A stretch of 64,000 nucleotides of DNA. Source: Methanocaldococcus sp. FS406-22 (GTDB lineage: Archaea; AGJL01; Methanococci; Methanococcales; Methanocaldococcaceae). Location: contig NC_013887.1 in assembly GCF_000025525.1 (NCBI RefSeq), positions 692,729 to 756,728 on the forward strand, in the 5' to 3' direction. This document shows, one piece after another, positions 1-64,000 of the stretch. The notes beneath the pieces are model-generated. The model did not search any database. It saw only the letters and a list, made by a program, of their open reading frames with translations, and was not told the DNA's origin. The position numbers and the translations under genes were made by a program. Every line of letters begins with the position of its first letter. Positions within the stretch are counted from its first letter, which is position 1.

Positions 1-675
1 GCTAATGCGTCAGTGATTTTTGTTCCAGCTCCATTTGCTAAAGATGCAGTTTTTGAGGCAATAGATGCTGGGATTGAGTTGATAGTTGTTATCACCGAAC
101 ACATCCCAGTTCATGATACCATGGAATTTGTAAATTATGCTGAGGATGTTGGAGTTAAGATTATCGGGCCTAATACACCAGGTATTGCCTCACCAAAAGT
201 TGGTAAATTGGGGATTATACCAATGGAGGTCTTACAAGAAGGAAGTGTAGGAATGGTTTCAAGAAGTGGAACACTAACTTATGAGATAGCTCATCAAATA
301 AAAAAGGCTGGTTTTGGAGTTTCAACTTGCGTAGGGATTGGAGGAGACCCAATAGTTGGATTAAGATATAAAGAGGTTTTAGATTTATTTGAAAAGGATG
401 ATGAAACAGAGGCTATAGTTATGATTGGAGAGATTGGTGGAGGGGCAGAGGAAGAGGCATCTAAGTTTATAAAAAAGATGAAAAAGCCAGTTATTGGTTA
501 TATTGCTGGGCAGTCAGCTCCAGAAGGAAAAAGAATGGGGCATGCTGGTGCTATAGTTGAAAAAGGAAAAGGAACTGCTGAAAGTAAGATGAAGGCTTTA
601 GAAGAAGCAGGAGCTTATGTAGCAAAAAATATATCTGATATCCCAAAGTTACTGACAGAGATTTTGAAGAAGTAA
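1..675 (+). CDS. sucD: Succinate-CoA ligase (ADP-forming) alpha subunit, 5' truncated by window edge
   Basis: The reading frame is open from base 1 (codons Ala-Asn-Ala-Ser), so the gene's N-terminal part lies outside the window and the GTG at 13 is not a start. The alpha subunit binds CoA and carries the phosphorylated histidine in succinyl-CoA + ADP + Pi = succinate + CoA + ATP; in methanogens it belongs to the incomplete reductive TCA pathway. Visible family motifs are NTPGIASP, the Rossmann-type [12 protein letters not shown] stretch, and GHAGAIV, which holds the phospho-acceptor His. The beta subunit is not in the window. The frame ends in TAA and faces the next gene convergently. Confidence 0.95.
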
Positions 676-701
676 AAGAGATTTTAATATTTTTAATATT
701 T

Positions 702-1298
702 TTATGGAAATTCCTCAATATATGGAATATCAGACATGTTTATTTCCCAAATTGCTGTGTGGGAATCAAAAATATTTTGAACATTTCTAAAGTTATAGAT
801 TATTTTCACTGTTTTTATATTCTTTGGAACTTTATAGATTATATAACCCTCTACATATCTATGTGGAGGAATTGTGGTAATTGTAAGTGCATCCTTAACA
901 TCAAGCACATTCATTTCACAGTCATATTTTTTGCCATTTTCATCAATAAGAAAGAAGTCCATATTTGAAATGTAGTAAGATGAATTTTCTCTTAGGTTAT
1001 CTACTCTAACTTTTACTATAATAAAAGTTTCGTTATCTTTTATTTTTCTAAAACCCATAACTCCCTTAACCTTCTGGGTTTTGTATATTCTCTCAACTAG
1101 AATTCTAATATTAGAAGATTCAGTAGACTCACCAATTTTTAGATTTATTTCTTTTATAGAGTCTTCATCCACATAGATTGATATGTTTTTTATATCTTTT
1201 CCATAGAAGGACTTATATAAAAAATTTGATATATTAGCCCCCACAAGTAATAATATAATTAGTGATATCCCCAATATTATTAAAGACTTCAAGCCCAA
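702..1298 (-). CDS. Membrane-anchored protein with DUF4352-like Ig-fold domain
   Basis: 198 residues. A single hydrophobic helix at residues 5-27 is followed by an extracellular beta-rich domain. The pattern of a strand rich in ILV, an FIIVKVRVDNL strand and a later FFLIDENGKKYD strand resembles the DUF4352 immunoglobulin-like fold found in secreted or lipid-anchored proteins. The start is a TTG six bases after a GGTGAT ribosome site. It is transcribed towards sucD, with 26 bases between the stops. No substrate or partner is indicated. The domain assignment is by eye and moderate. Confidence 0.6.
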   Translation of the reverse strand: MGLKSLIILGISLIILLLVGANISNFLYKSFYGKDIKNISIYVDEDSIKEINLKIGESTESSNIRILVERIYKTQKVKGVMGFRKIKDNETFIIVKVRVDNLRENSSYYISNMDFFLIDENGKKYDCEMNVLDVKDALTITTIPPHRYVEGYIIYKVPKNIKTVKIIYNFRNVQNIFDSHTAIWEINMSDIPYIEEFP

Positions 1299-1387
1299 AA
1301 CTTAATCACCCTAATACAATATTTCAAAAAACTATTATTATTTATTGTTTTGCTACTTATATATAATAGTATTAGGAAAACTAAATG

Positions 1388-1402
1388 AAAAACTTTATAT
1401 TC
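1388..1402 (+). promoter_or_regulatory. Probable TATA box for the PII-like/DUF134/atwA operon
   Basis: An archaeal TATA-like TTTATAT at 1394-1400 stands about 55 bases before the ATG at 1451 in a purine-rich context. Transcription would start near 1425, just ahead of the GGGGGAT ribosome site at about 1440. All four downstream genes are closely spaced, so one promoter could serve them. Confidence 0.45.
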
Positions 1403-1450
1403 TATATGTTTAACAGTTAAAATGTAACTTTTCCACATAAGGGGGATATT

Positions 1451-1789
1451 ATGACAAAGAGAGTTTTGTTTAAATTGTTTGTTGAAGAGAAAAATGTGGG
1501 CAAAGCAATAAATATCATGACCTTAGCAGGAATTACAGGATTTTTCTTACATAAATATAGAGGATTGTCCCCAGATAAATTTAAAAATTTAAGTAAAGAG
1601 GAGTTGGAGGATATTGAGAAAGTTTATGAGATTATAGAGAAAGGGTCAGATAGGGCTGTCGTTATTGGGACTGTGGTTAAAGAGGAAAAAGCTAAAAAAA
1701 TAGAAGAACTATTAAAAGAAAAAATGAACAATGAGAGATGGACAGTAATGAAGGTTCCAATATTAAAAGTTAAAGTCCATAGGGTTTAA
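1451..1789 (+). CDS. PII-like small protein, first of a tandem pair (MJ1244-type family)
   Basis: 112 residues with an alternating beta-alpha-beta pattern (VLFKLFVEEKNVGKAI, then ITGFFL, then RAVVIGTVV, then a terminal WTVMKVPILKV strand). This is compatible with the ferredoxin-like fold of the PII/GlnB superfamily; the fold is my inference and the function is unknown. It is the first gene of a tight operon leading into atwA, eleven bases before its paralogue. ATG start with a GGGGGAT ribosome site. The two copies align along their whole length but have diverged strongly, so they may form a heteromer. Confidence 0.65.
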   Translation: MTKRVLFKLFVEEKNVGKAINIMTLAGITGFFLHKYRGLSPDKFKNLSKEELEDIEKVYEIIEKGSDRAVVIGTVVKEEKAKKIEELLKEKMNNERWTVMKVPILKVKVHRV

Positions 1790-1800
1790 AGGTGGGATGG

Positions 1801-2127
1801 ATGAAAATTCTGTTGTATTTATTCGTTGAAAGTGAAAATGTTGGAAAGGCAATAAATGCTCTATCAGAAGGAGGAATTACTGGATTTTTCTTATACGATT
1901 ATAAGGGGATGTCCCCACAAGATTGGCAGGGATTTTTGTTGGATGAAGACCCAGAAATGGCTATAAAAGCGGTTAGCGATTTAGCACAAAATGCTGTGTT
2001 GATTGGAACAGTTGTCAGTGAAAATAAACTCATGGAAATTGAAAAGCTAATCGATGAAAAATTAGCTGATTGTAAATATACAATAATTGAGATTCCAATT
2101 GAAGGGATAATTGTAAATATGCCTTAA
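1801..2127 (+). CDS. PII-like small protein, second of a tandem pair
   Basis: 108 residues from the ATG at 1801. A GTG at 1792 is in frame, but it is part of the AGGTGGGA ribosome site, and alignment with the upstream paralogue (both run LFVESENVGKAI or LFVEEKNVGKAI from about residue 6) favours 1801. The middle motif GITGFFLYDYKGMSP and the VLIGTVVSE strand are shared with the first copy. Unlike that copy it carries an acidic insert around DEDPEMAIK. It lies 14 bases before the DUF134 gene. Role unknown; the operon suggests a sensor or adaptor for methyl-CoM reductase activation. Confidence 0.65.
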   Translation: MKILLYLFVESENVGKAINALSEGGITGFFLYDYKGMSPQDWQGFLLDEDPEMAIKAVSDLAQNAVLIGTVVSENKLMEIEKLIDEKLADCKYTIIEIPIEGIIVNMP

Positions 2128-2141
2128 AATGAGGAGATTAT

Positions 2142-2513
2142 ATGAGTAGAAGAGGAAGACCAAAGATTCCAAGGTTTATATCTGAAGAACCAAAATTTAG
2201 AATATTTAAACCACATGGAACTTCTCTTACAGAGGTGGATAAAGTTATATTAAGGGTGGATGAGTTAGAGGCAATTAGATTGGTTGATTATCTCGACTAC
2301 ACTCAAGAAGAGGCATCTAAGCTGATGGGTATTTCAAGGAGAGTGTTGTGGAGCTTATTGACAGAGGGCAGGAAAAAGATTGCAGATGCATTAATAAATG
2401 GAAAAGCCATTGTAATTGAAGGAGGAGAATATAAGATTAGAGAATGTGGTTTCTGTATGAGGCATAGATTTGGTATAAAAAAGCACTGTAGAACTTGGAG
2501 GGAGGAGCTATGA
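2142..2513 (+). CDS. DUF134 (UPF0251) helix-turn-helix DNA-binding protein
   Basis: 123 residues. The N-terminal GRPKIPR patch is basic. The central [20 protein letters not shown] reads as a sigma-70 region 4-like helix-turn-helix. The C-terminus has a Cys cluster ([16 protein letters not shown]) that may bind metal. This is the DUF134 layout. Its TGA stop overlaps the atwA start in ATGA at 2510-2513, so the two are translationally coupled. It is a plausible regulator of its own operon, perhaps reading redox or metal state through the cysteines; that part is inference. Confidence 0.8.
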
Positions 2514-4114
2514 TACTATTGGAAGTTAAAAATGTCACAAAAAAATTTGGAGATAAGGTAGTTTTAAAAAACATATCATTTACATTAGAGGAAGGAGAGT
2601 CATTAGGGATTTTGGGAAAGAGTGGAGCTGGAAAATCAGTTCTGTTGCATATGTTAAGGGGAATGGATGGTTATGAGCCAACTGAGGGACAAATAATTTA
2701 TCACGTCTCTTACTGTGAAAAATGTGGCTATGTTGATGTCCCTTCAAAAGCTGGAAGCCCATGTAAAAAATGTGGAAATGAGCTAAAAAAAATAGAAGTG
2801 GATTTTTGGAATGACAAAAAATACACCTACAATTTAAAAAGAAAAATTGCTATAATGCTTCAGAGAACTTTCGCTTTATATGGGGAAAAAACTGTTCTTG
2901 AAAATATCTTAGAGGCTTTACATCAAGCAGGTTATGAAGGAAAAGAGGCAATTGATTTGGCAGTAAAGTTAATTAAAATGGTTAAGTTAGAGCATAGAAT
3001 AACACACATTGCGAGAGATTTAAGTGGAGGGGAAAAGCAGAGAGTTGTTTTAGCAAGACAAATAGCTAAAGAGCCGTTTATATTTTTAGCTGATGAACCA
3101 ACTGGGACTTTAGACCCTCAAACTGCTAAATTGGTTCATTCTGCCTTAAAAGACCTTGTTATTAAGAATAAGATAAGCTTAATTTTAACATCTCACTGGC
3201 CAGAGGTTATTGCTGAGCTAACGGAGAAAGCAATCTGGTTAGATAAGGGAGAAATTATAATGGAAGGAACTTCAGAGGAAGTTGTTAATAAATTCATGGA
3301 AACAGTTAAAGAGTTTAAGAAACCAGAAATAGGTGTAGAGATTAAAGAAGATATTATAAAGTTAGAAAATATCTCAAAACACTACTGTTCTGTTGAAAGA
3401 GGAGTTGTCAAAGCAGTTGATGGTGTAACCTTAAATATTAGAGAGATGGAAATCTTCGGTTTAGTAGGAACAAGTGGTGCTGGAAAAACAACATTAGCAA
3501 AGATTATCGCTGGAGTTCTTCCTCCATCAAAAGGTAAGTATTGGTTTAGAGTTGGAGATGAATGGGTTGATATGACCAAACCCGGCCCTATGGGAAGAGG
3601 AAGGGCTAAGAGATATATTGGTATATTATTCCAAGAATATGCCCTCTATCCACACAGAACTATACTGCAAAACTTAACAGAGGCTATAGGTTTAGAGCTT
3701 CCAGATGAATTTGCAAGGATGAAGGCGGTTTATACATTAGTGTCAGTAGGATTTAGTGAAGAAGAGGCAGAGGAAATTTTAGATAAGTATCCTCATGAAT
3801 TGAGTGTTGGAGAAAGGCATAGATGTGCTTTAGCACAAGTTTTAATAAAAGAGCCAAGGGTTGTTATCTTAGATGAACCAACAGGAACAATGGACCCAAT
3901 AACAAGAAATACCGTTGCTGAATCAATCCATAAATCAAGGGCTGAGCTGGAGCAAACATATATTATTGTTTCACACGACATGGACTTTGTTTTGAATGTC
4001 TGTGATAGAGCTGGATTGATGAGAAATGGTAAGTTAATTAAAGTTGGTAAGCCAGAGGAGATAGTTGCTTTATTAACTGAGGAGGAGAAGCAGGAGATGT
4101 TTGGGCAGAAGTGA
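2510..4114 (+). CDS. atwA: Methyl-coenzyme M reductase activation component A2 (tandem ABC ATPase)
   Basis: 534 residues from the ATG at 2510, with the GGAGG site immediately upstream; an in-frame start at 2495 would add only MEGGA. There are two ABC ATPase domains: Walker A GKSGAGKS at 36-43 and a second GTSGAGKT near 321, signatures LSGGEKQ and LSVGERH, and Walker B segments ending DEPTG in both. A four-cysteine insert (CEKCG...CKKCG, about residues 72-93) sits in the first domain after Walker A. A2 uses ATP in the reductive activation of Ni(I) in methyl-CoM reductase. There is no membrane segment, so it is soluble. Family identity is strong from the two-domain, Cys-insert layout. Confidence 0.92.
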
Positions 4115-4175
4115 TTTTAAATACTTTTTTATTTTTAAGACTTTTAAAATATTAATAAGATATTGGTGGTTTTTT

Positions 4176-5225
4176 ATGAAGTTTTTTGATAGGGAGAAGG
4201 AGATTCATAAGATTTTGTCTATTATTGAGGGAGAGCCAAATTTGATTTATTTTATCTATGGCTCTATAAATAGTGGTAAAACTGCCTTAATAAATGAGAT
4301 TATTAATAATAGGTTAAATAGGGATAAGTATGTTGTGTTTTATATAAATCTTAGAGGAATTTTTATTTCTAAATATGATGATTTTATTGAGGTCTTGTTT
4401 GAGGAGTATGAGGATGATAAAAAGCCTATTGAAATTATAAAGAGTTTAATAAAAGATGTTCCTTCTCTATGTGGCATTCCAACACCAAAAAATACATTAG
4501 AGGAAATTCTAAAAAAGAAGACTACTAAAAATGTCTTTAAGTATATAACTAAAGTATTAATGGATATTAAAAAAGAAGAAAAACAACCAATTTTAATTAT
4601 AGATGAACTGCAAAAGATTGGAGATTTAAAAATAAATGGATTCTTAATCTATGAGTTGTTTAATTATTTTGTCGATTTAACTAAAGAGTTACACTTATGT
4701 CATGTCTTCTGCCTATCATCAGATAGTTTATTCATAGAGAAGGTTTATAATGAAGCAATGTTGGAGAATAGAGCAAGTTATATCTTGGTGGATGATTTTG
4801 ATAAAGAACATGCTTTAAAGTTTATGGATTTTTTAGCTGAAGAAATTTTAAATAGAAGACTCTCTGATGATGAGAAGGAACTTATTTATAGCTATGTTGG
4901 AGGGAAGCCAATATTAATAGAAACAGTTATTAACAGCTTAAGATATGAAAGCTTAGATGAGATTTTAGATTTTATGCTTAAGGATGCCACTCAAAAACTA
5001 AAATACTTCTTAGAGGATGTTAAGGAGGAAGATGAAGAGCTTTATAAAAAAGTTGTTGATGCATTAAAAATATTTAAGGAAAATTATGAGGTTGAAGATA
5101 TAACAATAAATAAAAAGATTAGGGAGCTTTTAATTAAAAGAAATATCTTATTTTTAAATCCTATTGAAGGAACTTTAAAGCCTCAGAGTTTTTTAGTCTG
5201 GAATGCTATAAAAAGATTGTTATAA
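4176..5225 (+). CDS. Archaeal-type P-loop ATPase (PF01637-like)
   Basis: 349 residues from the ATG at 4176, which follows a GGTGG site by seven bases and gives the family N-terminus [10 protein letters not shown]; the frame also opens upstream at 4101. Walker A is [10 protein letters not shown], Walker B is LIIDELQK, and a winged-helix-like region ends the protein. These ATPases are abundant in Methanocaldococcus and are mostly uncharacterised; they are related to STAND/Orc-like NTPases. A paralogue lies at 20493-21503 and shares DELQK, HLCHV and the SD-LFI segment. It precedes the 1037-residue NTPase by about 120 bases on the same strand. Confidence 0.8.
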
Positions 5226-5237
5226 AATCTCTGTAAT

Positions 5238-5249
5238 CTCTTTTTTTAC
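5238..5249 (+). terminator. Probable T-rich transcription terminator
   Basis: A run of seven T after CTC (about 5240-5247) lies just after the ATPase stop. Oligo-T in the non-template strand is the usual intrinsic terminator signal in archaea. Confidence 0.4.
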
Positions 5250-5342
5250 TATTAATAATTAAATATCGAAAGATATTTATTGTATTAATCTTTAAATCTT
5301 AATATAACCACACACTGCCTCTTTTAAGTAATGGTGTTAAAA

Positions 5343-8300
5343 ATGGAGATGAAATGGTATGTTAAAAGAGGTTTTGAAGATGATTTAATCAATGCTTTAA
5401 ACAATTATGGCTCAGCTTGTATCTTGGGCTTGGCTGGAATGGGTAAAACTACCACTGCAAGATACATTTATACAAAGCTAAGGAGAGAAGGAGTTAAAGT
5501 TGTTTATCTAACATCCGATGAAGAGTCAAAAACCATTAAATTTAAAGTTACAAGAGATGAAGAGGAAGAGATTAGATGCATATCTTTAAAACATGTTTGG
5601 AGTGGGAAAGGAGATGAGGCTGAAGTTTTAGCTTATGCAATAGCTAAGGCAATTGAAGGAACATATCTTGGAAAAATTGGCAGATTATTAGAAAAATTTA
5701 CTGGTAAAAAACTTGAAAAACTTGAACATATTGAAAATATAAAGCTTAAAATAAAATCTTCAAGTGATGAAGCTAAAGAAATTGTAGATAAAATTTATGA
5801 ATGGGTTGAAAGTGTTTTTGGTAAGGAGTTTATTGATACCTTAGGATCTGTTGGGGTTAAATCAAAAATAGAGGAGTTTTTAAAGAATAATGAAAATAGT
5901 GATTTGTTTTATCTTCTTTTAGAGTTGTCTATGCTTATGACTGTTGGAGTGGCTGGCAGTTCTGTTATAAAGTCAGTTAGGGAATTGATGAAAAGAGAAC
6001 CTAAAATTAAAGAGGATGTTGTAATAATAGTGGATGACTTAGCAGACTTTAATGAGTATGAGCTTAAAGAATTTGTTAAGTTTTTGAGAGATAAAGAAAT
6101 TAAGATTTTATTCGTTAAGAGGATTGACGATAGCAGTGATGAAGGATTTAAGAGATATTTAAAGATTGTAAAATTTTTAAGCAATAAACATAAAGGTTTA
6201 GATTTAAATGATGTGCTGTTTAAAGGTGCTAATGACTTTTTTGATGTTGATTTAAGAAAAAGGATTTTTCTAATAGATTCTGCTGAAAAGGAAGAGTTTA
6301 TAAAGCTATTGGAGGCTAATAACTACTCTGCTAAAATAATTGGGGAAAAGCTAAATATGGAGTTTGATGAAGCTTTGGACTTGATATATAGGGCATCTGC
6401 TGGAACTATATGTATAGCTTTGTATATGCTTGAAATGGGATTCTCTGCCGAAGACATGAAAAGAATTGCTGAGGCTGAAAGATATTACTCTTGGTCTGAG
6501 ATTGCAAAATATGAAGATGAAGATGAGAAAAGAAAGATGATTGAGTCTAATAAAATGTTGAGATTTAGTGGGCTTTATGAGATTTATGAAAAATTGATTG
6601 AGAAGAATCCATGCTATATAGCTTTGATAATTAATGATTTGGCTGAAGATGAGCTTAAAATGTTTTGTGAGGATGAAAGAATTAAAAGTAGATTTAGTGG
6701 TAAGGCTAGTCCCCGTAAGGGCGAATATTATTGGATGTTAGAGGATTATGAAGAAGAATTGATAAAAGATGGGAATCATACTAAGAGGAAAGTTTATAGG
6801 GTAAAAAACCATTGGAAGAAATTTAATGTTTTTATAGATGCATTATGTGATTTTCATGAAAATGGAGAGGAAATAGAAGAAGATTTAAAGATTATAAGGG
6901 AAGTTTTATTGGATATTTTAGATAAAGAATATGAAGAATTGGGAGAATTTACAGACAGAATGATATTATTTAGTTTAGATAACATAAAGTGGTTATTTGG
7001 TAAAGGGATTATAAAACCAAAATCTGCGTTTATATGGTGTGGATCGGCCTTAGCTTATTTACCAAGAGTCGTATTAGAATTTTTACAAATTGTAATGGAT
7101 ATGTGGGAAGAAAATAAGAATGAAATGACTAAAGATAGAGAAACTTTACTTCATACTTTAAGGTTTGCAAGGACTTTAGCAGAATTTGGTAGAAATTTAT
7201 TTGAAAATGAAAATTATCATAAAGAAATCTTTAAGAAAGTTATCAAATTTTTAGATATTAAGGGAGATGATGTCATTTCTTTATGGAAAGTTTGGATATA
7301 TTCCAGTTTAGCATATGGTTTAAAATTGAACAATTTTATAGAAGATGGAGATTGGTGTATAAAACAAGCTGAAAATATTTTAAAGGATATTAATAATAGT
7401 GATTTAAAGATATTGGCAGAAATAAAATTTTTGATGACAAAAGCTCGAATTGAAATTTATGAAATTGGAACTTATAATAGGAGAGTCGTTAATATAGATA
7501 CTATCAATATGTTAAATAATGTGTTAAGCAATCTTATTGATACATTAGATAATTTAACATTTAAAGAAAGTATGGATGAGATTTTTAGACCTTTTGGAGG
7601 TCATGCTGAGGAAATATTTAGACATTTAGTAAATGTGTGGAAAGGAGATATTTATTATTATTTAGCTCGTGCAAACCTTTATTTAAACTTAGAAGAATCT
7701 GAAAAGTTTTTCAGAAAATGTGTCAAACTTTCAGAGACTCTTACTAATGAATTAATTGCTCTTAATTTTATTGGAAAAATAAACGTCCTAAAGTCTTACA
7801 GTTTTGATTTTATTATTGAAAATAAAACATGTAATTTTGAAAAACTCTGGAATTTATGTAAAAAGTATGAAGTTAAAATTAATAACGAAACTCTTGCACG
7901 CACATGTGCTAGATATCTTATATTCACTATATTAACAAAGAATTTGACAATAACGATAAAAAAAGACCTTTACGATTATTTATATTTAGATAATACAGCT
8001 AAAACATTATTTTATGGACTAAGCTGGATTTTAGGATATAAACTTAAAGATTTAAAGGAAATTATAGAGATGTTAAGAGATTATGATTTGAGCATGTTTC
8101 CAAGTGTTAATAATATTAATAAAAATAAAATTGAAGTTGAAGAAATGTATAACAGTTTTTTAAATGGGAATAAAGAAGATTACAACGAATATAAAAAGCT
8201 TGCTTGGAATAAAATTGTTGAATTTACTCAATCTTTAGTAAGAATTATGTTTTTTTACATTATTAATGATTTAAAAACTGCAAAGAATTTAGCAGAGGTG

Positions 8301-8456
8301 GTAAGTTCAGAGTATCCAAAAGTCCCAAGTGAGCTTTTTAAAGAACTAAGTAAAGCAATAGAAGAAGAAATTAATGCTAAATCATGTAGTGAGAAAGAGA
8401 TAGCCAAAGAAAAAGTTAAAAAAGCATTTGTAAAGTTGTTTTATTTTGCAGTATAA
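5343..8456 (+). CDS. Large STAND-like P-loop NTPase with long helical C-terminal region
   Basis: 1037 residues. I chose the ATG at 5343, six bases after GGTG; an ATG at 5331 would add four residues. Walker A is GLAGMGKT (29-36) and Walker B is VVIIVDDLAD near residue 226. An FVKR segment follows, where a sensor arginine is expected. The rest, about 450-1037, is helix-rich with loosely TPR-like pairs, for example around YYYLARANLYLNLEESEKFF. There is no signal peptide; one hydrophobic stretch lies near residue 200. The architecture, an NTPase core plus a large superhelical tail, is that of STAND regulators, many of which act in defence or signalling. I see no recognisable effector domain. Function unknown. 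Confidence 0.65.
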   Translation: MEMKWYVKRGFEDDLINALNNYGSACILGLAGMGKTTTARYIYTKLRREGVKVVYLTSDEESKTIKFKVTRDEEEEIRCISLKHVWSGKGDEAEVLAYAIAKAIEGTYLGKIGRLLEKFTGKKLEKLEHIENIKLKIKSSSDEAKEIVDKIYEWVESVFGKEFIDTLGSVGVKSKIEEFLKNNENSDLFYLLLELSMLMTVGVAGSSVIKSVRELMKREPKIKEDVVIIVDDLADFNEYELKEFVKFLRDKEIKILFVKRIDDSSDEGFKRYLKIVKFLSNKHKGLDLNDVLFKGANDFFDVDLRKRIFLIDSAEKEEFIKLLEANNYSAKIIGEKLNMEFDEALDLIYRASAGTICIALYMLEMGFSAEDMKRIAEAERYYSWSEIAKYEDEDEKRKMIESNKMLRFSGLYEIYEKLIEKNPCYIALIINDLAEDELKMFCEDERIKSRFSGKASPRKGEYYWMLEDYEEELIKDGNHTKRKVYRVKNHWKKFNVFIDALCDFHENGEEIEEDLKIIREVLLDILDKEYEELGEFTDRMILFSLDNIKWLFGKGIIKPKSAFIWCGSALAYLPRVVLEFLQIVMDMWEENKNEMTKDRETLLHTLRFARTLAEFGRNLFENENYHKEIFKKVIKFLDIKGDDVISLWKVWIYSSLAYGLKLNNFIEDGDWCIKQAENILKDINNSDLKILAEIKFLMTKARIEIYEIGTYNRRVVNIDTINMLNNVLSNLIDTLDNLTFKESMDEIFRPFGGHAEEIFRHLVNVWKGDIYYYLARANLYLNLEESEKFFRKCVKLSETLTNELIALNFIGKINVLKSYSFDFIIENKTCNFEKLWNLCKKYEVKINNETLARTCARYLIFTILTKNLTITIKKDLYDYLYLDNTAKTLFYGLSWILGYKLKDLKEIIEMLRDYDLSMFPSVNNINKNKIEVEEMYNSFLNGNKEDYNEYKKLAWNKIVEFTQSLVRIMFFYIINDLKTAKNLAEVVSSEYPKVPSELFKELSKAIEEEINAKSCSEKEIAKEKVKKAFVKLFYFAV

Positions 8457-8532
8457 ATGTTTATATACCAAATGCCGTTTTAAACTGTTTAGTTTTTTGT
8501 GAGTATTTGTGAGTGTATGGGAGTATTGAGTT

Positions 8533-8552
8533 TTCGAAATGTTTATATATTA
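8533..8552 (+). promoter_or_regulatory. Strong archaeal promoter (BRE + TATA) before structured GC island
   Basis: CGAAA at 8535-8539 is followed by TTTATATAT at 8542-8550. This is the BRE/TATA spacing typical of stable-RNA promoters in Methanococcales. No open reading frame of useful length follows on this strand; instead a GC-rich, self-complementary region begins about 40 bases downstream. Confidence 0.6.
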
Positions 8553-8569
8553 TTTTTACGCGTAGTTTA

Positions 8570-8760
8570 TAGTGTCAATCTAATTAACCCCAAGCCACCC
8601 TAAACCTCTTTTAAAAATATTAAAGCAGCCAACTAATTGTCAAATTGATGGGTGGAGCTGGGATCCCCACGACAGGGGCAGAGGTTTCTATTAAGAGGCT
8701 GATGACGCCCAAGTCCAATGTGAGGCATTTACTCACCAACGCTCACATTGGACAGACCCC
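8570..8760 (+). ncRNA. Candidate structured non-coding RNA (GC-rich island)
   Basis: In this AT-rich genome the stretch 8585-8760 is strikingly GC-rich and rich in complementary segments: CCACCC 8595-8600 with GGGTGG 8650-8655; AAACCTCT 8602-8609 with AGAGGTTT 8680-8687, which crosses the first pair as a pseudoknot; CCCC 8665-8668 with GGGG 8675-8678; and a perfect 12-bp helix, 8713-8724 with 8742-8753. CTGATGA at 8699-8705 resembles a kink-turn or box C strand. A BRE/TATA promoter stands at the right distance upstream. GC islands in AT-rich hyperthermophiles often mark stable RNAs. It matches neither tRNA, SRP RNA, RNase P RNA nor the fluoride riboswitch as I know them. The 3' end overlaps the end of the converging gene. 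Confidence 0.5.
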
Positions 8761-9425
8761 TTTATAAAATTCAATATCTCTTCTTTATTTAGAATAATTG
8801 GATAACCAACAACTATATCATTATTATCTTTAATTCTTTTTAAAACTTCTCTATCCTCTAAAGACAATATAAAATCTCTCCAATTTCCTTTATAATTCCT
8901 CCTTCTATTTAAATAACCCTTCATAGATTTCAACACATTCTCATCAATCTTTGTAGCAAATGGGACATATACAGCTTTCTTTGAGTTTATATTGCATTTC
9001 TGCCCATATAAATAATAAGATATAAGGTTGTATTCCTCAATAATATCTTTAACTAAACTCTCTACTCCTTCAGTCCCCACCCAAACATCTTTGCCATACC
9101 CAATAGCCTCTCTAACAACATCTAAAATTCTATTGTTGCTGAATCTTCTCTCCCTATCACTTAAATATTGCTTATTTCCTAAAACAACACACAAATCAAA
9201 ATCATAAGATGCATAAAGCTCTAACAATTTAAAAGCATCTTCTTTCTTAGCTTGAACTGTCATAACAACCTTAGATATCTTTTCTAACCCTTCTAAAATA
9301 TCTTCATCAACTATAGCTACATTTTCAGCATCTATAATGTAATAATCAAAATACTTCTCAACAAACCTTCCAAACTCTACAATATCCTCATCTATTTTGC
9401 TTGGCTTTATGGCAATGGCTAACAT
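8733..9425 (-). CDS. Uncharacterised protein (MJ1239-type), divergent from proS
   Basis: 230 residues from the ATG at 9425, which is preceded by GGTGAGTTTT; the frame stays open to 9464 without a better site. It begins MLAIAIKPSKIDED and alternates hydrophobic strands (VVMTVQAK, LCVVLGN, VWVGTEG, IVVGYPIIL) with helices, which suggests an alpha/beta barrel-like protein. A distant relation to luciferase-like proteins is possible but not shown. The last codons and stop lie inside the 12-bp inverted repeat of the candidate RNA on the other strand. It is divergently arranged with proS. Confidence 0.6.
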   Translation of the reverse strand: MLAIAIKPSKIDEDIVEFGRFVEKYFDYYIIDAENVAIVDEDILEGLEKISKVVMTVQAKKEDAFKLLELYASYDFDLCVVLGNKQYLSDRERRFSNNRILDVVREAIGYGKDVWVGTEGVESLVKDIIEEYNLISYYLYGQKCNINSKKAVYVPFATKIDENVLKSMKGYLNRRRNYKGNWRDFILSLEDREVLKRIKDNNDIVVGYPIILNKEEILNFIKGSVQCERW

Positions 9426-9506
9426 AAAACTCACCACAAAAAACTTTAAATAACTAACTATCATTTTAAATAGAAATTAATTAAATTTATTAATAAAGGT
9501 GATAGC

Positions 9507-10874
9507 TTGGAATTTTCAGAGTGGTATTCCGATATATTAGAAAAAGCTGAAATTTATGATGTTAGGTATCCAATAAAAGGTTGTGGAGTTTACCTCCCTT
9601 ACGGATTTAAAATTAGGAGATATACATTTGAAATAATAAGAAAGCTATTAGATGAGAGTGGGCATGATGAAACATTATTCCCAATGCTAATCCCAGAAGA
9701 TTTGTTAGCTAAGGAGGCAGAACATATAAAAGGATTTGAGGATGAGGTTTATTGGGTAACTCATGGAGGAAAAACACCGTTAGATGTTAAATTAGCTTTA
9801 AGACCCACTTCAGAAACACCAATCTATTACATGATGAAGCTTTGGGTTAAAGTTCATACTGATTTACCAATAAAAGTTTATCAGATAGTTAATACATTTA
9901 GATATGAAACAAAGCACACAAGGCCTTTAATTAGATTAAGAGAGATAATGACATTTAAAGAAGCTCACACTGCTCATTCAACAAAAGAAGAGGCTGAAGA
10001 GCAGGTAAAACAAGCTATATCTATCTATAAAAAATTCTTTGACACTTTGGGCATTCCATACTTAATCTCAAAAAGACCAGAGTGGGATAAATTCCCTGGA
10101 GCAGAATACACAATGGCTTTTGATACCATATTTCCAGATGGGAGAGTAATGCAAATAGCAACTGTCCATAATTTAGGGCAAAACTTCTCAAAGACTTTTG
10201 AGATTTTATTTGAAACACCAACTGGAGGTAAAGATTATGCCTATCAAACATGTTATGGAATCTCTGATAGAGTTATAGCTTCAATTATAGCAATACATGG
10301 AGATGAGAAAGGGCTGATTTTGCCACCGATAGTAGCTCCGATACAGATAGTTATAGTTCCATTAATATTTAAAGGAAAGGAAGAAGTTGTAATGGAAAAA
10401 GCTAAAGAGTTGTATGAAAAATTAAAAGGCAAATATAGGGTTTATATTGATGATAGAGATATAAGGCCTGGAAGAAAGTTCAACGATTGGGAGATAAAAG
10501 GTGTTCCATTGAGAATTGAAATAGGACCGAAAGATATTGAGAATAAAAAGATAACACTATTTAGAAGAGATACAATGGAGAAATTCCAGGTAGATGAAAC
10601 ACAGTTAGAGGAGGTAATAGAAAAAACTTTAAATAATATTATGGAAAACATTAAGAATAGAGCATGGGAAAAATTCGAAAACTTTATAACTACCCTTGAA
10701 GATATAAATCCTGATGAAATTAAAAAAATACTATCTGAAAAGAGGGGGGTTATCTTAATTCCATTTAAGGAAGAAATATACAATGAAGAACTTGAAGAGA
10801 AAGTAGAAGCAACTATTTTAGGGGAGACAGAATATAAAGGTAATAAATATATAGCAATAGCTAAGACATATTAA
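9507..10874 (+). CDS. proS: Prolyl-tRNA synthetase, archaeal/eukaryotic type
   Basis: 455 residues from a TTG start three bases after AGGTGAT; no ATG is suitably placed. A cytoplasmic class II synthetase charging tRNA-Pro. Motif 2 is seen as [17 protein letters not shown]. The TSE loop is present in [11 protein letters not shown]. Motif 3 lies around [19 protein letters not shown]. An anticodon-binding domain follows ([10 protein letters not shown] onward). The C-terminus ends [20 protein letters not shown], the archaeal tail. Length matches the M. jannaschii enzyme, which also has a known side activity towards cysteine. Confidence 0.96.
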
Positions 10875-11052
10875 ACACCTTTTGATATTTTGCATTTAAC
10901 TGTTTTATTTTATTATAGAAGGGGGTAACGACATCAGAAATGATATTTGACATCTATAAGAAGGAGATACAGTTCATAAAGTTTGATTAAAAGAATCTGA
11001 AATCTAAAATGAAGAATAAATAAAATCCCCTTTAATTTTAAGGTGAATAACA

Positions 11053-11523
11053 ATGCCTAAAAAGAGAATTTTAATATTTGGAGAGGTGCATGATGTTGGC
11101 TATAGGCCGTTTTTATTAAAAGTTGCAGGACTTTTTGATATAAAAAGGTTTTATGCTGATAATTTAATTATTGGTGATAAAAAAGCTGTTGAAGTATTAA
11201 TTGATGATGAAGAGGATAAGGTATCTCTGTTTATTGAGTATATTAAAAGGCATAAGCCAGAAAACGCAGACGTTGAGAAGATAGAGATTGAAGATTATGA
11301 TGGCTACGTCTGCAGTATAGATAGTTATTATAAATACTTAACTGCTTTACAATTAGAGAAGATAGCAACCTATGGAGGATTAATGTTAAAGTTACAAAAG
11401 CTAACATTAGAAGAACTTGAAAAAATAAATGAAAACCTAAATACAAGAATAGACGACATTGAAGAAAAACTATTAAAACTTGAAAAATCAATTATCAAAA
11501 GAAGAAATAGACACTTAAGGTGA
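11053..11523 (+). CDS. Acylphosphatase-like domain fused to C-terminal coiled coil
   Basis: 156 residues. Residues 5-90 form an acylphosphatase-like domain: [16 protein letters not shown] corresponds to the phosphate loop G-x-V-x-x-V-G-Y-R, with catalytic Arg18, and Asn37 is about where the second catalytic residue sits. Residues 105-150 are a heptad-patterned coiled coil ([20 protein letters not shown]) ending in a basic tail. GGTGAA ribosome site and ATG start. It ends four bases before the proteasome beta gene, so the two are probably cotranscribed. A fused coiled coil is not typical of metabolic acylphosphatases and suggests a scaffold or regulatory role. A second protein of this design is at 19631-20053. 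Confidence 0.7.
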
Positions 11524-11527
11524 AAGA

Positions 11528-12202
11528 ATGGATGTAATGAAAGGGACAACAACCGTTGGTTTAATCTGCGATGATGCAGTAATTTTAGCAACTGACAAGA
11601 GAGCATCATTAGGCAATTTAGTAGCTGACAAAGAGGCAAAAAAATTATATAAGATAGATGATTACATAGCAATGACCATTGCAGGAAGTGTTGGAGATGC
11701 CCAAGCGATAGTTAGGCTATTAACTGCCGAGGCAAAACTATATAAAATGAGAACTGGGAGAAATATCCCTCCATTGGCATGTGCTACCCTATTAAGTAAT
11801 ATATTACACTCAAGTAGAGTTTTCCCTTTTTTAACTCAAATAATTATTGGAGGATATGATTTATTAGAAGGGGCTAAATTATTTTCATTAGACCCATTAG
11901 GGGGAATGAATGAAGAGAAAACATTCACTGCAACAGGTTCAGGCTCCCCTATAGCCTATGGGGTTTTAGAAGCTGGATATGATAGGGAGATGTCAGTTGA
12001 AGAAGGAATAAAGTTAGCTATAAATGCATTAAAATCAGCAATGGAGAGAGATACATTCTCTGGAAACGGCATATCCTTAGCTGTTATAACAAAAGAAGGA
12101 GTTAAAATATTTGAAGATGAAGAAATTGAAAAAATCTTAGATGGTATGAAAGCTAAATCTAAGAAAAAAACCACGAAGAGAGGTAGAAGAAAGAGCAAAT
12201 AA
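11528..12202 (+). CDS. psmB: Proteasome beta subunit
   Basis: 224 residues. The short propeptide MDVMKG is cleaved to expose Thr7 (TTTVGL), the N-terminal nucleophile of the mature subunit. The catalytic Asp and Lys follow in [10 protein letters not shown], and [12 protein letters not shown] carries the conserved Ser/Gly region. It forms the inner rings of the 20S proteasome. The lysine/arginine-rich tail ([14 protein letters not shown]) is longer than in many homologues. Its SD, GGTGAAAG, overlaps the end of the acylphosphatase-like gene. The alpha subunit is not in the window. Confidence 0.97.
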
Positions 12203-12430
12203 AACTAATAAACTATAAACTAAATAACTAAAAATTATTGAAATTTAAGTTAAAAAGATTAAAATTTTAAGAAAAAATAAAAGGATATAAAATTTCCATT
12301 TAATTCACTAAATTTCTATTTTATACTATATTTTTAATTTCAACATTTTTTCGTAACAATTACATGCATATTATCAAAATTTTCAATTTAAAACACGCAG
12401 AGATTTTAAAAGTTAAGGAGGAGGATTATT

Positions 12431-14335
12431 TTGTCAGCAGAGGAAGTTTTAGAAAACATAAAGAGAGAGATAATAAAGAAATCACCAAAAGAGGCGAAGA
12501 TAGTTGATGTTCAGTTTGAAGGCCCTGAAGTAGTTGTCTATGTAAAAAATCCAGAAATTTTTACAAATGAGATTATTAAAAACCTTGCTAAGGATTTGAG
12601 AAAAAGAATATCCATAAGACCAGACCCATCTGTTTTAGTTGAGCCAGAAATAGCTAAAAAGAAAATTTTAGAGATTGTTCCTGAAGAAGCAGAGATAACA
12701 AACTTTGTTTTTGATGCAAACACTGGGGAGGTTATAATAGAATCAAAGAAACCTGGGTTAGTTATAGGTAAAGAAGGAAAAACATTGGAGATGATTAAAA
12801 AAGCAATAAGATGGGCACCTAAGCCAGTGAGAACTCCACCAATACAATCAGAGACAATTAAAGCAATTAGAGCTACACTTTATAGAGAAAGAAATGAAGT
12901 TAAAGAAATTTTAAGAAGAATTGGAAGAAGAATACATAGGGATATAGTTGTTAGGGGGGACTATTGGATAAGAGTATCTTTCTTAGGAGGAGCAAGAGAA
13001 GTTGGAAGGTCTTGTTTATATGTTCAAACACCAGATACAAGGGTTTTAATTGATTGTGGTATTAATGTAGCATGTGAAGATAAGGCATTTCCTCACTTTG
13101 ATGCTCCAGAATTCTCAATTGAAGATTTAGATGCTGTTATAGTTACTCATGCCCATTTAGACCATTGTGGTTTTGTCCCTGGTTTGTTTAGATACGGCTA
13201 TGATGGCCCTGTCTATTGCACGAGACCCACAAGAGATTTAATGACTTTATTACAAAAAGATTATTTAGAGATTGCTAAAAAAGAAGGTAAAGAAGTCCCT
13301 TACACATCAAAAGATATAAAAACGTGTGTTAAGCATACAATACCAATTGATTATGGAGTTACAACAGATATAAGCCCTACAATAAAATTAACTCTACATA
13401 ATGCAGGGCATGTTCTTGGCTCAGCTATTGCCCATTTACATATAGGAGAAGGATTGTATAATTTAGCATACACTGGGGATATCAAGTTTGAGACATCAAG
13501 ATTGTTAGAGCCAGCTGTTTGCCAATTTCCAAGATTAGAGACGTTGATTATTGAATCTACTTATGGGGCTTATGATGATGTTTTGCCAGAGAGGGAAGAG
13601 GCAGAGAGAGAATTGTTAAGAGTGGTTAGCGAAACAACAGATAAAGGAGGAAAAGTTTTAATCCCAGTATTTGGTGTAGGAAGAGCTCAAGAGCTGATGC
13701 TTGTCTTGGAAGAAGGATATAACCAAGGAATATTTAATGCCCCAGTGTATTTAGATGGGATGATTTGGGAGGCTACTGCTATACACACTGCATATCCAGA
13801 GTATTTGTCAAAAGAAATGAGGCAGAAGATATTCCATGAAGGAGATAATCCATTCTTGTCTGAGGTATTTAAGAGAGTTGGAAGCACAAATGAAAGGAGA
13901 AGAGTTATCGATAGCGATGAGCCATGTGTAATCTTAGCTACATCTGGAATGCTTACTGGAGGGCCGAGTGTTGAATATCTAAAACACTTAGCCCCTGATG
14001 AGAAAAATGCAATAATATTTGTTGGTTACCAAGCAGAGGGAACTTTGGGTAGGAAAGTGCAGAGAGGCTGGAAAGAAATTCCAATAACAACAAGAAATGG
14101 AAAGACGAAATCAATTCCAATCAATCTACAAGTTTATACAATTGAAGGATTTTCTGGACATAGTGATAGAAAGCAGTTAATTAAATATATTAGAAGGTTG
14201 AAGCCATCACCAGAAAAAATCATTATGGTTCATGGAGAGGAGAGTAAGTGCTTAGATTTTGCAGATACTGTGAGAAGATTGTTTAAAAAACAAACTTATG
14301 TGCCAATGAACTTGGATGCAATAAGAGTTAAGTAA
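12431..14335 (+). CDS. fttA: Archaeal CPSF1/FttA transcription termination ribonuclease
   Basis: 634 residues from a TTG start after a strong AAGGAGGAGG site. Two KH-like domains come first (about 1-150; GLVIGKEGKTLEMI is the second GxxG loop). A metallo-beta-lactamase fold follows, with HAHLDHCG near residue 240, VLGSAIAHL and a later GEESK/HGE region, interleaved with a beta-CASP domain (SGHSDRKQL). Length and KH-KH-MBL-beta-CASP order match aCPSF1, shown in other archaea to be the general termination factor FttA, acting as endo/5'-3' exoribonuclease with Spt4-Spt5. About 230 bases of AT-rich leader separate it from psmB, so it has its own promoter. Confidence 0.95.
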   Translation: MSAEEVLENIKREIIKKSPKEAKIVDVQFEGPEVVVYVKNPEIFTNEIIKNLAKDLRKRISIRPDPSVLVEPEIAKKKILEIVPEEAEITNFVFDANTGEVIIESKKPGLVIGKEGKTLEMIKKAIRWAPKPVRTPPIQSETIKAIRATLYRERNEVKEILRRIGRRIHRDIVVRGDYWIRVSFLGGAREVGRSCLYVQTPDTRVLIDCGINVACEDKAFPHFDAPEFSIEDLDAVIVTHAHLDHCGFVPGLFRYGYDGPVYCTRPTRDLMTLLQKDYLEIAKKEGKEVPYTSKDIKTCVKHTIPIDYGVTTDISPTIKLTLHNAGHVLGSAIAHLHIGEGLYNLAYTGDIKFETSRLLEPAVCQFPRLETLIIESTYGAYDDVLPEREEAERELLRVVSETTDKGGKVLIPVFGVGRAQELMLVLEEGYNQGIFNAPVYLDGMIWEATAIHTAYPEYLSKEMRQKIFHEGDNPFLSEVFKRVGSTNERRRVIDSDEPCVILATSGMLTGGPSVEYLKHLAPDEKNAIIFVGYQAEGTLGRKVQRGWKEIPITTRNGKTKSIPINLQVYTIEGFSGHSDRKQLIKYIRRLKPSPEKIIMVHGEESKCLDFADTVRRLFKKQTYVPMNLDAIRVK

Positions 14336-14437
14336 AGGTAAAGTTTAAATAGCATAATCTGCTATTATCTCAATCAATGTTTTTATAATAATAAAAAGAG
14401 AATAAAACACAAATCAAGGATTTTAAGGTGATAAATT

Positions 14438-14623
14438 ATGTCAAAAGGTACTCCATCAATGGGTAAAAGAAACAAAGGTTCATATCATATAAGATGTAGA
14501 AGATGCGGAAGAAGAGCTTACCATGTAAGGAAGAAGAGATGTGCTGCTTGCGGATATCCAAATAAAAGAATGAGAAAATACTCATGGCAAAACAAAAAAG
14601 TTAATGGTAGAAGAATAAAATAA
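14438..14623 (+). CDS. rpl37e: Large ribosomal subunit protein eL37
   Basis: 61 residues, very basic. The zinc ribbon CRRCG...CAACG is at residues 20-40, and the start [17 protein letters not shown] is characteristic of L37e. The ribosome site is GGTGAT, and the gene has its own AT-rich promoter region. It is followed by a long T-run. Confidence 0.97.
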
Positions 14624-14633
14624 ATTATAATGG

Positions 14634-14650
14634 ATTATTTTTTCTTTTTT
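14634..14650 (+). terminator. T-rich terminator after rpl37e
   Basis: TTATTTTTTCTTTTTT follows the stop codon by about ten bases, an oligo-T tract of the kind that ends transcription in archaea. The next gene has a separate upstream region. Confidence 0.6.
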
Positions 14651-14730
14651 ATTTGGGTGAATTTCATTACACTTTACACTGTAGATAGTTTTTTATATAA
14701 ATTATAAAGTTATCTTATTTTGGTGATAAA

Positions 14731-15162
14731 ATGAGCGACCTTGAGAGTATAGATTATTATGATTACAAGGCATTATTAAAGAGAGCAAGAAGTCAAATTC
14801 CAGAATATGTTTTCCAAAAAGATAGATTTGAGCTTCCAGAAATTGAGATATTAATAGAGGGGAATAGAACAATAATAAGAAACTTTAGAGAGTTAGCTAA
14901 AGCAGTAAATAGAGATGAAGAATTCTTTGCTAAATATCTTTTAAAAGAGACTGGTAGTGCAGGTAACTTAGAGGGAGGTAGGTTAATACTACAAAGAAGA
15001 ATCAGCCCAGAGTTATTGAAATCAAGAATTAATGATTTCTTGAGGGAGTATGTTATCTGTAGAGAGTGTGGTAAGCCAGATACCAAGATTATTAAAGAGG
15101 GAAGAGTTCATTTACTCAAATGTATGGCTTGTGGTGCTATAAGGCCTATAAGAATGATTTAA
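14731..15162 (+). CDS. eif2b: Translation initiation factor aIF2 beta subunit
   Basis: 143 residues. A helical N-terminus (YYDYKALLKRARSQ) leads to the alpha/beta domain (NRTIIRNFRELAKAVNR) and a C-terminal zinc ribbon, CRECG...CMACG. With aIF2 alpha and gamma it delivers initiator Met-tRNA to the small subunit. The length fits the family. GGTGATAAA site and ATG start; nine bases to the next gene. Confidence 0.96.
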   Translation: MSDLESIDYYDYKALLKRARSQIPEYVFQKDRFELPEIEILIEGNRTIIRNFRELAKAVNRDEEFFAKYLLKETGSAGNLEGGRLILQRRISPELLKSRINDFLREYVICRECGKPDTKIIKEGRVHLLKCMACGAIRPIRMI

Positions 15163-15171
15163 GGGAAAATT

Positions 15172-15960
15172 ATGAAAGCAAAAGCCATTGAGATTTTTAA
15201 AAAATACCTCTCTTTAAATATTATAAAAAAGATTTTAATAACCTATTTTTTATGTTGGGCAGGGTTTTTGTTTTCTTTCTCGGTAGGGAAGTTTCTTTTA
15301 TATTTATCGTCTATTTTAAAATCCAATTTTATATCTGAACCTGCTAAATTAGCTCAAAGTGTAGGAACTGCAAAATTTAACGCTGTTTCCTCAGCTGTCT
15401 CAAATACTGTTGGGGTGAAAAATGCTTACTTAGCTTATGCTCTTTCATATATATTTTCTAATTTTATGGGATGCATAATCATAATGTTTGCCCTTGGAGC
15501 ACTTGCTTATCTATATAAGAAAGATCTAGAAAAAGCCAAAACATCTGAAGAAAAAGAGGAATTATTAAAAGATTATCAAAGATATTTATTTATACTATTC
15601 ATTTTCACTGTTATAAACCCATTAACTGGACTGATTGGGGTAAATCTTCAATATTCTGATTTGGTTGCTGTCCTTCCTCATGGATTTTTTGAATTTTTTG
15701 GATTTGCAATAGCAGTTGTTGTTGGGGTAGAAATGGCCAATAAAATACTACCAATAGTCAAAAGAGAAATATCCAATAAAAAAATAGCCATTCTTGTAGT
15801 GTGTTCCTTTATATTTATCTTTATAGCTGGAATGTTGGAGCCAATAGATTGGCTTATCTATACCTATGCAAAACTCCATGGAATTTCTCTGTTATCTGCT
15901 TTTGCAACGGCATATAAAAACTTATTTTTGTATTTAATTTCGATGCTTTTTAAATCTTGA
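15172..15960 (+). CDS. SpoIIM/DUF95-type integral membrane protein
   Basis: 262 residues with about five or six hydrophobic helices (near 20-45, 85-110, 135-160, 170-190, 205-225 and a C-terminal one). The segment LPHGFFEFFGFAIA matches the SpoIIM family hallmark of a His-Gly-x-x-Glu motif inside a membrane helix. Archaeal members are of unknown role. It lies directly after aIF2-beta and seven bases before the next gene, so the three are likely one transcript. Confidence 0.7.
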   Translation: MKAKAIEIFKKYLSLNIIKKILITYFLCWAGFLFSFSVGKFLLYLSSILKSNFISEPAKLAQSVGTAKFNAVSSAVSNTVGVKNAYLAYALSYIFSNFMGCIIIMFALGALAYLYKKDLEKAKTSEEKEELLKDYQRYLFILFIFTVINPLTGLIGVNLQYSDLVAVLPHGFFEFFGFAIAVVVGVEMANKILPIVKREISNKKIAILVVCSFIFIFIAGMLEPIDWLIYTYAKLHGISLLSAFATAYKNLFLYLISMLFKS

Positions 15961-15966
15961 GGTGAG

Positions 15967-16359
15967 ATGATTAAAGTATTAGCAATAGACATATCTGGAA
16001 GACACCATGAAGATAATGTATTTTTTAGAGTTTATGCTGGAGTTTTAGTTGAGATAAAGGCAGATAGAATTGTGCATGTAGAAAAAATAGATGTTATGGT
16101 TAAAGAAGAAAAAACTCAGAAATTGAGAGATATTGTTAAAGAAGTTAAAGAACTTATTGAGAAGATTGGGGAAGAATTTGATTACATTTTATGTGAAAGA
16201 GGGGAATTTTTTAACTTGTCTAAGGATATTGTCTCAGCAATTTTGAAAAAGGAAGTTATATTTCCAAAGACAAGGGGTGAGTTAGAGGCGATAAATATAG
16301 CCCACCATGTTTCTTATTCTGTTAGAAAGCTGCTTATGGAAGAAAAGAAAAAAAGTTAA
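15967..16359 (+). CDS. Conserved archaeal protein, possibly DUF2209 / RNase H-like fold
   Basis: 130 residues. It starts MIKVLAIDISGRHHEDN with an acidic residue on the first strand; FRVYAGVLVEI, FDYILCERGEFF and a late ELEAINIAHHVSYSVRKLL helix follow. Strand order and the Asp on strand 1 are compatible with an RNase H-like fold, as suggested for DUF2209. The assignment is tentative. The GGTGAG site overlaps the preceding stop, indicating coupling to the SpoIIM-like gene. Confidence 0.5.
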   Translation: MIKVLAIDISGRHHEDNVFFRVYAGVLVEIKADRIVHVEKIDVMVKEEKTQKLRDIVKEVKELIEKIGEEFDYILCERGEFFNLSKDIVSAILKKEVIFPKTRGELEAINIAHHVSYSVRKLLMEEKKKS

Positions 16360-16478
16360 CTTTGTGATTTTTAGGTTGTGAGATTTAATTTAAAATTCTA
16401 TTTGTTAGTTTGGATAAAAAATAAAAAGCTGAACATAATAAAATAGTTTTTAATGAACCTGAAAGTTTGGTGATTCTA

Positions 16479-17399
16479 ATGTATGAGATAGTTAGATACG
16501 AAGGAGGGGTTTATAAAAACAACATCTTTAAAGAATGGATTGAGGACATTGGAGGTTTTGTCATTCAGGAGCATGTTATGCAGTTAGATGTTTATATGAC
16601 CTTGGCAATTCCTCAAAATGAACTTGAGAACATTAAAGAGGAAGCTAAAAAATACAAAGGTAAGATTATAGAAACCCCATTGGCAGGGACTGAGATAGCT
16701 GTTGTAGCCCCAAGTTTATCAAGACATCACCTCCCACACACAGCTTGCGATATTTCAGAATATTTGAGGAGGTTTGGAGCCAAGCCAAATATGATTGGTT
16801 TAGCAAGAGGGGTTGGAAGAGATATAGCCCAATTGAGAGAAAAAGAGAAGAGGTTGATAGAGGAGCATGATTTGGCTGTTTATGTAATGGGTAATTTTGA
16901 AGATTGCATTAAAAATAAAACCCATCTATTTGATGTAGATATTCCAGTTGTTGTTACCGGAGGGCCTGAGAAGATAGATATTCCTTATCCATACGTTGGA
17001 AATCTTGGGAGGAGGAGCCATAGGTTGAGGCATGGAGAGGAGATTAGGGCTTTAAGAAAGATGGTTGATGTGATAACAGAACTTATAAATGAGAGAAGGA
17101 GAGAGTTATCTTACGACCCTCCAATTGTTCCGCCGGTAGTTGTTAAGGATGAAATTGAAAAGCAGGTTGAGGAAGTTTATTCAATTCTATCTCCAATGCC
17201 TATTGTTACTCAATTGGATGGATTGAGGGTTAAACTGGATTATGATAAACATGCAGATAAAATTAGAGAGGTTAAAGTTAAAAACTACAAGTTGGGAGAT
17301 ATTGCTGAGATTAAAAGAAGTGAAATGAAAAACTATATATTAATAAAAATAAAACCAAAATCAGAAGTAGAATTTGAGATGTATAAAGACAAAGCTTAA
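16479..17399 (+). CDS. Methanogenesis marker protein 7
   Basis: 306 residues from the ATG at 16479, after GGTGAT; a TTG at 16467 is less likely because it precedes that site. The sequence pattern GGFVIQEHVMQLDV, the block PHTACDISEYLRRFGAKPNM with GLARGVGRDIAQ, and VVVTGGPEKID with GRRSHRLRHGEE are those I associate with marker 7, a protein confined to methanogens and relatives. Its biochemical function is not known to me. No membrane segment. It stands on its own after about 100 bases of AT-rich DNA. Confidence 0.75.
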   Translation: MYEIVRYEGGVYKNNIFKEWIEDIGGFVIQEHVMQLDVYMTLAIPQNELENIKEEAKKYKGKIIETPLAGTEIAVVAPSLSRHHLPHTACDISEYLRRFGAKPNMIGLARGVGRDIAQLREKEKRLIEEHDLAVYVMGNFEDCIKNKTHLFDVDIPVVVTGGPEKIDIPYPYVGNLGRRSHRLRHGEEIRALRKMVDVITELINERRRELSYDPPIVPPVVVKDEIEKQVEEVYSILSPMPIVTQLDGLRVKLDYDKHADKIREVKVKNYKLGDIAEIKRSEMKNYILIKIKPKSEVEFEMYKDKA

Positions 17400-17452
17400 G
17401 TTAGGTCATATTTATTTATTTTAGGTATTAAATAACATTACGAGGGAGAAAC

Positions 17453-17881
17453 ATGGAGAACTTTAATTTTAAATGTTATGATTTGGATGAAAAGGAAATT
17501 CCCATTCCTCCAGGATTGCCCCAATCAATAATTGCCAGATTATTAGAGATTTGTAATGTAAAATTTGACATTAGGGAAGATGAAGTATACAATGTAAAAT
17601 ATCCTGTATTAATTGGAAAAGAGAAGGACTTAGAAGAGGCTAAAAAATATTTAGAGCTAATTACAGAATCAAAATTAGCTTTAAGAGACATTGCAAGATT
17701 AGCAAGGAGATTTAAAGTTAAAGCTAAGATTTATACAGATGATGAAGATTTTAGGTATATTTTAGATGTTTTGAGTAGCGATATAGCCAATAAAGATTAT
17801 ATAGAGGTTGTTGAAGATATGCCAGAAGGAGAGAAAGAGGTTATTGAAATTGGAAACAAAAAAATATACGTAGGAATATAA
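17453..17881 (+). CDS. Uncharacterised methanogen protein downstream of marker 7
   Basis: 142 residues. N-terminal motif EIPIPPGLPQSIIARLLEIC, then a helical region (YLELITESKLALRDIARLARRFKV) and a C-terminal VIEIGNKKIYVGI strand pair. I do not recognise the family. It is acidic and soluble. GAGGGAG ribosome site and ATG start. It is 53 bases after the marker 7 gene on the same strand, so a shared role or transcript is plausible. Confidence 0.55.
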   Translation: MENFNFKCYDLDEKEIPIPPGLPQSIIARLLEICNVKFDIREDEVYNVKYPVLIGKEKDLEEAKKYLELITESKLALRDIARLARRFKVKAKIYTDDEDFRYILDVLSSDIANKDYIEVVEDMPEGEKEVIEIGNKKIYVGI

Positions 17882-18054
17882 AACCTTTTAAGATTTTATT
17901 GAAATTTTTTACCCCTTAATCTATTTTCAATAGGGTATTTAATAAATACGTAAAAATTAAATACATAAAACTGCGGAAATTTCCATCTAAACCTAATAAA
18001 AGTAGATATATACACTGCGGGAGCTCTATTAATTATTAAAAAATAAAAAATTAA

Positions 18055-18306
18055 TTATCCTTCCAAGGTTAATAAATATTTTCTTGCCCCCTGCATTCCA
18101 AGCTGTAATTTTATCGCTTTTATAAGTTCATAGACATCTTCAACAGTCTCAGCATCATACAATGCCTCTTTAAACTTCTCCCTTTTTGATGGTTCTACCA
18201 AGTTCAATAAGTATTCAACTGTAGCAACCAACTCAATGTATTTTTTCTCTCTATTCATTAAATTATCTAATTCATTTAGTATCTCTTGAATTTTTCCAGA
18301 TGGCAT
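18055..18306 (-). CDS. Small helical archaeal protein
   Basis: 83 residues, almost entirely amphipathic helix (IQEILNELDNLMNREKKYIE, then FKEALYDAETVEDVYELIKA), ending ARKYLLTLEG. No cysteine, no membrane span. GGTGAAATAA ribosome site and ATG start. It is divergent from the YchF-like GTPase, sharing a roughly 120-base promoter region. Family not recognised. Confidence 0.6.
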   Translation of the reverse strand: MPSGKIQEILNELDNLMNREKKYIELVATVEYLLNLVEPSKREKFKEALYDAETVEDVYELIKAIKLQLGMQGARKYLLTLEG

Positions 18307-18429
18307 TTATTTCACCATATACATGATATCTAACTTTCAGGATAATTTTGTTATATGTGATATAAATATTTTAATACGAGTGGTTTCTATTTAACTAGTA
18401 ACATTAAAAATACTTTTTATGGTGATAAC

Positions 18430-19611
18430 TTGGCAATGATTGGATTAGTAGGGAAGCCAAACGTAGGGAAATCAACAATGTTTAATGCTTTAACTGAAAA
18501 ACCGGCAGAGATTGGTAATTATCCATTCACCACTATACAACCAAATAAAGGAATTGCCTACATAACAAGTCCTTGCCCATGTAGAGAGTTGGGAGTTAAA
18601 TGCAATCCAAGAAACTCAAAGTGTATAGATGGAATTAGATATATTCCAGTAGAAGTTATAGACGTTGCCGGTTTAGTTCCAGGGGCACACGAAGGTAGAG
18701 GGATGGGAAATAAGTTTTTGGATGATTTGAGGCAGGCAGATGCGTTTATATTGGTAGTGGATGCCTCTGGAAAGACAGATGCTGAGGGAAACCCAACAGA
18801 TGATTATGACCCAGTTGAAGATGTTAAATTTTTACTAAATGAGATAGATATGTGGATTTATGGAATTTTAACTAAGAATTGGGATAAGTTGGCAAGAAGA
18901 GCCCAGCAAGAAAAAAACATAGTCAAAGCTTTAAAAGACCAACTAAGTGGGTTGAATATAGATGAGGATGATATAAAAATTGCTATTAGAGATATGGATG
19001 AAAGCCCAATTAAATGGACTGAAGAAGATTTATTAAATTTAGCTAAGAAACTTAGAAAAATCTCAAAACCAATGATTATAGCCGCGAATAAAGCAGACCA
19101 TCCAGATGCAGAGAAGAATATTGAAAGGCTAAAGAAGGAGTTTGAGGACTATATTGTCATCCCAACATCTGCTGAGATAGAGTTGGCTTTAAAAAGGGCT
19201 GAAAAGGCTGGCATTATAAAAAGAAAGGGTAATGACTTTGAGATTATAGATGAGAGTAAAGTGAATGAGCAGATGAGAAGAGCTTTTGATTACATAAAGG
19301 ACTTTTTAGAGAAATATGGGGGAACAGGAGTTCAAGAATGTATAAATAGGGCTTACTTTGATTTGCTAAATATGATTGTTGTGTATCCAGTTGAAGATGA
19401 GAATAAATTTTCAGATAAACAAGGGAATGTTCTACCAGATGCATTTTTGGTTAAGAAGGGAACTACTGCAAGAGATTTAGCATATAAAGTGCATACAGAG
19501 TTGGGAGATAAGTTTATCTATGCAATAGATGCAAAAAAGAAGATTAGGATTGGAGCTGATTATGAGCTAAAACATAACGATATTATTAAGATTGTTTCTG
19601 CCGCAAAATAA
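18430..19611 (+). CDS. Obg/YchF-like GTPase with TGS domain (MJ1332-type)
   Basis: 393 residues. The TTG at 18430 stands three bases after GGTGAT, as in proS; an ATG at 18436 would shorten it by two residues. G1 is GKPNVGKS, G3 is DVAGLVPGAHEG and G4 is AANKAD. A Cys-rich insert (CPCRELGVKCNPRNSKC) typical of archaeal members lies between G1 and G3. The C-terminal TGS domain (about 320-393, DAFLVKKGTTARDLAYKVH) suggests ribosome or RNA contact. The family acts in translation or stress control. A small downstream gene follows by about 20 bases. Confidence 0.9.
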   Translation: MAMIGLVGKPNVGKSTMFNALTEKPAEIGNYPFTTIQPNKGIAYITSPCPCRELGVKCNPRNSKCIDGIRYIPVEVIDVAGLVPGAHEGRGMGNKFLDDLRQADAFILVVDASGKTDAEGNPTDDYDPVEDVKFLLNEIDMWIYGILTKNWDKLARRAQQEKNIVKALKDQLSGLNIDEDDIKIAIRDMDESPIKWTEEDLLNLAKKLRKISKPMIIAANKADHPDAEKNIERLKKEFEDYIVIPTSAEIELALKRAEKAGIIKRKGNDFEIIDESKVNEQMRRAFDYIKDFLEKYGGTGVQECINRAYFDLLNMIVVYPVEDENKFSDKQGNVLPDAFLVKKGTTARDLAYKVHTELGDKFIYAIDAKKKIRIGADYELKHNDIIKIVSAAK

Positions 19612-19630
19612 ATAAATTTTTGGTGTCTTT

Positions 19631-20053
19631 ATGGCTACAACTTATGAAGTGAGGATTTATGGAAGGGTGAAATGTGCTGAATTTATAGATAAGGTTGAGA
19701 GTTTAGGGAGATTGTTGAATGTAGATGGAGTTATCTATATTTATAAAGACAGTGTCAGGATTTTAGCTAATTTTCCAAATGAGAAAAAGAGACAGCTCTT
19801 TAAAGAAATTATTAAAGATTTAGAAGATGATGATGGTTTAATAAAAGTTGAAAAGATAGAAGAAAGAGAGCTAAATGTATATATTGAATTTCCAAAGGGG
19901 TTAAATAAGATTTCAACGAATGAATTGGAAGAGATTAATAAAAAGTTAGATAAGACAATTAATTATCTGGATAAAATTAGTGATGCCTTAGAAAACCAAA
20001 TAAAAGTCTCAAAGGAGATTAGAGATATATTGAAGGACACTTTTGAGGTTTAA
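19631..20053 (+). CDS. Acylphosphatase-like protein lacking the catalytic Arg, with coiled coil
   Basis: 140 residues. Residues 4-85 follow the acylphosphatase strand/helix order (YEVRIYGRVKC, then a helix, then GVIYIYKDSVRILANFP), but the phosphate-loop segment reads GRVKCAEFIDKV, with no Arg at the catalytic position, so the domain is probably non-catalytic. Residues 95-138 form a coiled coil (EEINKKLDKTINYLDKISDA). The same layout occurs at 11053-11523. GGTG ribosome site and ATG start; it is probably cotranscribed with the GTPase upstream. Confidence 0.6.
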   Translation: MATTYEVRIYGRVKCAEFIDKVESLGRLLNVDGVIYIYKDSVRILANFPNEKKRQLFKEIIKDLEDDDGLIKVEKIEERELNVYIEFPKGLNKISTNELEEINKKLDKTINYLDKISDALENQIKVSKEIRDILKDTFEV

Positions 20054-20056
20054 CCT

Positions 20057-20488
20057 TTATTCAAATACTTTACTCATACATCCAGCCAACAACCCAGCTA
20101 TAGCATCATCTAAGAACATAAATCCTCTCTTATCCAACTCTCCAATAATTCCGGGTTTTTTAGCATCATAGAATCTAAAGTTAAAAATTGCCTTAGTCCC
20201 AGCAATCTCATTTGCTATAGCTAAGCCTATAACCTCATCAACATACACATAATTAGGGTCTTCGTTATAATTAAATGGCAAATTGTTGGTTTTGCCTTCT
20301 CTATCTAACAAAATTGCCGCAATCAATAGAGTTGAGACATTGGGATTGGCTAATTGCTTTAATAAAATTTCTTTAAGTTTCTCTCTAACTTTATCTTTCT
20401 CTTCATCATTACCAATATATAAGGCCATTCCAGCATCTAATAAACTGTCAATGGTTATTCCAAACTCCTCTAATTTTTTAATAATCAT
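20057..20488 (-). CDS. cobZ: CobZ / PgpA-like phosphatase
   Basis: 143 residues. The PgpA family signature is clear at the C-terminus: FRFYDAKKPGIIG followed by GFMFLDDAIAGLLAG, the Asp-Asp pair being part of the active site. Archaeal members of this size are annotated CobZ, an alpha-ribazole-5'-phosphate phosphatase replacing CobC in cobamide assembly; the PgpA activity on lipid phosphate cannot be excluded. There are no obvious membrane helices, which favours the CobZ reading. The cobalt transporter lies 4 kb away. It is four bases after the ATPase gene upstream on the same strand. Confidence 0.7.
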   Translation of the reverse strand: MIIKKLEEFGITIDSLLDAGMALYIGNDEEKDKVREKLKEILLKQLANPNVSTLLIAAILLDREGKTNNLPFNYNEDPNYVYVDEVIGLAIANEIAGTKAIFNFRFYDAKKPGIIGELDKRGFMFLDDAIAGLLAGCMSKVFE

Positions 20489-20492
20489 TCTC

Positions 20493-21503
20493 TCACTTTG
20501 TAAGTATTTCTTTTATAGCATACCATTCAATTATCGAAGTTGGCTTAATTATCCCATTTATAACATCATAAAACAATATTTCGTTCTCAATTAAAAATTT
20601 AACTTCATCAAAAATCTCATCTTCAAAGTTATCAATATCTACCTTTATCTTATTATCAAATTTACTTAAAACCTTTAATAAATTCTCCTTCCTATCTTTA
20701 TTTGACTTTAATAAATACTTCAATCCATCTGCTTCAACGTTAATCCATTGTTTTATGGTTTGTTCAACAGACAAACCTAATTTTTTATTATTTATCAATT
20801 GGGAGATTTCATAAGGTAGAGATAAATATTTCAAACAATAATTAATCTCCTCCTCACTAAAGCCCTCATCTTTTAAAATATTTCTTATGCTTCCTTTCCT
20901 CAACCAATCAATTAAATAATACTCAGAGGCATTTTTTAATGTTGAATTCCTATAGATTTCATCAATAAATAAAGTATCGGAAGTTAAACAAATAACATGA
21001 CATAGATGTTCCATCTTAGTTAAAGAGACAAAGAGATTAAATAATTCATTTAATAATGATTTGTCCCCGTTGAAGTAGATATTTTTTAATTTCTGTAATT
21101 CATCTATAACTAAAACTGGTTTCTTTCCATCTTTTATAACTTCAGCTATTCCTTCATAAATCATATCAAATACATCATTTAAGCTTAGTTTAGAAAAATC
21201 ATAATCCTCTTCAATACCTATTTTAAAAACCTTCAAATCAAAAATTAAACTATTTTTTACATACTTTTTATCATCCTTCTCAAAAAATATTTCTAAAAAC
21301 TCCTCTTTGCTATAAGTGGCATGTCTTCTTAGATTATAGTAGAAAAATATTATATCACTATCTTCCAACTCCTTAATAACCCTCCTCATTACCGTTGATT
21401 TACCAGATGATTTTGGACCATAAACAAATAAGATAGAGTTTGGTTCTAACTGACAATAGGTTTTTAAATACTGCAATTCTTTCTCTCGATTATAGAATTT
21501 CAT
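20493..21503 (-). CDS. Archaeal-type P-loop ATPase, paralogue of the one at 4.2 kb
   Basis: 336 residues from the ATG at 21503, four bases after GGTGAT; start MKFYNREKEL. Walker A is YGPKSSGKSTV, Walker B is VLVIDELQK, and a winged-helix-like C-terminus is present (ILFYDVINGIIKPTSI). It shares HLCHV, CLTSDTLFI and the C-terminal pattern with the protein at 4176-5225. It precedes the CobZ-like gene on the minus strand and is divergent from the MrfA-type helicase. Confidence 0.8.
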   Translation of the reverse strand: MKFYNREKELQYLKTYCQLEPNSILFVYGPKSSGKSTVMRRVIKELEDSDIIFFYYNLRRHATYSKEEFLEIFFEKDDKKYVKNSLIFDLKVFKIGIEEDYDFSKLSLNDVFDMIYEGIAEVIKDGKKPVLVIDELQKLKNIYFNGDKSLLNELFNLFVSLTKMEHLCHVICLTSDTLFIDEIYRNSTLKNASEYYLIDWLRKGSIRNILKDEGFSEEEINYCLKYLSLPYEISQLINNKKLGLSVEQTIKQWINVEADGLKYLLKSNKDRKENLLKVLSKFDNKIKVDIDNFEDEIFDEVKFLIENEILFYDVINGIIKPTSIIEWYAIKEILTK

Positions 21504-21632
21504 AAAAATCACCATGGGACATTATGATATTATGCTCTATTGCATGCAATCCTCCAGCAATTCCGTATTAAAGTGATTAATGTTATTATAACCTTAAATA
21601 ATAAATGATCTATCTAAGAGAATCTTATAAAG

Positions 21633-24278
21633 ATGATTAGTATGGAAGAGGTATTTAAAGGCATTGAAAAAGAAATTATAAAGATTTACAGAATTCCAGA
21701 GAGGAAGGGTAGATTTTCCAATTTTAAATTTAAAAATAAAGAGGTTAATGAGCTAATTGATGCCTTAGGTTTTAAGCTATATTTACATCAAGTTAAAGCT
21801 TTAAAATACCTATACAACAAAAAAGATGTGGTTGTTACAACATCAACAGCAAGTGGAAAGAGTGAGATTTTTAGATTGGCAATATTTGACAACTTCTTAT
21901 CAAATCCCAATGATAGGTATCTGCTGATATATCCAACAAGGGCATTGATAAACAACCAATATGAAAAATTCTCTATAGAGAACGAGCTATTTTATAAAAT
22001 AGCCAATAAGAGAGTTAAGGCAGAGATATTAACTGGGGATGCCAGTTTAGAGAAAAGAAGAGAGATTTTAAAGGATAAGCCAAATGTTTTATTTACAACT
22101 CCAGATATGCTTCACTATCAGATATTAAAAAACCATTCAAGTTATTTATGGCTTTTAAAGAATTTAAAGCTCTTAGTTGTTGATGAACTCCATGTTTATA
22201 GAGGAGTTTTTGGAACAAACATGGTTTATGTTTTTAAGAGATTGCTAAAGTTGTTAGAGAGGTTAAATAATAATTTGCAGATACTCTGCCTCTCTGCAAC
22301 TTTAAAAAACCCAAAAGAGTTTGCCAAGCTGTTGTTTAATAGAGATTTTGAGGTTGTTGATAAAAGCCATAATCCTTCATCAAGGAAGTATTTAGCTATT
22401 TTAGAGCCAAAGAATTTAGATAACAAGCAGTTGTTGAGGAGATTGGTAGAGAACTTAGTAGATAACAATATAAAAACCCTCGTATTCTTTGATACAAGGA
22501 AAGAGACAGAGAAGTTAATGAGATTTTTGCTAAATTCTAAGGTATTTGATAAGCTCTCTACCTATAAAGGCACTCTGCCAAAGTATGTTAGGGAGGAAAT
22601 AGAGGAGAAGTTTAAAAATGGAGAGATATTGGCTTTATTAACAACAAATGCATTAGAGTTGGGAATTGATATTGGAGATTTAGATGCTGTTATAAACTAT
22701 GGTATTCCACCAGATGGCATCTTTTCATTAATTCAGAGGTTTGGTAGGGCTGGAAGAAGAGATAGGGAGGCATTAAACATCATAGTTTTAAGGAAGGACG
22801 GTTTAGATTATTATTACAAGGAGCATTTAAATGAGCTTTATGAGAGGATTAGGAAGGGAATCATCGAGTATATGCCAGTAAATGTAAAAAATAGATTCGT
22901 TGCTAAGAAGCATCTGCACTATTTAATCTCTGAATTAAAAATAGTAGATTTTGATGAATTTGATGACTTTGAGAAAGAGATAGTTAAAGAGCTTGAGAAA
23001 GAGGGCAAAGTAAAGGTTTACAAAAACCCAATAACCAATAATATAGAGGTAAAAAGCATAAAAGAGCCAATTTATTCATCAATAAGAACTGCAAGTGATG
23101 AGAGCTATTATTTAGTTTTAGACAAACCATGGATAAAATTTAAATTGCTAAATAAAACCCAAAGTGAGATTTTGAGATTTATAAATTGGCTTAAGATTAA
23201 GGGCTATGTTGTTGAAGAGGTTGATAAGGATGAGTATTACCGCTCTTTAATTACTGGGATGCCTTATTTTTCAAGAGGGAAGCTGTTTATAGCTAAGGAT
23301 AAGATAGGCATTGGTAAATTTCACTTTATATTTGCCGATGAGCTAAATATGTTTTGGGATGTGGAAGCACTGCAGAAGAAAGAGGAAGAGATTGATATAT
23401 TGGATATTTATGACAAAAAGAGTTATGGAGATGTAGAGATTTACTATGGAAGATTGAGAGTTAGGAAGATTTATGAGGGCTTTATTGTTAGAGGAGTTGA
23501 TGTTGATAAATACTATCAAGAACTATTAGCCTTAAAAGATAAAGGCATCTTAGATGCAGAGATTGAGCTTTTTAAGGACTTCTTTGGTTTGAATTTTATA
23601 AGTGTTAAGTTTAACAAAGAGGTTGTTAGAGACTTTGAGACGGATGGAATTTGGTATGTATTTCCAGAGTATATTAGGGAGGTTGCAAATGAAGAGTTTT
23701 TTGAGTTCTTAGACAAGATAGAGGAGGATGATTTGGCTATCTCAATCTATATGGATAAAAAACTTAGCAGAAAGGAACTGTTTCCAATTTATTTAGGAGC
23801 TACCACCCATTATATAAAGAATGTGATTAAAAATAGAGTTAAAAAGCATTTAAATGTTAAAAAAGACACCAAAAAGGTTGAAGAGCTAACTTATAAGATA
23901 AAAAAACTTATTGACAGCAAGGACGGAATTGCTGGAGGATTGCATGCAATAGAGCATAATATCATAAAAATAACTCCAATCTTTACCTATATAGACAGCA
24001 GAGAAATTGGTGGCTATAGTTATGAGAGATTTAGTAGGAATCCATTTAAAGATAGGGCTGTTATATTTATCTATGATGGAAATGAGGGTGGTTTTGGATT
24101 GGCAGAGATTTTATATGAGAACGCTGAAAAACTGCTTAATAAAAGCTTAGAACATTTAAAAAACTGCAATTGCATAGACGGATGTCCTCTCTGTATTTAT
24201 TCAACAAAATGTGGAACGTTTAATGAGTTTTTAGATAAATGGCAGGCAATAAGGATTTTGGAGAAGCTACTTAATTAA
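21633..24278 (+). CDS. MrfA/YprA-type superfamily 2 DNA helicase with Cys4 C-terminus
   Basis: 881 residues. Motif I is TASGKSE near residue 73, motif II is VVDELHVY (a DExH variant), motif III is LSATL and motif VI is QRFGRAGRR. The C-terminal quarter resembles DUF1998 and ends in four cysteines (CNCIDGCPLC ... KCG, about residues 848-865). Bacterial MrfA is a 3'-5' helicase in mitomycin repair with the same layout; M. jannaschii MJ1401 is a similar protein as I recall. The start is ATG at 21633 or 21642, with no strong ribosome site. It is divergent from the ATPase/cobZ pair. Confidence 0.85.
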   Translation: MISMEEVFKGIEKEIIKIYRIPERKGRFSNFKFKNKEVNELIDALGFKLYLHQVKALKYLYNKKDVVVTTSTASGKSEIFRLAIFDNFLSNPNDRYLLIYPTRALINNQYEKFSIENELFYKIANKRVKAEILTGDASLEKRREILKDKPNVLFTTPDMLHYQILKNHSSYLWLLKNLKLLVVDELHVYRGVFGTNMVYVFKRLLKLLERLNNNLQILCLSATLKNPKEFAKLLFNRDFEVVDKSHNPSSRKYLAILEPKNLDNKQLLRRLVENLVDNNIKTLVFFDTRKETEKLMRFLLNSKVFDKLSTYKGTLPKYVREEIEEKFKNGEILALLTTNALELGIDIGDLDAVINYGIPPDGIFSLIQRFGRAGRRDREALNIIVLRKDGLDYYYKEHLNELYERIRKGIIEYMPVNVKNRFVAKKHLHYLISELKIVDFDEFDDFEKEIVKELEKEGKVKVYKNPITNNIEVKSIKEPIYSSIRTASDESYYLVLDKPWIKFKLLNKTQSEILRFINWLKIKGYVVEEVDKDEYYRSLITGMPYFSRGKLFIAKDKIGIGKFHFIFADELNMFWDVEALQKKEEEIDILDIYDKKSYGDVEIYYGRLRVRKIYEGFIVRGVDVDKYYQELLALKDKGILDAEIELFKDFFGLNFISVKFNKEVVRDFETDGIWYVFPEYIREVANEEFFEFLDKIEEDDLAISIYMDKKLSRKELFPIYLGATTHYIKNVIKNRVKKHLNVKKDTKKVEELTYKIKKLIDSKDGIAGGLHAIEHNIIKITPIFTYIDSREIGGYSYERFSRNPFKDRAVIFIYDGNEGGFGLAEILYENAEKLLNKSLEHLKNCNCIDGCPLCIYSTKCGTFNEFLDKWQAIRILEKLLN

Positions 24279-24348
24279 AAAAGGCTAAGTGTATATGAAA
24301 TAAAATAATGTTGTTGTGGTGATAGCTTTACTAATACAAGATTTAAAA

Positions 24349-25182
24349 TTAGTTTTTTAACATTTTTAAAAGAACTTCAACGGCTTCATCTAATGTAACA
24401 GGTATTTCATCTATACTACAACCCATATTCTTCAATTTAATAAAAAGCTTAGATATTTCAGGAACATCCAAATTTAACTCGTCTAAATTTAATGAAAACA
24501 AATCCTTTACTTTCCCTTCGAATATAACTCTTTTGTTCAATACATAGCACCTATCTGCCAAGCATGCTAAATTTATATCATGAGTAACTAAAACTACAGT
24601 TTTTCCATTATCTTTAAATGATTTTATTAAACCAATAATTTCAGCTCTGCTCTTTGGGTCTAATGCCGATGTCGGTTCGTCCATTAAAATAACTTCTGGT
24701 TCAATAGACAATATACAAGATATTGAAACCTTTTTCTTCTCTCCACCACTTAAATTGTAAGGATGTCTATCCTTTAAATGATAAATTTTCATATCTTTTA
24801 ATGTTTTATCTGTAACTTCTATTGCCTTTTCTTTTGAATATAGGTGGAGAGGAGAGAAAGCCACCTCATCCCAAACAGTTGGATTGAAAAGCATGACATC
24901 AGGATTTTGAAAAACAAATCCAACTTTCCTTCTGAATTCTTTCATCAGGTTTTTATCTCTTAATATTTCGTCAGTTAATTTTTTACCTTCAAAATAAACT
25001 TCTCCCTTATCTGGAAACACCAATCCATCTAGAATTTTTAATAATGTGGTTTTACCTGCCCCATTTGGTCCTAAAATGGCCACTACCTCATTTTTGTATA
25101 TATTTAGACTCACATTATCTAAAGCAATAGAACCATTGGGGTATCTATATGAAACTTCAGCAAGTTTATATATTTCTTTCAT
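24349..25182 (-). CDS. cbiO: Cobalt ECF transporter ATPase CbiO
   Basis: 277 residues. Walker A is GPNGAGKT, the signature is NLSGGEKKKVS, Walker B is VILMDEPTSALDP and the H-loop is VLVTHDIN. It powers cobalt import with CbiMNQ. Its first codons overlap the end of cbiQ by four bases, so it is last in the transporter operon. The helicase gene converges on it with 70 bases between. Confidence 0.93.
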   Translation of the reverse strand: MKEIYKLAEVSYRYPNGSIALDNVSLNIYKNEVVAILGPNGAGKTTLLKILDGLVFPDKGEVYFEGKKLTDEILRDKNLMKEFRRKVGFVFQNPDVMLFNPTVWDEVAFSPLHLYSKEKAIEVTDKTLKDMKIYHLKDRHPYNLSGGEKKKVSISCILSIEPEVILMDEPTSALDPKSRAEIIGLIKSFKDNGKTVVLVTHDINLACLADRCYVLNKRVIFEGKVKDLFSLNLDELNLDVPEISKLFIKLKNMGCSIDEIPVTLDEAVEVLLKMLKN

Positions 25183-26012
25183 AGTATCCCTCTATCAAAT
25201 AATACAAGTAAAGCAGTGGTAATTATTGAAAATAACAAAAATATGATATCTTTCATTTTAATCTCTTCTCTGTAAATATGCTTTATCTCTCCACTATACC
25301 CTCTCGAAAGCATTGCATAATATGTATCTTCTCCCATTTCATAAGTTTTTATAAATAATGCTCCAATGGCTTTTCCTGCTTCTTTCCAACTTTCTACCAT
25401 TCCCAATTTATTAATAACTCTTGATTTTCTTGAATACATCATATCTAATACAAAATTTAGGAGTAGGAATATATACCTATAAGCAAGGTTCGTTATAGTG
25501 ATAACAACCTCTGGAACTCCTAATTTATGTATAGCAGAGGTAACTTTATTCCACTGTGTTGTTATAGGAATGAGAACTGCAAATGACACACAGGTTGCTA
25601 CCCTTAAGGTAAAGGTTATAGCATATAATATTCCCTCATAGGTAATAGAAATATGAGGGGTATTTAAAATAACAAAAATATCTTTTCCTGGAGTTACAAT
25701 ATTAAACATCACTGGAATGACAATTATTCCAGCAAAAATTGGGATAAAAATATAGACTCTCTTTAAATATAGGGTTATGGGAATATTAGACAAATATGCA
25801 AGCAGCAATGCGATGAAATTAAATATAATCAAAGTTGAAATATGCTTAGATAGGACACTTCCAATAAGAAACACAACTAACGCTATTATCTTTACCCTAC
25901 TTTCTATATTCTGTAAAAATCCCGGTGTTCTTGTGTATTTTTCAAAAAATATACTCTCATTTAAATATTTTATTACATGCTCAATAGTTTTATCAAACAA
26001 CTTATTGTTCAT
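25179..26012 (-). CDS. cbiQ: Cobalt ECF transporter transmembrane subunit CbiQ
   Basis: 277 residues. About five membrane helices, and a cytoplasmic segment near the C-terminus with the coupling motif AMLSRGYSGEIK (the A-R-G helix that docks to CbiO). The N-terminal soluble stretch (residues 1-35) is longer than in many CbiQ proteins. It is separated from cbiN by 161 bases without a gene, so a second promoter or RNA processing is possible there. Confidence 0.92.
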   Translation of the reverse strand: MNNKLFDKTIEHVIKYLNESIFFEKYTRTPGFLQNIESRVKIIALVVFLIGSVLSKHISTLIIFNFIALLLAYLSNIPITLYLKRVYIFIPIFAGIIVIPVMFNIVTPGKDIFVILNTPHISITYEGILYAITFTLRVATCVSFAVLIPITTQWNKVTSAIHKLGVPEVVITITNLAYRYIFLLLNFVLDMMYSRKSRVINKLGMVESWKEAGKAIGALFIKTYEMGEDTYYAMLSRGYSGEIKHIYREEIKMKDIIFLLFSIITTALLVLFDRGIL

Positions 26013-26173
26013 ATTTTCACGAATAATTTTTTTAGTTTTTGCTTCATGGTTAAAATCCTAGGTAATTATGTAATGTAGTATAATACTATAAAAGCTATAA
26101 AAGTTATTATAATCAATCATTCTAAAAATAAAATAATAGGAGACAGATATAATAAAATTAAAAGAGCAAAAAT

Positions 26174-26521
26174 TTAACCTGTAGACGCCTTTGGATTTAC
26201 AATTTTAACCAAAGCATAATAACTTCCAACACATAGTATTACTCCAACTATTGCAGATATTATATATCCAATTGATGCGTGAAGTTTATCGTCCCATCCT
26301 GGAATATCATAGTCTGGAAGAGGAGCATAACTCCAAATATCAGCTAAATGGAGTAATCCACTAACTTTGTCTTCCCCCACTTTTTCAGCAAGTTCACTGG
26401 GGTCCCATTCTCCCCATGCATCCCCATAATTCCATACTAATAATATCCCAAGAGGACAAAGAATTATCATAGCAATAATTACGTAAAGAAATTTTTTAAC
26501 TAAGGGGTCTTGCCAGTTCAT
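26174..26521 (-). CDS. cbiN: Cobalt transport protein CbiN
   Basis: 115 residues. Two helices (about 10-30 and 82-105) flank an extracytoplasmic loop with SGLLHLADIWSYAPLPDYDIPG, a typical CbiN arrangement. CbiN assists metal loading into CbiM. Its start overlaps the cbiM stop by four bases (ATGA). Confidence 0.9.
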   Translation of the reverse strand: MNWQDPLVKKFLYVIIAMIILCPLGILLVWNYGDAWGEWDPSELAEKVGEDKVSGLLHLADIWSYAPLPDYDIPGWDDKLHASIGYIISAIVGVILCVGSYYALVKIVNPKASTG

Positions 26522-27186
26522 GCGTTCACCCCACTAACTTGTTGTTCTTTTGATGTGAATAAATCTGGTCTTACTTTCTTCACATACCAAACAACTATTG
26601 CAGTAACCACCGCTGCTGCAGGCCCTGCTGTTACTAAGTGAGCAAATGCCATCGCTGGAACTGAAACAGTGAATGGATATGGACAGTAACCTGGTTCTAT
26701 AAATGGCTGTAATCCAAACTCAAAGCCTGCAACAATTGCTGCTGCAACAATTCCAACATATGCTCCAATACCACTTGCAATTACTTCTCCAACTTTATCT
26801 TTCAAGAACTTATAAACATAATAACCAACAAATGGTAAAACAACACCCATATTAAAGCAATTAGCACCAATACATGTAATTCCTCCATCTCCAAAGAATA
26901 TTGCCTGTATAACTAAAACAATAGATATTGCTATTGTTGCTATCCATGGATTATCCATCAATATTGCTATCAATGTTCCTCCAACCATGTGAGCTGTTGT
27001 TCCATCTGGAACTGGAAGGTTGAACATCATAACTAAGAAAGAGAAAGCCGTCAAAACCCCCAACAATGGCAACTTTCTTGGGTCTAACTTTTTAAGCTCT
27101 AAAATACTCTTATACCATAGTGGTATCATTATCAGATAGAAAATGGCACATGTTATTGGGCCAAGGTAGCCATCTGGTATGTGCAT
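26518..27186 (-). CDS. cbiM: Cobalt-binding S component CbiM
   Basis: 222 residues. The N-terminus MHIPDGYLGP holds the Met1-His2 metal site conserved in CbiM/NikM. Six or so membrane helices follow, with PVPDGTTAHMVGG and GDGGITCIGANCFNMG carrying further metal-site histidine and polar residues. It is first in cbiMNQO. Cobalt rather than nickel is suggested by the CbiN partner. GGTGAAACC ribosome site and ATG start. Confidence 0.94.
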   Translation of the reverse strand: MHIPDGYLGPITCAIFYLIMIPLWYKSILELKKLDPRKLPLLGVLTAFSFLVMMFNLPVPDGTTAHMVGGTLIAILMDNPWIATIAISIVLVIQAIFFGDGGITCIGANCFNMGVVLPFVGYYVYKFLKDKVGEVIASGIGAYVGIVAAAIVAGFEFGLQPFIEPGYCPYPFTVSVPAMAFAHLVTAGPAAAVVTAIVVWYVKKVRPDLFTSKEQQVSGVNA

Positions 27187-27507
27187 GGTTTCACCTTTTA
27201 TATATTATTATTAAGTTGCATTAACATCATACTTAATATTTGTAATATTATTTAAACTTTTTTGTTTAAAAGTTATTAAAAATTTTTTGAATTTAGGTAA
27301 AAAGATATTACATAAAATTAAAATTAAAGAAATTGAATTACTAAATCTTATTTTAACGAGATTTTTAATATTTGAAGATTATAAGCTTTAAGATTGTTTG
27401 ATTATAGAACTTCCGTAGGAGTAAATTTTTGTTGAATAAATAATGTCGGCATCAAAATACCACATTCAATATAATTCAATAATATAAACTGCAGAGGTCT
27501 ATGTTAC
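27187..27507. promoter_or_regulatory. Divergent intergenic region between cbiM and the Trm112-like gene
   Basis: 321 very AT-rich bases. On the minus strand an AATAATATATAAAAG tract just before the cbiM ribosome site could hold the TATA box; on the plus strand TTCAATAATATAAAC at about 27474-27488 precedes the Trm112-like gene. A short imperfect repeat, AAACTTTTTTGTTTAAAAGTT (about 27254-27274), is the only dyad I see, and no cobalamin-riboswitch-like structure is present. No gene found. Confidence 0.4.
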
Positions 27508-27522
27508 ATGGAATGTGATATC

Positions 27523-27675
27523 ATGAACTGGATTGAAAAATACCTAAAAATATTACAATGTCCATACTGCAGAGGGGATTTACATTTAGATAAGGATAAA
27601 AATAAGTTGGTATGTAAGAGATGTAATAGAGTTTATGATATAGTTGAGGACATTCCTATACTGCTAAGATATTGA
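27523..27675 (+). CDS. Trm112-like zinc-binding protein, 50 residues
   Basis: A short frame below usual length cut-offs. It begins MNWIEKYLKILQCPYC and continues with two CxxC pairs (CPYC at 13-16, CKRC at 31-34) and ends VEDIPILLRY. This is the Trm112/UPF0434 zinc-ribbon pattern, with the I-P-x-L-L ending characteristic of that family. Trm112 activates several methyltransferases of tRNA, rRNA and release factor. An in-frame ATG at 27508 would add five residues. It ends nine bases before the thpR start, so the two probably form an operon. Confidence 0.8.
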   Translation: MNWIEKYLKILQCPYCRGDLHLDKDKNKLVCKRCNRVYDIVEDIPILLRY

Positions 27676-27683
27676 GGGATAGA

Positions 27684-28205
27684 ATGAGGTTGTTTTTAGC
27701 AATTGATATCCCAAAAGAGATAAAAGAAGAAATAGCTAAGTTTCAGGAGCAATTTAAAATGAAAGGGATAAAGTTGGTTGAAAAAGAGAACTTACATATA
27801 ACAGTTAAATTCTTAGGAGAGGTTGATGAAGAAAAATTAAAAGAAATATTGGATTTAGATTTATCAATCCAGCCAATAAAGATAAAGTTAAAAACCTTAG
27901 GAACATTCCCAAACTCTAACTACATAAGAGTTATATGGATTGGAGCTTATAACAATAATCTTGTAGAGATTTTTAAAGAAATTGATAAAAAACTATCAAA
28001 TTTAGGTTTTAAAAGAGAAAGGGAATATATCCCTCATTTAACAATAGGTAGAGTTAAATTTATTGACAACAAGAAAAAATTAAAGGATAGGGTTGAAAAA
28101 TACAAAGATATTGACTTTGGAGAGTTTGAGGCAAGGCATATAAAGCTCTATAAATCAACCCTAACACCAAACGGGCCAATCTATGAAGTGATAAAAGAGT
28201 GGTAG
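27684..28205 (+). CDS. thpR: RNA 2',3'-cyclic phosphodiesterase (2'-5' RNA ligase family)
   Basis: 173 residues from the ATG at 27684, after a GAGGGAT site. Two catalytic H-x-T motifs are visible: LHITVKFLG near residue 40 and PHLTIGRVK near 122. The N-terminus [15 protein letters not shown] is typical of archaeal LigT/ThpR. The family hydrolyses 2',3'-cyclic phosphate ends and can join tRNA halves in the reverse direction. The stop overlaps the beginning of the next frame. Confidence 0.92.
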
Positions 28206-28207
28206 CA

Positions 28208-28726
28208 ATGAATGAAAATCAACAAAAGATACACTATATTATCAACTTATTAACAAATGGGGATAAAAAGAAGTGGGTAAAGCAGACAGTTTTATTTGCT
28301 CTCATTTATTATTTTATAAAGTTAAATGTCTTTAGGGGTTATGACTATGCCCCAACTCCATTTATGTGGGAGGATGAGATAAAGTTTATAAACATCTCCT
28401 ATGAGGCAATAAATGATTTAAATTTTCTCTTAGATAATAATTATTTAAATGAAATTCTATTATCAGTTAGGGGCTTGAATGAGTTTATTGTTGGATACAG
28501 CATTGGTAGAAAGATAGATTATAATTTCAGCCAAAAAGATAAAGAGATTATTGATAACACGTTGTTAGAGGATGAAAAATTAAAAGAAATTCAAATAACA
28601 AAAAATGGGATAATAATAAAGTCAAAAAATGAAGAAATAAAGATAAATATTACAAAGATTGATAAAATTAGCTATAAATCAAAAAGCCACATAATGAAGG
28701 TATCATTATGGGATTCAAATATTTAA
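28208..28726 (+). CDS. Uncharacterised protein, first of a pair before the HerA-like ATPase
   Basis: 172 residues from the ATG at 28208; a GTG at 28199 overlaps the thpR stop and is possible. Mixed alpha/beta. The segment [21 protein letters not shown] is hydrophobic, and the C-terminal strands are lysine-rich ([14 protein letters not shown]). No family recognised. It overlaps the next gene by 19 bases, so the two are translationally linked. Confidence 0.55.
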
Positions 28727-30051
28727 AAATAAAAAATCCAAAGGTAATTTTAACTGAGTGGATTCCCTTTGGAAAAAACTACATGACAGAGTTTATAGAT
28801 AGGATTACATTGAAAGAGTATCAAAGAAAAAGAATAAAATACTTTACCGCATCAGAGGAAAGAGATATAAGATATAAAGCGGTTTTTGAAACATCCGATT
28901 ATCAAACAACAGTAAATATCATTGAATTTATTCCAGAGACATCTGTGAAGTTTACAGCTGAAATCATTGGAAATGGGAAAAAAGATGTTTTTATATATGT
29001 TGATTATCTTGGAAGATGTATCTATGCCTCTGAAATAACCAAAGCTGGAGATGAAGAGGAGATTATAAGCTTAGATAATCTTTCGTTTGTAATTCCTGAC
29101 TTAATCTTAGATTCCTCAAGGATTATGTCTCATTTAATCGCCCCTCCACAAAGATATCTGTTAGAAACTCTCTATGGGGAAATAAAGGTATATAAGCACG
29201 TTACTGTTTTAACAGAAACAGCCATTAGTATAGATGAAAACACGTTAGTAGAGATTAGTCAAGTTATTGGGGCTGTGAAAAATATCCTTGAGATAGATGA
29301 TGGAGTAATAATCTTTGGCGACTTTGGAATATTCATTTCCAATCCAAACCCAGAGAAGTTTGAAAAATTTATCTATTATTATCCATTTATAAGGAGTATT
29401 ACTGGGGTTTCGAGGGATTTGTTTTTTAAACTTAACAATATAGCCTCTAAGTTGGAGGTTATAAGTAACAATCTTGAGTCGGGGATAGATTTAGATGATA
29501 TAACTGAGATTAGAGGGGAGTTGAGTAGGATAGATAGGGAATTGGCAGTAATAGAAATTGTCTGTGGATATTTAAAAGAAATTATAGAGTTTTTAAACTC
29601 CTCATATCCTCCAAACTTTGGGGACTTTGATTTAATGATTTTGGAGAAGGTTGAGGCAGAGAGAAAATTAAAACGCCTTATTTATAGAATTGCAGAGATA
29701 GAGAACATTTTAGCAAGTAACAGCAGTTTAGCAACAAGCTTAACAAGATTATTAACAACAATATCTGAAGATTTAGAGAGAAAGATAGCCAATCAATTGG
29801 CTGAAAATACAAAATACCAAGTGGCACTTGGAGAGGCTATGGAAGTTTTAGAAATTGGGATTTTTGGAGTCTATGCCTTAGAAGCAGCTCATATCTTATT
29901 ATTGACTTCTGGAAAAGATGAAATACTCCACCACATTAAAATATTTGGGTTTCCATTGGAATTTTGGATAATATTGACTGTTACAATCCTTGGAATTTAT
30001 GTTGGAAAAATTGTGATTGAATACAGAAAAAAGAAAGTTTTAAGAGAATAA
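28708..30051 (+). CDS. Uncharacterised protein with central coiled coil and C-terminal membrane anchor
   Basis: 447 residues. The N-terminal half (1-215) is beta-rich. Residues about 235-380 are helical and coiled-coil-like ([40 protein letters not shown]). The end has hydrophobic helices at about 385-400 and 415-438, then a basic tail. The topology suggests a cytoplasmic sensor or tether anchored by its C-terminus. It converges on and overlaps the HerA-like gene by 12 bases. In M. jannaschii the homologous trio is also contiguous as far as I recall. Function unknown. Confidence 0.6.
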
Positions 30052-31596
30052 ATCATCATCTCCAAAGGCATTTTTTTCAATATCATCTTCTTCCACAATA
30101 CCTTTATCGTTATTTCTACCTGTTAATATTTCATCAATCCTTAAATCCTCTCCCCCATAAATTCCGTCAAATTTATCTATCTTAACAATTGCAGGAACTT
30201 TAATGCAAGGGCCTAAAATTATCGCCTCTCCAATATTTAAACTTGTTAATTGTTTTATTAAATCCTCACTTAAATTTTCTGATGCCATTTGAACGTGTTT
30301 CTGGTCTGTTGGCTCAATAAGCTTAGATATTATTAAATTAGAGCATTGAGAGAGAGTTTCAGCATCTAAGGTTTTAGGTCTTTGGGAAACTAAGCAGAGA
30401 CCAACACCAAACTTTCTTCCCTCTCTCGCTATTCTGCTTAGATGATACTTAGCCCTTGTCTTTCTACTCTGTGGAGCTATTAAGTGAGCTTCCTCAAAAA
30501 TCATGAATATAGGCTTAGCTCTGTGTCTTCCTTCATTAATAATAATCTTTTTTCTATTGTCTAAAACCTCTTTTGCTATGTAGGACACAACAATATCAAC
30601 CGCATTTTCATCTAACTCTTCCATTGGTATTATATTTATATGGCATCTTCTGATTTCATTTACTGGATTGTAGTGGAGGGTTATGAGTTTTTTCCTAAAC
30701 TGTAGCATATTTTCCAATCTAAATATTGCCGTTTGAATACTTCCAACATCTTTTTTAAAATCCTCGTTGTCCATATAACTTCTTAATTTTTCAATTATTG
30801 CTTTAACATACTCTTCAGCATCCTTAAAATCTTTTTCTTCAAACTTTTCTTTAATTTCTTTAACTGCTCTTGCAACATAAGGTCTCTGTTTTGTTGCTTG
30901 CGGGTCTATCCCTGCCAAATCACATAAATCGTCAGCATCTATATGATAGATGTTTATTTTTGGTTCAATAATATGTTTTCTCAAATTCTCACTGTTGCAA
31001 TATATATCCCTATACTCCCCATGCATATCAAAAACTAACACTGCCCCCTCTCCATTTTTATAATCCATCAATTTATTTAGCTCTCTTAACAAAACAGCTA
31101 CTGTATTTGACTTCCCCATTCCAGTCATTGCCAATATAGCTAAATGTCTTGTCCATAATTTATTTACATCTAATTTGACTTCAACATCATCTCTCGTAAC
31201 TAAATGTCCAATCTTTAAATGTCCCTTGCCAAACACTTCTTTCAATATTTCATCATCTGCCCTGTAAATTGGAATTCCTGGTTTTGGAGGGATTCTTGGC
31301 AACTTTAAAGCCCCATCTTTATTTAATTCTTTAATATCTCCTAAAACCTTTATCTTCCCTAAAATGTAGTAGGATGAATTATCTTCAAACTCTCTAATCT
31401 TCTCTAAATGCTCTATGCTTAAAATATCTTCTAAAGCCATATTTCCTTGGATAGTGCTTTCTACCATTCCCAATAATTCAGAGTTATCATAGTTTATCTT
31501 AACATAATCCCCAACTTTTGGAGCTTCTTTAGCCAAAAATGTTAATTCATCAATCCTTGTTTCTCCTATTGTATAACCAATAATCTCATTTTCCAT
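30040..31596 (-). CDS. HerA-like hexameric ATPase with HAS-barrel
   Basis: 518 residues. Residues 1-130 form the beta-rich HAS-barrel. Walker A is GMTGMGKSNT, Walker B is IFMIFEEAHLI with the catalytic Glu, and the arginine/sensor segment is LCLVSQRPKTLD. This is the DUF87/HerA FtsK-like family. No nurA gene is adjacent, so it may be a HerA paralogue rather than the end-resection enzyme. The GGTGAT site for this gene lies within the last codons of the upstream RNA-binding gene, which ties their translation. An acidic tail ends the protein. Confidence 0.85.
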   Translation of the reverse strand: MENEIIGYTIGETRIDELTFLAKEAPKVGDYVKINYDNSELLGMVESTIQGNMALEDILSIEHLEKIREFEDNSSYYILGKIKVLGDIKELNKDGALKLPRIPPKPGIPIYRADDEILKEVFGKGHLKIGHLVTRDDVEVKLDVNKLWTRHLAILAMTGMGKSNTVAVLLRELNKLMDYKNGEGAVLVFDMHGEYRDIYCNSENLRKHIIEPKINIYHIDADDLCDLAGIDPQATKQRPYVARAVKEIKEKFEEKDFKDAEEYVKAIIEKLRSYMDNEDFKKDVGSIQTAIFRLENMLQFRKKLITLHYNPVNEIRRCHINIIPMEELDENAVDIVVSYIAKEVLDNRKKIIINEGRHRAKPIFMIFEEAHLIAPQSRKTRAKYHLSRIAREGRKFGVGLCLVSQRPKTLDAETLSQCSNLIISKLIEPTDQKHVQMASENLSEDLIKQLTSLNIGEAIILGPCIKVPAIVKIDKFDGIYGGEDLRIDEILTGRNNDKGIVEEDDIEKNAFGDDDLFS

Positions 31597-32103
31597 TTAA
31601 TCACCGGATGTATTGTCTATTACTTTTATCTTTAAATTATTGTCTCCGTTTTCTTCTTTACTTCCCTCATTTTCTTCTTTTTCCTCTTCCTCTAATTCAT
31701 CTTCGTTAATTATAATCCCTCCTTTTGTTCTTGGAGCAATGTCTTTAATTATCTTCATAATGTCCTCATTCTCATCAGCCAATATTTTAACAAATATCCC
31801 TCCGTGTGTGTCTATGTCAAAATTCACAGCCCCTACATAAGCGGCTTGTTTATTCAAATAGAATTTTGTTGCATTTTCTGTCATTCCTTTCTCTAAAACT
31901 AACCTTGCAGCATCCAATATTGCTTGGCTTCTTAAAAGCTCTTTTAACTTCTCCACACTCTTAGTTTTTCCTTCCCATTTTCCAAACTCGTTATCTTCTT
32001 TAATAAAGTTTAATTTTGCTCTTGGGAATATATTTAATATAGCTTTTTTAACTTTATATTTGTCTTCAGTTGGTTTTACTTTTGCTTTAATAATCACTTC
32101 CAT
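31597..32103 (-). CDS. RNA-binding DUF54 protein (MJ1564-type)
   Basis: 168 residues from the second of two adjacent ATG codons, which gives better spacing from GGTGAG. The body (1-130) shows the alternating pattern of the archaeal DUF54 RNA-binding fold (KYKVKKAILNIFPRAKLNF ... AILDAARLVLEKGM ... KQAAYVGAVNFD). The tail is strongly acidic (EEEEKEENEGSKEENGD). It is directly upstream of the HerA-like gene, with no gap. Confidence 0.8.
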   Translation of the reverse strand: MEVIIKAKVKPTEDKYKVKKAILNIFPRAKLNFIKEDNEFGKWEGKTKSVEKLKELLRSQAILDAARLVLEKGMTENATKFYLNKQAAYVGAVNFDIDTHGGIFVKILADENEDIMKIIKDIAPRTKGGIIINEDELEEEEKEENEGSKEENGDNNLKIKVIDNTSGD

Positions 32104-32123
32104 CATCTCACCCTTAGATTACT

Positions 32124-32199
32124 TAGGTGAAACCGAAGCTTTAGCTTCGACTACAAAACCATTAAAAGGTTTTCATATAGTTTTTTCTAAAGTTTCTTT
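32124..32199. repeat. Hairpin-rich dispersed element, diverged copy
   Basis: Contains CGAAGCT-TT-AGCTTCG (32134-32149) and AAAACC/GGTTTT (32155-32173), followed by TTTCTAAAGTTTC. Read on either strand the order of blocks (GTGAAACCGAAGCTTTAGCTTCG, then CTACAAAA, then TTTTTTCTAAAGTTTC) parallels the element at 62611-62752. It lies just upstream of the DUF54/HerA operon and may carry part of its 5' region. No clear terminal repeat remains. Confidence 0.55.
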
Positions 32200-32368
32200 C
32201 AAAATGTTTTACAAAAAACTATAAATAATTTTTTCATCATATTTAATTATTTCTTATATTCGATTATTCTATTTGATTGATTATAAAAATCTTTATATAC
32301 TATCTTAATATTTACTTTATTCAGAAAATTTTGAACATTCAATACCAAAAATTTATATTAAAAAAGAT

Positions 32369-32401
32369 AGGAGGTGTATATAAATGGAAGTTTTTAATTA
32401 A
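32369..32401 (+). promoter_or_regulatory. Five-codon leader frame with perfect Shine-Dalgarno
   Basis: AGGAGGTG (32369-32376), a full anti-SD match, stands seven bases before ATG-GAA-GTT-TTT-AAT-TAA (32384-32401). The frame is too short to be a stable protein. It sits 39 bases before the regulator start at 32441, where a second site (GGGGGAT) is used. It may be a translational leader or a remnant of a lost gene start. Confidence 0.4.
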
Positions 32402-32440
32402 GTGTCGGTTATCATATCAAGATTAAAGGGGGATAATATC

Positions 32441-32899
32441 ATGAAAGAAGATGTAAAAAGAATTATTATTGAGCTGTTTTCTGAACTTGCAAAGATTCAT
32501 GGGTTAAACAAATCTGTAGGGGCAGTTTATGCAATTCTCTACTTATCTGATGAGCCATTAACAATCTCAGATATCATGGAAGAACTAAAGATTAGTAAAG
32601 GAAATGTTAGCATGTCTCTAAAAAAACTTGAAGAACTTGGATTTGTAAAAAAGGTTTGGATTAAAGGAGAGAGAAAGAATTATTACACTGCTGTTGATGG
32701 TTTTATTTCCATGAAAGACATTGCTAAGAGGAAATATCAACTTATTAAAAAAGCCTATGAACAATTAGAAGAATTAGGGGATAAAGATGATAAAATAAAG
32801 AAGACTATAAAACATCTGTCAAGAATGAAAAAAATTTCAGAGCGAATTTTAGAATTATTTGATGAACTTGAAAAAGAGAATATGAAAAATATCAAATAA
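32441..32899 (+). CDS. GbsR/MarR-type transcriptional regulator
   Basis: 152 residues from the ATG at 32441, after GGGGGAT; an in-frame GTG at 32402 is unlikely. The winged helix is [20 protein letters not shown] followed by [14 protein letters not shown] and the wing GERKNYYT. The C-terminal helices (about 90-150) would make the dimer. The family includes GbsR and other local repressors. It lies 11 bases before the RND-type gene and likely controls that operon in response to a transported compound. Confidence 0.85.
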
Positions 32900-32910
32900 G
32901 GTAGATAAAT

Positions 32911-34068
32911 ATGTTAAAAGAAATTTTAAGAAAGATTGGGGAATTCTCTGCAAAAAAACCACTTCTTGTAATATTAATAGTCATTATAATAAGCATATTT
33001 GCCGCGTCTTATATTCCACATATAAAGAAGCAGACATCCTATGAAAAGATGCTTCCACAAAATCTTGAACCTGTAAAAGAACTTTATGAGGTTAGAGACG
33101 AATTTGGAGGGACAGATGTTGTCGAAATAGCGGTTAAGATAGTGCCTTCAGATTGTAGTGATAAAGTAGTGGATATTAGGGATCCAAGGGTGCTAAATGC
33201 TGTTAAAATGCTTGAGGAAAATTTAAAGTCGGTAGATGGAATAACACGAGTTTCTTCCCCAGTTGACGTATTGATAAAGTTAAATGGTGGAACTGTCCCT
33301 CAAAGTATAGATACAGTTAAAAAACTACTAAGAAAAATTCCAGAGTCAGAAAGAGAGCAGATGTTTAACAAAGACTATTCTATGATGGTTATTACCGCAT
33401 TTACTGATGTTGGAGGTGATGAAAAAAAATGTGATGCCTTGTATAAAGCAGTTAATGAAAGAATAAAAGAAACTCCCTGGCCACCAGGAGTTGAGGCGGT
33501 TCAAACAGGTTCCATTGCTTTAAGAGCCATACTTGGGGATTTAATGAATGAAAGTCAGGAGATAACAACTTCAGTAGCATTTTTAGCTATAATGTTAATC
33601 ATAATACTACACTTCAAAAGGATTACTTCTGTTATTATATTGACTCCACTGGTCTTTTCTCTCATATGGACTGGTGGATTTATGGGATTAGTGGGCATAC
33701 CACTCGATATGGCTACTTCAGCAGTAGGTTCATTAGTTTTAGGTTTAGGGATTGATTATGGGATATACTTTGGAAGCAGATATAATGAAGAAAGAGAAAA
33801 AGGAAAAAGTCCAGAAGATGCAGCAATAATAACGGTTACATATGCAGGTTCTTCAGTTTTAGCAAGTGCAGCAACTACAGCGGCAGGACTACTTTCTCTA
33901 ACTATAGCCCCATTACCAATGATGGCAAATCTTGGAAAAGTCTGTGCTGCAGGTATTATATTCTGTTGTATATTGACGATATTCTTCTTACCGGCTGTTT
34001 TAGTGCTTGAGGATAAATACATCTTGCCAATAATTGCAAGAATAAAAACCAAATTATTAGGAAAATGA
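32911..34068 (+). CDS. MMPL/RND-superfamily membrane protein, half-size
   Basis: 385 residues. One N-terminal helix (about 17-36) is followed by an extracytoplasmic domain (40-210) and a bundle of about five helices (215-370) with GLGIDYGIYFGSRYNEE, the Asp-bearing RND segment. Full RND/MMPL pumps have two such halves. This single half would need to dimerise and is like the short M. jannaschii MJ1562. It sits between a GbsR-type regulator and a surface protein, which suggests a regulated export unit. Confidence 0.85.
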   Translation: MLKEILRKIGEFSAKKPLLVILIVIIISIFAASYIPHIKKQTSYEKMLPQNLEPVKELYEVRDEFGGTDVVEIAVKIVPSDCSDKVVDIRDPRVLNAVKMLEENLKSVDGITRVSSPVDVLIKLNGGTVPQSIDTVKKLLRKIPESEREQMFNKDYSMMVITAFTDVGGDEKKCDALYKAVNERIKETPWPPGVEAVQTGSIALRAILGDLMNESQEITTSVAFLAIMLIIILHFKRITSVIILTPLVFSLIWTGGFMGLVGIPLDMATSAVGSLVLGLGIDYGIYFGSRYNEEREKGKSPEDAAIITVTYAGSSVLASAATTAAGLLSLTIAPLPMMANLGKVCAAGIIFCCILTIFFLPAVLVLEDKYILPIIARIKTKLLGK

Positions 34069-34116
34069 AAATAAAAGTCAGAAAATAAATAAAATAAAGA
34101 TAAAATGGTGATTTTA

Positions 34117-35841
34117 ATGGTTAAACTTAAAAATCTACAATTTAATGGTGTAAAAAAGTTAAAGGAGGTATTTAGACTAAGCAGGATAAGAATAATATTT
34201 ATCCAAATAATACTATTAATGGCTATCTCATCAGTTGGAGCTATACAAATTGGAGAGTTGGAATATCAACCAAATATTGTACATCCTGGAGATGATGTAG
34301 ATATATGGATTAAGATAACTAATGACAATTACAATAATGAACTTAAAAATATTGTTGTTGAAATCACCCCTCACTATCCATTCGAGTTGAAGCAAGTTAA
34401 TCCAGTTAAGGGAAAAGCATACATAAGCCACTTAAATGTTGGAGAGAGCGATACTGTCCATTTCAAACTACATGTTAATGAAAATGCTCCTTCAAACAAT
34501 TATGAAATAGATGTTAAAGTAAGTTATGATGAAGTTGAAAATGAAAATGGCAAAGAAATCATAAACCACTATGAAGTTACTAAGGTCTATCACTTACCTG
34601 TTTATGGTGTTGCAAATTTTGAAGTCTTTGGGAACTTTTCATTAATTCCTGCAAAAACCCAAACTGTCCCAATCATAATATCAAATTTAGGAACCGGAAA
34701 GGCTAAGGATGTTAATATATATATAGGATACGAGTTAAATTCTGTTAATGCGGGAACGCAGTCAACTGAAATTTCTGCTTATGGAACTACAAAGACAGTT
34801 GAAGAAAATATATTCTACCCTACAGTAATCCCTATACAAAATCTTCCTATATCTCCAGTAGGTATTACTAAGTTCTACCTTGGAACAATAAAGCCGGGAG
34901 AATCTAAGGAGATATTTGTTAAACTATATACGTCAGACAAATTGAGTGAAGGTAGCTATCAAATTCCAATAGTAATAACATGGACAGGGGAAGATGGTAG
35001 TAAGAAAGCGACTCTTGTATCTCTTGGAGCTTATGTTAAAGGAGATATTGCCCTCGGAATATCAAACGTTATAACAGACCCAGTTGAAATAAAACCAGGA
35101 ACGACCTATGCAAGGATAGACGTTACCATAACCAACAATGGACATCAAGAAGCAAAAAATGTTGTATTACATCTAATAACAAAGAAACCATTTAAAGATA
35201 GTTGGAGTAACTGTAATATAAAAGATATTGGAAACTTACTACCTGGAATGTCCAAGACAGTGTCTTTCTATGTAGATGTTGACAAATATGCAAAAGCTGG
35301 ACATTATAAACTTCCAATTGAGATAACTTATCTTGACACTACAGATAACGAACATAGCACTGAAAAATTTATAGATATATACATAAAACCGAAACCGTTA
35401 TTTGAAATATTAACAAAAGAAGTTAATGTAACTGCTGGGGAGGATAACGTCGTATATATAAAAATAAAAAATATCGGAAACGAAAAGGCGGTTGAAGTCA
35501 AAGTTTCTGCAATCAAAAACTCTGGACAACCATTTGATTATCCAGTTAAAAGTGATACTGTTGGGACGCTATACCCTAACCAGACAGGTGTTGCCACAAT
35601 TACAATACATCCAAATAAAGACGCTCCATCAAAACCTTATTATATAACATTAGAAATAAGATGTGCAGGAGATAGTGAAGAGGGGGATAACAACGTTTAT
35701 GTCTATCAAAAACCACTAAAAGTAGTTGTTAAAAATAGTAACTCGGGGGAATTTGGAATATTAATAGGAATAGCATTACTGGTAATAATTACGGGAGCAG
35801 GATACTATTTGTATAGAAAGAAAAAGAAAACTAATGAATAA
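34117..35841 (+). CDS. Secreted/cell-surface protein with repeated CARDB-like Ig domains and C-terminal anchor
   Basis: 574 residues from the ATG at 34117, after GGTGAT; an ATG at 34105 overlaps that site. A signal-type helix lies at about 25-46 (IIFIQIILLMAISS). Four beta-sandwich repeats follow, each with the pattern PGDDVDIWIKITN, KTQTVPIIISNLGT, GTTYARIDVTITNNGHQEAKNV or EDNVVYIKIKNIGNEKA, as in COG1361/CARDB proteins. A membrane helix near 548-566 and a KKKK tail end it. Expected outside the cytoplasmic membrane, acting with the RND-type neighbour. Confidence 0.85.
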   Translation: MVKLKNLQFNGVKKLKEVFRLSRIRIIFIQIILLMAISSVGAIQIGELEYQPNIVHPGDDVDIWIKITNDNYNNELKNIVVEITPHYPFELKQVNPVKGKAYISHLNVGESDTVHFKLHVNENAPSNNYEIDVKVSYDEVENENGKEIINHYEVTKVYHLPVYGVANFEVFGNFSLIPAKTQTVPIIISNLGTGKAKDVNIYIGYELNSVNAGTQSTEISAYGTTKTVEENIFYPTVIPIQNLPISPVGITKFYLGTIKPGESKEIFVKLYTSDKLSEGSYQIPIVITWTGEDGSKKATLVSLGAYVKGDIALGISNVITDPVEIKPGTTYARIDVTITNNGHQEAKNVVLHLITKKPFKDSWSNCNIKDIGNLLPGMSKTVSFYVDVDKYAKAGHYKLPIEITYLDTTDNEHSTEKFIDIYIKPKPLFEILTKEVNVTAGEDNVVYIKIKNIGNEKAVEVKVSAIKNSGQPFDYPVKSDTVGTLYPNQTGVATITIHPNKDAPSKPYYITLEIRCAGDSEEGDNNVYVYQKPLKVVVKNSNSGEFGILIGIALLVIITGAGYYLYRKKKKTNE

Positions 35842-35891
35842 TTTTTAATTTTTCATAATTTAGCTTATTTTTAATAGGACTTTCGCAGAAT

Positions 35892-35962
35892 AAATCTTTA
35901 AAGGAAATTAGCTTAAAGATTTTGTTTAAATACTTTAGCAACTACAATACAATAAATTGTAG
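35892..35962. promoter_or_regulatory. Two adjacent inverted repeats before the MFS gene
   Basis: AAATCTTTAA (35892-35901) pairs perfectly with TTAAAGATTT (35913-35922), and CTACAAT (35942-35948) pairs with ATTGTAG (35956-35962). They lie in the 208-base gap between the surface protein and the MFS carrier. Either could be an operator or part of the terminator of the upstream operon. The rest of the gap is plain AT-rich DNA. Confidence 0.45.
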
Positions 35963-36049
35963 AACTTTTATTTTAAATTCAAATTCAATCCGTAGTTTTA
36001 ACCTAATTTTCTATTTTTTATTTTATTTTTATAATGGAAAGGTGATATT

Positions 36050-37183
36050 ATGGGTGTTTTTAAAGATATATCTATAGTATGGTTTGTAACATTTGTCACA
36101 ATGTTGGGAGTTGGACTAATAGCTCCAATTATGGCAGTTTATGCTCAAATACTTGGAGCTACAAATTTTGAGATTGGATTAATTTTTAGTGCATTTGCAA
36201 TAGCGAGAACAATAGTCCAAATTCCAATTGGAGGTTTATCAGATATATACGGGAGAAAAATCTTTCTCGTTGGTGGGACACTATTTTATGGGCTATTTAC
36301 GTTCTTATATAATTTTGTACATTCTGTTTTTGGATTAATCATTGTTAGAATTTTCACGGGAATGTTTTCAGCGTGTGTTACTCCAGTTGCTGGCTCATAT
36401 GTTTCAGTTGTAGCTCCAAAGGAAAGATTAGGAGAATACATGGGAGTTTTTAATTCAGCAATAACATTGGGTTTTGGTATTGGCCCATTAGTTGGAGGAG
36501 CCATGGCTGACATTTATGGAATTGAAATGCCATTCTATTTTTGTGGATTTTTAGGAATCTTAGCCTCATTAATATGCTATTTTAAATTAGAGGATATTAA
36601 AGTCAAATCAACTCATAAAAAGAAAACATTTTCTTATGACTTTTTTAAAGATAAGAAATTTTTAATAGCTTTTGTTCTGAATATTGTTGTTCTTATGATA
36701 AATTCTGGAATCATTGCTTATCTTTCAATATATGCCTACGGATATGGTATTTCCTTAGGAAAAATTGGCTTTATGCTTGCAGCAACAAATTTACTATCCA
36801 CTTTATTACAAAGGAGAATTGGAATGCTTTATGATAAATTTGGCGTTTCGGTAATTCCTTTAGGAGTTACGCTAATGGTTCTAGGATTATCTTTTCTATC
36901 AGTATCAACAACATTTTTATCTATCTTATCGTCCCTAATACTTCAGGCAATAGGAATGGCTGTTGTTGGAGTTTCATTAAACTCGCTGGCAATTAAAGAT
37001 GTACCAATTTATAGAAAGGGAGAGGCAATGGGAATCTTTACAACAAGCATAAATTTAGGAATGTTGTTTGGGACAATAATCTTTGGAATCTTGGCTGATT
37101 TATTTGGACTCGCTGAGATGTTTAGAATCTCTGCCTTATTCTGCCTAATTACTGGAATCATTGGCTATTTGAAGATAAGATAA
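36050..37183 (+). CDS. Major facilitator superfamily transporter
   Basis: 377 residues with about eleven or twelve hydrophobic helices. The loop 2-3 signature GGLSDIYGRKIFLVGG (G-x-L-x-D-x-x-G-R-K) is clear, with a matching second-half form, RRIGMLYDKFGVSVIPLG. Substrate unknown; the family is drug/sugar efflux-like. AGGTGATATT ribosome site and ATG start. Its last 39 bases overlap the end of the convergent NTPase gene. Confidence 0.9.
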   Translation: MGVFKDISIVWFVTFVTMLGVGLIAPIMAVYAQILGATNFEIGLIFSAFAIARTIVQIPIGGLSDIYGRKIFLVGGTLFYGLFTFLYNFVHSVFGLIIVRIFTGMFSACVTPVAGSYVSVVAPKERLGEYMGVFNSAITLGFGIGPLVGGAMADIYGIEMPFYFCGFLGILASLICYFKLEDIKVKSTHKKKTFSYDFFKDKKFLIAFVLNIVVLMINSGIIAYLSIYAYGYGISLGKIGFMLAATNLLSTLLQRRIGMLYDKFGVSVIPLGVTLMVLGLSFLSVSTTFLSILSSLILQAIGMAVVGVSLNSLAIKDVPIYRKGEAMGIFTTSINLGMLFGTIIFGILADLFGLAEMFRISALFCLITGIIGYLKIR

Positions 37184-37678
37184 AATCTCATCTAAAATCT
37201 CTTTGTAAAGCTTGTTTCTATTTTCTATACTTAAACGATATATTTTCCCTTTGTTTTTAAATTTATTGACCCAATTTCTGTGTAAGGTAGCTAATAATGG
37301 TTTATTGTTGTTAATAACTTCATCAACAACTTTAGAAAATGTTTTACTCTTAAATTCCATAGCTCCAAGTTCATCAATAATTATTATGTCAGCATCTTTC
37401 AAAGCTCTTTTTATAGCTTCAACTCCAACTTTATCTAAATTCTCTACAAAAACAACATATTTTCCAACTTTTACATTTCCGTCTCCAACATAAGCTAATA
37501 TAGCCTCCTCATTGGTGTCTAAGGTTATTATCTTAAAACCTACTCTTTTGCCATTTTTTCTAATTTCCTTAGTTATAAAGCCTCCAACTTTATATCCAAA
37601 ATCCTTTAATTTTTCAGCTATCTTTAAAGCCAGTGTAGTTTTTCCAACTCCTGGCATTCCAGTTATAAATATTTTCAT
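37145..37678 (-). CDS. THEP1-type nucleoside-triphosphatase
   Basis: 177 residues from the ATG at 37678, after GGTGATAACA. Walker A is TGMPGVGKTT, Walker B is IIIIDELGAMEFKS and there is a late LATLHRN segment, all as in the THEP1 family of small NTPases (cancer-related NTPase homologues). The family hydrolyses several NTPs; the cellular role is unknown. It overlaps the MFS gene tail to tail by 39 bases. Confidence 0.9.
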   Translation of the reverse strand: MKIFITGMPGVGKTTLALKIAEKLKDFGYKVGGFITKEIRKNGKRVGFKIITLDTNEEAILAYVGDGNVKVGKYVVFVENLDKVGVEAIKRALKDADIIIIDELGAMEFKSKTFSKVVDEVINNNKPLLATLHRNWVNKFKNKGKIYRLSIENRNKLYKEILDEILSYLQIANDSSN

Positions 37679-37775
37679 TGTTATCACCACAATCTTTAAA
37701 TTTAATATATACAGTCTTAAGTTATAATCATTAATTCACTAACAGATTCTAATCAAATTTAAAAGAGGAGAGAAA

Positions 37776-38048
37776 ATGAGTAGGGTTGTTGTTTCAGTTA
37801 TTGGGCAGGATAGAACTGGAATAGTTGCTGGAATTTCAAAGGTCTTAGCTGAAAATAATGTAAATATCTTGGATATAAGTCAAACAATTATGGACAATCT
37901 ATTTGCCATGATTATGCTCGTTGATATATCAAATGCTAAAGTTGATTTTGCAACACTAAAAAATGAGCTTGAAAAGGCTGGAAAAGGATTAGGCGTTCAA
38001 GTTATTGTCCAACATGAAGATATATTTAAATACATGCATAGAATTTAG
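37776..38048 (+). CDS. ACT-domain protein (UPF0237)
   Basis: 90 residues, one ACT domain: VVVSVIGQDRTGIVAGISKV, ILDISQTIMDNLFAMIMLVD and a last strand, GVQVIVQHEDIF. Single ACT domains dimerise and bind amino acids, but its partner is not known. It is preceded by a GAGGAGAG site. Its last 23 bases overlap the end of the taw2 gene on the other strand. Confidence 0.9.
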   Translation: MSRVVVSVIGQDRTGIVAGISKVLAENNVNILDISQTIMDNLFAMIMLVDISNAKVDFATLKNELEKAGKGLGVQVIVQHEDIFKYMHRI

Positions 38049-38772
38049 CATCTACAACAACATGCCAAACACCTGGAGCATATTTTTTTATCTTTCTAAT
38101 TTCATAATCTATCAGTTTATAGCCATTTTTTTCAGCATAGTATTTTAATCTCTCTATAGGCCTCTCAAACATAATCTTTTCAGCCACTGTCTCGTGGTAG
38201 TGTATAACTCCCGTATTTTTCAAAAATTCAAATGCTTTATCTAAAAATTTATGAGTTTTATGGACATAGCCCATAATTACTCTATCAGCAACGTCTTTAA
38301 GCTCCACTTCCCTATTATCAGCCAAAATTGGGATTACATTATTTAATTTGTTTAGTTTGATGTTTTCACATAGATAGTGATAAGCTATAGGGTTTTTTTC
38401 AATTGCATAAACCAACTTCGGTTTTGAGTATTTAGCCAATGGGATTGTGAAGTAACCAATACCAGCAAACATATCAACGACTACCTCATTTTTATTGCTT
38501 ATAAATGCCATTCTCTTTCTCTCTTCAATATTTCCCTGACTCCACATAATTTTAGCTACATCCAACTTAAATAAACAGCCATATTCTTTATGGATTGTTT
38601 CTGTCTCTTCTCCATATAGGATTTTTACATGTGGAGTTCTAAATTCACCGGTTATTTGGGTTGTGTATAGCACGATAGTTTTGCATTTAGTTTTTTTAAC
38701 GATTTCTTTAATTTCATCCTCACTTAATTCTCTTTTAACAATAACAACATCTCCAATTTTTTGGTATTTCAT
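38026..38772 (-). CDS. taw2: tRNA-Phe wybutosine aminocarboxypropyltransferase Taw2
   Basis: 248 residues from the ATG at 38772; a GTG at 38781 overlaps the upstream stop (GTGTGA) and would add three residues. SAM-binding fold with VVDMFAGIGYFTIPLAKY and the family segments NPIAYHYLCENIKLN and RVIMGYVHKTHKFL. Taw2/TYW2 transfers the aminocarboxypropyl group of SAM to the imG-14 base at position 37 of tRNA-Phe. The related Trm5 usually has a longer N-terminal domain. Established for M. jannaschii MJ1557, which this resembles. Confidence 0.88.
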   Translation of the reverse strand: MKYQKIGDVVIVKRELSEDEIKEIVKKTKCKTIVLYTTQITGEFRTPHVKILYGEETETIHKEYGCLFKLDVAKIMWSQGNIEERKRMAFISNKNEVVVDMFAGIGYFTIPLAKYSKPKLVYAIEKNPIAYHYLCENIKLNKLNNVIPILADNREVELKDVADRVIMGYVHKTHKFLDKAFEFLKNTGVIHYHETVAEKIMFERPIERLKYYAEKNGYKLIDYEIRKIKKYAPGVWHVVVDAKFYACI

Positions 38773-38777
38773 GGTTT

Positions 38778-39716
38778 TCACACTATTAGGGTTATTATTA
38801 TAAATAGAGCAGTTATAAAAACTCTCACTAAGGTGGATATCATCATCAAATTAAACCCATCTTTAAATCCATATATGCCCATATAGTAAGGGGCTAAAAA
38901 CCTCAATGCTGGAATGCTTGATAGTATAGAGCCGAGAAGTAAAGCCCTAACAACCTCAACATCATTTAAAATTCCTCTATTTAAAAATTCTCCAGCTAAA
39001 ACATAAGCTCCTATATAGTTTATTGGCTGTGTAACTGCCACAGTAATTTCTTCAACAGAGAACGGTAGATAGTAGGCTTTATTTTTTATAACCTCAGTTA
39101 AATAATCAAAAAACCCAAACTCTATTAGGAATGAAGTTATAATTGAGGCTATTGTTATATTTTTTATTATTGGAATGCCATACTTTATGGTGTTTTTAAA
39201 AGATTTATAAAAGACGTCCTTGTTTAATTTTATCTTTTTGTCAATGTTATCTTCTTTATATTCTCTATTTTTTAATGTTATCTTTCCAATAGCCATAAAA
39301 ATTAGCGTCTGAATAAGCCCAATTAAAACTAAAATTATAAAATAGACAATTCCAAAAAATCCTAAGGTTGCAAGCAAAATTGGAAGTAGAGAATCCCAAT
39401 GCCTAAGCATAGCTGGAAATGCATCTATTAAAGATGAGATATAGAGTTCTTTTTTATTTATAATTCCCTTTTTATAAAAATCCACGAGCATTATATTTGC
39501 CATTCTTGGGTCGATAAATGATGTTGTTATGGCTATTCCACACTCCTCTGGAAGATTTGCAAACCTTGTAAATACTTTTCCAATAAAATAGATTTTTTTG
39601 ATGATATTACTCTCTATGAGAATTTGAGAGACAAACAATCCAACAATAAGCGTAGGAACACTATAATACAAAAAAGTAACTGTTAGTGAGAGAGTTTGAA
39701 TTATTTTTTCTATCAT
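38778..39716 (-). CDS. Integral membrane protein with Gate/nucleoside-recognition-like domain (COG3366-type)
   Basis: 312 residues with about eight helices. Features are CGIAITTSFIDPRMANIML, AFPAMLRHWDSLLPILLAT and the second-half VTQPINYIGAYVLAGEF. The two related halves with short re-entrant motifs resemble the Gate domain family. Substrate unknown. It is translationally coupled to taw2 through overlapping stop and start, which may be only positional. Confidence 0.7.
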   Translation of the reverse strand: MIEKIIQTLSLTVTFLYYSVPTLIVGLFVSQILIESNIIKKIYFIGKVFTRFANLPEECGIAITTSFIDPRMANIMLVDFYKKGIINKKELYISSLIDAFPAMLRHWDSLLPILLATLGFFGIVYFIILVLIGLIQTLIFMAIGKITLKNREYKEDNIDKKIKLNKDVFYKSFKNTIKYGIPIIKNITIASIITSFLIEFGFFDYLTEVIKNKAYYLPFSVEEITVAVTQPINYIGAYVLAGEFLNRGILNDVEVVRALLLGSILSSIPALRFLAPYYMGIYGFKDGFNLMMISTLVRVFITALFIIITLIV

Positions 39717-39843
39717 AAGTTGATATTTGGCTTTAGTATTTATAAAAGTTTTTGGAGTTGTTAGATTTTGACAAATAATAACTTTTATATATTGATATAG
39801 GGCTATATTATGATGTTATAGTTTAGCAGAGTGGGGGATTACT

Positions 39844-41751
39844 TTGAGCTGGGAAGATTTTGTTGAAAAAGGAGAAGAATATATAGAAAAGGGGGATTAT
39901 GATAAGGCAATTGAGTGTTTTGAGAGAGCATTAGATGAATGTCCTGAAGAGGGAAAATGGATAACATTAAAATGTTTAGCCCTTTGCTATCGTTTAAAGG
40001 AAAATTATGACAAAGCTATTGAATATTTTAAAAAAGCATTAGAAAAATGTCCCAAAGATAAAAAATGGGAAATATTGGAAGATTTAGGAGTTTGTTATTA
40101 TTCAAAGGGAGAATATGGCAGGGCAATTGAATATTTTGAGAAAGCATTAGAACTTTGTCCAGATGAGGAAAAATGGAGGATATGGATAAGTTTAGGAGAT
40201 TGTTATTATAATATAAGAGATTATGACAAAGCAATTGACTATTATAAGAAAGCGTTAAAAATGTGTCCTGAAGACAAAAAATGGATAATATTTATAAGTT
40301 TGGGAGGTTGTTACTGCTTAAAGAAGGATTATAACGAAGCTATTAAATATCATAAAGCATTATTATCTTATTCAGAGAAGAATTATGATAAAGTATTTGA
40401 ATATTTAAATGAAATGTTAAAAATATGTCCTGATAGGGAAAAATGGAGAATATTAGTAGGTTTAGGATTTTGCTGTTATATCAAAGGAGATTACGATAAA
40501 GCAATTGATTATTCTAAGAAAGCATTAGAACCTTGTCCAGATGAAGAAAAATGGAGGATATGGTGTATTTTAGGAGCTTGCCATTATTTAAAAGGAAATT
40601 ATGATAAAGTAATTAAATGCTTTGATGAACTTTTAGAATATTCAAAAAAATATCCAAAAGTTAAAGAAAACATTGAAAAAGATATTATATTCTTAACTTA
40701 TAGGTATCTTAAAGAAGAATTAAACGATAAAGAGAAAATAGAGAAGAATTTTAAAATAATAATTAGAATTATAGAAGAAATACATAAATTTAAAGAGAAA
40801 CTTAAAGTAAAATATGATGAAAATACAGTTATCGCACACTATACAAAACCTGAAACTATCATAAGCATATTAAAAGCAAAATATGACAAAAAAGAAGATA
40901 AAAAACCCTATTTTAGATTATATAATGCCTGCTATATGAACGACCCAGAAGAAGGAAAAACGTTCCTAAGAATGATTATCGAAAATAAGTTAAGAAATTT
41001 AAAAAAAGCTTATGAAATCAAAGAAATAAAAGATGAAAAAGGTAAAATCAGAGATATAATTATTGAAGAGAATCCCGAATTTCAAACATTCATTGGTAGT
41101 TTTATTGTAGGCAATGAGGAAGATATTGATAAGTTATTCTTCTGGAGAACCTACGGAAAAGATAGTGAAAATGAAGAGGCAAAAGGTATCTGTATATGTA
41201 TAAAAAAAGAATTTTTTGACCAAGATTCAGATAATCTACCAAATTACTTAGAGAACATTAAGCCCAAAACTGTTACTAATTTTACAGATGATGTTAACTC
41301 TAATAAAACAAATAAAGAAACTAGTACAGATGACGAAAAATTCTGCCTATATAAAGTAATTTATGAAGATACTAAGGATTACAAAAAACTAAAGAAAGTA
41401 TTAAGGAATATTAACAAGTATGCAAAAGATTTAGATTTAGACGATGAAACAATCAGAAATCTACTAAAATCACTACTTGATGACCTTAGATATTTAGTAA
41501 AATCCAAACACTACAAAGAAGAAAAAGAATATAGAATCATAAAAACCTACAACATAAATTACAAAAGAGATAAGATAAAAATTGACTATACCAAAACTCC
41601 ACCAAGATTATACATTGAGATAGAAAAGGACTTCATAGAATATATTGATGAAATCATCTTAGGACCAAGAATGGAGAATAAAGAAGCATGGAAAACATAT
41701 CTAAGCTACCACAAAATAAAAGTTAGAGAATCAAACTGCAAGTTTAAATAA
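39844..41751 (+). CDS. TPR repeat protein with C-terminal DUF2971 domain
   Basis: 635 residues from a TTG start after GGGGGATT. Residues 1-280 hold six or seven TPRs of the form GDYDKAIEYFEKALELCPDE. Residues about 332-630 read VIAHYTKPETIISILKAK ... FRLYNACYMNDPEEG ... FIGSFIVGNEEDIDKLFFWR, the DUF2971 pattern. DUF2971 proteins are scattered in prokaryotes, often beside accessory or defence genes. The H-Y-T opening resembles ADP-ribosyltransferase folds, which is only my suggestion. It has its own promoter (TTTTATATATTG near 39785), stands between unrelated housekeeping genes, and looks like an accessory insertion. Confidence 0.75.
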   Translation: MSWEDFVEKGEEYIEKGDYDKAIECFERALDECPEEGKWITLKCLALCYRLKENYDKAIEYFKKALEKCPKDKKWEILEDLGVCYYSKGEYGRAIEYFEKALELCPDEEKWRIWISLGDCYYNIRDYDKAIDYYKKALKMCPEDKKWIIFISLGGCYCLKKDYNEAIKYHKALLSYSEKNYDKVFEYLNEMLKICPDREKWRILVGLGFCCYIKGDYDKAIDYSKKALEPCPDEEKWRIWCILGACHYLKGNYDKVIKCFDELLEYSKKYPKVKENIEKDIIFLTYRYLKEELNDKEKIEKNFKIIIRIIEEIHKFKEKLKVKYDENTVIAHYTKPETIISILKAKYDKKEDKKPYFRLYNACYMNDPEEGKTFLRMIIENKLRNLKKAYEIKEIKDEKGKIRDIIIEENPEFQTFIGSFIVGNEEDIDKLFFWRTYGKDSENEEAKGICICIKKEFFDQDSDNLPNYLENIKPKTVTNFTDDVNSNKTNKETSTDDEKFCLYKVIYEDTKDYKKLKKVLRNINKYAKDLDLDDETIRNLLKSLLDDLRYLVKSKHYKEEKEYRIIKTYNINYKRDKIKIDYTKTPPRLYIEIEKDFIEYIDEIILGPRMENKEAWKTYLSYHKIKVRESNCKFK

Positions 41752-41759
41752 AAATCTAA

Positions 41760-43064
41760 TTATGGAGTTAATCTTTGCCTATCTCTTGGGAATAAGACAC
41801 ACTCTCTAATATTCTCTTGCTGTGTTAAAACCATGGTGAATCTATCAGCTCCTAAACCCCATCCTGCATGTGGAGGCATTCCATACTTAAATGCCTCTAA
41901 ATAGTATGTAAATCCATCTGGGTTTAATCCCTTCTTCTTAATATTCTCAACTAACAAATCATACAGATGAATCCTTTGAGCTCCAGAGGAAATCTCCAAA
42001 TCTTTATACATTAAATCAAATGCCTTACAAATCTCTGGGTTATCTTCATGAGGCATTGTATAGAACGGCCTAATTTCAGAAGGCCAGTCTGTTATAAAGT
42101 AGAGTCCTCCCATCTCCTCTCCAATAGCTTTTTCAGCCTCTCTACTCAAATCCTCTCCCCAGCTAATCTCAACACCTTTTGCATTTGCAATGTCAATAGC
42201 CTCATCATAGGTAATTCTATCAAACTTTTCTGGTGGCAATTCAAACTCTATTCCCAAAGTTTCAATCTCCTTCTTTCTGTTTTCATAAACATCTACAAAT
42301 GCATTATAAACAACTTTCTCTAATATATCCATAGCATCTTTGTCATCAGCAAATGCCATCTCAATGTCTATTGATGTTGCCTCATTCAGATGCCTTCTTG
42401 TGTTATGCTCCTCAGCTCTAAATATTGGAGCTATTTCAAATACTCTATCCAATCCTGTAGCCATTAACATCTGCTTATACAACTGAGGACTCTGCCCTAA
42501 AAATGCCTCTCTCTCAAAGTATGAGATAGGGAAGAGTTCAGTTCCTCCTTCAGTGCAACTTGCTACTAATTTTGGAGTATTTACTTCAATAAATCCTTCA
42601 TTGTATAATGTGTTTCTTACTGATTTTAGCATTTCACTTCTAATCTTAAATATTGCCTGAACCTTTGGCCTTCTCAAATCTAAAAATCTGTTTTCTAATC
42701 TTGTATCCAACTCTGCTGGAACTTTTTCAGCTGGGTCTAATGGAAGAGGTCTTTTGGCAGTATTTATGATTTCCAACTCTAATGGAAGTATTTCAAATCC
42801 GTTTGGAGCTTTCTCATTTGCTATAACTTTCCCTCTGACAGCTATAACATCCTCAGCTCCAAGTTTCTTTATTTGACTAAACAACTCATCTCCAACTTTC
42901 TGTTTTGGTGCTACAATCTGCACTGTTCCCTCTCTATCTCTCAAAATGACAAATATAATCTTCCCTAAGGCTCTAATTGAATGAACCCAACCCATTACAA
43001 TAACTTCTTCTCCATCCATTTCTGGTGTAATCTCTGCCGAGTAATGTGTTCTTCTCCACTTCAT
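41760..43064 (-). CDS. aspS: Aspartyl-tRNA synthetase, archaeal type
   Basis: 434 residues. N-terminal OB-fold anticodon domain ([20 protein letters not shown]), class II motif 2 [21 protein letters not shown] and motif 3 [16 protein letters not shown]. The size fits the archaeal/eukaryotic class without the bacterial insertion. If the genome lacks asnS it would also charge tRNA-Asn for amidation; that cannot be seen here. GGTGATTAA site before the ATG. Confidence 0.96.
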
Positions 43065-43121
43065 TTAATCACCTTATAAAGTTTAGAGTGTTTCTTAATC
43101 CCATGGAACTTTTAAGGTTAA

Positions 43122-43232
43122 TATAGTGTCCTTCAAAACTCTTTGGAATAATTAATGTATAAATGAATACCTTCCCAAAGGAAGGTATTCAAATCTTCTT
43201 TATAAATTTTATTAATTTTGAAAGACACTATA
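43122..43232. mobile_element. MITE-like element A with 17-bp terminal inverted repeats
   Basis: 111 bp. Left end TATAGTGTCCTTCAAAA (43122-43138) and right end TTTTGAAAGACACTATA (43216-43232) are inverted repeats with one mismatch. An internal perfect 11-bp hairpin, GAATACCTTCC/GGAAGGTATTC, lies at 43165-43190. No open frame. It sits between the aspS promoter and the remnant of the beta-propeller gene. The same terminal sequence occurs at 55656-55886 and 62737-62753. Confidence 0.75.
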
Positions 43233-43339
43233 GTTTAAATGGTTTTTATAGTTTCCTAAGATTTTATTTATTTGTATATTTGAGTTATTTAATTCATTTA
43301 TAAATAAAAATAATATAAATAATAACTACCTACTACTTT

Positions 43340-43655
43340 CTACTTTATAGTATAAGGTAAATAGTTCCCAAATTCAATCTTCCTAACTAATTCCCAGCTC
43401 TTTTCATCTAAAATGTGCATTTCTGAGAATGAGAAGGTGTATAGATAATCATTTATAAATAAAGCTCTCAAGACACCTGTTTTATGTTCGTCATCTTTAA
43501 CCATCTCTATCTCTTTATTTTTAACTTTAAAGATATAAGCATGGTTATTTACTGGTAGAAAGAATATCTTATACTTCTCATCCCATAAAAATGCATGATA
43601 ATCTCTTAAAGCTGGACTCCACCATTCTTTGAGTTTATATTTATCAATCTCTCTA
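43340..43655 (-). pseudogene. Out-of-frame C-terminal part of the beta-propeller lipoprotein
   Basis: After the upstream frame stops at 43606, the neighbouring frame continues with a sensible protein: LKEWWSPALRDYHAFLWD, then FFLPVNNHAYIF and VLRALFINDYLYTFSF, ending ELVRKIEFGNYLPYTIK and a TAG at 43340-43342. The segment ALRDYHAFLWD is the usual late motif of PF09826-type beta-propeller proteins. Restoring one base near 43650 (TTAGAGAGA to TTAGAAGAGA on the coding strand) joins both frames. About 100 residues are lost from the main product. Confidence 0.75.
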
Positions 43656-45210
43656 AGTTGGAAATGTCAAACAATGAGATTTTTAACCTTCCATCATCAT
43701 CCTTTCCAATGCCTATGAATAAATTATTGCCTATTGGATGTAAATATGTGGAATATCCAGGAATCTTTAGCTCCCCCAAAATCTTTGGATTCTTTGGGTC
43801 TTTTAAATCAATAACTAACAATGGATCTGTTTCTTTATATGTTACCACATAAGCTTTATCTCCCATAAACCTAACTGCATAAATTCTCTCTCCCTTCTCT
43901 AATCCAGTTAGTTTTCCAACTACATTTAAATCTTTATCTAATATGTAGATGTTGTTTGTCATCCTATCTCTGAATCTCCAATCCCCTATTGTTGTTGCTA
44001 CTCTTAAATAGCCGTTATATTCATCCATGGCAAAGTTGTTTAAAAGATGCCCACTTACCTTTCCACTCTTCACTTCAAAGTTATCTAAGTCAATTTTAGC
44101 TATTCCAGTGTATTCATATTCTTCCCAGTGCTTTTCCAAATATTTTTCAAAATCGTTCTGCATTTTTTTCATTAGGTTGTGTCTCTTTTCAGATGGAAGG
44201 GAGTTTAAATATTTCCCAATTGTTTCAGTTATTTCGATAAACTTGGCATTATCTCTAAAGTCTTTATTTTCAATAACCCTTTTTATCTTGTTGGCAATTT
44301 CTGTTGGGAAATATTTATCAGCATTTTCATGTAAAAATTCAAGCATTAATTTTTGTTCATTAACTTTTAGATTATAGGCAAAGTATAAGTTGTTTTTTGA
44401 CATGTATAAGGTTGTTCTATAGCTTCCAGCAATAGCTATTGAATTCTCAACTTCTCCAGTTTTTATATTTATTTTGCTGATTATATAAGTTATATCGAAA
44501 TCTCTCATGTAGATTGGTGGCAATTCTGGAATATAGTATTTATCATAACCGATTTTATAGCCGTTCCATACAATTGGGCAATCAATAGAGTCTTTTCTAA
44601 CCACCAAGTATAGCTTATTGTTATACAACCTTGAATCAACATAACTCTCATTTAAATTTATTTGCCAAATGATTTTTGGAGATTTTGGATTTGAGATGTC
44701 GTAGGAAGTTATTTTATCTCTACCGATAACAATCAGTGTGTTGTTTATTAAATAGAGGTATCCACTTTGGGAGATGTTGTTTATAATCTCCGCCTCTTCT
44801 GGTGGAAGAGGCTTAATTAAATAAACCTTTCCTTGGAAGAAATTTTGAGAGAAAGCTATAATATTACCATTCGTTTTTAGTATATCTGCCTCATCAACTC
44901 CTTTAACTTGGACATTTGTCTCTGAGTATCTTTCTGGTTCAGTTGAAATTTTTTCTGTATCAAGAGCTATCTCAACTGCCGCTTTCTCTGTTCCTTCAAC
45001 TGCATATCTATAAGCCCCAACATAGTAATGTCCATAACTCTCTTCAACATTTTTCTTAAAATCCTCAAATTTTTCTTTAGATTCAACTGGAATTAATTTA
45101 AAATCTCCTTTTTTAAATAAACTTCCGTTTTCTTCTGGCTTTTCAAAGCATCCACAAATTAGAGAAGAAATTAATACCATAGATAGTCCAAAAGCTATTA
45201 GCTTCTTCAT
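43606..45210 (-). CDS. Secreted beta-propeller lipoprotein (PF09826-like), C-terminally frameshifted
   Basis: 534 residues as read. Signal peptide with lipobox LICGC at about 17-21, so it is lipid-anchored outside the membrane. The motif YSETNVQVKGVDEADILKTN is the hallmark start of the beta-propeller domain; propeller blades follow (YLINNTLIVIGRDKITSYDI, VLLVIDLKDPKNPKILGELK). The frame ends prematurely after NSKNGGVQL; the true C-terminus is in another frame down to 43340. It is either a recent mutation, a sequence error, or a frame change used in the cell. GGTGAAACT site and ATG start. Confidence 0.8.
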   Translation of the reverse strand: MKKLIAFGLSMVLISSLICGCFEKPEENGSLFKKGDFKLIPVESKEKFEDFKKNVEESYGHYYVGAYRYAVEGTEKAAVEIALDTEKISTEPERYSETNVQVKGVDEADILKTNGNIIAFSQNFFQGKVYLIKPLPPEEAEIINNISQSGYLYLINNTLIVIGRDKITSYDISNPKSPKIIWQINLNESYVDSRLYNNKLYLVVRKDSIDCPIVWNGYKIGYDKYYIPELPPIYMRDFDITYIISKINIKTGEVENSIAIAGSYRTTLYMSKNNLYFAYNLKVNEQKLMLEFLHENADKYFPTEIANKIKRVIENKDFRDNAKFIEITETIGKYLNSLPSEKRHNLMKKMQNDFEKYLEKHWEEYEYTGIAKIDLDNFEVKSGKVSGHLLNNFAMDEYNGYLRVATTIGDWRFRDRMTNNIYILDKDLNVVGKLTGLEKGERIYAVRFMGDKAYVVTYKETDPLLVIDLKDPKNPKILGELKIPGYSTYLHPIGNNLFIGIGKDDDGRLKISLFDISNLERLININSKNGGVQL

Positions 45211-45290
45211 AGTTTCACCAAAAACTCAATTATCTAAGTTTATTTATATGTCTAAAAAAGATACTATAAAAGAGTTTTCAAATTGTTCGG

Positions 45291-45767
45291 TTATCTCCGA
45301 ATGATTTTATAAGCTAAATAAATTATAAAAATCAATAAAAAAGCAGATATGATTAAAAAAATTAAAAATAATGGCTCTTGATGGGGAGTTGTTGATACCT
45401 TAGATACAGTATAAACCCTCTCCTCAACAGTTGTTTTTGATACAACATATATTTCTCTTGCTTGCAATTTTATTTGCTTAAATGCATAATAAACCCACAT
45501 TCCAATTAGAGCAAAGATACTGCCAACTATTAAAATCAACGCCTCTAAGTTCTCTAAAACCTTTTTACCTTTGTTAGTTATCTTGTAATAAACCCATTTG
45601 CTGTGACTCTCCTTATCAACCAATCCCATTTTATATAAAGCATTTAAATGCTCACTTATTGTTGATTTTGACTTACCTAAAATCTTTGATAGTTCAGAGA
45701 CCGTGTAATTCCTCTCATTTAGCTTTTTTAAAATTTCAATCTTTGTTTTTGAAAATAGCAGTTTCAT
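45291..45767 (-). CDS. ArsR-type winged-helix regulator with two membrane helices
   Basis: 158 residues. N-terminal HTH ([38 protein letters not shown], with the wing [11 protein letters not shown]). Two hydrophobic helices follow at about 77-95 and 130-152, joined by an extracytoplasmic loop. A DNA-binding domain tethered to the membrane suggests signalling from outside. Located 80 bases upstream of the beta-propeller lipoprotein on the same strand, which may be its target or sensor partner. Confidence 0.85.
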
Positions 45768-45796
45768 ATTCCCACAAAAATAAAAATAAAGTTAAA

Positions 45797-46192
45797 TTAG
45801 CTCTCAACTGGTCTAAACTTATATCCATAGGTTATAACTCCATCATCACCATCCTCTTTTATCTTCCTAAATACTGCCTCAACCGGCATGCCTATATAAA
45901 CATCTTCTGGCTTGCAATCTACTATCTGCCCAGTTATTCTTGCACCCTCCTCCAACTCAATGATTGCTATTACATAGGGAGCTTGCTTCTCAAAGTCCTT
46001 TGGTGGGACATGAACTACTGAATATGTATAAATCTTCCCTTTACCACTCAACTTTATCTCTTCAAACTCTGTCTTTCTTCTACACTTTGGACATATCTCC
46101 CTTGAAGGGAAATAAACTGTCCCGCAGTTTTTACATCTAACTCCAATTAGGTTGTATCTCTCTTTTATGTGTCTCCAACTTCTTACAACCAT
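45797..46192 (-). CDS. DUF35 OB-fold protein, thiolase/HMG-CoA synthase accessory
   Basis: 131 residues. Zinc ribbon CKNCGTVYFP ... CPKCRRK (about 20-41), then an OB-fold (GKGKIYTYSVVHVPP ... GARITGQIVDCKPEDVYIGM). In methanogens a DUF35 protein holds acetoacetyl-CoA thiolase and HMG-CoA synthase in one complex that channels the unstable intermediate. Both enzymes are encoded just upstream in the same direction, which supports that role here. Confidence 0.9.
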   Translation of the reverse strand: MVVRSWRHIKERYNLIGVRCKNCGTVYFPSREICPKCRRKTEFEEIKLSGKGKIYTYSVVHVPPKDFEKQAPYVIAIIELEEGARITGQIVDCKPEDVYIGMPVEAVFRKIKEDGDDGVITYGYKFRPVES

Positions 46193-46221
46193 ATTTATCC
46201 CTCAATAAGATTTTATCCCAT

Positions 46222-46250
46222 GAAACTTTTAGTAAAAGTTAATAAAAACT
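46222..46250. repeat. Short member of the hairpin-rich dispersed repeat family
   Basis: AACTTTTAGTAAAAGTT (46224-46240), a near palindrome, followed by AATAAAAACTC, matches the left end of the element at 62611 and an internal part of the one at 55656-55886. It lies between the DUF35 gene and the CooT-like gene and includes part of the DUF35 upstream region. Confidence 0.5.
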
Positions 46251-46269
46251 CTCTCATCCAGTAATTAGC

Positions 46270-46443
46270 TTATCCCTCAATGAATATCTTATTCTCATTC
46301 AAATCAATCTTTTTAATCTCTCCTACAAACTCTTTCCTCTCTCCAAATAAATCAACTGCTATAACTTTATCTCCCTTTTTTTCAACAACCATAACATCTT
46401 CCATAACCAACTCTCCATTAAAGTAAAGGTTGCAACTACACAT
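46270..46443 (-). CDS. CooT-type nickel-binding small protein
   Basis: 57 residues from the ATG at 46443, chosen because the family begins Met-Cys; frames from 46452 add three residues. The start MCSCNLYFNGELVMEDVMVV and the later VIAVDLFGERKEF with GEIKKIDLNENKIFI match CooT, whose Cys2 binds Ni(II) at the dimer interface. Its function in methanogens is not settled; nickel handling for Ni enzymes is plausible. It follows the Cys4 gene by five bases. Confidence 0.75.
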   Translation of the reverse strand: MCSCNLYFNGELVMEDVMVVEKKGDKVIAVDLFGERKEFVGEIKKIDLNENKIFIEG

Positions 46444-46448
46444 AATCA

Positions 46449-46634
46449 TCAACTCGCATCCTCTTCTTCTTCAACATCAACCTCTAATGCTCCATCCTCA
46501 TAGCCATAGAGTTCATAGATTTTTGATGATATGTAGAGGTCAATGAGCATAATTAACCTGCACTCTCCTCCAACCCACATTACACATCGGTCTTTTTTGC
46601 AGATGTCTTTTATAAATGGGCAGAACTTATCCAT
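46449..46634 (-). CDS. Small four-cysteine protein
   Basis: 61 residues. The N-terminus [20 protein letters not shown] with CRL following has four cysteines in C-x6-C-x4-C-x7-C spacing that could bind an iron-sulfur cluster or zinc, then a helix and a very acidic end ([11 protein letters not shown]). Its ATG overlaps the end of the upstream broken membrane gene and it precedes the CooT-like gene, so it is part of this operon. No named family known to me. Confidence 0.65.
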
Positions 46635-46860
46635 TTAGCTCATCCTTCTTATTTTTATTAAATGGCAGATAAGGGATATTTAACTTGGTCTTATCGTATA
46701 TTATAAACCCTATTGCAAACAGACATGCAAATATTATTGTTGAAACTCATAAGAATATTGTCAGCCCATCAAATAGATAGTACCAAATAATAAAGTCCAA
46801 TATTACGAATAAAATACTTCCAACTATCAAAGTAAGTGCTTCTTTTTTAAAATTTTCCAT
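46627..46860 (-). pseudogene. Small two-helix membrane protein interrupted by in-frame TGA
   Basis: ATG at 46860 opens MENFKKEALTLIVGSILFVI, then IWYYLFDGLTIFL, followed by TGA at 46747-46749. The frame continues with VSTIIFACLFAIGFIIYD and [19 protein letters not shown] to TAA at 46627-46629. Coding character on both sides, and the final overlap with the next gene's ATG, show it was or is one gene of 77 codons. A nonsense mutation is the simplest view; selenocysteine is possible in this lineage but would be odd inside a membrane helix. Confidence 0.7.
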
Positions 46861-46873
46861 AATCTCATCCTAA

Positions 46874-49113
<2,240 letters not shown>

Positions 49114-49122
49114 ACTTTCCCC

Positions 49123-49803
49123 CTATTTTATTTCGTTTAGCCTCTTTATGAGTTCTTTTGTATCTAAGTGGGTTGTTATTAATGGGATGTTATCAATCTC
49201 AGCCAATTTTAAAGCTAAGTTATCTATTTTATTTTTATTTATCCCTTGCAGAACAACAACTCTTGGCTTCATTACGCTAACTCTAACGGCAACCATTGGG
49301 CTTCTTCCAGTTGAGACATTTGTAAATATTAAAGCTCTTTCAGTAGTCCATCCATACAAATGGTAGAAATCGTCTCCATTCATCTCTAATATTGCCTTTA
49401 TGCTATCAACGACTGTATGCCCATATATTGGAGTGTCTAAGTTTTCCCCAATGGCAATTTCTCCATCAATGATGTTTATGAACTCTTTGAGAGTTATTGG
49501 ATTTTCATATTCTTTTATTGACAATATTGCCTTCATTGAAGGGCTTTTATCTAAAATTCTCTTTAATGCCTTTATTGTCTGCCCTCCTTTGTCTTTATCT
49601 ATTTCTATTAGAGCCAATACATACTTTTTTATGATATTTACTCCCGGGTTTTTTCTTCTGCCAACTTCATAATCACTTATAACAGAGGGAGATACATTTA
49701 GATATTTAGCCAATTCAATCTGTTGGATGTTAAAGAGGTTTCTCCATTTTTTTAAAGCCTTTCCAGTATTTTCAGCTAAAACAATATCCCCTATTATATA
49801 CAT
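49123..49803 (-). CDS. XRE-type regulator upstream of the HMG-CoA synthase gene
   Basis: 226 residues from the ATG at 49803, nine bases after GGAGGAG; starts at 49821 and 49830 are in frame but that site lies inside them. The HTH is QQIELAKYLNVSPSVISDYE with VGRRKNPG. A long C-terminal domain (100-226) is of unknown ligand, with FTNVSTGRSPMVAVRVSVMK. It leads directly into the mevalonate genes, so it probably senses a metabolite and controls them; this is inference. Confidence 0.85.
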   Translation of the reverse strand: MYIIGDIVLAENTGKALKKWRNLFNIQQIELAKYLNVSPSVISDYEVGRRKNPGVNIIKKYVLALIEIDKDKGGQTIKALKRILDKSPSMKAILSIKEYENPITLKEFINIIDGEIAIGENLDTPIYGHTVVDSIKAILEMNGDDFYHLYGWTTERALIFTNVSTGRSPMVAVRVSVMKPRVVVLQGINKNKIDNLALKLAEIDNIPLITTHLDTKELIKRLNEIK

Positions 49804-49935
49804 TGCCACTTTCTCCTCCATATCAATCACAATAATAAAAGTAGAGGCAAAATTATATAAAGTTTTTGATTTTGTTGAAATATATTATGTCTATTGTCGA
49901 ATGATGAATTTAAAAAAAATAAAAATATTAAAAGC

Positions 49936-50928
49936 TTACTCCTTCTCCAATCCACACATCTTTCTCAACTCTTTTCCAACCTTCTCAATTAAATGCTCTT
50001 TTTCTAATCTTCTTAAAGCATTTAACTCTGGGAAGCCAGCTTCTCTTTCTAAGCTCCATTCTTTTGCAAATTTACCTTCTTGAATCTCTTTCAATATCTC
50101 TTTCATTGCCTTTCTTGACTCTTCATTTATAACTCTTGCTCTTCTTGTTAAACCTCCGTATTCAGCAGTATTTGAAACGTTCTCCCACATGCCTTGTAAT
50201 CCTTTCTGGTAGATTAAATCAACAATCAGCTTTAACTCATGGCATGTTTCAAAGTATGCCATCTCTGGAGCATAGCCAGCCTCAACCAATGTTTCAAACG
50301 CTGCCTTAATTAACTCAGTAACTCCCCCACATAAAACAACCTGCTCTCCAAATAAATCTGTCTCTGTCTCTTCTCTAAATGTTGTTTGTATTACACCAAC
50401 TCTTGTTAATCCGATTCCCTTAGCCATTCCTAAAGCTATCTGCAAAGCATCTCCTGTATAATCCCTCTCAACAGCAACTAATCCTGGAACTCCAAATCCT
50501 TCCTCATAAGTCTTTCTAACCATAGCTCCTGGTGATTTTGGAGCTACCATTGTTATATTAACGTTCTCTGGAGGTCTTATAAATCCAAAGTGTATGTTGT
50601 AGCCATGGGAGAAGCTTATTGTCTTTCCTTCTGTTAAGTAAGGCTCAATCTGCTTTTTATAAACCATTGGCTGGACTTCATCTGGTATCAATATATGGAT
50701 GATATCTGCCTTCTCTGCTGCCTCTTCGATAGTCATAACTGTATGCCCATCCTTGATTGCCTTATTCCATGATGCCCCATTAGGTCTTAAACCAACTATA
50801 ACGTTTAAACCACTATCCTTCATGTTTAAAGCTTGAGCCCTTCCTTGGCTTCCATAACCAATAACTGCTATTGTTTTGTCTTTAACCGCATCAAAGGTTA
50901 CATCCTTATCATAGAATATTTTAACCAT
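49936..50928 (-). CDS. ilvC: Ketol-acid reductoisomerase
   Basis: 330 residues from the ATG at 50928, after GGTGATAAAA. NAD(P)-binding [14 protein letters not shown], the [15 protein letters not shown] segment and the C-terminal knotted helical domain ([26 protein letters not shown]). Class I length. Isomerises and reduces acetolactate in valine, leucine and isoleucine synthesis; needs Mg2+. It stands alone, and its upstream gap of about 210 bases is shared with the divergent OLD-like gene. Confidence 0.96.
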
Positions 50929-51163
50929 TTTTATCACCATATTGCCTTTTTATTAAATACTCGCTACATCTATTAGCCATAATACTATTTTAAGGTTTTC
51001 GGTTAATTTGATATCAGAAATTGACACCAGAAATACCGGACTGTAATAATAGGATTTAAATAGTATATATAATAGATGTAAATTATATGTAAAATAAACT
51101 CTCTCCAGTTATTTTACAGATTAATCCTTAATCCTTTTAAAATTAGATGACATGGTGAAATTT

Positions 51164-53575
51164 ATGAAAATAAAGTCAATAACTGCTAAGAATTTATTAT
51201 CATTTGATAACTTTAAAATAACATTTGAGGATGGAGATGTTGTCACAATCTTCGGCCCCAACAATGTAGGAAAGACAAACTTATTTAGAGTTTTAAAACT
51301 ACTAAAAAACATTATAAATGAAAAAATATCAGCAGTAGATTTGGAAACATATTTACACAATAAGACTTTAAAAGCGGCAAAGATAGAAATAGATGTGGTA
51401 TTTGATAAGAGTGATAAAGAGATTATTGCTAAATTTCTTAAAATTTTCTTCAAAATAAACGCCCCAGATTTGATGAAATTATGCAACAACTTGAAGTTAA
51501 ACATTGTAGATAGTATTATCGATTACTTTTCAGCAGGGTCGTATATTTGGGAGTGTTCTGAATTAAGATGTTATAGGCCGTATTTTATGCTTAGATTGAG
51601 AAGTTTGGAAGAAAATATTAAAAAAATAAGAACATATTTGAAAGAACGTGAATTATCAGAGGTTACACCAGATTTAATTGACCATAGTAAGATAATACGT
51701 GAATTAGACCGAAACGTTGAGGTTATAGAAGTTATAAACGATTTAAAAAATATTATAACCTCATCTATGAATGCATTAATTACAATCTATGGAAAAAATG
51801 AAAAGTTATTCTTTAGCACATTGATTAACGGTGAAGAGGGAATCACAACAAGAATTGGTGATGGAGATATAGAAAATACCATTGAAATTCCAATAGATAA
51901 GTTTATAGGCGATATTGAGAAATATGAAGATTGTTTCAAAAGATTAACAATGGATGAAAATATATTAAGAGCGTTTATTGTTTTATTGGCTTTGCATGAA
52001 CTTTTAGCTAATAAGATGTCAATATATGTTAAGAAGGTTTTAGAATATTCGAAAGAAAATCCATGGGACAAGGAAATTATTGAAGATTTAAAATATATCG
52101 CAAGATTCTGTGGATTGAATTATGAAAACATACATGAAATTAGTGATATCTCATTAAATGATGTTTTATTGAAGATATATGAGAATGATTTGATATTCTA
52201 TGAAGACTATTCATCAAATGAAGGTAAGGTAATGATTCCAGATTATATGATAATTGAATTACTCGCTGGATTAAAAAACAACAATTCGGAAAAGAAAGTA
52301 AAATCTGAAATATTAAGATTATTTAAGACATCTACAATAAAAGATGATTTATATTTGGGCATTTTGAGCATACCTTCTGAAAACTGGATACCCAGTTATT
52401 TGTTCTACTTGAAGAATAATGCAAACTTAAAATTAAGAAAAAGATATATTAAAATTAAAGAGATGTTTGAATACATATTTAATAGTGAAAATCTCAGCTT
52501 TGATGTGATTTTAACTAATAATAGGCCAGATATTGTAGTATATTCAGAGGATATTGAGATACCTCTAAACATGGTGGGGCTTGGAATAAAGAAGATTTTA
52601 GAAATTCTAACTTTAATATTTGGACATGAGGCAAAGGTTATTTTACTTGATACTCCATTTAATCAACTTCATCCAAAGTATCAAAAGAGACTTTCAAAGA
52701 TTCTTGAAAATGCTAAGGATATCAACTCACAGATATTCATAATTCTACATTCTCCATACTTTATAAATAATAAATTTATATTTAACACATTCAGATTTTA
52801 CAAACCTGGGAAATCCACCAAGTACATATGTATTAGAAGTGTAATTAAAGAATTGGAAAAAATGTTTGGAAAGATAATTTTAGAGAGAACCACCAGAAAG
52901 ATACTACTATCTGATGCAGTAATTCTTTTAAGCTCTGCTTTGAGAGATATTCCTTTATTCGACTTAGCTGAATATGTGGATATACCGATAGATGAACATA
53001 ATATTGAAGTTATCCGCCCACAAAATGACCTAAGTTTTGGAAAATATTATGCTTTACTCGAATGTTCTTCCATTCCGTATGCTCTTATACTTAGAAGTTG
53101 GACACTATACAACCTCTATGAAGAAGTAAGAGAAGGAACAAAAGTTAGATACAGATTATTAGAAAAAGGAAGATATGATAAAAAAGTAGAAGAACGTCTT
53201 AAGTTCTTTAAAAATAGGCATCCATTTTGGATGTCTGAAGAAGAGTTCAATAAGGTTATGAATATTTACATTAGAACTCTGGAAGCACATAGAGAAAAAC
53301 TTATTGAGTTAGGATACACATATTTGTCTTCTAAAGAAGAAGTGATTAAATACTGTATAGAACCATTAAGGAATGAGTTAGAGGACATTCTAAGAAAGAA
53401 GTTATTTATATTTACCGTCCCTATGGATTTCATAATCGAAACAGAAGACTTGAAAAATATTCAAATTGATAAAGATAAATATATCGTCCATAACTATGTT
53501 GGCTACAAAAGAGATGTATTAAAGGAATTCAAAGAATTCTTTGAGTACTTCGTTAAGTTCCACAATTTACAATAA
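51164..53575 (+). CDS. OLD-like AAA/ABC-type ATPase with degenerate Walker B and TOPRIM
   Basis: 803 residues from the ATG at 51164, after GGTGAAATTT. The N-terminal SMC/ABC ATPase has KSITAKNLLSF and Walker A FGPNNVGKTN; Walker B near residue 500 reads VILLDTPFNQLHP, where the usual catalytic Glu (DEP) is Thr. The C-terminal region where OLD nucleases have TOPRIM reads RKILLSDAVILL and later YALILRSWTLYN, so the expected Glu and D-x-D are absent. It may bind rather than cleave DNA. It sits alone between ilvC and dadD, whose upstream region it touches. OLD enzymes act in phage defence. Confidence 0.7.
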   Translation: MKIKSITAKNLLSFDNFKITFEDGDVVTIFGPNNVGKTNLFRVLKLLKNIINEKISAVDLETYLHNKTLKAAKIEIDVVFDKSDKEIIAKFLKIFFKINAPDLMKLCNNLKLNIVDSIIDYFSAGSYIWECSELRCYRPYFMLRLRSLEENIKKIRTYLKERELSEVTPDLIDHSKIIRELDRNVEVIEVINDLKNIITSSMNALITIYGKNEKLFFSTLINGEEGITTRIGDGDIENTIEIPIDKFIGDIEKYEDCFKRLTMDENILRAFIVLLALHELLANKMSIYVKKVLEYSKENPWDKEIIEDLKYIARFCGLNYENIHEISDISLNDVLLKIYENDLIFYEDYSSNEGKVMIPDYMIIELLAGLKNNNSEKKVKSEILRLFKTSTIKDDLYLGILSIPSENWIPSYLFYLKNNANLKLRKRYIKIKEMFEYIFNSENLSFDVILTNNRPDIVVYSEDIEIPLNMVGLGIKKILEILTLIFGHEAKVILLDTPFNQLHPKYQKRLSKILENAKDINSQIFIILHSPYFINNKFIFNTFRFYKPGKSTKYICIRSVIKELEKMFGKIILERTTRKILLSDAVILLSSALRDIPLFDLAEYVDIPIDEHNIEVIRPQNDLSFGKYYALLECSSIPYALILRSWTLYNLYEEVREGTKVRYRLLEKGRYDKKVEERLKFFKNRHPFWMSEEEFNKVMNIYIRTLEAHREKLIELGYTYLSSKEEVIKYCIEPLRNELEDILRKKLFIFTVPMDFIIETEDLKNIQIDKDKYIVHNYVGYKRDVLKEFKEFFEYFVKFHNLQ

Positions 53576-53588
53576 AAAAGGTGAAACA

Positions 53589-54851
53589 GTGATACTAATA
53601 AAGGATGTATTTGTGAATGGGAAGAGACAAGATATACTAATTGAAGGAAACAAAATAAAAAAGATTGGAGAAGTTAAAAAAGAAGAACTTGAAGATGCTG
53701 AAATCATTGATGGAAAGAATAAGATTGCAATTCCAGGTTTGATAAATACCCACACTCATATACCAATGACTCTATTTAGAGGAGTTGCGGATGACTTGCC
53801 ATTAATGGAGTGGTTAAATAATTATATTTGGCCTATGGAGGCAAAGCTAAATGAGGAGATTGTCTATTGGGGAACTTTATTGGGATGTATAGAGATGATT
53901 AGAAGTGGAACAACAACATTTAATGATATGTATTTCTTCTTGGAGGGGATTGCTAAGGCAGTAGATGAGAGTGGAATGAGGGCAGTCTTAGCTTACGGAA
54001 TGATTGATTTATTTGATGAGGAAAAGAGAGAAAGAGAGCTTAAAAATGCTGAGAAGTATATAAACTATATAAACAGCTTAAATAACAGCAGAATTATGCC
54101 AGCTCTTGGCCCTCATGCTCCATATACTTGCTCTAAAGAACTTTTAGTGGAAGTTAATAACTTAGCTAAGAAATATGGTGTCCCTATTCATATACATCTA
54201 AATGAAACATTAGATGAGATTAAAATGGTTAAAGAAAAAACAGGAATGGAGCCATTTGTCTATCTAAACTCATTTGGCTTCTTTGATGGTGTTAGGGTTA
54301 TAGCTGCTCATTGCGTTCATTTAACAGATGAAGAAATTAAGATAATGAAAGAGAAAAACATAAATGTTTCCCACAACCCAATTAGCAACCTAAAATTAGC
54401 ATCTGGAATTGCCCCAATTCCAAAACTCTTGGCTGAGGGCATAAATATAACCTTAGGAACTGATGGCTGTGGAAGTAACAACAACCTAAACCTATTTGAG
54501 GAGATAAAGGTCTCTGCAATTTTACATAAAGGATATAACTTAAATCCAACTGTTGTTAAGGCAGAGGAGGCATTTAACTTTGCTACAAAGAATGGAGCTA
54601 AGGCATTGAATATAAAAGCTGGAGAGATAAAAGAAGGATATTTAGCAGATATTGTTTTAATAAACTTAGATAAACCCTACTTATACCCAAAAGAAAATAT
54701 TTTATCCCATTTAGTTTATGCATTCAACGGTTTTGTGGATGATGTTATCATAGATGGGAAGATAGTGATGAGCAATGGCAAAATCTTAACTGTTGATGAG
54801 GAAAAAGTCTATGAAAAGGCTGAAGAGATGTATGAGATTTTGAGGAGTTAA
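53589..54851 (+). CDS. dadD: 5'-deoxyadenosine / S-adenosylhomocysteine deaminase
   Basis: 420 residues from a GTG start, five bases after AGGTGAAA; the upstream frame from 53541 lies in the OLD-like gene. Amidohydrolase fold: NTHTHIPMTLFRGVADDLPL has the H-x-H metal pair, IHIHLNET and AAHCVHL follow, and LGTDGCGSNNNL holds the metal Asp. In M. jannaschii the homologue (MJ1541, the same 420 residues) deaminates 5'-deoxyadenosine, salvaging the radical-SAM by-product. Its stop overlaps the opposite gene by four bases. Confidence 0.9.
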   Translation: MILIKDVFVNGKRQDILIEGNKIKKIGEVKKEELEDAEIIDGKNKIAIPGLINTHTHIPMTLFRGVADDLPLMEWLNNYIWPMEAKLNEEIVYWGTLLGCIEMIRSGTTTFNDMYFFLEGIAKAVDESGMRAVLAYGMIDLFDEEKRERELKNAEKYINYINSLNNSRIMPALGPHAPYTCSKELLVEVNNLAKKYGVPIHIHLNETLDEIKMVKEKTGMEPFVYLNSFGFFDGVRVIAAHCVHLTDEEIKIMKEKNINVSHNPISNLKLASGIAPIPKLLAEGINITLGTDGCGSNNNLNLFEEIKVSAILHKGYNLNPTVVKAEEAFNFATKNGAKALNIKAGEIKEGYLADIVLINLDKPYLYPKENILSHLVYAFNGFVDDVIIDGKIVMSNGKILTVDEEKVYEKAEEMYEILRS

Positions 54852-55258
54852 TTTTTAAACTCATTCAGCATCTTTATTAAAAGCAGTTTATTAGCAATTT
54901 TTATATTTTTTAGGAATAGCCCTCCTTTTGCATCATACCCAGCAATTAAAACATCCTCTCCTTTATATTTCAAAATAAATGTCTTTCTTTCCTTAACCAG
55001 TATATTAGCTATTTTTGAAATTTGATTTAAAAGAGATGTTAAATCCTCAATTTTATCAAAAAAGCTTTTTGGCTCTTTATCATCAGATTTAAAAGAGACA
55101 GCATCAATAATCTTTTTTATTAACTTTATATTCTCAACATTTATTACAACATAATCCCTATTAACCTCTAAAGAAAAAATATTGGTTAATGCTATCTTTA
55201 AACTGCCTTCTTTTATCAATCTCCAAAATAAAAATAGGTAGTTAAGTTTATCGAGCAA
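54848..55258 (-). CDS. Uncharacterised 136-residue protein
   Basis: TTG start at 55258 after a GTGAG site. N-terminal hydrophobic LNYLFLFWRLIKEGSLKI, then beta-rich VNRDYVVINVENIKLI and a C-terminal FILKYKGEDVLIAGYDAKGG pattern. I do not recognise it. It lies ten bases after the preceding small gene on this strand, likely one transcript, and meets dadD tail to tail. Confidence 0.5.
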   Translation of the reverse strand: MLDKLNYLFLFWRLIKEGSLKIALTNIFSLEVNRDYVVINVENIKLIKKIIDAVSFKSDDKEPKSFFDKIEDLTSLLNQISKIANILVKERKTFILKYKGEDVLIAGYDAKGGLFLKNIKIANKLLLIKMLNEFKN

Positions 55259-55268
55259 AATCTCACAT

Positions 55269-55586
55269 TTAATCTTTTTTCTCTTTTTTTAATGGTACAA
55301 TTTTTAAACCTACTTCTCCGTCAATAGTTAATTTATTAAATACAATTTTAACCTCACTTCCAGTGCCTTCTAAGATTTTAGCCAATTTTTCAACATCTAC
55401 ATTTACTTTAGGTAATTTATCCTTAACTTCATCGATAAGTTTTAACATCTCTTCAATTTTTTCTTTAGAAACTGCTTCTTTCTTTTCTTTTAAACTATTT
55501 AAAAATTGAGTTATTTTTTCAATCTTTTCAGCAATTTCTTTAGGAACTTCAATCTTTATTTCTTTAACTTCTTTTTCTTCTGACAT
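55269..55586 (-). CDS. Small helical protein with C-terminal beta strands
   Basis: 105 residues from the ATG at 55586; a GTG four codons earlier is the ribosome-site GTGGGG. Charged helices (IEVPKEIAEKIEKITQFL, EKIEEMLKLIDEVKDKLP), then VKIVFNKLTIDGEVGLKIVP. Soluble, lysine/glutamate-rich, partly coiled-coil. Family unknown. First gene of a two-gene unit; element B lies about 70 bases upstream. Confidence 0.5.
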   Translation of the reverse strand: MSEEKEVKEIKIEVPKEIAEKIEKITQFLNSLKEKKEAVSKEKIEEMLKLIDEVKDKLPKVNVDVEKLAKILEGTGSEVKIVFNKLTIDGEVGLKIVPLKKEKKD

Positions 55587-55655
55587 ACTAATCCCCACAG
55601 ATTTTAATTAATGCCACAATATATCTATTATAAAAACTTTTATTTAAAGATATCT

Positions 55656-55886
55656 ATAGTGTTTTTCAAAAGTTGTTAAAATTAAAAAGGAATATTTGAA
55701 CGCCTTCTTAAAAGAAGGCGTTCATCAGTGTCTTAGTTATTCTAGAAGCCATAGGGGCTACGCCCCTATTGGCATACCTCCAATTTGCTAATTTACACCT
55801 CCGAGCGTAAGCGAGGAGGTGTTAGGTTTTGGTTAAGCTTTTACTAAAAGGTTATTCTTATTCTAAAGTATTTTGAAAAACACTAT
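55656..55886. mobile_element. MITE-like element B with perfect 16-bp terminal inverted repeats and three hairpins
   Basis: 231 bp. Ends ATAGTGTTTTTCAAAA (55656-55671) and TTTTGAAAAACACTAT (55871-55886) are exact inverted repeats. Inside are three GC-rich hairpins: GAACGCCTTCTT/AAGAAGGCGTTC (55698-55723), ATAGGGGC/GCCCCTAT (55751-55769) and ACACCTCC/GGAGGTGT (about 55795-55822). The block CTTTTACTAAAAGGTT at 55838-55853 is shared with the repeats at 46222 and 62611. No coding frame. It lies between the small-gene pair and pstK. Confidence 0.8.
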
Positions 55887-55890
55887 TTGT

Positions 55891-56691
<801 letters not shown>

Positions 56692-56737
56692 TTAAATAAT
56701 GGTGCATAACTGTGACACAAATTTTTGTGGTGGAAAA

Positions 56738-57643
56738 ATGATTTATGACACAATAATTATTGGTGCTGGCCCTGCTGGCTTAACTGCTGGAATTTATGCT
56801 ATGAGAGGAAAGCTAAAAGCTCTATGTATAGAGAAGGAAAATGCTGGAGGGAGGATTGCTGAAGCAGGGATTGTTGAAAACTATCCTGGATTTGAAGAGA
56901 TTAGAGGTTATGAGTTAGCTGAAAAATTTAAAAATCATGCTGAAAAATTTAAACTGCCAATAATATATGATGAAGTTATTAAGATAGATACTAAAGAGAG
57001 ACCTTTTAAGATTATAACAAAAACTACTGAGTATTTAACCAAAACTATTGTTATAGCAACTGGAACTAAGCCTAAAAAGCTTGGCTTAAATGAGGATAAA
57101 TTTATTGGTAGGGGAGTTAGCTATTGCACAATGTGTGATGCCTTCTTCTATTTAAATAAGGAAGTTATAGTTATTGGAAGGGACACTCCAGCAATTATGA
57201 GTGCTATAAATTTAAAGGACATTGCTAAAAAGGTTGTTGTAATAACTGACAAATCAGAGTTGAAAGCTGCTGAGCCTATAATGTTAGATAGGCTTAAAGA
57301 AGCTAATAACGTTGAAATAATTTATAATGCAAAACCATTAGAAATTATTGGAAATGAAAAAGCTGAAGGTGTAAAGATATTGGTTGATGGAAAGGAAGAG
57401 ATAATAAAAGCTGATGGCATATTTATAAGCTTAGGACATGTCCCAAACACTGAATTTTTAAAAGATAGTGGAATAGAGTTAGACAAAAGAGGGTTTATAA
57501 AGACTGATGAAAACTGCAAAACAAATATAGATGGAATTTATGCAGTAGGAGACGTTAGGGGAGGGGTTATGCAAGTGGCAAAAGCTGTAGGGGATGGATG
57601 TGTAGCTATGGCAAATATTATTAAATACCTGCAAAAATTGTAA
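56738..57643 (+). CDS. trxB: Thioredoxin reductase (F420-linked DFTR type)
   Basis: 301 residues from the ATG at 56738, after GGTGG; the longer frame from 56699 is unlikely. FAD motif [13 protein letters not shown], redox pair CTMC near 130, second nucleotide site [14 protein letters not shown] and the FAD-ribose motif [11 protein letters not shown]. The NADPH-binding G-x-G-x-x-A motif of the second domain is altered (GRDTPA), which agrees with the M. jannaschii homologue MJ1536, which uses F420H2 instead of NADPH. Reduces thioredoxins that control methanogenesis enzymes. Confidence 0.9.
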
Positions 57644-57689
57644 GAAATTATATTTTAATATTTTTATTATAAACTTTATTATAAATTGA

Positions 57690-58583
57690 CTATTTATTTT
57701 GTGTTAAAGGAATATCATAAACAATATCTCCTATTTTGAAGTCCAATCTTAAACCTTCTATGTTATCTGGTTTTCTAAATACCCAATAACCATTAATTTC
57801 TTGATTAATTCCAATTTCTACTTCATCAAGTCCTCCAATCTTCCAATATTTTTCATCTCCAGAAATTAAGCATACTTCTTTAGGAGAGAACAAATAAGAA
57901 TCAGAGTTTAAGTTTTTGGCTGTAAAATCAACCCTAAATGCATCTTCAATTTTATCAGTTTGGTTGTTATAGAATTTGTAGTATCCAAACTCTTTTACAG
58001 TGAATTTTATTCCTACTTCATCTCTAAACTCCTCTATATTAGTCTTCACTGAATTTTCATGATATTCTTTCTCAAAGATTTCCTTCATCTCCTCTGGTGA
58101 GTATCTTTCAATTGTTCCATAGTTTGTTTTTGATAATGTCATGTTATTATACTCATAAGTCAATACAAATTTCGCATTGCTATAAAAGCCCTTAATTTTT
58201 GGTAGTTCAATTTCATAGTAATAATTTGCTTTTATAGGAAGATTGTTAACGTCATAAGTTTTTTTAAACAACAAACCGCTATCGTCAAATATTTCTAATA
58301 TAACTTTTCCACTATTAACTTTTGCTAAACTTCCATTTTCATAGGCAAATGCAAATTGAATTTTTGTTTTATTGCCTTCTTTTACGATATACATGTATTT
58401 TATTTCTTTTATTTCATTCAATTGCTCCTTTTCAGTTTTTTGAATTGGAGTCTCATTTTCTAAGTTTTCGTTTGTTTCAATATTATTTGAACTGTTTATT
58501 TCATTATTTACATTTGTTGTTTTATTTGTAGTGCATCCACATAGCAAAACAGCAATTATAAAAATAAAAAATAGCTTTTTCAT
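57690..58583 (-). CDS. Secreted lipoprotein of unknown function
   Basis: 297 residues from the ATG at 58583; a GTG three codons earlier is part of the GAGGTGAAAG site. Signal peptide with lipobox LLCGC near 16-20, then a Thr/Asn/Ser-rich linker (about 21-45). The rest is beta-rich (KVILEIFDDSGLLFKKTYDV, NYYYEIELPKIKGF, FRVDFTAKNLNSDSYLF), like an extracellular Ig-like protein. Resembles the secreted protein at 702-1298 in its late YIFSPKEVC/FFLIDEN-type strand. Located between trxB and mer without operon links. Confidence 0.65.
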   Translation of the reverse strand: MKKLFFIFIIAVLLCGCTTNKTTNVNNEINSSNNIETNENLENETPIQKTEKEQLNEIKEIKYMYIVKEGNKTKIQFAFAYENGSLAKVNSGKVILEIFDDSGLLFKKTYDVNNLPIKANYYYEIELPKIKGFYSNAKFVLTYEYNNMTLSKTNYGTIERYSPEEMKEIFEKEYHENSVKTNIEEFRDEVGIKFTVKEFGYYKFYNNQTDKIEDAFRVDFTAKNLNSDSYLFSPKEVCLISGDEKYWKIGGLDEVEIGINQEINGYWVFRKPDNIEGLRLDFKIGDIVYDIPLTQNK

Positions 58584-58649
58584 AACTTTCACCTCATAAA
58601 AATAAATAAAAAAGAAAAATTTAGAGAGTGATTTTATTTATCATCTAAT

Positions 58650-59950
<1,301 letters not shown>

Positions 59951-61864
59951 ATGAATCTGGAAGAAAGAAAGAAATTGGAAACAAAATCTATTGATGAACT
60001 GGATTTAATTGGAAAAAAAGTTTGTGTCGATACCTGTGTGGTTATAGATGGGAGGATAACAGAATTAATTGAGAGAGGTAAGCTTAAAGATGCTACAATA
60101 ATAATCCCTGAGGCAGTAGTCTCTGAATTAGAATATCAAGCAAATATGGGAAGAGAAATTGGATATAAAGGAATAGAAGAGCTTAGAAAACTAATAGAGA
60201 AAGCTAACGAACATAATATTAAAGTTGAATACTGTGGAGAGAGACCTACAAGAGAAGAGATATTTTTAGCAAAAAGTGGAGAAATTGACGCAATGATTAG
60301 GAAAGTGGCTAAAGAGACAAACTCTATATTATTAACAAGTGATTGGATTCAATACAACTTAGCTAAAGCACAAGGTATTGAAGCTTACTTCTTAGAAACT
60401 ATGGAGGAGGAAGTTGAGCTTGTATTAGATAAATACTTTGATGAAGAAACAATGTCTGTACATTTAAAAGAAGGATGTTTACCTTATGCTAAAAAAGGTA
60501 AGCCAGGGGAAGTTAAACTTGTGCCTATTGGGGATAAGGAGCTAACTAAAGAAGAGATGGAAGATATAATTGACAATATTATAAAGTATGCTGAGCAAAA
60601 CAATGGATTCTTTGAAATTCAAAGAAAGGGAGCTACAGTCATTCAGTTAGGAAATATTAGGATTTCAATTGCAAGACCACCATTCTCCGAGGCTTTGGAG
60701 GTTACAGCAGTTAGGCCAATAGTTAAAGCATCATTAGAAGATTATGGATTGTCAGAGAAATTAATGCAAAGATTAAAAGAAAGAGCAGAGGGTATTTTCG
60801 TTTCTGGACCACCTGGAAGTGGAAAGTCAACGTTTGTTGCTGCATTAGCAGAGTTTTATAGAAGCCAAGGAAAGATAGTTAAGACAATGGAAAGTCCAAG
60901 AGATTTGCAAGTTAGTAAGGAAATAACTCAATATGCCCCATTGGAAGGAGATATGGAAAAGACATGTGATATCCTATTATTGGTTAGACCTGATTATACA
61001 ATCTATGATGAAGTTAGAAAGACAAGGGACTTTGAGATATTTGCAGACATGAGAATGGCTGGAGTTGGAATGGTAGGGGTTGTTCATGCCTCAAAACCAA
61101 TAGATGCCATCCAAAGGTTGATTGGAAGAGTTGAGCTTGGGGTTATTCCTCAAGTTGTTGATACTGTAATCTTTATAAAAGATGGTAAAATCCAGAAGGT
61201 TTATGAGATTGACTTCACAGTTAAAGTGCCTTATGGAATGGTTGAAGAAGATTTAGCAAGACCAGTTATTGAAGTTAAGGACTTTGAAACAGGAAAAGTT
61301 GAGTATGAAATCTACACCTATGGAGAGCAAGTTGTAGTAATGCCAATTAAAGGAGAAGAAGGAAAAAAAGCTCCAATATATGGATATGCTGAAGAGAAAT
61401 TGGAAGAGATATTGAAAAAACTTCTACCAAGAAAAGCCAAGCCAATGGTAAAGGTTACTGGAGATAATTCAATTGATTTAATTGTTCCAGAGAAATATAT
61501 TGGGGCTATTATAGGTAAAGGTGGAAGGGAGATATCAAAATTAGAAGATATGCTTGGATTAAAGATTTCAGTTAAAGAGAAGGAAAAAGAAGAAGAAAAA
61601 GATATGGAAAGAATATATAGAAAATACGAGTATGTAAATGAGCTTGAATCAACACGAATCTATGAAACTGATAAATATGTGATTGTGGATGTTGGAGAGG
61701 ACTTTGCAGGAGAGAATATAAGGATATACATAGATGGGAAGCTATTAACAACTGTAACTGTTAGAAATGATGGAACAGTAAGGATAAACAAAAAAACAAA
61801 GGTAGGAAAAGAGATTTTGGATGCAATTGACGAAGGAAGAGATATATATGTTGATTTGCAGTAA
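59951..61864 (+). CDS. PIN domain-ATPase-KH protein (MJ1533-type)
   Basis: 637 residues from the ATG at 59951, after AGGTGAC. The N-terminal PIN nuclease domain has the acidic residues VCVDTCVVIDGR, AVVSELE and LLTSDW. The central type II/IV secretion-like RecA ATPase has GPPGSGKST near 287. A KH domain (YIGAIIGKGGREISKLED, about 515-540) and an acidic C-terminal domain follow. The archaeal family is thought to act in RNA handling; partners are unknown. No operon partner: the next gene converges. Confidence 0.88.
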   Translation: MNLEERKKLETKSIDELDLIGKKVCVDTCVVIDGRITELIERGKLKDATIIIPEAVVSELEYQANMGREIGYKGIEELRKLIEKANEHNIKVEYCGERPTREEIFLAKSGEIDAMIRKVAKETNSILLTSDWIQYNLAKAQGIEAYFLETMEEEVELVLDKYFDEETMSVHLKEGCLPYAKKGKPGEVKLVPIGDKELTKEEMEDIIDNIIKYAEQNNGFFEIQRKGATVIQLGNIRISIARPPFSEALEVTAVRPIVKASLEDYGLSEKLMQRLKERAEGIFVSGPPGSGKSTFVAALAEFYRSQGKIVKTMESPRDLQVSKEITQYAPLEGDMEKTCDILLLVRPDYTIYDEVRKTRDFEIFADMRMAGVGMVGVVHASKPIDAIQRLIGRVELGVIPQVVDTVIFIKDGKIQKVYEIDFTVKVPYGMVEEDLARPVIEVKDFETGKVEYEIYTYGEQVVVMPIKGEEGKKAPIYGYAEEKLEEILKKLLPRKAKPMVKVTGDNSIDLIVPEKYIGAIIGKGGREISKLEDMLGLKISVKEKEKEEEKDMERIYRKYEYVNELESTRIYETDKYVIVDVGEDFAGENIRIYIDGKLLTTVTVRNDGTVRINKKTKVGKEILDAIDEGRDIYVDLQ

Positions 61865-61884
61865 AAATTATCTTTTACTATTTT

Positions 61885-62598
61885 TTAACTTTTAGCTATT
61901 TTTACAGCATCTTTTAAGTTAATTAAACCTTTATATAAAGCAGAACCAATAACAACTCCATAAATACCAAGTTCTTTTAAAGCTTTTATATCCTCTAAGG
62001 TTGTGATTCCACCAGAGTAGATGATAGGGATGTCAGTTTTTTCAATTAACTCTTTAATTATCTCAACATTTATTCCTTTTAACAAACCTTCAACATCTAC
62101 ATTTGTAAATAAGACATAGCCAACCTTATCTTCAAATTCTTTAATAACCTCTAATGGTGTTTTATCTACCTTCTCTTTCCATCCTTTAATAACTACTTTC
62201 CCATCTTTACATTCTACAGCCAAAACTATCTTATCTTTTCCAATCTCTTTATTTAAATCATCTATAAATTTTGGCTCTAAAATTGCCTTAGTTCCTACTA
62301 TAACTCTATCAACTCCTAAGCCAATCAATTCTTTTGCTATCTCTAAATTTCTAATTCCTCCTCCAACTTCAACTGGAACATTAACTTCTTTTATAATGTT
62401 TTTAATAATATCTCTATTATTCCCTGTTCCAAATGCAGCATCTAAATCAATTATATGTAGATACTCTGCCCCTTCATCTACAAATTTTTTAGCAACTTCT
62501 ACTGGATTATCTATCTCTAAATGCTTTTTATTTGGGTCTCCCTGAATTAATTGAACACACTTTTTATCTTTTAAATCAACTGCAGGAATTATTATCAT
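61885..62598 (-). CDS. hisA: Phosphoribosylformimino-5-aminoimidazole carboxamide ribotide isomerase
   Basis: 237 residues, (beta/alpha)8 barrel. PAVDLKDKKCVQLIQGD holds the catalytic Asp near residue 7. VEVGGGIRN and IIYSGGITTLEDI are the two phosphate loops; HIIDLDAAFG is conserved. Converts ProFAR to PRFAR in histidine synthesis. Its ribosome site GGTGAT lies in the duplicated 10-bp sequence next to element C. Confidence 0.96.
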   Translation of the reverse strand: MIIIPAVDLKDKKCVQLIQGDPNKKHLEIDNPVEVAKKFVDEGAEYLHIIDLDAAFGTGNNRDIIKNIIKEVNVPVEVGGGIRNLEIAKELIGLGVDRVIVGTKAILEPKFIDDLNKEIGKDKIVLAVECKDGKVVIKGWKEKVDKTPLEVIKEFEDKVGYVLFTNVDVEGLLKGINVEIIKELIEKTDIPIIYSGGITTLEDIKALKELGIYGVVIGSALYKGLINLKDAVKIAKS

Positions 62599-62610
62599 TT
62601 AAATCACCAC

Positions 62611-62752
62611 GAAACTTTTAGAAAAAGTTAAACAAAAACTCTTCGAGTTTTTGTAGCTCGAAGCTAACGCTTCGATTAGATGAAAACCTAAACGGTTTTC
62701 ATTGCCCGAAGCTAAAGCTTCGGTTTCATCAAAAAGTTTTGAAAGACACTAT
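62611..62752. mobile_element. MITE-like element C with flanking 10-bp direct repeat
   Basis: About 142 bp bounded by AAATCACCAC at 62601-62610 and 62753-62762. The right end TTTTGAAAGACACTAT (62737-62752) is the terminal repeat of elements A and B. The left end GAAACTTTTAGAAAAAGTT matches the repeat at 46222. Inside are hairpins CTCGAAG-type (62646-62680), GAAAACC/GGTTTTC (62682-62700) and CCGAAGC/GCTTCGG (62706-62722). No frame. It separates hisA from rimI. Confidence 0.75.
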
Positions 62753-62755
62753 AAA

Positions 62756-63226
62756 TCACCACAGAGTTATTATTAAAGGCCCTTTAGCATTTGGTTTCTT
62801 TTTTATCATCAATATAGCATCTTCCCCATCTTCATAGTATTTTGGAAGGAGCTTTCTATCTCTATAACCCATCTTATAATAAAATTTTCTTGCAACAATG
62901 TTTGAAACTCTAACCTCCAAAACTATGTAGTTGCAGTTAGCTATGTTGAAATAATAATTTTCTAATGTTTTTAATAAAGATGTTCCAATTCCAAACCCTC
63001 TATATTCTTTTTTTACAGCTAATGAGACAATATGCCCATTCCCCCAATCCATACTTCCTAAAATATAACCCACAACCTTTCCGTCAATCTCTGCTACATA
63101 AAAACAGTTTGGATACATTGCCCATATTCCTAAAATTAAACTGGTTGGATAAGGGGTTTTAAATGCTTCTTTCTCTATTTCTTCAACCGCATCTAAGTCT
63201 TTAGATGTAAATTTTCTTATTATCAT
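62756..63226 (-). CDS. rimI: GNAT acetyltransferase, RimI-like
   Basis: 156 residues. GNAT motifs: V-x-L-V-x-x-xYRGFGIGTSLLKTLE (acetyl-CoA loop R-G-F-G-I-G), IDGKVVGYILGSMDWGN, VLEVRVSNIVARKFYYKMGY. Archaeal RimI/Ard1 proteins acetylate N-termini of proteins such as Alba. It starts within the ogt stop (ATGA overlap at 63223-63226). Its stop lies inside the right copy of the 10-bp repeat bordering element C. Confidence 0.9.
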   Translation of the reverse strand: MIIRKFTSKDLDAVEEIEKEAFKTPYPTSLILGIWAMYPNCFYVAEIDGKVVGYILGSMDWGNGHIVSLAVKKEYRGFGIGTSLLKTLENYYFNIANCNYIVLEVRVSNIVARKFYYKMGYRDRKLLPKYYEDGEDAILMIKKKPNAKGPLIITLW

Positions 63227-63732
63227 GCTGTTTCATCCTCAGCCTTTTTGTATTTTTTATTTTTAATTCTTTCCCTCTCCAAGATAAATTTTTTCTTATC
63301 TAATCCGTAAGAATAACCCCCCAACGAATTTTTAGCAACAACTCTATGACACGGAATTATTAGAGGTAGAGGATTTCTTTTTAAAGCCATTCCAACAGCT
63401 CTTGGTGAGGTATTTAGTTTTTTGGCTATATCTCCATAGGTTAATGTTTCTCCAAACTCAATATCTTTAACAATATCTAAAACTTTTCTTGTAAAGGTGG
63501 GGACTTCTAATTTATAATTTATTAATTCTCTTGCTTCTTTATCATCAATCTCTGCAAAATATAGTTTTAATATAATTTCGGCTATTTTTAAATACTCTTC
63601 CTTTGGGTTGCTAATAACTTCTCCATTTATGAAATTAAATATCTCCTCCCCTCTTAGAGGGATTGTATTTTTAACCAATTGATTACCTTTAAATATCATC
63701 CCTATAAAATAATCATCTATCTGAACTATCAT
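63223..63732 (-). CDS. ogt: Methylated-DNA--protein-cysteine methyltransferase
   Basis: 169 residues. The active site is LIIPCHRVVAKN (Cys near 126). Just before it are the HTH and arginine finger, TYGDIAKKLNTSPRAVGMAL. An N-terminal domain of about 80 residues precedes it. Transfers the methyl group from O6-methylguanine to its own cysteine. Coupled to rimI. The tpiA gene is divergent, only 19 bases away, so both promoters must lie within coding DNA or in the short gap. Confidence 0.94.
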   Translation of the reverse strand: MIVQIDDYFIGMIFKGNQLVKNTIPLRGEEIFNFINGEVISNPKEEYLKIAEIILKLYFAEIDDKEARELINYKLEVPTFTRKVLDIVKDIEFGETLTYGDIAKKLNTSPRAVGMALKRNPLPLIIPCHRVVAKNSLGGYSYGLDKKKFILERERIKNKKYKKAEDETA

Positions 63733-63745
63733 TCTCTCACGGTGA

Positions 63746-64000
<255 letters not shown>

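What the first reader, a model, noticed from the sequence alone, without database searches (positions are those of the whole stretch)
8531..8760. Promoter-headed GC-rich island with crossing stems: candidate non-coding RNA
Seen: a BRE/TATA promoter (8535-8550) with no downstream frame, then a GC-rich stretch. CCACCC 8595-8600 matches GGGTGG 8650-8655, while AAACCTCT 8602-8609 matches AGAGGTTT 8680-8687 (alternatively CCTCTT 8605-8610 with AAGAGG 8693-8698). The order a-b-a'-b' is that of a pseudoknot, and the two partners for one strand suggest a switch. A perfect 12-bp hairpin (8713-8753) ends the region and overlaps the last codons of the converging gene. Established: GC islands in AT-rich hyperthermophiles mark stable RNAs. 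I could not match it to a known class.
Basis: partly seen in the sequence, partly recalled or inferred. Interest (0 to 1): 0.68.

Follow-up and report, generated by a model that had tools for sequence, protein, structure and literature searches.

The report
Mini-transposon carrying a TnpB guide RNA
The GC-rich island is a 286-base mini-transposon of a hyperthermophilic methanogen that carries no protein gene but has its own promoter and the structured guide-RNA region of the RNA-guided protein TnpB, so a guide RNA rather than a gene appears to be what it carries.

Summary
Window 8475-8760 is a 286-bp mobile element, one of three ~92% copies in this genome. Two empty sites prove the insertion: removing the element, keeping one CC, restores LNFIKAFGI* to the converging gene (a relative has LNFVRCFSV*) and an open ankyrin frame at a sister copy. 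Its ends match tnpB elements and tnpA+tnpB IS607 elements. The GC-rich part is the tnpB 3' end plus right end, the omegaRNA/reRNA position. In 24 distinct elements a pseudoknot, a stem and the terminal hairpin pair in 98.4% of cells, 12 of 21 pairs with two-sided changes, 0/500 shuffles. Similar mini-elements carry a TATA box at the same offset; one genome has about 27 tnpB-less copies. The family's TnpBs have Gln for the third RuvC Asp, so RNA-guided binding may have replaced cutting. Rfam gave no match. Transcription was not tested.

The parts
8475..8760 (+). Whole mini-element (286 bp), CC target core kept at the left (8475-8476), host resumes at 8761; base 8474 is the usual G before the core
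   Evidence: Ends shared with 2 sister copies and many relatives; two empty sites
8498..8513 (+). Two TGTGAG repeats 10 bp apart in the left end (8498-8503, 8508-8513), candidate TnpA sites
   Evidence: Sequence; IS607 ends carry short phased direct repeats (PMC6188088); function inferred
8535..8551 (+). BRE/TATA promoter CGAAATGTTTATATATT; start site expected near 8570 (inferred)
   Evidence: Only perfect match in 64 kb; TATA at offset 67-69 in other mini-element types
8586..8630 (-).
   Evidence: Matches tnpB genes in the opposite orientation to 8667-8722
8645..8720 (+). 3' end of tnpB (remnant), overlapping the RNA scaffold
   Evidence: 80-83% identity to full tnpB genes L018, L019; same encoded words
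8660..8665 (+). Pseudoknot 5' strand GGGATC (sister copies GGGGTC), pairs with 8755-8760; one mismatch in this copy
   Evidence: Two-sided changes C-G / U-A across 24 elements
8676..8679 (+). Stem P1, 5' side GGGC (3' side GCCC 8707-8710)
   Evidence: Two-sided changes at 2 of 4 pairs
8684..8699 (+). Apical hairpin GTTTC-tattaa-GAGGC
   Evidence: GTTTC/GAAAC, GTCTC/GAGAC, ATTTC/GAAAT in relatives
8707..8710 (+). Stem P1, 3' side
8713..8753 (+). Right-end hairpin, 12 bp
   Evidence: 8 of 11 tested pairs have two-sided changes; may also act as DNA
8755..8760 (+). Pseudoknot 3' strand GACCCC, ending in the right CC core
8761..8780 (+). Predicted guide (host DNA just past the right end)
   Evidence: Inferred from IS607 reRNA architecture (PMC10711439); no other exact match of the CC-plus-guide 20-mer in the genome
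8733..8760 (-). Element-encoded last codons of the converging DUF7388 gene (GSVQCERW and stop), replacing AFGI and stop
   Evidence: Empty site in G007

Best explanation
Window 8475-8760 is a miniature, non-autonomous derivative of the IS607-type tnpB elements of Methanocaldococcus and relatives. Shown: it is a mobile 286-bp unit that inserted without scar at a CC dinucleotide, and it keeps the left end, the right end and the tnpB-3'/right-end region, whose pseudoknotted RNA structure is conserved through compensatory changes. Inferred: an archaeal promoter inside the left end (8535-8551) drives an RNA from about 8570 through the right end into host DNA; this is an omegaRNA (reRNA) scaffold whose guide is the flanking host sequence from 8761. 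The serine transposase TnpA (plasmid copy) moves the element in trans, and TnpB (two solo chromosomal genes and the plasmid copy) binds the RNA in trans. The RNP would recognise the vacated insertion site (..GCC followed by the guide match) and so favour retention of the element. Because the TnpBs of this family have Gln at the third RuvC position, recognition by binding (TldR-like) rather than cutting is a serious possibility. I put the identity at about 0.95, a transcribed TnpB-binding RNA at about 0.7, and targeting of its own empty site in trans at about 0.4.
For: Three copies at 92%; two empty sites; shared ends with tnpB and tnpA+tnpB elements; TnpB and TnpA family hits; covariation with shuffle and slide controls; promoter and conserved TATA offset; RNA-model hits in 16 of 36 genomes of the order; noncoding mini-elements keep the structure.
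Against: No transcript data. The window copy has one pseudoknot mismatch and lacks a 5' hairpin kept by other mini-elements. The right-end hairpin and the ends could be conserved for transposase binding alone. Part of the region is coding in full tnpB genes, so codon constraint contributes. TnpB may be catalytically dead, which weakens the homing version.
Confidence: 0.7

Rival explanations
1. A plain deletion derivative (MITE/PATE): its ends are kept because TnpA needs them, and the RNA-like structure is a passive remnant of tnpB without present function.
For: Window copy lacks the 5' hairpin domain and has a pseudoknot mismatch; PATEs of Haloquadratum arise by core deletion of IS605-type elements, one keeping a tnpB C-terminal part (PMC3119063); copies within one genome are too similar to show selection.
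Against: The scaffold is kept, about 110 nt from the right end, in mini-elements of several makes and genomes with compensatory changes; several makes also keep a BRE/TATA promoter at one offset. An IS607 transposase footprint at the right end is about 20 bp (PMC6188088).
Confidence: 0.25
2. Independent host non-coding RNA with a pseudoknot switch.
For: The words exist and cross.
Against: Stem a is broken in both sister copies; the arms lie in an inverted tnpB fragment; such crossing occurs in 2% of shuffles; the orthologous site in G007 has no such sequence.
Confidence: 0.02
3. A transcription terminator or UTR structure shared by the two converging genes.
For: It lies between convergent genes and has a strong hairpin.
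Against: Copies stand at unrelated places, one inside an ankyrin-repeat frame; the G007 site lacks it.
Confidence: 0.02

Closest known systems
IS607-family TnpB reRNAs (ISXfa1, PMC10711439; ISFba1 with RAGATH-18 RNA, PMC11061315)
   Same: Serine TnpA plus TnpB; dinucleotide target core, no duplication; RNA runs to the right end, whose fixed flanking base belongs to the scaffold; pseudoknots; scaffold of similar length (187 nt in ISFba1)
   Different: No Rfam match; core is CC and not GG in the tnpB orientation; scaffold overlaps the tnpB 3' end; TnpB has D to Q in RuvC-III; here the RNA sits on elements without any protein gene
Archaeal sotRNAs / omegaRNAs of IS200/IS605 (Halobacterium; PMC12558985; Rfam RF02656, RF02657)
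   Same: Archaeal RNA overlapping the tnpB 3' end
   Different: IS200/IS605 (Y1 TnpA) elements of haloarchaea; no match to those Rfam families here
PATEs of Haloquadratum (PMC3119063)
   Same: Transposase-free derivatives of tnpB elements with near-terminal palindromes and no terminal inverted repeats; outnumber full elements
   Different: IS605-derived; not described there as RNA-coding; here IS607-type with promoter and scaffold
TldR, nuclease-dead TnpB regulators (PMC13418256)
   Same: TnpB homologue with an altered RuvC triad and a conserved guide RNA
   Different: TldRs are domesticated with fixed targets; here the family is still transposon-borne, partly next to tnpA

Membership tests
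IS607 family (non-autonomous member) | Ends shared with elements encoding a serine TnpA | tested here: met
   Left end (G)CC..AAACTGTT and right end hairpin plus ACCCC shared with tnpA+tnpB elements on the plasmid and in G024; similarity is short at the far left
IS607 family (non-autonomous member) | Insertion at a dinucleotide core, no longer target duplication | tested here: met
   Two empty sites with one CC kept
IS607 family (non-autonomous member) | Mobilised in trans by TnpA | not testable with these tools
   An IS607 TnpA is present on the plasmid; movement not tested
TnpB omegaRNA / reRNA | Position: tnpB 3' end to the right end of the element | tested here: met
TnpB omegaRNA / reRNA | Conserved, structured scaffold with pseudoknot | tested here: met
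TnpB omegaRNA / reRNA | Transcribed, bound by TnpB, guides it to DNA | not testable with these tools
   Promoter only
RAGATH-18 / sotRNA Rfam families | Covariance-model match | tested here: not met
   No Rfam match at gathering score; only chance-level hits to other families at E up to 10
RNA-guided TnpB nuclease (the trans partner) | RuvC D-E-D triad | tested here: not met
   First D and E present, third D is Q in the family

The most novel reading that the evidence does not exclude
Transposons reduced to a promoter plus a guide RNA: in Methanocaldococcus and relatives, dozens of IS607 derivatives of about 260-303 bp each transcribe a TnpB guide RNA programmed by their own insertion site, and serve a TnpB clade that has lost a RuvC catalytic residue yet is kept by selection. 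The system would mark or block vacated sites by RNA-guided binding and not by cutting.
Probability: 0.25. Interest if true: 0.82.

Novelty: new variant of a known kind. Interest (0 to 1): 0.58.

Why it matters
It gives an identity and a tested structure to a GC-rich island that Rfam does not match, defines an omegaRNA family for methanogen IS607 elements, and shows mobile elements whose conserved content is a guide-RNA scaffold with a promoter. The TnpB family with Gln for the third RuvC Asp raises a testable question: what selection keeps TnpB and its RNA in mobile elements if cutting is lost?

Tried and rejected
Rfam at gathering and permissive thresholds and tRNA search: nothing relevant. 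A riboswitch-like motif (GGCTGATGACGCC suggested the fluoride class to me from memory): dropped, no Rfam match. C/D or H/ACA guide RNA (UGAUGA): dropped, the motif is the internal loop above P1 and part of the tnpB coding sequence. Mobilisation by the genome's only Y1 (IS200) transposase, L056: dropped, its element has different ends. An outer stem GGGT (8650-8653) with ACCC, preferred by energy: weaker than the pseudoknot, since GGGAGG variants break it. The crossing stems and the switch: rejected (see rivals). The phylum-wide search returned only the 36 genomes of the order, so I could not see whether TnpB relatives outside it keep the RuvC-III Asp.

Full report
What is there.

It is a repeat. 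Searching the DNA in 41 genomes gave two more full copies at 92% identity in the same genome and many partial copies in relatives. Alignment gives sharp ends, CCGTTTTAAACTGTTTAG on the left and TTGGACAGACCCC on the right; the window copy and its two sisters are 286 bp. Two empty sites settle that it is an insertion. In G007 the same neighbours stand without it. Removing the window element and keeping one CC turns the converging gene's end from LNFIKGSVQCERW* into LNFIKAFGI*, matching the relative's LNFVRCFSV* in length. At a sister copy (L016) the same operation restores an open ankyrin-repeat frame (..VKLLIENGADLNVRNRLSRTPLMTAIEMKHVEIAKLLIESGADVNI..).

What family. The GC-rich part is the 3' end of tnpB: full genes of 428 and 414 aa stand elsewhere in the genome and match guided_TnpB (NF040570) above its cut-off, with Pfam OrfB_IS605 and Cas12f1-like_TNB domains. 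Related tnpB genes sit directly behind a serine TnpA of the IS607 family on this genome's plasmid and four times in G024, with the same kind of left and right end. The only Y1 transposase in the genome belongs to an element with different ends. So this is a non-autonomous IS607-type element.

Window 8586-8630 is an inverted fragment of tnpB: its minus strand reads GCFNIFKRGLG. CCACCC/GGGTGG are two opposite copies of one tnpB stretch. The sister copies carry TTTTCC in place of CCACCC, so that stem is not conserved, and such a crossing pair occurs in 2% of shuffles.

The real RNA structure. I cut 24 distinct elements (tnpB-bearing and mini) at conserved anchors and tested a structure: a pseudoknot between GGGGT[C/T] (8660-8665) and [G/A]ACCCC (8755-8760), stem P1 (8676-8679 with 8707-8710) and the right-end hairpin. 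98.4% of cells pair; 12 of 21 pairs show changes on both sides; no shuffle of 500 reaches any of the five measures; sliding the partners drops pairing to 32-55%. The structure was read from these same sequences, which flatters the paired percentage but does not by itself create two-sided changes. The pseudoknot evidence rests mainly on one pair that differs between the mini and the tnpB lineages, so it may be few events. The apical stem 8684-8688/8695-8699 also covaries: GUUUC/GAAAC, GUCUC/GAGAC, AUUUC/GAAAU. In L095 and L101 an inserted hairpin lies in this part of tnpB, and by my reading its frame stops before the apical stem in L095, yet the arms persist. A further 5' hairpin in the zinc-finger coding part covaries too (ACCTGTC/GACAGGT, ACCTGCC/GGCAGGT, GATGCCT/AGGCATC) and is kept by other mini-elements, but the window copy was not among the matches. 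The window copy also has one pseudoknot mismatch (GGGATC). It may therefore be a reduced or ageing copy.

Distribution. A covariance model finds the window copy at 124 bits and matches in 16 of 36 genomes of the order. G024 has about 40 full-length matches; by coordinates about 27 are mini-elements, against 11 tnpB matches. Mini-elements of three makes (about 260, 286 and 303 bp) carry a TATA box at offset 67-69 from the left end, mostly in a CGAAA..TTTATATA context.

How it probably works. [quoted passage not shown] Here the CC core closes the pseudoknot and the guide would start at 8761. An RNA started near 8570 would be a scaffold of about 190 nt; the ISFba1 scaffold has 187 nt (PMC11061315). 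TnpA and TnpB would have to act in trans. Transcription, TnpB binding and targeting are inferred, not shown.

A twist. Aligned with ISDra2 TnpB, the RuvC-III Asp (DRDENAALNI) is Gln in this family (NRQLVGCFNI). The family members whose motif was read all have Q, whereas TnpBs of other families in the same genomes have D. TnpB is still under purifying selection, dN/dS 0.11-0.24 over four genes (several dS values are near saturation). So the family may bind without cutting, as TldRs do (PMC13418256), or may use another residue. I could not decide.

Verdict. It is a new variant of a known kind: an IS607 mini-element whose conserved content is a TnpB guide-RNA scaffold with its own promoter.

Noticed in passing
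L018 1403-2689 (-), L019 1498-2742 (-), L096 1492-2802 (+) and relatives: The IS607-type TnpBs of this order have Gln in place of the third RuvC Asp (NRQLVGCFNI / DRQFVGCFNV) although dN/dS is 0.11-0.24; other TnpB families in the same genomes keep Asp.
   Followed up: partly
L047, L049, L160, L162, L163, L002 and tnpB zinc-finger coding regions: A second, 5' hairpin with compensatory changes (CTGTCCT/AGGACAG, GCCCC/GGGGC, ATGCCTC/GAGGCAT) is shared by tnpB coding sequence and noncoding mini-elements; the window copy lacks it.
   Followed up: partly
L003, L005, L037, L095, L101 and the G024 mini-elements: An inserted pair of hairpins (TCTCGGAGCGAAGCGACGAGA and TAAAAACCGTTAGGTTTTTA) sits in the same place of the scaffold in many copies; some tnpB copies carry more small hairpins with GAA loops (GGAAGCGAAGCTTCC) near the 3' end.
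   Followed up: no
L016, about 1479-1766 (G000:C1:689478-), 3 kb upstream of the window: A sister element interrupts an ankyrin-repeat frame; removing it restores the frame.
   Followed up: yes
window 5331-8456 (+): 1041-aa protein with an N-terminal nSTAND3-type NTPase match, possibly a STAND defence protein, directly upstream of the element.
   Followed up: no
G001:C1:863004-863115 (L124); G006: RNA-model hits in genomes with no tnpB match (G001) or only a tnpB full of stops (G006) and no IS607 TnpA found: possible orphan guide RNAs, though G006 is an incomplete assembly.
   Followed up: no

Follow-up and report, generated by a model that had tools for sequence, protein, structure and literature searches.

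A TGA inside a small membrane protein gene of Methanocaldococcus sp. FS406-22 is very probably a nonsense mutation or base error and not a selenocysteine codon

On the minus strand of the window (the whole 64-kb stretch of DNA that was analysed), the gene of a small two-helix membrane protein is interrupted at codon 38 by an in-frame TGA. Very probably this codon arose by a recent nonsense mutation from TGG to TGA, or it is a base error, and we treat the two as one joint reading; in this sequence, a single-base error would look the same as a mutation. Selenocysteine (Sec) at codon 38 was rejected on the codons of relatives and on SECIS searches.

The gene and its neighbourhood

Translation of the minus strand from 46860 to 46627 gave a frame of 77 codons that is closed by TAA and broken by a single in-frame TGA, and the plus strand of 46627-46860 held no open frame. 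The frame starts 13 nt past the stop of the thiolase gene, its 3' end overlaps the next ORF (46634-46449) by 8 nt, and its predicted product stops after 37 residues. Kyte-Doolittle means over 19 residues reached 2.48 and 2.62 in two hydrophobic stretches, with the TGA lying within the second. As in a selenoprotein gene, the frame stays open past the TGA; downstream of it, no in-frame ATG, GTG or TTG was found in this genome. The protein gave nothing above Pfam or NCBIfam cut-offs, and no function is claimed for it. The preliminary description had reported a 77-codon frame with two hydrophobic segments and a single TGA at 46747-46749 inside a membrane helix, with coding resumed past the TGA and overlapping the start of the next gene; these coordinates and this description held throughout, and the strand, which it had left unstated, is minus. 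The features considered here are:

46627..46860, minus strand: small two-helix membrane protein gene (frame, homologues, place behind the thiolase gene)
46747..46749, minus strand: in-frame TGA, codon 38 of the small membrane gene (translation, homologue codons)
46874..48052, minus strand: acetyl-CoA acetyltransferase (thiolase), directly upstream (NF053570, 716 bits, cut-off 600)
48076..49113, minus strand: archaeal HMG-CoA synthase (TIGR00748, 703.5 bits, cut-off 353.35)
46449..46634, minus strand: Cys-containing small ORF of 61 aa, downstream (no Pfam/NCBIfam match; seen in congeners)
46270..46452, minus strand: CooT-like small protein (PF10133, 66.5 bits, cut-off 27)
45797..46192, minus strand: zinc-ribbon/OB-fold protein (PF01796, PF12172)
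55891..56649, minus strand: PSTK, L-seryl-tRNA(Sec) kinase (TIGR03574, 363 bits, cut-off 290.5)

The cluster thus reads HMG-CoA synthase, thiolase, small membrane gene, 61-aa Cys-containing ORF, CooT-like gene and zinc-ribbon/OB-fold gene. We take its HMG-CoA synthase and thiolase to be genes of the mevalonate pathway, and hence call the cluster mevalonate-type. The 61-aa ORF, about 240-430 nt past the thiolase stop, is frame-shifted in G011 (L065) and altered in G003 (L064). Elsewhere in the window, a beta-propeller gene (PF09826; 43340-45210, minus strand) is frame-shifted near its end, where an ORF of 534 aa (43606-45210) gives way to roughly 100 residues in a different frame. Of 13 genomes searched for this gene, nine others of the genus gave a match, and their open frame runs to 561-637 aa.

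Homologues and codon 38 in relatives

The read-through protein was used as query against 61 genomes, including its own (G000). Matches with E-values of 1.2e-46 to 1.6e-6 were obtained in 11 of them, own included: nine of one genus and two of one other genus. These are the genomes at E <= 1.6e-6 out of 38 with a match at E <= 10; the remainder had best E-values of at least 4e-4 and were left outside the count. In the contig scan, one relative had the same protein and contig size (52,382) as G003:C33, and the two were counted once. The best same-genus match, in G012, had 81% identity over residues 1-72 (E 1.5e-33). A thiolase match was obtained in 34 genomes, and in 30 of these the neighbourhood was read. 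The small gene lies closely behind the thiolase gene in ten carriers, own included; G004 had no thiolase match, but a thiolase-like tail just upstream of the small gene. G002 gave no thiolase match either. Judged by the 81% identity to a same-genus genome and the same place behind the thiolase gene, the small frame is a real gene, beyond chance. The same-genus ORFs behind the thiolase gene in G012, G007, G011 and G003 are 64-81% identical to the present one and the G012 ORF has the same two hydrophobic segments, whereas their codon 38 is TGG (G012, G011, G003) or TTG (G007) and here it is TGA.

Across the 11 carriers, codon 38 is TGG in seven (G003, G004, G008, G009, G011, G012, G013), TTG in G007, TAT in G024, TAG in G016 and TGA in this genome, with Cys or TGA in none of the ten others. 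The most similar copy, that of G012, has TGG followed by the same six codons as here (GTT TCA ACA ATA ATA TTT). On these codons, the pattern is that of a Trp codon changed G-to-A, not of a Sec position. The preliminary description had called for this comparison, and had named a sense codon other than Cys or TGA in relatives as what would refute Sec; with Trp in seven, Leu in one, Tyr in one and TAG in one of the ten other carriers, the selenoprotein idea fails on its own terms. According to excerpts of PMC2933860, Cys homologues exist for all prokaryotic selenoproteins but one; the small membrane gene, in contrast, has no Cys homologue among its ten other carriers.

In four congeners (G005, G006, G001, G010) the thiolase gene is followed by no ORF of this kind, and the protein search gave no strong match. 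G005 and G006 have, by eye, a short stretch resembling the last codons of the gene immediately ahead of the next ORF; it could be the scar of a deletion or simply the leader of that ORF. In G010 a different gene lies behind the thiolase in a rearranged cluster. The G007 copy changes frame near codon 66, with 68 residues left. Among 18 neighbourhoods of other genera, inspected by eye for ORFs of at least 30 aa within 700 bases, 16 had no such ORF, and two (G016 and G024) had it. The small membrane gene looks dispensable, as it is missing from its place behind the thiolase in the four congeners, and two further genomes (G007, G016) have a damaged copy.

Past the stop, amino-acid changes affect 3 of 28 codons relative to G007 (10 of 37 before it) and 5 of 28 relative to G012 (7 of 37 before it), so that in these two comparisons, over few codons, there was no signal of relaxed constraint. 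With no decay past it, the stop would have to be of recent origin, be an error, or undergo read-through.

The TAG copy of the other genus (L012, G016:C3:36352-36495) has an ATG five codons past the TAG, and its relative G024 has TAT at codon 38. In the G012 copy, 33 single-base changes over 24 codons give a stop; two of them are transitions, and both (TGG to TAG and TGG to TGA) fall on codon 38. Given transition bias, the same spot being hit twice is thus expected, and this one-transition site may explain why a second lineage is broken there, as an argument and not a proof. In the present copy, codon 26 is also TGG and a second one-transition site, and codon 38 was therefore not the sole possible target here. 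Pyrrolysine was considered for the TAG of G016 and rejected: no PylS N-terminal domain was found in G000, G016 or G024, and the Methanosarcina acetivorans control matched.

Selenocysteine decoding and SECIS searches

The organism decodes Sec. PSTK, already named in the preliminary description as encoded in the window, scored well above its cut-off (TIGR03574, 363 bits against 290.5), and tRNA-Sec (G000:C1:982631-982718, 72.5 bits, gathering score 47) and SelD were also found; PSTK speaks for Sec decoding in the organism and is not linked to the small membrane gene. Read through their TGA, frames of FrhA (687.9 bits), SelD (646.6 bits) and two formylmethanofuran dehydrogenase B proteins (608.9 and 507.1 bits) scored above NCBIfam cut-offs, and an FdhA frame, scored on the part given, reached 643.9 bits and so fell just short of its cut-off of 666.25. 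Two TGA codons occur in a VhuD-like FlpD gene, and a VhuU-like frame was named from the residues flanking its TGA. Methanogen selenoproteins, listed in a table of PMC2933860 as FdhA, FwuB, FruA, VhuD, VhuU, HdrA, selenophosphate synthetase and a HesB-like protein, share with the small membrane gene an in-frame TGA in a Sec-decoding organism; they differ from it in having a SECIS with a GAA/A motif, which was not found for the small gene.

For the SECIS search, a covariance model (R1) was built from 15 elements of the genus, of which this genome supplied six; they were drawn from part of the listed GAACCC...GGGA matches in 14 genomes; 14 were kept by a stem rule, and one FruA-type element that failed the rule was added by hand. 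Over the whole genome, where 150 of 176 first-look candidates were scored, R1 gave seven hits next to selenoprotein genes, at 29.5-47.9 bits: the six training elements from this genome and one upstream of the FdhA gene. The latter lay outside the training set, which contained a similar element from G001; PMC11881835 likewise places the fdhA1 SECIS in the 5'-UTR. We do not claim these seven to be all there are, since genes of the HdrA and HesB-like type lay outside the search. Three of the hits lie within 5.2 kb (G000:C1:820518-825729), adjoining the TGA-containing VhuD-like, VhuU-like and formylmethanofuran dehydrogenase B genes, and a second formylmethanofuran dehydrogenase B gene with TGA and SECIS is at 1712137-1713391.

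None of these seven hits lies within the window, and R1 run on the window alone with default filters gave no hit at E <= 10. With filters off, the best of ten matches in 45200-48200 scored 6.6 bits (E 1.6), and the one lying within the small gene itself (46655-46686) reached 4.3 bits (E 9.4). Since archaeal SECIS elements usually lie 80-1,300 nt from the UGA, as stated in an excerpt of PMC2933860, the searched region covers the usual distance. Among the exact GAACCC-N3..7-GGGA matches listed, 17 are in this genome and none in the window. A strict motif scan of 46201-46950 scored at best 2.0, against 15.1-18.8 for the three real SECIS elements it detected; those in L050 and L053 escaped it.

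PMC11881835 reports natural AAA/A and CAA/A variants. As R1 was trained on GAACCC...GGGA elements and odd variants would score lower, two looser checks were added. A relaxed NAA/A scan (any first base) of 45200-46900 scored at most 6.4; of the seven real elements it detected six, at 7.1-14.2, which leaves a thin margin to the weakest, and missed one (942004). Motif-free folding of 42-nt minus-strand stretches within 46200-46880 gave -11.0 kcal/mol at best, compared with -18.0 to -22.9 kcal/mol for the seven real elements in the same check. The strongest hairpin of 45200-48200 (minus strand, 46081-46122, -17.0 kcal/mol) was rejected, as it lies inside the zinc-ribbon/OB gene and is without GAA opposite A. 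A SECIS element, a stem-loop with a GAA/A motif that mostly sits in the 3' UTR, was accordingly not found around the small membrane gene by R1, the motif scans or the folding check, in agreement with the preliminary remark that no SECIS-like stem is evident.

Weighing the explanations

In the favoured account, the ancestral codon 38 would have been TGG, as in the most similar copy (G012), and a single G-to-A transition would have turned this Trp codon into TGA in this genome, so that translation would probably end within the second membrane helix, at 37 residues, of a presumably dispensable protein of the mevalonate-type cluster (HMG-CoA synthase, thiolase, zinc-ribbon/OB protein). The preliminary description had likewise thought a nonsense mutation likelier than Sec, which the relatives' codons, never Cys or TGA, and the lack of a SECIS near the gene support. 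Against the joint reading speaks that the half past the stop is still open and conserved, and the presence of stops at codon 38 in two lineages might mean that a stop there is tolerated or has a function. Within the joint reading, a sequencing or assembly error, which the preliminary description had also allowed for, with the strain's gene intact and a sense codon in place, takes the smaller share and is unlikely in itself. The conserved frame past the TGA would fit it, and a second broken gene about 3 kb away, the frame-shifted beta-propeller gene, raises its weight a little; on the other side, G000 is a two-contig, 99.87% complete assembly, and a true mutation is credible given that relatives lack this gene or have it damaged.

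Read-through, or a functional one-helix product of 37 residues, we regard as quite improbable. The TAG at the same codon in G016, the ATG that follows it and the conserved downstream half here favour such a product, but codon 38 is the sole one-transition site in the G012 copy, so that the coincidence needs no function; moreover, the present gene offers no start codon past its TGA, and G000, G016 and G024 gave no match to the PylS N-terminal domain. It would be more improbable still that a stop at this codon, as TGA in this genome and as TAG in the second genus, has been retained to make both a one-helix form and, by SECIS-free recoding, a read-through two-helix form. A new small membrane selenoprotein, with the TGA read as Sec, is barely conceivable. 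The organism does have PSTK, tRNA-Sec and TGA-containing FrhA, SelD, FdhA and two formylmethanofuran dehydrogenase B frames with SECIS, and the small frame is open and conserved past its TGA; set against this are the codons of the ten other carriers, the site within a hydrophobic segment and the SECIS searches. We also count against Sec that, in an excerpt of PMC11881835, reporter activity was like that of the control without SECIS once the A residues in the GAA motif had been exchanged.

Significance

The nonsense-mutation or base-error reading removes a false selenoprotein candidate from annotation and matters little beyond that. Nonsense mutations in genes of this kind are ordinary events; the gene itself is a small one beside mevalonate-pathway genes, absent or damaged in several related lineages.
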